In this document: positions 1 to 29,291 of the stretch, in pieces | Numbering within the stretch: position 1 is the first letter of the stretch | How the letters are laid out: every line of letters starts with the position of its first letter | Origin: a virus | IMG/VR virus record: IMGVR_UViG_3300014502_000103 | Location: 1 to 29,291 of that record | Length of the DNA: 29,291 nucleotides | Reading direction: 5' to 3' (one strand) | Notes under the pieces: model-generated | What the model was told of the DNA's origin: nothing | What the model saw: the letters and a program-made list of their open reading frames with translations, nothing else | Databases searched by the model: none | Made by a program: the position numbers and the translations under genes

Positions 1-25
1 AAACCTTAGTCTATTACACTCACAT

Positions 26-88
26 ATCCTGCTAGAATCCCCATCCTGCTAGTACCTCAAGTACCCTACAAACTTAAGTACCAGTACC
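26..88. repeat. Short direct repeats (ATCCTGCTAG x2, AGTACC x4)
   Basis: The 10-mer ATCCTGCTAG occurs at 26-35 and 43-52. The 6-mer AGTACC occurs four times, at 51-56, 60-65, 77-82 and 83-88, the last two back to back. Such clusters can be binding sites for a DNA-binding protein (repressor, initiator or terminase), but spacing is irregular and no function can be assigned from sequence alone. Confidence 0.6.
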
Positions 89-100
89 CCTATGCCCCCA

Positions 101-212
101 TAGATGGGTCCCTACGCTACCATCGGCGCGCCCCATTGAACTCATGCTCCTAACTCATTGCCACAAATGAACTCATTCGCCTTTGAGTTTAGTAGAATTA
201 GGGTCCCATCTA
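101..212. repeat. Long-range inverted repeat flanking ACTCAT repeats
   Basis: TAGATGGGTCCCT at 101-113 and AGGGTCCCATCTA at 200-212 are inverted copies with one central mismatch (12 of 13). Between them the motif AACTCAT appears three times (139-145, 152-158 and 170-176; the first and third copies share TGAACTCAT). The arms could form a long stem enclosing about 86 nt, or be two sites for one dimeric protein. Function unknown. Confidence 0.5.
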
Positions 213-303
213 TCAGAAAGTACATACTAGCCTGGGAAGTGAAATCGGGACCAATCAGAGGAGAAAATTTATTTTATCCCTTTTATTGTCAGTGAGTTAC
301 GAC

Positions 304-332
304 TTGACAGCCCGATGAACCTATGCTAAACT
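304..332 (+). promoter_or_regulatory. Sigma70-type promoter with extended -10
   Basis: A perfect -35 box TTGACA (304-309), a 17-nt spacer, then TAAACT (327-332, 4 of 6 matches to TATAAT) preceded by TG at the extended -10 position (324-325). Transcription would start near 339 and give a leader of about 38 nt before the start codon at 377. It points rightward into the packaging genes and is the clearest host-type promoter in the window. Confidence 0.7.
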
Positions 333-350
333 CGAATTTGGGTTGAGGTC

Positions 351-368
351 CACTGTCGTGAGATAGTG
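351..368 (+). promoter_or_regulatory. GUGA-capped hairpin just before the first gene
   Basis: CACTGTC (351-357) pairs with GATAGTG (362-368): seven base pairs including one G-U, closed by the tetraloop GTGA, a GNRA-type loop. It ends 8 nt before the ATG at 377, where a Shine-Dalgarno site would normally lie; none is present. The 9-mer GTCGTGAGA inside it recurs at 2458-2466 before the terminase gene. Confidence 0.5.
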
Positions 369-376
369 TAGATTCT

Positions 377-781
377 ATGGTATACTTTGTTCAAGCTACC
401 AAACTTGGTCTTATTAAGATAGGTAAGACTTCTGGAGGAGTCTCTGGAGTTAAAAATCGCTTGGTAGCTATGCAGACAGGAAGCCCAGACAAATTGATAC
501 TCGTTGGAGTATCTAATGATTGGCAGGAGTTAGATCTACATTTGAAGTTCTCAGATTATAGAATGCATGGTGAGTGGTTTCAACCAGCACCAGAAATTAT
601 TAAACTGATAAAAAGTCTACCTCCTCTTTGTGTAGTACATAAAGTATTAGAACATACAAAGGTTGCAATTCAGACAGGAGATTTTCCTCTTCCTGGAGAG
701 GTAGATCCTTTAGAAAATTTTAAAAGTAAACTGAAATATCACTACGATGCCCAAACAGGCAGAGAAGAAACTTTTCAGTAA
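377..781 (+). CDS. GIY-YIG-like (T5orf172/MUG113 type) protein
   Basis: 134 aa. The N-terminal 90 residues match the T5orf172/MUG113 branch of the GIY-YIG nuclease superfamily as I know it: YFVQ at the start, IKIGKT around residue 14-18, an RL followed by QTGSP (residues 33-37), the E of QELDLHLKF, and a closing GEWFQP near residue 65. In that family the Tyr, Arg and Glu form the nuclease site. Phage members are usually of unknown role; some GIY-YIG proteins are homing or restriction-type nucleases. First gene after the promoter. The ATG has no Shine-Dalgarno site but a hairpin instead. Its stop lies inside the ribosome site of the next gene. Family call is fairly sure; nuclease activity is not. 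Confidence 0.75.
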   Translation: MVYFVQATKLGLIKIGKTSGGVSGVKNRLVAMQTGSPDKLILVGVSNDWQELDLHLKFSDYRMHGEWFQPAPEIIKLIKSLPPLCVVHKVLEHTKVAIQTGDFPLPGEVDPLENFKSKLKYHYDAQTGREETFQ

Positions 782-797
782 AGGAGGTTATACAGTC

Positions 798-1289
798 ATG
801 GAAATCACTCATGAAGAAATGAATCGTCGGTTGAATTCTACCAAGAATTTAATCAATAAACTGAACATTGCTGACAATCAGGGTCCCTCTATTGTCAGGA
901 AGCCCATGCATGTATACACTCCTACCGCTCCCAAGGAAGTAAAAATTCTTGCTGCTTCATTGGTTGCTCAAGGAGAGAAACCCAAGGATGTTGCCCAAAC
1001 TTTTGGGTTGTCCCAAAAACAAGTAGCAAGTGAGAAGAACAATCCTGTTGTGTTGGATACCATGGAGCGTGTACGCAATCTTGCATTAGACAAGATGCTT
1101 ATTGCCATGGGACTCATGACTCAGGATAAATTTGAGAATGCTACGTTAAAAGACTTAGCATCAGCTTGTGGTAGCTTGTCTCGTGTAATCGAGAAGACTC
1201 AGCAAAGGGACTCTGGTCCCATAGTTCAGTTTATTGTACATGCTCCACAGGCTAAGTCCATGGGTAGTTACCAAACAATAGATGTTTAG
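798..1289 (+). CDS. Probable terminase small subunit
   Basis: 163 aa from the ATG at 798, chosen because AAGGAGG (781-787) lies 10 nt upstream; an ATG at 747 is open in frame but has no ribosome site and lies within the upstream gene. The middle contains a helix-turn-helix-like stretch (around residues 62-80, with KPKDVAQTFGLSQKQVAS) as expected for DNA recognition, followed by a helical part with LALDKMLIAMGL and SRVIEKT. Small terminases bind the packaging site and load the large subunit. The assignment rests on size, the helix-turn-helix and position shortly before the large terminase; direct family resemblance is modest. It could also be another DNA-binding regulator. Confidence 0.6.
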   Translation: MEITHEEMNRRLNSTKNLINKLNIADNQGPSIVRKPMHVYTPTAPKEVKILAASLVAQGEKPKDVAQTFGLSQKQVASEKNNPVVLDTMERVRNLALDKMLIAMGLMTQDKFENATLKDLASACGSLSRVIEKTQQRDSGPIVQFIVHAPQAKSMGSYQTIDV

Positions 1290-1298
1290 GAGGCTCAA

Positions 1299-1529
1299 AT
1301 GAAACATTGGTTCTATCGAAGGTTCATGAGGTTTGCACACAAGCATGGTTGGCATCATGTTACTACTTCACATCTCGTAGGCGGTGACATACATAATAAA
1401 TGTCAATGGTGTGGATTAACAGAAGTTCTTAAGCATAACCATTTTGCTGGTGTTAAATTAGAAACTAGTAATGATTGCCCAAAAAACACAATCATACTAA
1501 CTAATCTAAAAGTACCCAGCAACTACTAG
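1299..1529 (+). CDS. Small His/Cys-rich hypothetical protein
   Basis: 76 aa, start at 1299 after AGGAGG (1289-1294, overlapping the stop codon of the gene before). It has a basic, His-rich N-terminus (FMRFAHKHGWHHV), a CQWC pair near residue 35 and a further Cys and several His, so metal binding is possible but a complete four-ligand site is not clear. I do not recognise a family. It sits in a run of tightly spaced small genes between the two terminase genes and its stop touches the next start codon. Confidence 0.6.
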   Translation: MKHWFYRRFMRFAHKHGWHHVTTSHLVGGDIHNKCQWCGLTEVLKHNHFAGVKLETSNDCPKNTIILTNLKVPSNY

Positions 1530-1871
1530 ATGTGTAAACTACTACTGCTTGCACTACTTCCCTTTGTAGCTAACACATCCCAACTTGGTGTTGTAAAGAA
1601 CATTCAAGTTGGTAAGTTATCCTGTGCTGGGAGACTTGTAGCACCTACTCAATTCCAGGGTTGGTGCTACAAGTCTGCTAAGTTAGTAATAAACATGGTT
1701 GCTGAGTTTGGTGCCTCAGACTTTGTATGGACTTACTTAGAGGATTCTCCCAACGAGATCTTTGCTCGCTTGACATGGCATATATACACAATGCCCTTTC
1801 TCACAGATGTGTACTGGGATGCAGAGATTACTAATGGAGTTAAGATTAGTACTCTCAAGGGGGTGTTCTAA
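1530..1871 (+). CDS. Small secreted or membrane-anchored protein
   Basis: 113 aa. The first 17 residues (MCKLLLLALLPFVANTS) form a classic signal peptide: a Lys, a Leu-rich core and small residues before a likely cut near Ser17-Gln18. The rest is soluble, with two cysteines (near residues 32 and 46) that could form a disulfide outside the cytoplasm. The start codon directly follows the upstream TAG, without its own ribosome site, so it is probably translated by re-initiation. Its stop overlaps the next ATG (TAATG). A phage protein exported early could act in superinfection exclusion or lysis timing; that is inference only. Confidence 0.6.
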   Translation: MCKLLLLALLPFVANTSQLGVVKNIQVGKLSCAGRLVAPTQFQGWCYKSAKLVINMVAEFGASDFVWTYLEDSPNEIFARLTWHIYTMPFLTDVYWDAEITNGVKISTLKGVF

Positions 1872-2254
1872 TGGGTAACATAGAACACAAAGAAGAACAC
1901 AAAGAAGAACACAAAGAAGAACACGAAAGCACAGAGCGATTCATTCTAGAAGAACTCAAGCATTTAAGAAGGGAAGTAAAAAAGCTTATGTCGAAGATCA
2001 CTGATTTTGCTGCTGCTGTACAAACGTCCTTTGATGCTGTAAACGCCTCTCTGGATAATGTTGTTACTGATGAAGCTAACCTGGCCAAGCAGATTGCTGA
2101 CTTGCAGGCTCAGATTGCTGCTGGAGGCAGCGTTCTTACTCCTGAGGATCAAGCTGCTCTGGATCTTATTGTGGCTAATGCTGTTGCGTTGGCTGCACAC
2201 ACTAAGTCTATTGCAGATGCTGTTCCTGATCTTCCTGTGGTTCCTGGGGTTTAG
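1871..2254 (+). CDS. Coiled-coil protein with EHKE repeats
   Basis: 127 aa. The N-terminus is a run of EHKE units encoded by a 12-bp tandem repeat. Residues about 18-45 are a charged helix with heptad character (RFILEELKHLRREVKKLMSK). The middle (ITDFAAAVQTSFDAVNASLDNV, then ANLAKQIADLQAQIAAG) is a second coiled coil. The Ala-rich tail ends in a Pro/Val stretch (PDLPVVPGV). Proteins of this layout are common in phage genomes near structural genes, often as small trimeric or fibre-like proteins, but I cannot name a function. The start overlaps the upstream stop. Confidence 0.6.
   Translation: MGNIEHKEEHKEEHKEEHESTERFILEELKHLRREVKKLMSKITDFAAAVQTSFDAVNASLDNVVTDEANLAKQIADLQAQIAAGGSVLTPEDQAALDLIVANAVALAAHTKSIADAVPDLPVVPGV
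1883..1930 (+). repeat. 12-bp tandem repeat encoding EHKE
   Basis: Three perfect copies of GAACACAAAGAA (1883-1894, 1895-1906, 1907-1918), then a decayed fourth copy (1919-1930). In frame this gives repeated EHKE, with alternating acidic, His and Lys residues. Copy number could vary by slippage without shifting the frame. Confidence 0.85.
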
Positions 2255-2476
2255 TATTGGGAACAAACCTTCTTACCCTACAGGTATGAGCCTCCTAGTA
2301 GGGAAGAACGCTGGTTGACTGCATCCTCCGTTGCAATTTAGCCAGCGTGTTTTGGGGGTTTGTCACTCTTGTGAAAGAGAGATAACTCTCATTATCTGGG
2401 GTAGAGTCTTTCTAGATTCTTCTCCTCTACCCCAGATTAATTAATCTTGCTTAGAGCGTCGTGAGACACGCAAGCA
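2255..2476 (+). other. Hairpin-rich leader of the large terminase gene
   Basis: 222 nt without a gene. By eye it can fold into successive hairpins: A, TTCTT-A-CCCTAC (2270-2281, one bulge) with GTAGGGAAGAA (2298-2308); B, ACGCTGG (2308-2314) with CCAGCGT (2342-2348), followed by GTTTT; C, CTCTT-GTGA-AAGAG (2366-2379); D, a 13-bp perfect stem 2394-2406/2425-2437; E, a GTGA-loop hairpin 2456-2471. B or D may terminate the upstream transcript. The density of stems suggests a structured RNA leader or a processing site rather than a single terminator. No promoter with good -35 and -10 boxes is seen. Confidence 0.5.
2394..2437 (+). terminator. 13-bp inverted repeat, possible terminator
   Basis: ATCTGGGGTAGAG (2394-2406) pairs perfectly with CTCTACCCCAGAT (2425-2437) across an 18-nt pyrimidine-rich loop. 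No proper U-run follows (TAATTAATCTT), so intrinsic termination is only possible; a processing signal or protein site is the alternative. Confidence 0.4.
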
Positions 2477-4144
2477 ATGTCTATTAAAACGTGGAAGCCT
2501 ACATCTCGACAATCAGAGTTCCTGAGTTTACCTGATGCTGTATTTGAAGCGTTATATGGTGGAGCTGCGGGTGGTGGTAAGACAGAAACTCTGGAAATGC
2601 TTCCAGTAGTAAAGAAAACCAAATTAGATACTCCTCTATACGAACATCCCCGTTTCAAGATGCTGTATCTCAGGCGAACATTTCCTGAGTTAGACAGTGA
2701 AGTAATTCCTCGTAGTAAAGATATCTACCCTGCATTTGGTTTCCAACCCTACCAAGATCAGAAAAGACGCTGGACACATCCTAGCGGTGCCATTATACAA
2801 TTTGGTCACTGTGAACATGAAAAGGATGTTAAGAAATATGATACAGCCGAATATAACATCATTGCCTTTGACGAAGCAACCAGCTTCACACCCTATCAAT
2901 ACGAATACCTCACCTTCTCTCGTTGTAGATCTTCTTCAGCTGACCTTCCCGCTATTGTGCGTTCCGGAACTAATCCAGGAAACATTGGGCATGGATATTT
3001 CCGAGACAGGTTTGTAAAACCTCACAAACAAGGTGGTGTAATCTTAAAAGAGTCTAGACTTGTAAATGGAATCTCTCAGACTCTTCTACGTTACTATTGC
3101 CCCAGCAAAGCTACAGACAATACGTACTTAATGCAAGCTGATCCAGATTATATTAATCGTCTGAATCGCTTGCCAGAAGCAGAACGTGCTGCTAAGGCAG
3201 ATGGTGATTGGTGGACGTTTAGTGGGCAGGTGTTTGATGATTTCAGAGTAGAACCTTTTCCTGATGAACCAGCTGCTGCGCAACATGTTATAGTACCTTT
3301 TAGAATACCTGATTACTGGCCCAAGTTGATCTCCATAGACTGGGGTTTTGCTGCAATGACCATCTGTGGATGGTATGCAATAAACCCTTGTCCCACTTCT
3401 AATTATCCTGCCAAAATCTACAAATACCGAGAGTACTCCTGCAAGCAAACCAAAATATCAACTTGGGCCAGCGATATTGCCCGCCTTTCGCAAGGTGAGA
3501 CATATTGTGATGTAGTTCTTGATCCCTCAGCATGGGGAGACAAGGGAGATGAATTAAACATTGCAGATCAGTTTTCCTCTATATCAGGACTCATGCCCCG
3601 CAGAGCAGACAACAATAGAATCTCAGGTAAGATCCTGGTACAGGAATTCCTGCGTTGGAAACCTCGCCCACCGAAGTACATTCCGCAAGAAGGATTTGAC
3701 CACGAACTTGCACTTAAGATACGAAGGATTTCAGGGGAGAAGTCTTGGCAGGAATATGTAGACTTATTTACTCCTGATCCTATTGAAGAATTCCTACCTA
3801 AGTTTCAGATCTTTGATATCTGTGAACAGACCATTAAAGCACTACCTCTTTGTGTATATGATAAGAATAGAGTAGAGGATGTTGCTGAGTGGGAAGGTGA
3901 TGATCCTTATGATGAAACTCGTTATGGCCTCAAGGCTTGCCAGAACTATTTAACTGGTGGCTTTGCGGAGCACGAAAGTGCGACGGAGCGGGCTAGGGTT
4001 CTAGCTGAGTTTGAGCAAACTAAGAACGTTAATCACTTCTACAGACAGATGAATACGATTGATGCTAAAGTACTCAATGATGCTGTACAAGTTAAAAAGT
4101 TTCACAGATCAAAATTCATGAGGCAGAGACATGCCAACTTTTGA
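2477..4144 (+). CDS. Terminase large subunit
   Basis: 555 aa. The ATP-driven packaging motor and DNA-cutting enzyme. Visible motifs: Walker A with GGAAGGGKT (residues 28-36), Walker B IIAFDE (128-133), a coupling-type motif SGTNPGN (163-169), then a C-terminal RNase H-like nuclease with Asp in ISIDWG (D288) and VVLDPS (D349) and a late acidic stretch (DDPYDETRYGL) for the third metal ligand. Length and order fit the family well. The start is fixed by the usual beginning (W-x-P-x-x-RQ before the P-loop), yet no Shine-Dalgarno lies ahead of it; a GTGA-loop hairpin does. The 3' end overlaps the next gene by 14 nt. Confidence 0.95.
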   Translation: MSIKTWKPTSRQSEFLSLPDAVFEALYGGAAGGGKTETLEMLPVVKKTKLDTPLYEHPRFKMLYLRRTFPELDSEVIPRSKDIYPAFGFQPYQDQKRRWTHPSGAIIQFGHCEHEKDVKKYDTAEYNIIAFDEATSFTPYQYEYLTFSRCRSSSADLPAIVRSGTNPGNIGHGYFRDRFVKPHKQGGVILKESRLVNGISQTLLRYYCPSKATDNTYLMQADPDYINRLNRLPEAERAAKADGDWWTFSGQVFDDFRVEPFPDEPAAAQHVIVPFRIPDYWPKLISIDWGFAAMTICGWYAINPCPTSNYPAKIYKYREYSCKQTKISTWASDIARLSQGETYCDVVLDPSAWGDKGDELNIADQFSSISGLMPRRADNNRISGKILVQEFLRWKPRPPKYIPQEGFDHELALKIRRISGEKSWQEYVDLFTPDPIEEFLPKFQIFDICEQTIKALPLCVYDKNRVEDVAEWEGDDPYDETRYGLKACQNYLTGGFAEHESATERARVLAEFEQTKNVNHFYRQMNTIDAKVLNDAVQVKKFHRSKFMRQRHANF

Positions 4145-4448
4145 GGATTGCATCAAAACACCAAACCAACCAACTGTGTTTGAGTCAACTAACGAAGCAA
4201 CTATCAGAAAGTTGTTTGAGTTAATTGAATCTCTTCGAGCTGAGAATGCTGCCTTGGTTGAACGAATAATTACTTTCAATAATCCTCAATCAGTAGAGCA
4301 AAGAGTAGAGATTCCAGAACATATGGAATACATTGGTAAGATGCCCTGGTACATGAGGCAGCAACTTTTGCAGAAAGCTTGTAAGAAACCTAAACTATCT
4401 GAAATTGCTGGAATTCCTGATGAAGGAGATAAATTAGATGCTGGCTAA
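4131..4448 (+). CDS. Small coiled-coil hypothetical protein
   Basis: 105 aa. The start at 4131 lies within the end of the large terminase gene and has GAGG 9 nt upstream, so the two are translationally coupled. Residues about 23-48 form a Leu/Glu-rich helix (IRKLFELIESLRAENAALVERI) typical of a short coiled coil. The rest is charged, with MPWYMRQQLLQKACKKPKLSE near residues 65-85. No family recognised. Coupling to the terminase suggests a packaging-related or head protein made in similar amount. Confidence 0.65.
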   Translation: MPTFEDCIKTPNQPTVFESTNEATIRKLFELIESLRAENAALVERIITFNNPQSVEQRVEIPEHMEYIGKMPWYMRQQLLQKACKKPKLSEIAGIPDEGDKLDAG

Positions 4449-4599
4449 GTCTGCTAAACAATATGGTAAGATGCAGAGTGTCTTACATGGTAGTATCGTT
4501 GGTGGATCTGGCCCCTCTCGTGCTGTTGCACGTGAGTTTGTGAATGCCACCCCAGCAAAGAAACGAAAGAAGTTTGCTAAAGCTCTAACTAATAAGTAA
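4438..4599 (+). CDS. Small basic phage protein (AKS-x-KQ...HGS type)
   Basis: 53 aa, missed by length filters. ATG at 4438, overlapping the upstream stop, with GAAGGAG about 9 nt before it. The protein begins MLAKSAKQYGKMQSVLHG and continues with PSRAVAREFVNAT and a Lys-rich tail. This pattern resembles small basic phage proteins that start with (A/S)KS-x-x-Q and end with a helical A-x-EF segment (DUF3008-like, from memory). Function unknown; nucleic-acid binding is plausible given the charge. The stop is TAA, and the same frame stays open for another 57 codons after it (see the next entry). Confidence 0.65.
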   Translation: MLAKSAKQYGKMQSVLHGSIVGGSGPSRAVAREFVNATPAKKRKKFAKALTNK

Positions 4600-4773
4600 G
4601 ACTTTGTTATATCTTCACATGGAACTCGAACTAGTTACGTTCAAGGGTGTAGATGTTCTGATTGTTCTAAGGCAAATAAAAGTTATATCACCAGGTATCA
4701 TAAGACCCACCAAGGTGAACGAAGACTAACTTATGCAGGATCAAGAGATCGAAAGAAAGGAGTAACACAATGA
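4600..4773 (+). pseudogene. Zinc-finger reading frame without a start codon
   Basis: 57 codons open in the frame of the preceding gene, directly after its TAA, ending in TGA that overlaps the next ATG (ATGA). The peptide carries HGTRTSYVQGCRCSDCSKAN, a compact Cys-x-Cys-x2-Cys signature common in small phage proteins that normally start a few residues before the HGT. Here no ATG, GTG or TTG exists in frame; upstream codons are GTT and ATA, with no ribosome site. An ATG at 4619 opens a different, 36-codon frame. Options: decayed start, rare AUA start, stop readthrough making a 111-residue fusion, or a sequence error. The conserved motif and the ATGA junction argue it is, or recently was, translated. 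Confidence 0.55.
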
Positions 4774-5189
4774 TTCAATACGATTTAGATGGGGCAACAC
4801 TGTTTTATGTTACTGAAGATGGATTGAAGGTTAAACGTTCTCCGTTAGATGGTGCGAGTTATAGCGCGATGGTTGATGTTTTGGACCAACAGATTGAAGC
4901 TGCTAGGGAGAATACTAATAACGTAGATGCTTACAAACAGGCGTTAGCTAATGCACAACTTAGCGTGGGGCTACCAGGATTTGTGGTTCCGGTTAAGCCT
5001 ATGCAGAAGAATGTAAGTGATAAGGGAGTTATTACATTGACTGCGTTTAATCCTCCGTTGGCGGATATCGTTCCGTTGAATGTACAGGGGACAGGGACTA
5101 ATACGATTAGACAGGAAACGGTTGATATTCAGGCGCTAGATCATGCAATGATCACAGCAATATATCGTAAGATGTTTCCTGCAAGTTAG
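4770..5189 (+). CDS. Hypothetical phage protein
   Basis: 139 aa, AAAGGAG 7 nt before the ATG. Mixed alpha/beta composition without membrane segments or clear motifs: a short beta-like start (YDLDGATLFYVTEDGLKV), a helical, Gln/Asn-rich middle (VDVLDQQIEAARENTNNVDAY) and a Val/Pro-rich second half. I recognise no family. Its place among terminase and structural genes suggests a virion-related protein, but this is position only. Confidence 0.6.
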   Translation: MIQYDLDGATLFYVTEDGLKVKRSPLDGASYSAMVDVLDQQIEAARENTNNVDAYKQALANAQLSVGLPGFVVPVKPMQKNVSDKGVITLTAFNPPLADIVPLNVQGTGTNTIRQETVDIQALDHAMITAIYRKMFPAS

Positions 5190-5206
5190 ATTTTAAGGAG
5201 AAAATA

Positions 5207-5446
5207 ATGAACTGGTTAGCTCTGATTTTGAAGTGGTTTCCAACAGTTCTGCAACTAATTGTTGAAGTGCAGAACACAATTCCTAAAGCTCCTGGTGTTG
5301 CCAAGCAGTCATTTGTTCTTGCTATGCTTCAGCCCCCTGCTGAAGAGAAAGACCAAGTTGCTAGTTTGATTAATACTACAGTTACTAATGCTCAGGCAGC
5401 TGGCATTATGGCTAAAGATCAATCAGTTGCTGGTGCAACTAAATAA
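5207..5446 (+). CDS. Small protein with hydrophobic N-terminal helix
   Basis: 79 aa, AAGGAG before the ATG at 5207. The first 20 residues (MNWLALILKWFPTVLQLIVE) are hydrophobic to amphipathic and could sit in or on a membrane; the remainder is a soluble, helical, Ala/Val-rich tail (LINTTVTNAQAAGIMAKDQS). Small phage proteins of this layout, hydrophobic head plus short helical tail, are often left as hypothetical or holin-like. With one short hydrophobic helix, pore formation is possible but unproven. Confidence 0.6.
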   Translation: MNWLALILKWFPTVLQLIVEVQNTIPKAPGVAKQSFVLAMLQPPAEEKDQVASLINTTVTNAQAAGIMAKDQSVAGATK

Positions 5447-5451
5447 GGGTT

Positions 5452-5495
5452 TCTGGTCTGACCAGAGGGTGAGTTTACTTCCCTGATTAGTAAAC
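5452..5495 (+). promoter_or_regulatory. Two hairpins in the 77-nt gap before a structural gene
   Basis: TCTGGT (5452-5457) pairs with ACCAGA (5461-5466) over three nucleotides, and GTTTACT (5473-5479) pairs with AGTAAAC (5489-5495) over nine. No U-run follows either. They may stabilise or process the transcript ahead of the gene at 5524, whose AAAGGAG lies 11 nt from its ATG. Confidence 0.4.
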
Positions 5496-5523
5496 AAAAT
5501 CAATTAAAGGAGAAATAAATCAC

Positions 5524-5976
5524 ATGGCTGTAACGCTTGCAACTGGTCAGGTAATTGATACATTGACCAAAGTAGGACTAAAGGAAACTCAGATCGTTCT
5601 TACGGATACTGCTGCTCCTGGAAACACCTTTGCTTTGGTGCATACTCCAGCAGCTGCAACTCAGGCAACTGTTAGCCAAGCTGCGGGAGCCGCTGGTGTA
5701 CGTAATGTGTGCACGGGTATCTCTGCTTCTTTGTGCACCGTTGGTACTGCTCAGGCTGCTGTAGTCCAGGTAAACCTGCGTGATGGTACTACGGGTGCTG
5801 GTACCATTCTCTGGTCTCAGTCGTTTAGTTTTGGTACTACTACAATGGTTGCTGTGAACATAACAGGTTTGTGCATTTATGGTACTGCGGCTACTGCAAT
5901 GACTCTGGAGTTTTCTGCGGCTGGTGTGGCTGCTTCTTTTGAGTCTGTTGCTCTGACTGGATTTACCACTGCTTAA
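5524..5976 (+). CDS. Beta-rich structural protein, probably virion surface
   Basis: 150 aa. Almost wholly Ala, Thr, Val and Gly, with alternating beta-strand pattern: NTFALVHTPAAATQATVSQ, then VCTGISASLCTVGTA, VVQVNLRDGTTGAGTILWS and a closing AMTLEFSAAGVAASFESVALTG. This layout (VNLRDG..G..ILWS, then LEFSAAG) is familiar to me from uncharacterised phage proteins found with head or tail genes and suggests a jelly-roll or Ig-like sandwich. A decoration, or fibre-tip role is likely, but which one is open. Confidence 0.65.
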   Translation: MAVTLATGQVIDTLTKVGLKETQIVLTDTAAPGNTFALVHTPAAATQATVSQAAGAAGVRNVCTGISASLCTVGTAQAAVVQVNLRDGTTGAGTILWSQSFSFGTTTMVAVNITGLCIYGTAATAMTLEFSAAGVAASFESVALTGFTTA

Positions 5977-6001
5977 TTGTGCACCTTAGGAGAATAAACC
6001 T

Positions 6002-6319
6002 ATGCTTGCTCTAGAGCTAATTGCACTTTGGCCTCAGACTCTGCCCACTGCTGGTGATCCCACAAGATACTTTGATGGGAATACTATGGCTGTAGGTGAC
6101 ATTGTTAAGTTTGTTTGCAGAGTCACCGCTATTAACTTGAATGATCCCCATTATGGTAGTATTCAAGTTACCCCCCTGTATCCCCCTGTTGGAGATATGT
6201 TCATTCCAGATGCCCAGAGTGGCTATACTCCTCAGTCTCCTAACTTTCCGTTACCTAACCCTCAATTGTCTACAGGGCCTTTTGGATTCCATCCCTGGCA
6301 GTTGCAGAAAGGAGTCTAA
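6002..6319 (+). CDS. Small beta-barrel-like structural protein
   Basis: 105 aa, AGGAG before the ATG at 6002. The centre reads MAVGDIVKFVCRVTAINLND then HYGSIQVTPLYP, a pattern of strands separated by a Gly/Asp turn, and the C-terminal part is Pro-rich (PNFPLPNPQLSTGPFGFHP). The next gene has the same VG-x-x-VK...V-x-SI/AIN core, so the two appear to be distant paralogs. Likely a minor virion protein; no specific function recognised. Confidence 0.6.
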   Translation: MLALELIALWPQTLPTAGDPTRYFDGNTMAVGDIVKFVCRVTAINLNDPHYGSIQVTPLYPPVGDMFIPDAQSGYTPQSPNFPLPNPQLSTGPFGFHPWQLQKGV

Positions 6320-6571
6320 ATGCCAGCAGTAGCACCAGTTGATTCTACCGGAGCAGCAATTACTGTTGGTGCTGCGGTTAAGTTGTTGGGCACAGTACTT
6401 TCAATCAATATCTTCTCCAATCGTCGCCAAGAGATTGTGGTTGGTTTGACAAACTCAGTTGCTGGTGTTCCAACAATTAGTAATACAACTCCTATTGAAG
6501 CTGTAGGAGGTGGTCCGGGAGCTGTACTTGTTATTAGTGTACCACCTACATGCCTTACACTAGGTGTCTAA
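6320..6571 (+). CDS. Small beta-rich protein, paralog of the one before
   Basis: 83 aa, starts directly after the upstream TAA with AAAGGAG 6 nt before the ATG. Core ITVGAAVKLLGTVLSINIF, then RQEIVVGLTNS, matching the neighbour's VGDIVKFVCRVTAINLND and GSIQVTPLYP. The N-terminal VDSTGAAITVG also fits this small phage family as I remember it. Its TAA stop is the first part of the extended ribosome-site sequence at 6569-6582. Confidence 0.6.
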   Translation: MPAVAPVDSTGAAITVGAAVKLLGTVLSINIFSNRRQEIVVGLTNSVAGVPTISNTTPIEAVGGGPGAVLVISVPPTCLTLGV

Positions 6572-6627
6572 GGAGGTGATCCTTATTCTAGGGGTTTGGG
6601 TTGCAAGTCCAAACCCCACAGGATCAC
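6569..6627 (+). promoter_or_regulatory. Hairpin with full-length anti-16S (extended Shine-Dalgarno) sequence
   Basis: TAAGGAGGTGATCC (6569-6582) is complementary over 14 nt to the standard bacterial 16S rRNA 3' end, far more than a normal ribosome site. Part of it, GTGATCCT (6576-6583), pairs perfectly with AGGATCAC (6620-6627). Inside lies a second perfect stem, GGGGTTTGG (6591-6599) with CCAAACCCC (6609-6617). No start codon follows at normal distance. The next gene, the portal at 6650, has no ribosome site of its own and lies 22 nt after the stem. Likely roles: a ribosome standby site with a masked site controlling portal translation, or a terminator, since AAGTTTT follows. Confidence 0.6.
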
Positions 6628-6649
6628 TTAAGTTTTGCTGGTTTAAATA

Positions 6650-8857
6650 ATGCCAATTAAAGACAAACTCGATGACGAACTAATAGCCTCTCTCAAAGAT
6701 ATAGTAAAGTCTTGCGAACAGGAAGACAAAGAAATTCGTAAGGCTATGATACGCTCTTGGAAAAAGGCAGAGGAGTTTTGGCATGGTGTCCAGTTCTTAT
6801 TCTGGTCCTCTAGAGATGATGGTTGGAAATCCCCTGTAGACATGGGTTATGAGGATGATGAAGAACTTGATGAAGAACTTGGTAGCTTTTCTGATAAGGT
6901 TATTGATATTTACAAAGCTCATGGTGAGAGCATTATATCAGCTCTATCGGCTCAAGTACCTTCACTTAGATTCTTACCTGATGACGCTGATAGTCCTGAG
7001 GATACCCTTACCGCAAGAACTTACAACAAAGTCGCGGATGTCGTGCAGCGACATAATAAAGCTAAACTGGTATTTCTCAGGGCATTATTCTTCCTAGCTA
7101 ATCAGGGAATTGTTGCTAGCTATAGATACAAAGATTCTGACCCTTCTTACGGAACATATAAGGTTCCTGTATATGGGGAAAAAGAAGTTGAGTCTATTTC
7201 TTATACTTGTGTAGAGTGTGGCTATGCTTCTGAGAACCTAGAAACACCCTGCCCACAATGCGGAAGCATAGAGCCACCAAAAGAAACTAAGACCAAAAAC
7301 AAAGTACCAGAATTACAATCGGTCGAAGACAGACCAAAGACTCGTGTTAAACTAGATATCTTTGGTGCTCTTCATTTTAAAGTTTCGTACTACGCACGTA
7401 ACCAAGCAGAGTGTTCCTATCTTGGATTGTTCCTAGATCAAGGAAAAGATATTGCCTGTGAAACTTATCCTGATCTGTGTGAAGAAATTCAAGGAGATAC
7501 TATTGAGAATCTTGATAGATTCTCACGTGCTGCTTACGTGTTTCCTTCTGAAGAGGAAGTAGAAAGAAAAAACTTAGTTGCTGTAAGTAAGTGGTGGCTT
7601 CGTCCAGCGGCTTTCTATCGTGAACCTTCTAAAGAGAAAAGGGAAAAGTTGCTTAAACTTTTTCCAGATGGTTGTAGAGTTATCTTCATTGGTAAACAGA
7701 AGCATTTTGCTGAAGCAATATCTGAGAAGTTAGATGATCGCTGGGAGATTGGTCAAGCAGGTCTTAGCACTTATATATACAGTGATGCTATCCTAAGGCC
7801 GTTAATTCAAATTCAAGAGATGAGGAATCAGCTTGTTAACCTCATCATGGAAACTATTGAACATGCAATCCCTGCTGAGTTTGCTAGGCCCGATGTACTT
7901 AACTTTGCCGAATATGGAAAGTATGAAGCAGTTCCAGGATATACTTACAAAGCTATGCCTGGGCGCCCCGGAGATAAACTTGCTGATGGATTCTATACAT
8001 CCACAAGATCTACACTTAGCAAAGAAGTAAGTGCATTCTTGCATCAGTTAGATCAAGATGCACAGTTTGCTATTGGTTCCTTTCCCAGCATTTATGGTGG
8101 ACCTTCTGAGGGAAAGAGTCGAACCTTTGCAGAATATGCTGCCTCTAGACAGATGGCTCTCCAGCGACTTTCGATCGTATGGCAACTTGTCACAGACTGG
8201 TGGATGCGTACTATATCAGGATCAGTTCTACTATATGTAGATTCACTAGTTGAAGATGAGAAGTATACAAAGTTTGAATCTGGAAGTTATGTAAATGTTT
8301 GGCTAAAGAAGTCTCAGATGCTGGGTAAGATAGGTGGTGTGGAGCCTGAAGCATCTGAGAGTTTTCCAACTAGCTTAACACAAAAGAAAGATTTGTTCAT
8401 GAAGTTAATTGAGATGAACAATGAGTTTGTTAATGCTGCTTTGTATGCTCCTGAGAATGCTCGTACTATTCAGGATGTAATGGCTCTTACTGAATTAAAG
8501 TTGCCTGGTGAAGCACAGCGTGTTAAACAGGTAATTGAAATTCATGAGATGATGAAGGATGATATTATTGCTGTTCATACAGGTCAACTTGACCCAATGA
8601 CAGGACAGGAGATTGTACAAACCTCAATACCTATTGATCCTGATGTAGATGACCACGTAGTTCATATGTCTACCTTGCAATCATTCATGGTAGATCTACC
8701 GGGGTTGGATGTTGCTGCTGAACATCCTGAACAGTATGAGAACATGCGTGCTCACTATAAAGCACATGAACAAGCTCAAGCAATGAAGACAATGCAGATG
8801 AATGCAACACAGCCTGGAGTTGCACCAGAAACAGCACATGCAGGAGTTGAGGAATAA
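6650..8857 (+). CDS. Portal protein with zinc-ribbon insert
   Basis: 735 aa. The portal is the dodecameric ring through which DNA enters and leaves the head. Size, place after the terminase and before scaffold and capsid, an acidic helical N-terminus with W residues (FWHGVQFLFW near 43-52) and a Gln/Ala-rich, Met-rich helical C-terminus (barrel-type, QAMKTMQMNA) all fit podovirus portals. Residues 187-204 carry CVEC and CPQC, a zinc ribbon inserted between the N-terminal helical part and the rest; this is not part of the usual portal fold. The ATG has no normal ribosome site and follows the masked extended site at 6569-6627. Confidence 0.85.
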   Translation: MPIKDKLDDELIASLKDIVKSCEQEDKEIRKAMIRSWKKAEEFWHGVQFLFWSSRDDGWKSPVDMGYEDDEELDEELGSFSDKVIDIYKAHGESIISALSAQVPSLRFLPDDADSPEDTLTARTYNKVADVVQRHNKAKLVFLRALFFLANQGIVASYRYKDSDPSYGTYKVPVYGEKEVESISYTCVECGYASENLETPCPQCGSIEPPKETKTKNKVPELQSVEDRPKTRVKLDIFGALHFKVSYYARNQAECSYLGLFLDQGKDIACETYPDLCEEIQGDTIENLDRFSRAAYVFPSEEEVERKNLVAVSKWWLRPAAFYREPSKEKREKLLKLFPDGCRVIFIGKQKHFAEAISEKLDDRWEIGQAGLSTYIYSDAILRPLIQIQEMRNQLVNLIMETIEHAIPAEFARPDVLNFAEYGKYEAVPGYTYKAMPGRPGDKLADGFYTSTRSTLSKEVSAFLHQLDQDAQFAIGSFPSIYGGPSEGKSRTFAEYAASRQMALQRLSIVWQLVTDWWMRTISGSVLLYVDSLVEDEKYTKFESGSYVNVWLKKSQMLGKIGGVEPEASESFPTSLTQKKDLFMKLIEMNNEFVNAALYAPENARTIQDVMALTELKLPGEAQRVKQVIEIHEMMKDDIIAVHTGQLDPMTGQEIVQTSIPIDPDVDDHVVHMSTLQSFMVDLPGLDVAAEHPEQYENMRAHYKAHEQAQAMKTMQMNATQPGVAPETAHAGVEE

Positions 8858-8860
8858 CTT

Positions 8861-9175
8861 ATGACTAGATCTTATACATTTACTTTGACAAGTGTTGGAA
8901 AGGCTTATAATTTGTGGACTGATTTGATTCTTCCAACGCTAATTGATCCACAATTCAGTAGTAATACTCCTTATGTTCCGAGTAATGTACAGGAATTAAC
9001 TATTCAAAATCAAACTGGTGCTTCTGCACTTACTTGGGGTACTATGATACTTAGTACAGCAGCTGGTTCTATTTATACTAAACGTGCTTCAGTTAATAGT
9101 ATTGATTTGAAAAAAGAAACACTTAATCCTGGGGCTAACCCAATGACTGTAGTTGTTAGTATTATAGCAAATTAA
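8861..9175 (+). CDS. Small beta-rich structural protein
   Basis: 104 aa; GAGG 8 nt before the ATG, 3 nt after the portal stop. Composition is Thr/Ser/Asn-rich with strand pattern (YTFTLTSVGKAYNLW, then VQELTIQNQTGASALTWG and a closing TVVVSIIAN). Small proteins with an LTIQN-x-TG core next to portal or capsid genes often are decoration or head-vertex proteins, or report on virion surface; here it is inference. Its stop overlaps the next start (TAATG). Confidence 0.6.
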   Translation: MTRSYTFTLTSVGKAYNLWTDLILPTLIDPQFSSNTPYVPSNVQELTIQNQTGASALTWGTMILSTAAGSIYTKRASVNSIDLKKETLNPGANPMTVVVSIIAN

Positions 9176-10449
9176 TGAAATTCTTGATGTATTCACAATG
9201 CGGGGAGGGTTCTCAAATTCTACAAAGGATTCAGTCAGAAGGAAATGACTGTGCATTGTTCATTAAGGATAAAATATATAAGACCATCTTTGATGGTATC
9301 TTAGAGAAGACAGACAATCCAGAATCCTTCATAGACAAAGATACTACTATAATCTTTGATATGTCTGGTAATGGGTCCTATGCAGACTCCCTTAGACGTA
9401 AAGGACATTATGTTTGGGGAGCGTCTTCATTTGCTGATGACTTGGAGCATGACAGACAGTTTGGCTTTGATGCTATGAATGATGCTGGCATCATAATTCC
9501 AGAACATAAAGAGTTTAAATCTTTCAAGGATGGTTTGGACTATGTTAAACAGTCTGAACAAAGGCTTGTGTTTAAACCTTCGGGAAGTATGCCTTGCAAA
9601 CTAACTTACTGTTCTCATGATTCTGAAGAACTCTTAGCTTACATGCCTTTCGTAGAGCAGCATTTTGGTAAGGGCATTGATTCTTTTATTTTGCAAGACT
9701 TCATTGAGGGTGTCGTAGTATCCTCCGAAGTATTTTCGCTGGGAGATAAAGGTTTCATTGCTCCTTATAATCATACAGTTGAAGTTAAGAAGTCAATGAA
9801 TAATGAACTTGGCCCTAGTACTGGATGTTCAGGTAACATTGTTTGGGTTTGTGAGAATGACAGAATAATTAAAGAAGGTCTCTCAAAAATCGAAGCTTTG
9901 TGCAAGAAACATGATTACGTTGGTCCTATAGATCTAAACACTGTGGTAAACGCAGTTGGCGTTTACGGGCTTGAGTGGACTCCTAGATTTGGTTACGATG
10001 CAACACCAACTCTATTATATGGACTTACAGAAGACTTTGGTAAGATCTTCTCAGATTTAGCTAGAAAGCAATGTTCTGAACTTTCTTTAATTAATGGGTA
10101 CATTGGTGGAATAAGGTTATCCATTCCTCCTTATCCTGCTGAACCAAAGCAAGGTATAGACTCTGAGAAGTTTTCTCCTAATAAGGGAGTACCAATTCAG
10201 AATTGGGAAGCCCATGAAGCAAATCTATTTTTCTATGAGGTTTGTGTTTCTGAGAATCAAGAACTTTGTCATAGTGGTGGTACTGGAGTTATAGCTTGTG
10301 CTATTGGGGAAGGAGATACACCAGAGAAAAGTTTAGAACTACCTGAAAAGATCTTGGAAGATATCATTCTTCCTGATAAGCAGTACAGAACAGACTTAGC
10401 AACTATTCTACCTAAATTGGTAAAGGAAGCAGAAAATCATGGCAACTAA
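9175..10449 (+). CDS. ATP-grasp ligase (PurD/GARS-like)
   Basis: 424 aa. ATP-grasp enzymes join a carboxylate to an amine using ATP. The layout follows phosphoribosylamine-glycine ligase: an N-terminal domain with DMSGNGSYADSLRRKG (62-77) and GASSFADDLEHDR, then the ATP-grasp part with VFKPSGS (132-138), LQDFIEGVVVSSEVF (173-187) and LEWTPRFGYD (266-275), corresponding to the metal-binding EFNARFGD of PurD with Thr in place of Asn. It lies between portal and scaffold genes, overlapping both neighbours, so it is made with the head proteins. No other purine gene is near, so a virion-protein or peptide modification role is as likely as purine synthesis. Fold is fairly sure, substrate unknown. 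Confidence 0.75.
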   Translation: MKFLMYSQCGEGSQILQRIQSEGNDCALFIKDKIYKTIFDGILEKTDNPESFIDKDTTIIFDMSGNGSYADSLRRKGHYVWGASSFADDLEHDRQFGFDAMNDAGIIIPEHKEFKSFKDGLDYVKQSEQRLVFKPSGSMPCKLTYCSHDSEELLAYMPFVEQHFGKGIDSFILQDFIEGVVVSSEVFSLGDKGFIAPYNHTVEVKKSMNNELGPSTGCSGNIVWVCENDRIIKEGLSKIEALCKKHDYVGPIDLNTVVNAVGVYGLEWTPRFGYDATPTLLYGLTEDFGKIFSDLARKQCSELSLINGYIGGIRLSIPPYPAEPKQGIDSEKFSPNKGVPIQNWEAHEANLFFYEVCVSENQELCHSGGTGVIACAIGEGDTPEKSLELPEKILEDIILPDKQYRTDLATILPKLVKEAENHGN

Positions 10450-11695
10450 CGTTGAAGGCTCTGTGGTTCCAACGGCCACTGGTGTGAACAATCTAAGCAC
10501 AGCAGATGGACCAAAATATAATGATGATGCAAATCTTCTAGATGACACTACTGAAGATAGTAGTGATGATAAAGAAATTGTAGAAGAGACTGTAGATGAT
10601 GAAGGCAATCCTATAGTTTCGGACAAAGAAGAAGATACCGAGAATACAGAAGATGAAGACACGGAAAAGGATACTGAGGAAGAGTCAGATAAAGAGAAAC
10701 CACAAATTCCTTTTGACCGGCCCAGCATTTCTGAGATCCGTGCCAAGTATCCAGATTTCTTCAAGGATTTTCCTGCACTCAAGGAAAGTTACTTTAGGGA
10801 AATTAAGTTTACTCAACTCTTCCCAACTATTGAGGATGCTCAGGAAGCCTTCAATGATAATGAAGCCTTTAATACCTTATCTGACTCCGCGCTTAGCGGA
10901 GATCCTGCGCCATTACTAGAGAGTATTGGTAAGACGGATGTTAAGGCACTAGAAACATTCTCTCTATCTTTCCTGCCTACTATCTTCAAGAAAGATAGTG
11001 CTTTATACTCAACTGTGATTACACCAGTATTTCAGAATCTAGTACAGCAGATGTTTAGGGATAAAGATGAGAATACTCAAAATGCTGCTCTAGTTCTAGC
11101 AGATTGGATCTTCGGTGAAGATGGTAAAGATGTTGCTCAAGGTAAGAAGTCTGTTGCTAAGAGTATCATTCCTTCTGAAGAACAGAAGAAGATTAAAGAT
11201 CAGAAAGAACAACAATCTTCTGTTGCATTCAGAACTAGTGTAGGGCATGTGGAACAGACTATAGAACAGGGACTAACATCTCTTATCTTAAAAAGTCCTG
11301 CATTTGACCCTGATAAAGTGTTTTCTCCCTCATTACGTCGTATGGGAGCACAAGAAATTATTAAGAAAATCAATGCCCAAATGCAGGCAGATCAAGGGCA
11401 TATGACAGTGATGGCTGCTCGATGGAAACGAGCAAGAGCAAACGGGTATACTGCTACTGAGGAAGGCAAGATTGTCTCCGCGTACCTTGCGCGCGCAAAG
11501 TCGCTAATTCCCGGAGCTGCTAGTAAAGTAAGTGCTGCTATGCTTGGAACTAAGAAAGCAGCTGCAATAGTTAAGGGTGTTAGGACTGCTCCTGCACCTA
11601 AACAGAATAACTCAGGAAGGTCTGGGTCAGAGAGAAATGGCAAAATTCAATTAGACTATAGCAAGATGTCTGACTTAGATATCCTTAACAACTAA
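10439..11695 (+). CDS. Scaffold protein
   Basis: 418 aa; start overlaps the ATP-grasp gene by 11 nt, with GGAAG upstream. Residues about 26-88 are extremely acidic (runs of D, E and T), the middle is helical, and the C-terminal third is basic and Ala-rich (KRARANGYTATEEGKIVSAYLARAKSL, then GTKKAAAIVKG). An acidic, flexible N-terminus with a basic C-terminal helix that contacts the coat protein is the standard design of podovirus scaffolds, and the gene directly precedes the major capsid gene. It would shape the procapsid and leave before packaging. No protease domain is seen. Confidence 0.75.
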   Translation: MATNVEGSVVPTATGVNNLSTADGPKYNDDANLLDDTTEDSSDDKEIVEETVDDEGNPIVSDKEEDTENTEDEDTEKDTEEESDKEKPQIPFDRPSISEIRAKYPDFFKDFPALKESYFREIKFTQLFPTIEDAQEAFNDNEAFNTLSDSALSGDPAPLLESIGKTDVKALETFSLSFLPTIFKKDSALYSTVITPVFQNLVQQMFRDKDENTQNAALVLADWIFGEDGKDVAQGKKSVAKSIIPSEEQKKIKDQKEQQSSVAFRTSVGHVEQTIEQGLTSLILKSPAFDPDKVFSPSLRRMGAQEIIKKINAQMQADQGHMTVMAARWKRARANGYTATEEGKIVSAYLARAKSLIPGAASKVSAAMLGTKKAAAIVKGVRTAPAPKQNNSGRSGSERNGKIQLDYSKMSDLDILNN

Positions 11696-11696
11696 C

Positions 11697-11711
11697 TTGG
11701 GCGCAGCCCAA
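11697..11711 (+). promoter_or_regulatory. Hairpin before the capsid ribosome site
   Basis: TTGGGC (11697-11702) pairs with GCCCAA (11706-11711) over GCA, right after the scaffold stop and just before AGGAGA of the capsid gene. It could protect or process the capsid message so it is made in excess over scaffold. No U-run follows. Confidence 0.45.
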
Positions 11712-11724
11712 TAGGAGACAATCA

Positions 11725-13005
11725 ATGTTCCCAACTGGTGGTAGCCGTGGTACGATGGCAGCGGAATTGGAACGAGTAGAACCCAAGATTCCAATTCTCT
11801 TTGAACGAGATGATGTGTTTTACAGTAAGATTGAGAAACGACCTGGTGAGATAGTTTCCGAGATCTCTATGAGAATGCCTCTAGAGATTCATCCTTCTGC
11901 TGTAGTTGGTCAGTTCAGCTCAGATGGTGGTGATCTGGGACTTGGTAACATGCCTGATTATGATAAGGCAGAGATCAACACAGTAGAAATCAAGATTGGT
12001 ATGCAGTGGACCAGTCGTAGAAAGTATGCCACGGATTCTGCTCGTAAAGCAGTTCTTAATACTTTCCGACGGGATCTTGCCTCTGCTATGGCAGAGTTTC
12101 GTCGTGCAAATGACTCTCTATGTATGACTGCTGGTAATGGTGTCCTTGGAATCATTACTACAGTATCCAACATAGGCGGGGTCGGAGGAACCGACACGTA
12201 CACTTTAACCACTGATGGTTTTGGTGCAAGATTGCTTCGCATGAAGCAGCCTTTCTCTGTTTGGGACCCAACCCTTACAGTACTCAGAAATGTTGGAACT
12301 CTGGCTGGAGAACTTGTTGTCTCCTACATTGATGTGCCCAATAAAGTTATCCAGGCTACCAACTCTCCTAACAATGTTCAGCCTGGTGATCTTATTGTGT
12401 TCTCTGGCAACTGGATTTCTCCTCCAGCATCTTTGCTTGGTATCCCTTATCATGCCAACAATTCTACTGTTGGTTCTTGGCTTGGGTTTAACCGAGCAAC
12501 TACTCCCGAAATCAGAGCTAATCGTGTTCAGGCTGGTGGTTCGTTAGCTCTAGCTATGCCACGCCTTGCTATTAACAAGATTGGTGATCGTCTTGGTATT
12601 AACAAGCGTAAGAAGCTTAGTGCTTGTATGCATCCTTGTCAGAAGCAACAGTATGAAGAACTTGGATTTGAAGCATCTATCATCAATAAGGATGCTAAAG
12701 AGCAGGGTCTTGATCTGTACTTCAATGACAACATGCGTATGGCTGGTGCTCCTGTGTGGGAGAGCTTCTCTTGGGATAAAACTCGTATTGACTTCATTGA
12801 CTACGATATTTGGGGTCGTGCAGAGTTCTATGCTCCTGGCTGGTATAAGGATGAAAATGGTCAGCGCTACTTTATTATGCGTGGTACTTCTGGTGGTGTA
12901 GCTACCAGTAATCTTGCATACATTACGGCAGCGTGGAACCTTTATCCTAATAACCCCGCGGGTATCAGCTATATTGATACTCTCACGGTGCCCTCTGGCT
13001 ATTAA
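11725..13005 (+). CDS. Major capsid protein
   Basis: 426 aa with AGGAGA before the ATG. Position after scaffold and directly before a terminator, size, and composition (few Cys, balanced charge, long helix near residues 95-125 with RRKYATDSARKAVLNTFRRDL, and beta-rich later parts such as VVSYIDVPNKVIQAT) fit an HK97-fold coat protein. It begins MFPTGGSRGTMAAELERVE, a short N-terminal arm. The C-terminal region has FYAPGWYKDENGQRYFIMRGTSGG. I do not see close identity with a named coat family. No cleaved delta domain is evident, in line with a separate scaffold gene. Confidence 0.85.
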   Translation: MFPTGGSRGTMAAELERVEPKIPILFERDDVFYSKIEKRPGEIVSEISMRMPLEIHPSAVVGQFSSDGGDLGLGNMPDYDKAEINTVEIKIGMQWTSRRKYATDSARKAVLNTFRRDLASAMAEFRRANDSLCMTAGNGVLGIITTVSNIGGVGGTDTYTLTTDGFGARLLRMKQPFSVWDPTLTVLRNVGTLAGELVVSYIDVPNKVIQATNSPNNVQPGDLIVFSGNWISPPASLLGIPYHANNSTVGSWLGFNRATTPEIRANRVQAGGSLALAMPRLAINKIGDRLGINKRKKLSACMHPCQKQQYEELGFEASIINKDAKEQGLDLYFNDNMRMAGAPVWESFSWDKTRIDFIDYDIWGRAEFYAPGWYKDENGQRYFIMRGTSGGVATSNLAYITAAWNLYPNNPAGISYIDTLTVPSGY

Positions 13006-13018
13006 GCCATAAAGAGGC

Positions 13019-13042
13019 GGGGGTGGGATAACCACCCCCTTT
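13019..13042 (+). terminator. Intrinsic terminator after the capsid gene
   Basis: GGGGGTGG (13019-13026) pairs perfectly with CCACCCCC (13032-13039) over GATAA, followed by TTTAAAA. It is the most GC-rich stem in the window and the best terminator here, though its U-run is short, so some readthrough into the tail genes is expected. Confidence 0.75.
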
Positions 13043-13051
13043 AAAAGGCTT

Positions 13052-13582
13052 ATGATAGATACTATAGATTCTTTACTCATAAAATCATTTCTGAAACAAG
13101 GCCCCTTTGTTCCTTTATCTACCCAACCTTTGTTTAGGCTGGTATGGTCTGATGACCAATATGAATTAAGAACGGGAACATTTGGTAAGTTTATTGATAA
13201 CATAAAAGTTGCTGATTACCAAGCAACAGAATTAGTTCTTAAATATTCATGGATCAAAGAACGCTGGATTGTAGAGCAGTGGTTTCCACCTGAGGTTTGT
13301 TTACTTGATGAACTCCCCGAGTCCAAACAAGGTTCATTTGAACCAATATATGTGTTTGAAGACTCTAAAGGTAATATACTTCCTTTAAAACTAGAGGTAG
13401 TACAGTTCTTAGTACAAGCATCTCTAAAGCCTAAAACTAGCATGATGAGGAAGCAATCTTTATCAAAAGAAAACACAGAAGCTAGAGAGAAGGTTGCACA
13501 AGATATTACCTGGGATTGCATCAATGATGATGGTCCCTTAGTTAGTCAGTTCCATGATGGTACAGCAATTCTAAGACCTTAA
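13052..13582 (+). CDS. Hypothetical structural protein after the capsid gene
   Basis: 176 aa. The ribosome site is AAAAGG, at the foot of the terminator stem. Residues 26-75 read as a compact alpha/beta domain (LFRLVWSDDQYELRTGTFGKF, then KYSWIKERWIVEQWFPP) that I associate with uncharacterised proteins located after podovirus capsid genes. The C-terminal half is charged and helical. A role in head completion or as minor virion protein is inferred from place only. Its ribosome site and start (GGCTTATGATA) are repeated almost exactly at the next gene. Confidence 0.6.
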   Translation: MIDTIDSLLIKSFLKQGPFVPLSTQPLFRLVWSDDQYELRTGTFGKFIDNIKVADYQATELVLKYSWIKERWIVEQWFPPEVCLLDELPESKQGSFEPIYVFEDSKGNILPLKLEVVQFLVQASLKPKTSMMRKQSLSKENTEAREKVAQDITWDCINDDGPLVSQFHDGTAILRP

Positions 13583-13591
13583 AGGAGGCTT

Positions 13592-14227
13592 ATGATATAT
13601 CAAGAAGACAAAAGTACTGTGTTCTCAATCTCTCCATCTTTGATTGATGAATTTAAACCGGGTATTTATCCAGGACACTTTGTTATTGCTCCCTGTTTGA
13701 ATGACTCCAAACCTGAACGATTAGTTATTGGTGCTTCTGAACATCTTATGTTTGTCGGTGGTAAGAAGCAACCAATTAGGATTGTAACTCCATCTTATCA
13801 GATAGCTAAGTCTATTCAAGATGATTTCCTGGATGGGCAATTAGTTACAACACCTAATTCTCACCCCGGAATTTGCTGGGTGCAGGGAGAAGTTACAGTT
13901 TCAGAGTTTATGAAAAATCACTCTGATATGTATAAGCAGATGCAAGAAGTTCAAAGACGATGGTTTATAATGCTTGTACAAAAAACTGAAGATGATTACA
14001 AGAAATACAAAAATTCTCGCGTAGTTACTGACCAAGCACGATTTGCTGTCCGTGCTCTTGGTGTTCCTATGCCTGAATGGATGAATGTTGAAGAGATTGG
14101 TCTTAACTTCAACAAATGTCCTGCTTGCAGTACAATGAATGATCCTGTGAATGCAATTTGCACAGGTTGTCATTGTGTGTTGAATGCTGAGAAGTACAAG
14201 ACTCTAACCTTTGCTAAGGCGGGTTAG
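13592..14227 (+). CDS. Zinc-ribbon protein of the head-tail module
   Basis: 211 aa with AAAGGAGG before the ATG. The N-terminal 100 residues are a beta-rich domain (PGHFVIAPCLNDSKPERLVIG). Residues about 105-165 are helical with MYKQMQEVQRRWFIMLVQKTEDD. The C-terminus is a zinc ribbon: CPAC (176-179) and CTGC (190-193), with a further Cys two residues later. Zinc ribbons fix short chain ends or bind nucleic acid or protein. Its place between capsid and adaptor genes suggests a virion or assembly protein. No named family recognised. Confidence 0.65.
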   Translation: MIYQEDKSTVFSISPSLIDEFKPGIYPGHFVIAPCLNDSKPERLVIGASEHLMFVGGKKQPIRIVTPSYQIAKSIQDDFLDGQLVTTPNSHPGICWVQGEVTVSEFMKNHSDMYKQMQEVQRRWFIMLVQKTEDDYKKYKNSRVVTDQARFAVRALGVPMPEWMNVEEIGLNFNKCPACSTMNDPVNAICTGCHCVLNAEKYKTLTFAKAG

Positions 14228-14254
14228 TTTAGCAGAATAAAAGGAGCAGTTAAA

Positions 14255-14584
14255 ATGAGCCTCACGGTGAATATCACAGACCATTGGTCAGATGGTAAGC
14301 GTATCCATGTTACTGGTACGCTTGTCCCTACTGGTGTCTATGCTACAGGGGGCGATGTTATCCCTCTCAATTTGTCTGCAATTAAAAGTGCCTCTCCCCC
14401 GGTATTTGCATCAGCTCAGGGTTTTGGGTATGATTACTCAATTGTCTTGGGAACTACTCTAAGAAATAGCAAACTTAGAGTTACAGTGACTAATACTGGT
14501 GTAGAACTAGCAGCTGGTGCTTACCCAGCAGCGATGTTGGCTAATCCACCATTGTTCTACGGGATCTTTCCTAAATTCATTTAA
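14255..14584 (+). CDS. Small beta-rich structural protein
   Basis: 109 aa, AAAAGGAG 9 nt before the ATG. Strands alternate with Gly/Asp turns: VNITDHWSDGKRIHVTGTL, then YDYSIVLGTTLRNSKLRVTVT, ending in a hydrophobic FYGIFPKFI. The start pattern I-x-DHWSDGKR...GTLV suggests a small beta sandwich of the type placed between capsid and tail genes. Could be a decoration or head-completion protein; function not determined. Confidence 0.6.
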   Translation: MSLTVNITDHWSDGKRIHVTGTLVPTGVYATGGDVIPLNLSAIKSASPPVFASAQGFGYDYSIVLGTTLRNSKLRVTVTNTGVELAAGAYPAAMLANPPLFYGIFPKFI

Positions 14585-14596
14585 AGGAGACTGAAC

Positions 14597-15232
14597 ATGG
14601 CTGTTAAAATGGATCAAGTGCTTGCTACTGCACGCACGTATCTAAATGATGATGCCTCTCAGCAGTTTCCTGATCCTGTACTTATCCCAAAAGTTCAGGA
14701 AGCACATAGAGAACTACAAGAGGAGTTATGGATTATTGGTTCTCCTCTTGTACGTGGTCAGACTGCTCCTCTTGCCTACGTAACTCCTGCAACAACACTA
14801 ACTGCGGCTATGGCTGCGGTCACAGACTTCTTGTGTCCTACAGCCTTGTTTGAAAATACTGCTGCATCAACCATTGTTCAACCTGGTTGGGTACCAATGA
14901 CTGAAGCATTCTACATCCCTATGGGTACTGCTATGGCAGCAACTTTAGGGTTCTGGTGCTGGCAACAGGAGATAATTGTTCTTGCTGGTGCTACAGTTAA
15001 TCGAGCTGTGGTAGTTCGGTATAGGCGCCAAATTACTATTCCTGTGATGGCTACAGATCCCATTGGGATTCTTTTTGGTGAATCCTATCTTGCTGCCCGA
15101 GCTGCTGCAATTGCTGCGGGAACTGTAGGTAATAAGGAAGTGTATGATGCTATGACTGCTTTAGCTAAGGAGAACCTAGCTAAAGTAATCTCAGCAAATC
15201 GTGGTCAACAGAAGTCACCAATGAAGCCTTAA
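14597..15232 (+). CDS. Head-tail adaptor protein, copy 1
   Basis: 211 aa, AAAGGAGA before the ATG. Begins with the adaptor-type helix pattern MDQVLATARTYLNDDASQQF, then DPVLIPKVQEAHRELQEEL, as in connector proteins that dock under the portal (DUF6682-like, from memory). The middle has a hydrophobic beta part (FWCWQQEIIVLAGATVNRAVVVRY) and a helical C-terminus (ESYLAARAAAIAAGTVG). The next gene repeats this plan, so they are tandem paralogs. It would join the portal to the nozzle and form the top of the short tail. Confidence 0.7.
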   Translation: MAVKMDQVLATARTYLNDDASQQFPDPVLIPKVQEAHRELQEELWIIGSPLVRGQTAPLAYVTPATTLTAAMAAVTDFLCPTALFENTAASTIVQPGWVPMTEAFYIPMGTAMAATLGFWCWQQEIIVLAGATVNRAVVVRYRRQITIPVMATDPIGILFGESYLAARAAAIAAGTVGNKEVYDAMTALAKENLAKVISANRGQQKSPMKP

Positions 15233-15243
15233 GAGAGTACAAC

Positions 15244-16158
15244 ATGGCACAGGCATTAGTAGCATTGAAGTCCGCTAGAACCTACCTTGGAGATACTAAT
15301 GGTATTTCTTGGCCAGATCATGTACTAATGCCTATGCTTCAAGAGGCTCATGGAGAACTAGTTCAGGAATGTGAGAGATTCTCTTTATCTGTAATTATGA
15401 ATCAATCTACAATAATTACAGTAAATGCTGGTGAGTTAACTCTAGGTACTAATCAGCCAGCAACTTTGGTTGAACCAATTACAATAATGGAGCGTGTTCC
15501 TGGTACGGATATGGAAAATTTTCAACCTATGCTTAGGTTGACATTTATTCCCTTACAGGATCAGGATCAAGATTTAAAATACTGGGCTTGGTTAGGTCAA
15601 GTAATTACCTTCTTGGGTGCTACTCAAAGTAGAGAAGTTCTACTTAGATATAAAGGATCTATAGCAACTCCAACAATGCTTACAGCTCCTTTAGGATTCA
15701 TCTTTGCTGAGAGGTATATTGGCCCAAGAATAGCATCCATAGCTTGGGATTCTATTGGTAGAGATGGATCTAAATTTCAACAACTTGCAGAAAATAATCT
15801 TTATAAGATTATTCAATCAAATGTAACTAATGATCAACGGCCTGTAAGACGAAAAGCATACAGATCTTCTAAGGATTTTTATGGTCCTGAAGGTGTATCC
15901 ACTCCTATAGGATTTACTGGAGGCACTACTGTGGCTGCTGTTTGGGTACCTACATCAACCCCTCCTGATGGTATCAGGACTGGATTTTTATTTACAAGTT
16001 TACCAAAATGGGTTAGTTGGAATGGTATAAATCAATTTAGTGGAGCTGGTTACACAATAACAGTCTCCTCTGGTGGATATACAATAACATTTATTGATGT
16101 TTATGGTAATATTCTAACTCCTGGAGTAACCGATGACATTAGGGCACAAATTATATAG
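15244..16158 (+). CDS. Head-tail adaptor protein, copy 2, with C-terminal extension
   Basis: 304 aa. Residues 1-200 follow copy 1 step by step: ARTYLGDTNGISWPDHVLMP for ARTYLNDDASQQFPDPVLIP, YWAWLGQVITFLGATQSREV for FWCWQQEIIVLAGATVNRAV, and ERYIGPRIASIAWDSIG for ESYLAARAAAIAAGTVG. The last 90 residues are extra and beta-rich (WVSWNGINQFSGAGYTITVS, then YTITFIDVYGNILTPG), resembling a small Ig-like or fibre-contact domain. The gene overlaps the tailspike start by 26 nt. A fair guess is that copy 2 forms the site where spikes attach; this is inference. Confidence 0.7.
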   Translation: MAQALVALKSARTYLGDTNGISWPDHVLMPMLQEAHGELVQECERFSLSVIMNQSTIITVNAGELTLGTNQPATLVEPITIMERVPGTDMENFQPMLRLTFIPLQDQDQDLKYWAWLGQVITFLGATQSREVLLRYKGSIATPTMLTAPLGFIFAERYIGPRIASIAWDSIGRDGSKFQQLAENNLYKIIQSNVTNDQRPVRRKAYRSSKDFYGPEGVSTPIGFTGGTTVAAVWVPTSTPPDGIRTGFLFTSLPKWVSWNGINQFSGAGYTITVSSGGYTITFIDVYGNILTPGVTDDIRAQII

Positions 16159-17848
16159 TTTCTTATTACTTGCTAATACTGCTTTCTCGCAGCAAGTGGA
16201 TTGGGTTAATAATATCAAGAACAAACCTGTTTTTGATGTGCGGCAGTATGGAGCTGATTCTACAGGAGTTAAATCATCCACAGCGGCTTGCAACGCGGCG
16301 GCAACGGCAGCAGCGTCAGCAAAGCATGGTGTTGTATTGTTCCCATCTGGAACCTATAAGATGACCGATGCCTGCATAGGAACGGGAACGATCACATTCA
16401 TGGGGCCAGGAGTTCTGCTTGTTCCACCGAGCTTCAATCTATCAGCTATCGGAGTTATCGTTTTGATGTACGCCCAGGATACTGACTGCACCGCGACCAG
16501 TGGCCTTTGTCCAGGATCACCTAAAGTTGACCTACACATTCGATTTCAGAATACCGACACGGCAATATACGGCTCGCTGATTGCCTTTCCTCCAGCAATT
16601 GCATGCGGAGACTTCTATGGATGCTCTTATGCTAACATTGATGCTACGATCACGCAGGCAATGACAGGCATTCAGATTAAACCCACAAACTTTCCGGCCT
16701 CATGGAATGGAAGTACCACTTATACGCTTGGGGAGTTTGTTCAATCGGCAGGGCAGACATGGCGAAGCCTTCAAGTAACCAACTTTAATCACACACCTGC
16801 TAGTTCGCCATCTTGGTGGACTTATGTTCCCGTGGGAGTTGGCGTGCATCTCGGACAGATTAAAGTCTCCGCGTTCGATTTTGGAGTCATTTTGGATGGT
16901 TCCGATTCAGAAATGACCATGGACAACTACCACTGTTTTCCATGGGACACGACGGCAAACCAAGGGGCAATATATCCGCTTCATGGAACTTGTCTATATG
17001 CGGCTGCACTTTATGAGCTTAACATCAGCCAGTTCACTGCAAGTAACTTCTGGCGGTCTATGAGTATAACCTACGATGGAGCTATTAGAACACAATGTCC
17101 TGATGTCAATATTGGAGCGTACATCGTTGATACCTACGGTGGAACGGACGTTAGTTGTGGGAATCTCAATGTAGGATCAGCAACGGTGAAAATGGCTGAT
17201 ACTCCCACGACGGCTTATTACTTCTTGAACCTATACTCAACTGGTTCTGCTTTCATCTCAAATATGCAGTTCACGCATGTGCCTGATCCAACAACAGTTC
17301 AGGTGTACAAAATCACGAATAGTGGGGGGAGACTTCAGATTGTCAATAGCAATTTCTACATGGCAGTCAACGGGCAAGCATCGAAGGCTCTTGTCTTCAA
17401 TGGCGCTGGTGGTACAATGACGTTTAATGGGAACCAAATTTTCCTGAGTGGAGCAGGATTCAATTTCGCGTCTGGCGCTCCATTGTTTGCTCAAGCCGGA
17501 TCGTCGTCGGTCTTTACCAATAATTTCTTCAGCCCTATTGGCACGTCTAGTAACGGGGGAATCTACTTTGAACCATTGGCAGATAGCTTAGGGAATTGGG
17601 TGTCTAGTAATGTGATGAACGGCTGGCCGCTTACTAAACCAACATATCAGAGTTTGGGTATTTATCAAACAGAGGGGGTTATATGCCCAACTCTATCTGC
17701 TTTGGGAACTCCAGCTAACGGAAGAATGTCCTGTTGCTTAGATTGCAAAAATTATGTAGATGACTCTGTTACTGTTGGTGCTAATTGTGTTAGTGGGGGT
17801 CATGGAGCTACTGCTACCCGTATAAATGGTACTTGGAGATGTTATTAA
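16133..17848 (+). CDS. Tailspike with pectate-lyase-like beta-helix
   Basis: 571 aa. Residues 25-45 (NNIKNKPVFDVRQYGADSTG) open a right-handed beta-helix of the pectate lyase superfamily; the following FPSGTYKMTDAC and GPGVLLVPP are typical first rungs. Residues 189-230 (WNGSTTYTLGEFVQ, then TWRSL and SWW) resemble a CBM5/12-type chitin-binding module inserted in the helix. The last 55 residues (CLDCKN, VDDSVTVGANCVSGGHGAT, NGTWRCY) are a C-terminal cap I know from phage and bacterial secreted proteins. GGAG lies 6 nt before the ATG. The N-terminus MTLGHKLYSFLLLANTAFSQ looks like a signal peptide, odd for a virion protein. GC content is clearly higher than in flanking genes. Expected role: binding and cutting host surface polysaccharide. 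Confidence 0.8.
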   Translation: MTLGHKLYSFLLLANTAFSQQVDWVNNIKNKPVFDVRQYGADSTGVKSSTAACNAAATAAASAKHGVVLFPSGTYKMTDACIGTGTITFMGPGVLLVPPSFNLSAIGVIVLMYAQDTDCTATSGLCPGSPKVDLHIRFQNTDTAIYGSLIAFPPAIACGDFYGCSYANIDATITQAMTGIQIKPTNFPASWNGSTTYTLGEFVQSAGQTWRSLQVTNFNHTPASSPSWWTYVPVGVGVHLGQIKVSAFDFGVILDGSDSEMTMDNYHCFPWDTTANQGAIYPLHGTCLYAAALYELNISQFTASNFWRSMSITYDGAIRTQCPDVNIGAYIVDTYGGTDVSCGNLNVGSATVKMADTPTTAYYFLNLYSTGSAFISNMQFTHVPDPTTVQVYKITNSGGRLQIVNSNFYMAVNGQASKALVFNGAGGTMTFNGNQIFLSGAGFNFASGAPLFAQAGSSSVFTNNFFSPIGTSSNGGIYFEPLADSLGNWVSSNVMNGWPLTKPTYQSLGIYQTEGVICPTLSALGTPANGRMSCCLDCKNYVDDSVTVGANCVSGGHGATATRINGTWRCY

Positions 17849-20061
17849 TGAATGCTCAAACTAATCTTAAACCAATACCCATTAAAGGATTTAATGGTCT
17901 GTATGCTAGAGGTGCGTCTGATACTTGTCCTCCAGATCATCTAACTGACTGCTTTAATTGTATATTCCCAGGTAAATCTCAGATAGATCTTAGGGAACCA
18001 ACCACTGTGCAAAGCACAGGAACAGGTAGTACTATCTCATTTGCCATTGGAGATGTACTTGGTGGTGCGGTTTTACTTACCCTAGCATCTAATGGTAATT
18101 TTTACGATGAAACTCATGCTACCTTGCTAGCTACAATCACAGGTACAGCAGGTGTGCATCCTGATGACTTTCAAGCACTAAACATCTTTGGTAGGGTATA
18201 TATAACTTTTACTCTGCAAGCAAAAGCGTTGACTGGGGGATCTACTTATTGCTATTATTATAGTTCTATTAGAACTGCTTATGTATTTGAAACTATTGCT
18301 GGAATTGCCCCGACTGTTGCACCAACGTTGGCTCAGGCAAGTGCCGGAATTGTAGATATTGGGGTACACTACGTTGGATATTGCTGGCTTAGTGACAGAG
18401 GTTTTCTATCTGCTCCTAGCCCATTAACTGCAATCACTTCAGCAGGAAGTAAAGAAATTGAGGTTACTTTTACAGCTACCTGCCCAGCAAATTGTGCTTC
18501 TGTTGTTTTGCTAATGACTCTAGCCAATCAACTTACACTGTATTTTGTGCCTGGAGGAACAAGTGCTGCTGTGGCTGGTGCTCATGCATATAGTTTAGTT
18601 ATTAACTGTTACGACACAAGTCTAATAGCCTCAGCAGACTATCTAAATAACATATATACAACTTTACCCTCCTGTGCTAGTCTTCTATTCTATAAAGGCA
18701 GACTAGTTATTACAGGCCAAGATACTGCTCCTGATGATATTCTTATCTCAGATCAAGGTAGTCCTGAAACATTTAACAAGGTAAATAATATTGTCCATTT
18801 ACCTGCTGATTATGGAGTGAATACTAGTAATGGTTCCTTTTCTATCCGAGATGTTCTATATGTTACCAAGCCTAATGGAACCTATGCAATTCAGGATAAT
18901 GGAGGAGTTCCTTCAACCTGGGGAGTAACTAGTATTGATACTGGCATTGGTGCATTTAGTCCCGGTATTTCTACATTTGCTTCAGTAATGTCTGGATCTG
19001 ATGTACTAGATACTTGCTTAGTTTGTAACGAACGTGGATTAATGCTATTTGATGGTGCTTATGGCTCAATTCCTTTAACATATAAAATCGAGACTCTATG
19101 GCGTTCAATTGACCCACAATATTTTTATAGAATTCAAATTGCTCATGATGTTTGGCTTAAACGCATCTACATAGCGATGCCTTTGCTGCCTTCATTTGTA
19201 ACACCAACGTTCACCTCACAAGCATCTAATCCCATGATCTTGATGGGTGATTATCAAGAAGGATTAAATCCACAAGCAATAAAGTGGTCAGTGTGGACTA
19301 CAAGTTCAGCAGCAACAATTACTAAAATAGCTGTAGAGAGTTTTACACTAACTTACACAGTTCCCCCAGCAATGATTTATCAGCTTGCTATTTGCAATGG
19401 TGCTGGTAAGATCTTTAAGATTGTTCCTAATGGTACATATCCAGATGTTGATGGTACTGGGGCCTATGTTTACACTATAAATCAGTTGATTACTTCTGGC
19501 CCAGTAAAGCCTTCTACTAGCACTATTAGTACCTTCTTGATGTTAGATTTCTCAGTTAATGGCTTAGGTACCATGAATTTAAACATTTATGGTAACAACC
19601 GAATCCCAAAGGTATCATTATTAGGTTTTAATCTATCAGCCTACAATAATGCTATCAATGGAAATGCCACAGGAATTTCTAATGCCAATCCAGGATCAGT
19701 AAACTTTCCTGCTCATGGATTATTTACAAATCAGTGGATTACATTGTCTGGTGGTACTGGGAACTGGGTTGTAGTTAATGGTAGCTTTCTAATTACAGTA
19801 GTAGATGCTGCACATTTCACTATTCCTGTGGATACTACCTTGCTTGGAGCTTATGGTGCTCAAATCATCAACGTATTTCATCCTTCTTTGTCACCTAATC
19901 TACAGAGGATGATAAATCTTTCTTCCGAAACATTGTTTGTTAGAGTCCAATGTGATCAAACTATTCCTGGAGGAGTACAAGGAAAAGTTAGTTTGAATCA
20001 GATTGATGTTTTCTACAAAGACATGTGGATGATGCGTCCTGCATTAGCTATTAGGGCATAA
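17848..20061 (+). CDS. Tail nozzle / tail tube-type protein (beta-propeller-like)
   Basis: 737 aa from ATG 17848, which overlaps the spike stop (TAATG) and has GGAG 9 nt upstream; a TTG at 17833 is a weaker option. The protein is strand-rich throughout. It starts with PIPIKGFNGLYARGASDTCP and CFNCIFPGK, and has the blade-like motif RLVITGQDTAPDDILISDQGS followed by ETFNKV, typical of podovirus nozzle proteins where a propeller surrounds the DNA channel. The C-terminal third includes a helix-poor domain and ends near FYKDMWMMRPA. Order after the adaptors supports this. A hub or fibre-base protein is the alternative. Confidence 0.65.
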   Translation: MNAQTNLKPIPIKGFNGLYARGASDTCPPDHLTDCFNCIFPGKSQIDLREPTTVQSTGTGSTISFAIGDVLGGAVLLTLASNGNFYDETHATLLATITGTAGVHPDDFQALNIFGRVYITFTLQAKALTGGSTYCYYYSSIRTAYVFETIAGIAPTVAPTLAQASAGIVDIGVHYVGYCWLSDRGFLSAPSPLTAITSAGSKEIEVTFTATCPANCASVVLLMTLANQLTLYFVPGGTSAAVAGAHAYSLVINCYDTSLIASADYLNNIYTTLPSCASLLFYKGRLVITGQDTAPDDILISDQGSPETFNKVNNIVHLPADYGVNTSNGSFSIRDVLYVTKPNGTYAIQDNGGVPSTWGVTSIDTGIGAFSPGISTFASVMSGSDVLDTCLVCNERGLMLFDGAYGSIPLTYKIETLWRSIDPQYFYRIQIAHDVWLKRIYIAMPLLPSFVTPTFTSQASNPMILMGDYQEGLNPQAIKWSVWTTSSAATITKIAVESFTLTYTVPPAMIYQLAICNGAGKIFKIVPNGTYPDVDGTGAYVYTINQLITSGPVKPSTSTISTFLMLDFSVNGLGTMNLNIYGNNRIPKVSLLGFNLSAYNNAINGNATGISNANPGSVNFPAHGLFTNQWITLSGGTGNWVVVNGSFLITVVDAAHFTIPVDTTLLGAYGAQIINVFHPSLSPNLQRMINLSSETLFVRVQCDQTIPGGVQGKVSLNQIDVFYKDMWMMRPALAIRA

Positions 20062-20064
20062 AAT

Positions 20065-20601
20065 ATGATAAACTTCAAACCTTTTCAAAACCTGTATCAG
20101 CAAGTTAAAGCTAAAGATATGCGCCTTTTTGAGGCACTAGATAGTATTAGTACTTATTTGCAGAAAATTGGTACCTTTGCTGACTCTCTTCTGGATGCCC
20201 GAGGAAATTTAAAATTTCTTCAAAGCAGTAATTTACAAATACCAAATAGACTTATTAAGGTTACTTCCCCAAATATCATTGGGTTAAGTGTTCTATTGGA
20301 TGATGGAATCACAGTTACAATACCAATACTGTTAAGTGTACTAGCCAATATTAACACTACAGGAGTTTATAAAGTTGCTGGTACTCAAGTAGTAGGGGCT
20401 CAGTTAGCTGCTATTACTGTTCCTAGTATGAATACATCCAATACAATATCAACTGCTGGAGTTCTTTATACTGCTACAGAACAAGGAATGATAAATACTT
20501 ACAAAACAGCAATAGGCCAACTTAACACTGACGTTGGGCTTTTAGTTACAGCTGTTAATGATATTGTTACAAGACTACATGCACATGGTTTAGTTGCCTA
20601 A
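20065..20601 (+). CDS. Fibre-like or tail-associated protein
   Basis: 178 aa, weak ribosome site (AGGG 9 nt upstream). Residues 1-45 are a helix (LYQQVKAKDMRLFEALDSIST, then YLQKIG) as in trimeric fibre stems. Residues 46-120 are beta-rich. Residues 145-178 form a second helix (QGMINTYKTAIGQLNTDVGL, then VTAVNDIVTRLHAHG). Helix-beta-helix layout and place after the nozzle suggest a small fibre or nozzle-associated trimer. No family named. Confidence 0.6.
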   Translation: MINFKPFQNLYQQVKAKDMRLFEALDSISTYLQKIGTFADSLLDARGNLKFLQSSNLQIPNRLIKVTSPNIIGLSVLLDDGITVTIPILLSVLANINTTGVYKVAGTQVVGAQLAAITVPSMNTSNTISTAGVLYTATEQGMINTYKTAIGQLNTDVGLLVTAVNDIVTRLHAHGLVA

Positions 20602-20602
20602 T

Positions 20603-20968
20603 ATGATAATTACAAACAGTATTAATCTAGAAGAAATGAAAGCTATTCATGATGAGTCTTTTCCTCTCCCAGATCTATCTAATAGATTATATATATGCAG
20701 AAAAACAGCTGTTGACGCTGGTAAGATTGTTGCTATTGGGCTAGTTCGTTTGACAGCTGAGGGTATCTTGATTACTAATCAAGAACTTCCTAAATCTACA
20801 CGTGCCAGAGCAAGTGCTGTTCTAATAGAACAGTTAAAGCAAGAGACAAAAACACATGGGCTTGATGAGTGTCATGTGTTTGTTAAAAATGCTGGTGTTC
20901 AACAGTTTCTTGAGCACCTTGGATTTAAACCCTGTCAGGGTGGTAAAGCACTGGTAATTCACTTTTAA
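20603..20968 (+). CDS. GNAT-like N-acetyltransferase fold protein
   Basis: 121 aa from ATG 20603; a TTG at 20594 is possible but overlaps the upstream gene. The pattern follows the GNAT fold: helix-rich start (INLEEMKAIHDESFPLPD), strands with KIVAIGLVRLTAEG, a helix where acetyl-CoA would bind (TRARASAVLIEQLKQETKT), then ECHVFVKN and the closing FLEHLGFKPCQGGKALVI, which is the most recognisable part. The usual Q/R-x-x-G-x-G/A pyrophosphate loop is not clear (TRARAS instead), so activity is uncertain. GNAT-like proteins do occur in podovirus structural modules; the role there is not known to me. Confidence 0.65.
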   Translation: MIITNSINLEEMKAIHDESFPLPDLSNRLYICRKTAVDAGKIVAIGLVRLTAEGILITNQELPKSTRARASAVLIEQLKQETKTHGLDECHVFVKNAGVQQFLEHLGFKPCQGGKALVIHF

Positions 20969-20976
20969 AGGATAAA

Positions 20977-21264
20977 ATGTCCCCAAATTTAAAAGATTGG
21001 CTTTCAATCATCCTGCAGTGTGCTAGTTTGATTACTATCATATTCTCAGCCATTAAAATCATTAACAAGAATGAGCGGGAGTGGATTCAACGTGAAGAAC
21101 GACTGTTACGTATGGAAGCTGATATAAATTCAATGCAAGGCAATGCAGCTAAGTTAGTAGCTGTGGAATCAAAACTATCTGATTTACTCTCTGAGATGTC
21201 TCGCGTTAGGGATAGATTAGATAGATTTCTTGATACACAATCTAGTTCTAGAAGCAAAGAGTAA
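20977..21264 (+). CDS. Membrane-anchored coiled-coil protein
   Basis: 95 aa, AAAGGA before the ATG. One transmembrane helix (residues about 8-28, WLSIILQCASLITIIFSAIK), a basic flank, then a long charged coiled coil (EREWIQREERLLRMEADINS, then LVAVESKLSDLLSEMSRVRD). This layout fits inner-membrane spanin-like or holin-like lysis proteins, or small phage membrane proteins of other kinds. No partner endolysin or outer spanin is visible in the window, so the lysis role is only a possibility. Confidence 0.6.
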   Translation: MSPNLKDWLSIILQCASLITIIFSAIKIINKNEREWIQREERLLRMEADINSMQGNAAKLVAVESKLSDLLSEMSRVRDRLDRFLDTQSSSRSKE

Positions 21265-21275
21265 GTAGGTATAAT

Positions 21276-22049
21276 ATGTCTAAATCAGACCAGAATAAGT
21301 CCAAAGATCAAGCACAGCAGCAAATTGCTACTAACAATGCTAATGCAGCTGATGCTAATAAGACAGCCACTGGTGTGCTAAGTACAGCTCAGGGAACTGC
21401 TGCTAATCTCTTGCCTGGTATTACCGGAGGATACCAGGACATAGCCTCTACAGGTGGTTATGATCCAGCAATGGCTGGTACAATTAATACTACCTTTGGA
21501 AACCTAGCTACTACAGGTGGAGTCTCAGATACTGATGCAAACTCCATGAGAAATAGAGCTGCTGAGGCAGCAAGATCTACTTATGCTACTGGGGCTGATG
21601 CTGCTGCTAGGTCTGCTGCTGCCACTGGTGGCTACGGTGCCACAGGTGGGGCTATTCAAGAGGATCTAGCTAGAAAGGGTTCTCAAGCAGCAGCTACAGC
21701 TGTAGAAGACACTAATGCCTCTATAACTGGTATGAAGCAGTCTGGTATGGTTGCTGGTGCTCAGGGTTTATCTAATGTACAGCAAAACATGGCAGGTAAT
21801 AAACTCTCTGCTACAGCGGGGTTAACCAATATTTATGGGATGAATGAAAACCAGGTATCTACAACGGTTAGCCAGATCTTACAGAACTATCAGCAAACAG
21901 GGCAACTTAATAATCAAGACCTTACTATCTTGACTAACTTAGCTAATCAGCCTGGTGTGTTTGATAAGATTATGAGTACAGTTGGTACTCTTGGTGGTGC
22001 TGCTGCTGGTGTGATGTCTGGTATTGGTGCTATGAACGGTAATGGTTAA
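21276..22049 (+). CDS. Ala/Gly/Thr-rich internal virion protein
   Basis: 257 aa. Strong composition bias to A, G, T, N and Q. Charged Gln-rich start (SKSDQNKSKDQAQQQIATN), repeats of ATGG and ASTGG-like turns (around 59-63 and 113-121), long helices rich in small residues, and a hydrophobic glycine-zipper end (LGGAAAGVMSGIGAMNG) able to enter a membrane. Together with the next two genes this matches the ejection-protein sets of podoviruses, which are stored in the head and form a channel across the cell envelope. Assignment by composition, order and the end segment; sequence families not recognised. Confidence 0.6.
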   Translation: MSKSDQNKSKDQAQQQIATNNANAADANKTATGVLSTAQGTAANLLPGITGGYQDIASTGGYDPAMAGTINTTFGNLATTGGVSDTDANSMRNRAAEAARSTYATGADAAARSAAATGGYGATGGAIQEDLARKGSQAAATAVEDTNASITGMKQSGMVAGAQGLSNVQQNMAGNKLSATAGLTNIYGMNENQVSTTVSQILQNYQQTGQLNNQDLTILTNLANQPGVFDKIMSTVGTLGGAAAGVMSGIGAMNGNG

Positions 22050-22059
22050 GGAGAAATAA

Positions 22060-23727
22060 ATGTTTCCTCAGTATGATGAATTTGGTAGGCCAATTAATCA
22101 CCAAATACCTCTACCATATATTAACCAGATGCCTGTGAATGTGAGTCAGCCTATTGGTCCTACTCCTCAACCACAGGTGAGTCCTATACCCAATCAGATA
22201 TATCCTCAAATACCAGAAGCTCCTATTCCATCAGTACAACCTGTTAATCAGCCTGATGCTATGCTAGCAAGAGTGGTAGCTCCAGGAGCTATGACCTCAC
22301 AGCAGGGTATTCAGCCTGTATCTCCTTTACCAGCACAAGCTGCTTTAGAAGCTGCCCCTGTAGGTTCTATAGCTGTTCCTCAAAGAGACGATCCTGCATA
22401 CCGGAATAGTAGACTTCGTACAGTAATGAATGCAATTGCTGGAGGATTAGCAGGTGCAGCAGGTGGACCCAAGGCTGGGATTGAAGCTGGATCTTACTTG
22501 CACGACATGAAGTATAATCGTGCTATGAATGATTATACTAACAATCTTGGCCTGCAAGAGAAGAAAGTTAAGTCTGAACAAGAGAGACAAAAAGTAGGTA
22601 ACCTTGAGTACTTAAGCCCTTACAAAGCTACAGCTTTAACTGCTAAAGCTGATAAAGATATAGCTTCTGTGGGTCAAACTGACAGAAAGTTGACTGCTGC
22701 TGAGGAAGAGAATAAATCTAAGGAACTCAGAAGACAGGTTCTTAATGAGAAGGCTCAGTGGGAATTGGCTAATCCTGGAAGAAATCCTCTTGAATTTAAG
22801 ATGAGTTTGTCTCCTGAGAAACTTAAGATTGCCGAGGAACTAGAGAAAACTGAAGCAGAGAACAAAGCAAATGCTGGTATTGGTGCTAAAGATACAGCAC
22901 TTCAGCATTCTATTGATATTAAGGCTGAACCTGGAAATTTAGGTAAACAAGCAGCAACTGCTTCAGCAACAGGATTTGCTGGTGCAGTAGCGCGTGGGCA
23001 AGGAACTGAAACTGCTAAACTAAATAATGAAAATCTACCTCAGAATGTAGATAGAAGACAGCAGTATGTAGCTCAGTTACATAAAGATCCTGATAGTTTT
23101 CACGACACTATAAAACTGGTCCCTAAAGAACTGCAACCTGCTGTTATGATGGATTTCTTTAATTCGGGTGGGAATATCAATAAGAAACTATCACCTACAG
23201 TAACTACAGCAGTTAATAACTCTAAAGTAGCCTTAGCTCATGCAGCTAACATTGAAAAGTTATTTAATGACCCTGAGATTCAAGCTGGTTTAGGCCCAAT
23301 ATCTGGTAGGCTTAATCAAATTGTATCTGCATATGGTGGAAAGGCTCCAGGGGATCAAGCAGCTACTGAAAAAGCAGGCCAAGCTATAACTGAGGCTGGT
23401 AAAGGATTAACAGGCAAACAACAACAGCTTTTGGGTTTACTTGCATACTTAGTAACCTTTGAAGCGTCTTCTGCATCTGGTACCAGACCAAGTTGGCAGT
23501 TAATTCAATATTTAGGTTCTAGAAGTCCACAACTTAAGTTTGAGCCTGATAGGTTTAAGGGTGCATTAGAAGCTGTTAAACAATCAGCGGCAGCTAGAAT
23601 CACATCTGCTTATGCCCCTAGTGATTTAGGGCAACCTACTGGGGCTGCTAAAAGCACTCCAGAGGATGACTTTTGGAAAGATATTAAGTCAAAGCCTGTA
23701 GTTAAAGCTCCTGGAGGTAAACCCTAA
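22060..23727 (+). CDS. Large internal virion / ejection protein
   Basis: 555 aa, AAGGAGAAATAA before the ATG. The first 115 residues are Pro/Gln-rich and probably unfolded (PYINQMPVNVSQPIGPTPQP). Residues 120-150 hold a small-residue segment (MNAIAGGLAGAAGGPKAGIEAG). The middle is a long helical, charged part, and residues about 380-520 form a helical domain (LAHAANIEKLFNDPEIQAGL, then GRLNQIVSAYGG and FEASSASGTRP) that I associate with uncharacterised phage structural proteins. Ends KPVVKAPGGKP; a similar VKAP segment occurs twice in the next protein. Stop overlaps the next start (TAATG). Likely co-ejected with DNA. Confidence 0.6.
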   Translation: MFPQYDEFGRPINHQIPLPYINQMPVNVSQPIGPTPQPQVSPIPNQIYPQIPEAPIPSVQPVNQPDAMLARVVAPGAMTSQQGIQPVSPLPAQAALEAAPVGSIAVPQRDDPAYRNSRLRTVMNAIAGGLAGAAGGPKAGIEAGSYLHDMKYNRAMNDYTNNLGLQEKKVKSEQERQKVGNLEYLSPYKATALTAKADKDIASVGQTDRKLTAAEEENKSKELRRQVLNEKAQWELANPGRNPLEFKMSLSPEKLKIAEELEKTEAENKANAGIGAKDTALQHSIDIKAEPGNLGKQAATASATGFAGAVARGQGTETAKLNNENLPQNVDRRQQYVAQLHKDPDSFHDTIKLVPKELQPAVMMDFFNSGGNINKKLSPTVTTAVNNSKVALAHAANIEKLFNDPEIQAGLGPISGRLNQIVSAYGGKAPGDQAATEKAGQAITEAGKGLTGKQQQLLGLLAYLVTFEASSASGTRPSWQLIQYLGSRSPQLKFEPDRFKGALEAVKQSAAARITSAYAPSDLGQPTGAAKSTPEDDFWKDIKSKPVVKAPGGKP

Positions 23728-26105
23728 TGGCTGATTATGAACTCACTAAGGTATACAAGGGGCATACTATTACCATTCAGGTACCTAAGAGTGTTGTAGA
23801 CAAAAAAGATACAAATTATGTAAAACAGGCTTTTGAAGACTATCACCAGTCTAGGTATCCTGATGAAGCTGGTAGGGTTCCTCCTGACTTGGGTGGTACT
23901 TCTAAAGGGCAAATAACGACTCCTATGGAGAAAAAAGTCTCAGAAATGAGACCTGTTAAAGCTCCTGGTGAGTTTGAGACCCCTGAAAAGCACCCTGAGA
24001 AAGCTCCTATTGGAGCAATGCAGCACCTAGGAAATATAGCTAAGGCTTATATTAACACAACCTCACCTATTGATGTACAGGATGCTATGCAGGGTAAGTT
24101 ATCCTTGAATAAAGGATTCATGGGTGGCTTTGGTATGCAACCTGACTTAATGACTCCTGAAACAATCTCACAGGGATTTCAGTCTCCTTTACCACAAGAT
24201 GTAGATACAGCAATCGGTAGTACATTACCCTTCTTAATGGGTAGTGCACCACAATTATCTCCAAGAGTAAATAGTGCATTTAGTAAAGGAGCTGCTGCTG
24301 CAAGAAACGTAGAACTGTCTCCTGTTGGTGCTAAGGTTGGTACAGGTATAGGAGCCACAATGGGTGGTTTAGCTGCACATGCTGCTAAGTTGCCACCGTA
24401 TGTTGGAATGACGGCTGGTGCTGGTGTTGGGCTAGGTGTAGGATCTTTAATGGCTAAAGTTCCTCCCTTCTTGCGTGGTATGTCGCAAGCAGAAGGTCAA
24501 TGGATTAATCCCAACATTCCTGGGTTTGGTCCTTCTGTTATTAGACCTGGATCTGGGCCTGTTGTTCCCCCTGATGCACCTATTCATCCTCTACAGGGTC
24601 TTCCTGAATATGACACAGGCTTTACAATGCCTAATAGAGGTGGAACACAACCTCCTGTACAACCTCAATCTCCTGTACAGATTCCTCAACGAGGCAGTCC
24701 TGTTACTCAGCCTCCTGTGATGCCTCCTGCTGAACTTCCTAGTGCAGGACAGCAACTACAGTTGCCTGAGAGATCACCAATACAGATGCCTGCTGGGCAT
24801 CCTACTGTGCAACCTCCTGGTGTAGCTATTAATCCTCCTGGTGTTAGAGAGATTGGACCTGTTGCTGTTCAGGCTACACCTGAAGCTAAGATTCCTGTAA
24901 CTCCCACAGTATCAGTAAAACCTGTTGTAAAGCCACCTATAAAAGTTGCTGCTAAACCAACAATAGTACCCAAGGTAGAAACTAAGCCAGTTGAAGTCCC
25001 AGCAAAAGCTGTTGAGCCAGCAAAAACTGAACCTGCTAAAGTTACTCCTAAGAAACCAGAGCCTCCTATGGGGCCAACAACTCAGCCTGAGAAACCTTTG
25101 GTTACACCTAGAGAGGGTCTGCCAGCAAAGGCTAAAGAGATTAATCCTGTTGCTCTTAAGTCCTTTATTGATAAAAGACCTGGTGGAGTTACCACAGGGG
25201 ATATTCAAGGTGAGTGGGGATTAACTGAAGATCAAGCAGTTGAGCAACTTGCTAAATTAAAGGATGCTGGGCACATTCATAATCAATCAGGTCATTGGAA
25301 ACCTGGAAAGGCTGCTGTTAAGTCTCCAGAGCAACTTGCTGCTAAGAAAACTAAGAGTCCAGAAGACGTAGAGTTTGAGGCTTTAGATAAGAAGGATAAA
25401 CTAAGTAACTTAACAGATGAAGAAGAACAACGCTGGATGGAGTTAGCTGCACAACGAACTAAAGCAAAGGTATCTTCTGCAGCTGCAGAAGTAGGCAAAG
25501 AAAAGCCAGTAGTTAAAGCCCCAGAAGAGGTTAAGTCTACAAAGTCTAAAGTTAAAAGCTTAAAGACTATGTATGAGAGACTTAAGAGTGTAGAAAATCC
25601 TTCTGAGATGCAGTCCAAACGTCTTAATGAATTAACTGATGTTATCTATAAAGCAGGTAAGGAGTTAACAGATGCCGAAATTGAAAGTAACCTCGCCAAG
25701 CTCGAAGAAATCAAAAAAACTACGAATGCCAGGAATACAGAAACCCAGTCAAAGCAGCCTGAAAGGGTCCAAGAGAAGCCTACAGAACCCAAGAGTTCCC
25801 AGACCGTAAAGACTCCGCATGAAGCTAACTTGTTAGTTAGTCATGTAGAGCCTTCATGGAAACCTGGAGATGTTATTTCACGTTCTCATCTTGTGCAGCT
25901 TGCTGATGCTATGGGTGTTAAGCAGGGGCCAGCAGCCAGAGCTTTAATCAAGGCAGGATTTGAAATAGAGCCATCCAAATTCGCTGGTGGTTATGGCATT
26001 GGACGGCCTACTAAATCAGGCATCAATGCTGCTATTGATGAAGAACTTCTTACCAGAAGTTATAGAAAACTAGTAATGTCTGGTAAGATTAAGGCTGAGG
26101 ATTAG
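23727..26105 (+). CDS. Large modular internal virion protein with winged-helix-like domains
   Basis: 792 aa. Residues 1-50 are a small alpha/beta module (YELTKVYKGHTITIQVPKSV). Residues about 198-245 form a glycine-zipper hydrophobic segment (GAKVGTGIGATMGGLAAHAA). About 270-465 is a long Pro-rich linker. About 470-525 looks like a winged helix (VTTGDIQGEWGLTEDQAVEQ, then LAKLKDAGHI), and about 705-775 a second similar domain (SRSHLVQLADAMGVKQGPAA, then RALIKAGFEI). Charged coiled coil lies between. Order and composition suggest an ejection protein that could meet incoming DNA. It is the last plus-strand gene; its 3' end overlaps a minus-strand gene by 17 nt. Confidence 0.6.
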   Translation: MADYELTKVYKGHTITIQVPKSVVDKKDTNYVKQAFEDYHQSRYPDEAGRVPPDLGGTSKGQITTPMEKKVSEMRPVKAPGEFETPEKHPEKAPIGAMQHLGNIAKAYINTTSPIDVQDAMQGKLSLNKGFMGGFGMQPDLMTPETISQGFQSPLPQDVDTAIGSTLPFLMGSAPQLSPRVNSAFSKGAAAARNVELSPVGAKVGTGIGATMGGLAAHAAKLPPYVGMTAGAGVGLGVGSLMAKVPPFLRGMSQAEGQWINPNIPGFGPSVIRPGSGPVVPPDAPIHPLQGLPEYDTGFTMPNRGGTQPPVQPQSPVQIPQRGSPVTQPPVMPPAELPSAGQQLQLPERSPIQMPAGHPTVQPPGVAINPPGVREIGPVAVQATPEAKIPVTPTVSVKPVVKPPIKVAAKPTIVPKVETKPVEVPAKAVEPAKTEPAKVTPKKPEPPMGPTTQPEKPLVTPREGLPAKAKEINPVALKSFIDKRPGGVTTGDIQGEWGLTEDQAVEQLAKLKDAGHIHNQSGHWKPGKAAVKSPEQLAAKKTKSPEDVEFEALDKKDKLSNLTDEEEQRWMELAAQRTKAKVSSAAAEVGKEKPVVKAPEEVKSTKSKVKSLKTMYERLKSVENPSEMQSKRLNELTDVIYKAGKELTDAEIESNLAKLEEIKKTTNARNTETQSKQPERVQEKPTEPKSSQTVKTPHEANLLVSHVEPSWKPGDVISRSHLVQLADAMGVKQGPAARALIKAGFEIEPSKFAGGYGIGRPTKSGINAAIDEELLTRSYRKLVMSGKIKAED

Positions 26106-26340
26106 CTTCTTTTAGCATCAACTGCATCTCTTTAGCAGAATCATTATAACCAACAAAAGATAGTTGATGAAAGATAAGGCCATGCTTAACTTCTGCATGG
26201 CCTTTATGTTTTGTACAAATTGCACCATTCATTACTTGGAATCTGCTAAGTAGCATAAAAGCTGCTTGTTTAAAGAACTTTCTTTCTTGTGACAGATCCC
26301 AATGAGGTATCATGATGATGTTCTGGATGTTCTGGTTCAT
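26089..26340 (-). CDS. Small conserved phage protein
   Basis: 83 aa. Start at 26340 chosen because GGAG lies 5 nt upstream; an ATG at 26367 is open but without a site, and one at 26313 (MIPHWDLSQ) is a second choice. The protein has IPHWDLSQERKFFKQAAFML and a CTKHKGHAEVKHGLIFHQLS stretch with several His and one Cys, which may bind metal. Alternating strands and helices, no membrane part. The gene overlaps its upstream neighbour by about 70 nt in another frame and runs 17 nt into the end of the convergent plus-strand gene. Not recognised. Confidence 0.55.
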   Translation of the reverse strand: MNQNIQNIIMIPHWDLSQERKFFKQAAFMLLSRFQVMNGAICTKHKGHAEVKHGLIFHQLSFVGYNDSAKEMQLMLKEANPQP

Positions 26341-26587
26341 AACTCTCCAAGAAGGCATAGTTAGCAATGTTAATTAATTGCTCTCTATTGCCTATCCTCT
26401 TGTATACCTCAAGTTCTTTCTCCATCCTTGTTAAGTATTGATATGCGTTTCCGGGGACTCCATATCTACAATACCCTTGCATAATTCTATTTGCTTGCAT
26501 CTGCAAGAAACGCTGGAAAGCCTTCTCATGAGGAAGTTTGAGTTTGAGTGAAAAAAAGATCTCCAATGTCTTAGCTCCTTGCTTCAT
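26270..26587 (-). CDS. Conserved helical phage protein of the replication module
   Basis: 105 aa from ATG 26587, with AAGGA 8 nt upstream; an ATG at 26626 in frame lies inside the preceding gene. Mostly helical and basic. The C-terminal part EQLINIANYAFLESYEP then EHPEHHHDTSLGSVTRKKVL resembles a motif (LVN-x-ANYA-x-LE...P-x-HP...S-x-TR) I have seen in small phage proteins near nucleotide-metabolism genes. Function unknown. Translationally linked to the MazG-like gene before it. Confidence 0.6.
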   Translation of the reverse strand: MKQGAKTLEIFFSLKLKLPHEKAFQRFLQMQANRIMQGYCRYGVPGNAYQYLTRMEKELEVYKRIGNREQLINIANYAFLESYEPEHPEHHHDTSLGSVTRKKVL

Positions 26588-26588
26588 T

Positions 26589-26957
26589 TTATAATTCCTT
26601 TCCATGTTTGTAAGCTCTTTTAGCATTATAGTTCATTTTGTTTCTAACTGCACAGCTAAAAGAACTATTCAATGTATGCTTTGCTAAATCAATAAGTCTT
26701 ATTTGTGCATCAACTAGTTCTTCTCCAAAACCTCCTGATGATGGAAGAATACTCATGTTGTTGTGACGTATAGCTTCTAGAGCCTCCGCTAATTCACTGA
26801 CAATTAGCATAAGTCTATTACTAAGCCACACCTTTTCAAAGAATTTCCATAACTCTGGATCATCTGAGAGCTTAACCTGCATTCTGTTATACTCTTCATA
26901 AAATCCGTGATTTACCGCGTTTACTAAGCAATCTGAGGCTAAATCATCTATGTCCAT
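26589..26957 (-). CDS. MazG-like nucleotide pyrophosphohydrolase
   Basis: 122 aa. The MazG-like all-alpha NTP-pyrophosphatase pattern is clear: LIVSELAEALEAIR (residues about 51-64) gives the E-x2-E-x2-E metal site, followed by FGEELVDAQIRLIDLAKHTL (second acidic helix, E-x3-D) and a C-terminal YNAKRAYKHGKEL, which is typical of phage members. Such enzymes hydrolyse (d)NTPs to NMP and pyrophosphate and may clean the nucleotide pool or reduce (p)ppGpp signalling. The ATG overlaps the stop of the DUF3987-type gene (TAATG) with AGGGG about 8 nt before it. The family call is strong; the substrate is not known. Confidence 0.8.
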   Translation of the reverse strand: MDIDDLASDCLVNAVNHGFYEEYNRMQVKLSDDPELWKFFEKVWLSNRLMLIVSELAEALEAIRHNNMSILPSSGGFGEELVDAQIRLIDLAKHTLNSSFSCAVRNKMNYNAKRAYKHGKEL

Positions 26958-28255
26958 TATTGTATCCCCTGTAAGGCTTTTGTATATATATTCAGAGCTT
27001 CATCCTTAAGAATATATAGTGGTTGTTTAGGATCAGGACCAAGTTTGACAGCTCCAGCGCCTATCAAGGTTTCAATTATCCTATCAAGATCGAAACCATC
27101 AAACTCTCCCCAGTATTTTTGTAGTAACTTCTGTCGTGATATCTTGTGCTCTTTTTGTTGTAATAACTCTCTCATTACTATCTTGGTTTGAAAAGCAAGA
27201 TTACTTTTGCCTGCACCCATTGTAACCTGTTGCATACCAGCAAGACAGGCCGTAGATACATCTATTGCTTCTAGCACATGACTCTCCTTAAGAATTAAGT
27301 CTGGTTCTTGAGCCATAGATATAAGCATTGCTACTTTTAGAATCTGATCTCCTATTCTATTCATGGTTCCTGTTGGATCATTTGCATCAGAAGCCATGAA
27401 TGAATAGTACCATTTATCGTATGTTTTCTTGGAAGCTGTTGTCCATTGGAACTCTCCTTTCATCTTAGCTACTTCTTTTAAGTACTCAGAAAGATAACTT
27501 GTGTCTACTATCTTTGTTGGTGCCTCAGTTAAGGAATTTAATTTTCCTTTTTCCAAGGAAAACACAATAAATGTCCTGGCAATGAATCCTCCCCCAATGG
27601 CATTCTGAGGGACAGCCTCAGCGAAATGATCCTCATTTGTTGCCCCAAGTAAGGTGAGACACGGGGAGCGTAACTTGTCAACCCCAGTACCCTTGAGAGA
27701 GTTCGTCCATACATCCTCGTAAGCATGAGTATCATGGAGATCAGTAAGAATAGTAAGTGCATCAGGATCTTTAACAAGAAACGCTGCAAGCTCACCTGAA
27801 ACCAAGAATCCTTGTGCATCTTTAATCACTCCTCCGTTTTCCAGCGAAAACGCTTTACCCAGATCTTGTACTATTCTCTGCATTGAGTTTCTACCTGAAA
27901 TAATACGAGAAGTTCCTGCCTTAGTGACTAGATTACGCGCCAGTGTAACAGGAACACCCTTTTTCATTCCAGACTTTGCTATTAGGAATACATAAATGTT
28001 AGGATAAAGTTTGTAGTAGAAACGGTCAAGAAATACATTCTTTCGCACCACAGCAGAGATAGAAGCCATTGCAGACCAGTAGAAGAACTTTGCTGGAGCT
28101 TCGTTCTCTGAATTAGCTTCTACGACTGCGTCAATCCATGTCATCTTGGTTTGTTCCTTTTTAAGGAAGGCTAATCTTTCCAGGTTTGATATCTCCTGTG
28201 CTAACTCCTTCCACACAATCAAGCGTACTCTTTTCTCAAATAATTCTGTTGTCAT
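26957..28255 (-). CDS. DUF3987-type primase/helicase-like protein
   Basis: 432 aa from ATG 28255. The opening TWIDAVVEANSENEAPAKFF then YYKLYPNIYVFLIAKSGMKK follows DUF3987 proteins, which have a RecA-like P-loop domain and are found in phage replication modules as helicase/primase-like proteins. The P-loop is altered (AKSGMKKG, with Gly where Ser/Thr binds Mg). Later parts include LTLLGATNEDHFAEAV and GGGFIARTFIVF, an AAA-like sensor region, and a C-terminal winged-helix-like part. Start uncertain: ATGs at 28306, 28267 and 28255 are in frame; ATG 28144 has AAGGA 10 nt upstream and begins at the conserved domain. Lies between polymerase and MazG-like genes. Confidence 0.75.
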   Translation of the reverse strand: MTTELFEKRVRLIVWKELAQEISNLERLAFLKKEQTKMTWIDAVVEANSENEAPAKFFYWSAMASISAVVRKNVFLDRFYYKLYPNIYVFLIAKSGMKKGVPVTLARNLVTKAGTSRIISGRNSMQRIVQDLGKAFSLENGGVIKDAQGFLVSGELAAFLVKDPDALTILTDLHDTHAYEDVWTNSLKGTGVDKLRSPCLTLLGATNEDHFAEAVPQNAIGGGFIARTFIVFSLEKGKLNSLTEAPTKIVDTSYLSEYLKEVAKMKGEFQWTTASKKTYDKWYYSFMASDANDPTGTMNRIGDQILKVAMLISMAQEPDLILKESHVLEAIDVSTACLAGMQQVTMGAGKSNLAFQTKIVMRELLQQKEHKISRQKLLQKYWGEFDGFDLDRIIETLIGAGAVKLGPDPKQPLYILKDEALNIYTKALQGIQ

Positions 28256-28415
28256 TTTTGTTCTCATTTGAAATTTGTGGCCCAAATTGTGCTGTCCTAA
28301 GAACATTCTTCCATGCTATCCGTACTAAGTCAGGAAGTTGATCCCAGGGTAAGTAATGATTAGGGGAAACTTCTTTAGCAAATTGTTCATACAATATCTG
28401 TTCTAGTGGTTTCAT
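28236..28415 (-). CDS. Small protein between polymerase and DUF3987 genes
   Basis: 59 aa, missed by length filters. ATG 28415 overlaps the polymerase stop (ATGA), with a perfect AAGGAGG 5 nt upstream, one of the best ribosome sites on this strand. Starts MKPLEQILYEQFAKEVSPNH and continues YLPWDQLPDLVRIAWKNVLR, a helical, amphipathic sequence with a charged end. The gene overlaps the start of the next gene by 20 nt if that begins at 28255. No family recognised; operon position suggests a replication accessory role. Confidence 0.7.
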   Translation of the reverse strand: MKPLEQILYEQFAKEVSPNHYLPWDQLPDLVRIAWKNVLRTAQFGPQISNENKNDNRII

Positions 28416-29290
28416 ACTACCTCCTTAAAGATGTATTTTGTCATACCATCAGGATAAGTGCCAGATTTATCAATCCACCGTCTACCTATTTTAAGATCAA
28501 TAGGTATAACAAGGTCATAATCACGGTTAAGAGTACAGCATCTGAAATTGATTGGTTGTTCCATCTCTTCCTTAATAATTCTGGCAGCCAAATCAACAAG
28601 ATAATCACGGCATAAAGCAAGAAAACTGTCATGCGATTCCTCCACAAAGAAAAAGTCTTTCATGTATTTATCACTTAAGCGTTGTACAATGCGAATCATT
28701 GCAAACTTCACTTGGTCACTGATCGTAGATTGAGGTATATAAGCATATGCCTCTTTAAAGAGTTCATCTCCCCACCTATTAAAGAACTGTCGTTCTCTTC
28801 CAAAAGGTGTAACTAATCTACAATCATTATCCTGTAATGCCTGTTGAATATCTAAATGAAACACCCCTTTTATATTGGGGTTATTTTCGTGAAACTTTAT
28901 GAGCTGTTTACCTGATGCAAATTCAGAAATATATATACCAGCAAATTTGGCTAGATTTAACATGTGCATGTGCTTTTGCATACTATAATTACCTGCATGT
29001 CTAGTCTTTTTGCCTGCTTGTCTGTCATAGTCTGTAATATCTTCAAATAGTTTACCACAAACATACACAGCAGTCATTGTATGTCTATCATCTTTAAGAC
29101 CATATTTATTCTTCTTAAAAACTGTTCTCTCATAGTCTTTAAGTGCTTGCCAATCTTTTGCAAGTACACAAACTACTCTATCTTCTGCCTGAGATAAGTC
29201 TGGTTCTAGGAACACAAATCCAGGGTCAGCAATGAACATAGCACGAAGATCAGCACCCCCAGCACCTGTTAACTGAGCATCTTCATGCTT
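28412..29290 (-). CDS. Family A DNA polymerase, C-terminal part (partial at window edge)
   Basis: 292 codons seen; the frame is open to the window edge, so the N-terminal domains lie outside. An ATG at 29239 is internal, not the start, since the codons before it encode HEDAQLTGAGGADLRAMF, the usual lead-in to motif A. Motif A: EPDLSQAEDRVV with catalytic Asp. Motif B: RQAGKKTRHAGNYSMQKH, with the R...K...Y residues of the O-helix (Asn before Tyr). Motif C: EESHDSFLAL, with the second catalytic Asp and Ser where Pol I has Glu, as in many phage polymerases. It is the replicative polymerase. The stop overlaps the next small gene's ATG. Confidence 0.9.
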   Translation of the reverse strand, partial: KHEDAQLTGAGGADLRAMFIADPGFVFLEPDLSQAEDRVVCVLAKDWQALKDYERTVFKKNKYGLKDDRHTMTAVYVCGKLFEDITDYDRQAGKKTRHAGNYSMQKHMHMLNLAKFAGIYISEFASGKQLIKFHENNPNIKGVFHLDIQQALQDNDCRLVTPFGRERQFFNRWGDELFKEAYAYIPQSTISDQVKFAMIRIVQRLSDKYMKDFFFVEESHDSFLALCRDYLVDLAARIIKEEMEQPINFRCCTLNRDYDLVIPIDLKIGRRWIDKSGTYPDGMTKYIFKEVV

Positions 29291-29291
29291 A

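Follow-up and report, generated by a model that had tools for sequence, protein, structure and literature searches.

PurD is a textbook purine enzyme, and the phage protein described here shares with it (TIGR00877; PDB 2YW2, 2QK4, 1GSO) the whole fold, the ATP-grasp lysine, the E...R metal/catalytic residues, the T-G loop and a C-terminal R-x-D motif. Unlike PurD, to which it is about 18% identical, the phage ligase lacks GGREHA, PGN, PExPL and GDPE, has Thr for Asn at the metal site, carries the new invariant residues D253 and N255, and is not accompanied by a purine pathway. PurK, PurT and biotin carboxylase belong to the same superfamily and have the same domain plan, but are further from the ligase than PurD in both sequence and structure. 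Another phage-borne ATP-grasp clade, of the R2K/RimK type, has already been proposed in print to modify proteins (PMC4431377, PMC7824862); in contrast to that clade, the folds nearest to our ligase are those of PurD, and a Pfam search at E 0.1 gave no RimK/R2K-type ATP-grasp match. RimK itself offers a precedent for a ligase with a dedicated protease: RimB, a retropepsin-like aspartic protease, trims the polyglutamate of a ribosomal protein and also has a stimulating effect on RimK (PMC11957791). The partner gene reported below, HEL, differs from RimB in that its product is a possibly zincin-like HExxE protein.

The window, i.e., the whole stretch of viral DNA that was analyzed (29,291 nucleotides), appears to be part of a longer tailed-phage genome; related genomes measure about 45 kb, which would leave some 15 kb outside the window. 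Its relevant genes are given below, where the labels portal, scaffold and capsid were assigned from position, size and conserved order; among the structural and packaging genes, only the terminase large subunit (TerL) had a strong family match.

2477-4144, plus strand: terminase large subunit (PHROGs phrog_979, E=4e-37)
6650-8857, plus strand: portal-like protein, 735 aa, assigned from position and conserved order, without a family match
8861-9175, plus strand: ORF of 104 aa with no assigned function, between the portal-like gene and the ligase, with a 1-nt overlap with the ligase
9175-10449, plus strand: PurD-like ATP-grasp ligase, 424 aa (Pfam GARS_A, AlphaFold2 model, VIA-align to PurD structures)
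10439-11695, plus strand: putative scaffold, 418 aa, with an acidic N-terminus and an 11-nt overlap with the ligase (position, conserved order)
11725-13005, plus strand: putative major capsid protein, 426 aa (position)
28412-29291, minus strand: fragment of a DNA polymerase A gene truncated by the window edge (comparison of syntenic relatives)

The ATG of the ligase and the stop of the preceding ORF have one base in common, and the ligase stop falls 11 nt within the next ORF (ATG at 10439). The first-pass annotation had described a PurD-like ATP-grasp ORF with overlaps at both ends, which we confirmed; it had also placed this gene between portal and scaffold, and here the overlap with the putative scaffold stands, but the 104-aa ORF, which has relatives in three other loci (L013, L053, L059), separates the ligase from the portal-like gene. 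No second PurD-like match was found in the window, and a profile of the capsid protein had no match in PDB. Other late genes include a GNAT-like ORF at 20594-20968 (phrog_1249 acetyltransferase, E 0.005), and a tail-spike-like protein with an N-terminus similar to a Sec signal peptide is encoded at 16133-17848 (phrog_2234, E 5e-5).

The ligase matched Pfam GARS_A (E=1.6e-7) and the NCBIfam purD model (E=1e-17 across 341 positions), in the latter case with about 64 bits (63.2-64.1) against a curated score cut-off of 288 bits for TIGR00877. An AlphaFold2 model, built from an alignment of 68 relatives, had a pLDDT of 95.6 and a pTM of 0.93 and contained the full PurD (GARS) fold with its N, A, B and C domains. 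We compared this model with known structures, as the first-pass annotation had advised: the top PDB matches were all PurD (VIA-align Z 31-36 over 378-397 residues, model residues 1-418), followed by PurT, PurK and biotin carboxylase (Z about 24-25), and RimK was absent among the PDB matches listed. Similarly, a profile search of PDB sequences gave 1e-29 to 1e-44 for PurD and 5e-4 or worse for all others. Because both structural and PDB-sequence profile matches are best to PurD, the ligase is assigned by model and sequence comparison to the PurD branch, and descent from RimK appears unlikely.

Residue conservation was analyzed in 68 diverse phage relatives versus 12 bacterial PurD sequences. 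In the phage relatives 21 positions are invariant which, together with the pLDDT of the model, shows that neither the ORF nor the family is a product of chance. The main motifs, taken from the alignment of the 68 relatives (for the T-G loop, from the alignment with PurD), are the following.

9445-9456, plus strand: E91...R94, invariant (E102...K105 in PurD)
9574-9576, plus strand: K134, the invariant ATP-binding lysine (K145 in PurD)
9781-9789, plus strand: E203-x-K205, invariant (D214 and K216 in PurD)
9811-9834, plus strand: loop G213-x-x-T-G-x-x-G220, retained from GPNTGGMG of PurD
9931-9939, plus strand: D253-x-N255, invariant (Tyr/Phe and Gly in PurD)
9973-9999, plus strand: metal-site motif EWTPRFGYD, residues 267-275, with E267-x-T269-x-R271 (Thr in 68/68)
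10387-10395, plus strand: R405-x-D407, invariant C-terminal motif common to PurD

Thus, K134, E267, R271, K205, the T-G loop and the C-terminal R-x-D are retained from PurD. On the other hand, G7, G9, R11, E12, H13, A14, P32 and G33, which are invariant in the 12 PurD proteins, are not kept in the 68 phage proteins; the N-domain motifs GGREHA and PGN are gone from the phage family, and D293, P294 and E295 of PurD (GDPE) are not kept as a motif. The first-pass annotation had pointed out that EWTPRFGYD lacks the Asn of PurD, and indeed PurD Asn288 is replaced with Thr in every one of the 68 relatives. However, PurK (E-x-A-P-R) and PurT (E-x-S-P-R) are likewise without Asn at this motif, and therefore the replacement alone does not imply a new reaction. 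D253 and N255, the new invariant residues, lie on the strand that precedes the metal-site motif. The metal site seems to have been reshaped without being lost, since in many other ATP-grasp enzymes this strand bears a metal-binding acid. The catalytic set K134, E267, D253 and R271 is invariant in 68/68. Judging from these residues, the ligase is probably an active ATP-grasp enzyme, as E-x-T-x-R is invariant and D253, K134, E203 and K205 are kept. Two ligase genes (G053, G077) each have a single in-frame stop (TGA and TAG, respectively) and are otherwise intact, which may reflect a pseudogene, a sequencing error or recoding.

A phylogenetic tree, obtained by a short search with SH-aLRT support and no bootstrap, separated 93 phage proteins from 11 PurD proteins by a long branch with 100% SH-aLRT, so that the phylogeny suggested by the first-pass annotation places the ligase outside PurD. 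In addition, PurF and PurN were sought in 38 phage records and neither was detected, while the controls were positive in 12 and 14 of 14 genomes. The sub-cut-off score, the lost PurD residues, the position in the tree and the absence of PurF and PurN together give good support, at the sequence level, to the view that the ligase is a PurD-derived enzyme that is no longer PurD, and synthesis of GAR appears very unlikely.

The genes adjoining the ligase differ among phages. Window-type phages have the gene series portal, small ORFs, ligase, scaffold, capsid, with the ligase immediately upstream of the putative scaffold in 16/17 relatives. Related large phages (117-132 kb) have the series terminase, HEL, ligase, portal, scaffold, capsid. 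In group 0, the largest ligase group, the ligase is the final gene of a rightward operon and follows a protein of 500-1500 aa, mostly with a 4-nt overlap; a Pfam GNAT-containing cluster also recurs there in 29/59 loci, mostly 4-6 genes upstream of the ligase. In other lineages the ligase separates terminase from portal, follows internal proteins, or precedes a tail-fibre-like protein that has BNR and GDSL domains. The late operon is thus constant across lineages and the adjoining gene variable.

As a control, a scan with the capsid protein of the window lineage yielded 80 loci with capsids 49-84% identical. The ligase was present in 20 of these and in none of the other 60, in which portal and scaffold mostly abut or nearly so; no copy elsewhere was found when 20 near-complete ligase-negative contigs were searched. 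The same portal-scaffold junction (window 8857-10439 and loci L272-L351) holds unrelated cargo, often large proteins with signal-peptide-like N-termini. One cargo gene codes for a collagen-like GPTGPQGATG protein (L301:2361-3140). Since 60/80 related-capsid loci are without the ligase and unrelated cargo occupies the same site, the junction is an accessory-gene hot spot and the ligase is optional cargo there; consequently, the positional argument for a role in the head loses much of its force. On the capsid tree, ligase presence requires four changes, and the carriers are clustered. The first-pass annotation had suggested that the ligase may be a head gene whose product modifies a capsid, portal or scaffold protein, and had recommended a survey of neighbours; this survey, in which the adjoining gene differs by lineage and the junction takes unrelated cargo, weakens the suggestion, as does the fact that HEL belongs to a replication operon in the lineage of the window itself. 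We also considered the capsid C-terminus as an acceptor, but rejected it, as the ...GY end seen in ligase-positive relatives also occurs in 60/60 ligase-negative ones. Ubiquitin-like tagging was rejected as well: the protein called "ubiquitin" in phage genome MW202796 looks like a zinc-ribbon-like protein rich in Cys, and a search for recurrent GG tails gave none.

When the neighbours of the ligase were clustered across lineages, one recurrent gene emerged, coding for a protein of about 128 aa, which we named HEL. Its invariant residues are Q17-R-Y, H52-E-x-x-E56, D74, E82, P90-Y, H95 and E102. No other recurrent pathway gene was found beside the ligase. HEL was then used in a scan independent of the ligase, from which the best 80 of 230 loci were taken and reduced to 63 by dereplication at 80%. 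A ligase-family gene was present in the 6-kb flanks of 42/63 loci; it was on the same strand within 1 kb in 36/63, with many 4-nt overlaps, and was the immediate neighbour of HEL in 25/63. A whole-contig search of the remaining 21 loci detected a ligase elsewhere in 16, which brings the total to 58/63 dereplicated HEL contigs; four of the five without it are 32 kb or shorter and one is 43 kb. Some of these partners fall into a second ligase clade, which is very divergent, has the motif D-x-T/C-x-R and lacks the T-G loop. HEL therefore occurs near-obligately together with the ligase family, and this linkage is our main new finding. The reverse does not hold, since HEL was absent from all 24 group-0 ligase records tested and was not seen in the window; the ligase does not universally require it.

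HEL had no match in Pfam, NCBIfam or PADLOC, and only chance-level matches in PHROGs and among PDB sequences. Its model (pLDDT 95.1) was most similar to structures that are mostly HExxH zincins, i.e., IrrE, PprI, CapP, SprT-type, BepA, BlaR1 and Wss1, with IrrE (3DTI), CapP (7T5T) and SprT-type (6MDX) on top in a second look. However, the best Z was 5.0, no Foldseek E was under 0.001, no sequence family matched, and the invariant motif of HEL is HExxE, the zincin HExxH being absent. We therefore regard a zincin-like nature of HEL, which this model suggests, as a lead and not a result.

In the window lineage HEL is not beside the ligase but belongs to the replication operon, where it is mostly flanked by a ParB-N6/N4 methyltransferase gene on one side and a UDG-DNA polymerase A fusion on the other; in one such fusion (L360:3877-6324, minus strand) the UDG domain is N-terminally fused to the family A polymerase (Pfam UDG 1.4e-27, DNA_pol_A 6.8e-29). 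In most syntenic relatives HEL is directly upstream of the polymerase gene, and the window ends in this gene, short of the expected HEL position; by synteny, HEL would be found about 1.6 kb beyond the window edge. Among contigs of this lineage of at least 34 kb, HEL was present in 7/11 ligase-positive and 0/20 ligase-negative ones (Fisher 1.3e-4), a contrast that on its own is weak, because the 11 and 20 contigs are not independent and shared ancestry on the capsid tree leaves only 3 independent pairs. The neighbouring methyltransferase served as a negative control and occurred in 9/11 and 12/20 contigs, respectively; overall, it was near HEL in 4/82 HEL loci. The ParB-methyltransferase was therefore rejected as a third component.

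Taken together, these data make it fairly probable that the protein is a PurD-derived ATP-grasp ligase of uncultured tailed phages which forms, with HEL, an accessory two-gene amide-ligase system. In this system, the ligase would probably use ATP to convert a carboxylate, either small or terminal, into an acyl phosphate, which would then be joined to an amine to give an amide. With less weight, HEL may be a metal enzyme of the zincin-like type that acts on the substrate of the ligase by preparing or trimming it, so that the two proteins would constitute one modification system. Being optional cargo in late structural operons, the ligase need not act on the virion. As for its substrate, we favour a protein or peptide over a small metabolite, but this is a guess, which we would put slightly below even. 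More tentatively, the ligase and the HExxE metalloprotein might be a previously undescribed pair, mobile between phage lineages and genome modules, that targets a protein or peptide: the ligase would attach an amide-linked group which the metalloprotein either prepares beforehand or trims.

Several other functions were weighed against this two-gene system. It is conceivable, if rather unlikely, that the ligase is an auxiliary or counter-defence enzyme which makes or repairs, in the infected cell, an amide-linked metabolite such as an aminosugar, nucleotide or polyamine conjugate. PurD, PurK and PurT, the nearest folds, all use small molecules, the entire N-domain and the T-G loop are retained, and the distribution is accessory and patchy; however, the N-domain motifs GGREHA and PGN of PurD are lost and HEL is the only recurring gene beside the ligase that could represent a pathway, while the lack of a PADLOC defence-family match says little on counter-defence. 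A virion-protein ligase that adds a residue or peptide at assembly, the acceptor being a protein of the capsid, scaffold, portal, ejection or tail type, as the first-pass annotation envisaged for the head, would account for a gene that lies in or ends late structural operons in the lineages examined, is often translationally coupled to a structural gene and, in 16/17 relatives, is coupled to the putative scaffold. We consider it improbable, given that the neighbour varies by lineage, most phages with related capsids do without the gene, its insertion site accepts unrelated cargo, the capsid C-terminus is identical with or without the ligase, and HEL is in the replication operon of the window lineage.

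The position of HEL in window-type phages, mostly between the ParB-methyltransferase and DNA polymerase genes, raises the question of DNA hypermodification, with the ligase amidating a modified base in concert with this methyltransferase. The methyltransferase is found with and without the ligase and is seldom close to HEL, and thus appears to be background; this function is very improbable. Least credible of all is a divergent GAR synthetase that raises the purine supply of the host: full-length homology and fold would agree with it, but the score is under the curated cut-off, PurD-invariant residues are lost, the clade lies outside PurD, and PurF and PurN were absent from the 38 records examined. 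The non-purine role that the first-pass annotation had inferred is thereby supported, and the two-gene amide-ligase system remains the reading we prefer.

Relatives of the ligase were detected by an alignment-based scan of IMG/VR viral contigs, in at least 544 loci; with the window protein as a single query the scan found no relatives, and alignment queries were needed. The carriers include many uncultured soil and freshwater phages, and the distribution is phage-specific. In bacterial assemblies, six contigs had members, five from MAGs and one from Paraburkholderia phenoliruptrix LMG 22037, and all six look like phage. PHROGs, NCBIfam and PADLOC gave the ligase no name beyond a weak PurD match, and no account of the ligase family or of the ligase-HEL pair was found in the openly licensed literature. 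What appeared to be an isolated odd gene is thus a widespread, testable pair: besides the ligase loci, public viral contigs contain about 230 loci of HEL, and cultured phages have almost none of either. A phage branch that keeps the catalytic chemistry of PurD without its substrate motifs would show recruitment of housekeeping ligases, and the HEL partner provides an immediate handle on the reaction.

Other matches in the phage collection were rejected as members because they are apparently bacterial PurD, that is, host DNA in phage records: L002 is surrounded by genes of bacterial type and, like L169-L172, shares 44-49% identity with E. coli PurD. Several records of the sets H4-H27 and H29-H37, labelled as phage and derived from human faecal and wastewater clones, likewise seem to contain ordinary bacterial PurD and are probable host contamination. 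Fusions of the ligase to upstream proteins (L149, L141, L139) were judged to be artefacts, as the frames are long, the DNA is GC-rich and the N-termini do not resemble one another. Among 50,697 phage records the sole member was MW202796 (L001), a metagenomic genome from Manatee Spring in which the ligase gene is unannotated. The head module of this genome also contains, two genes past a portal-type gene, an annotated GroES-like 10-kDa chaperonin (1618-1953).
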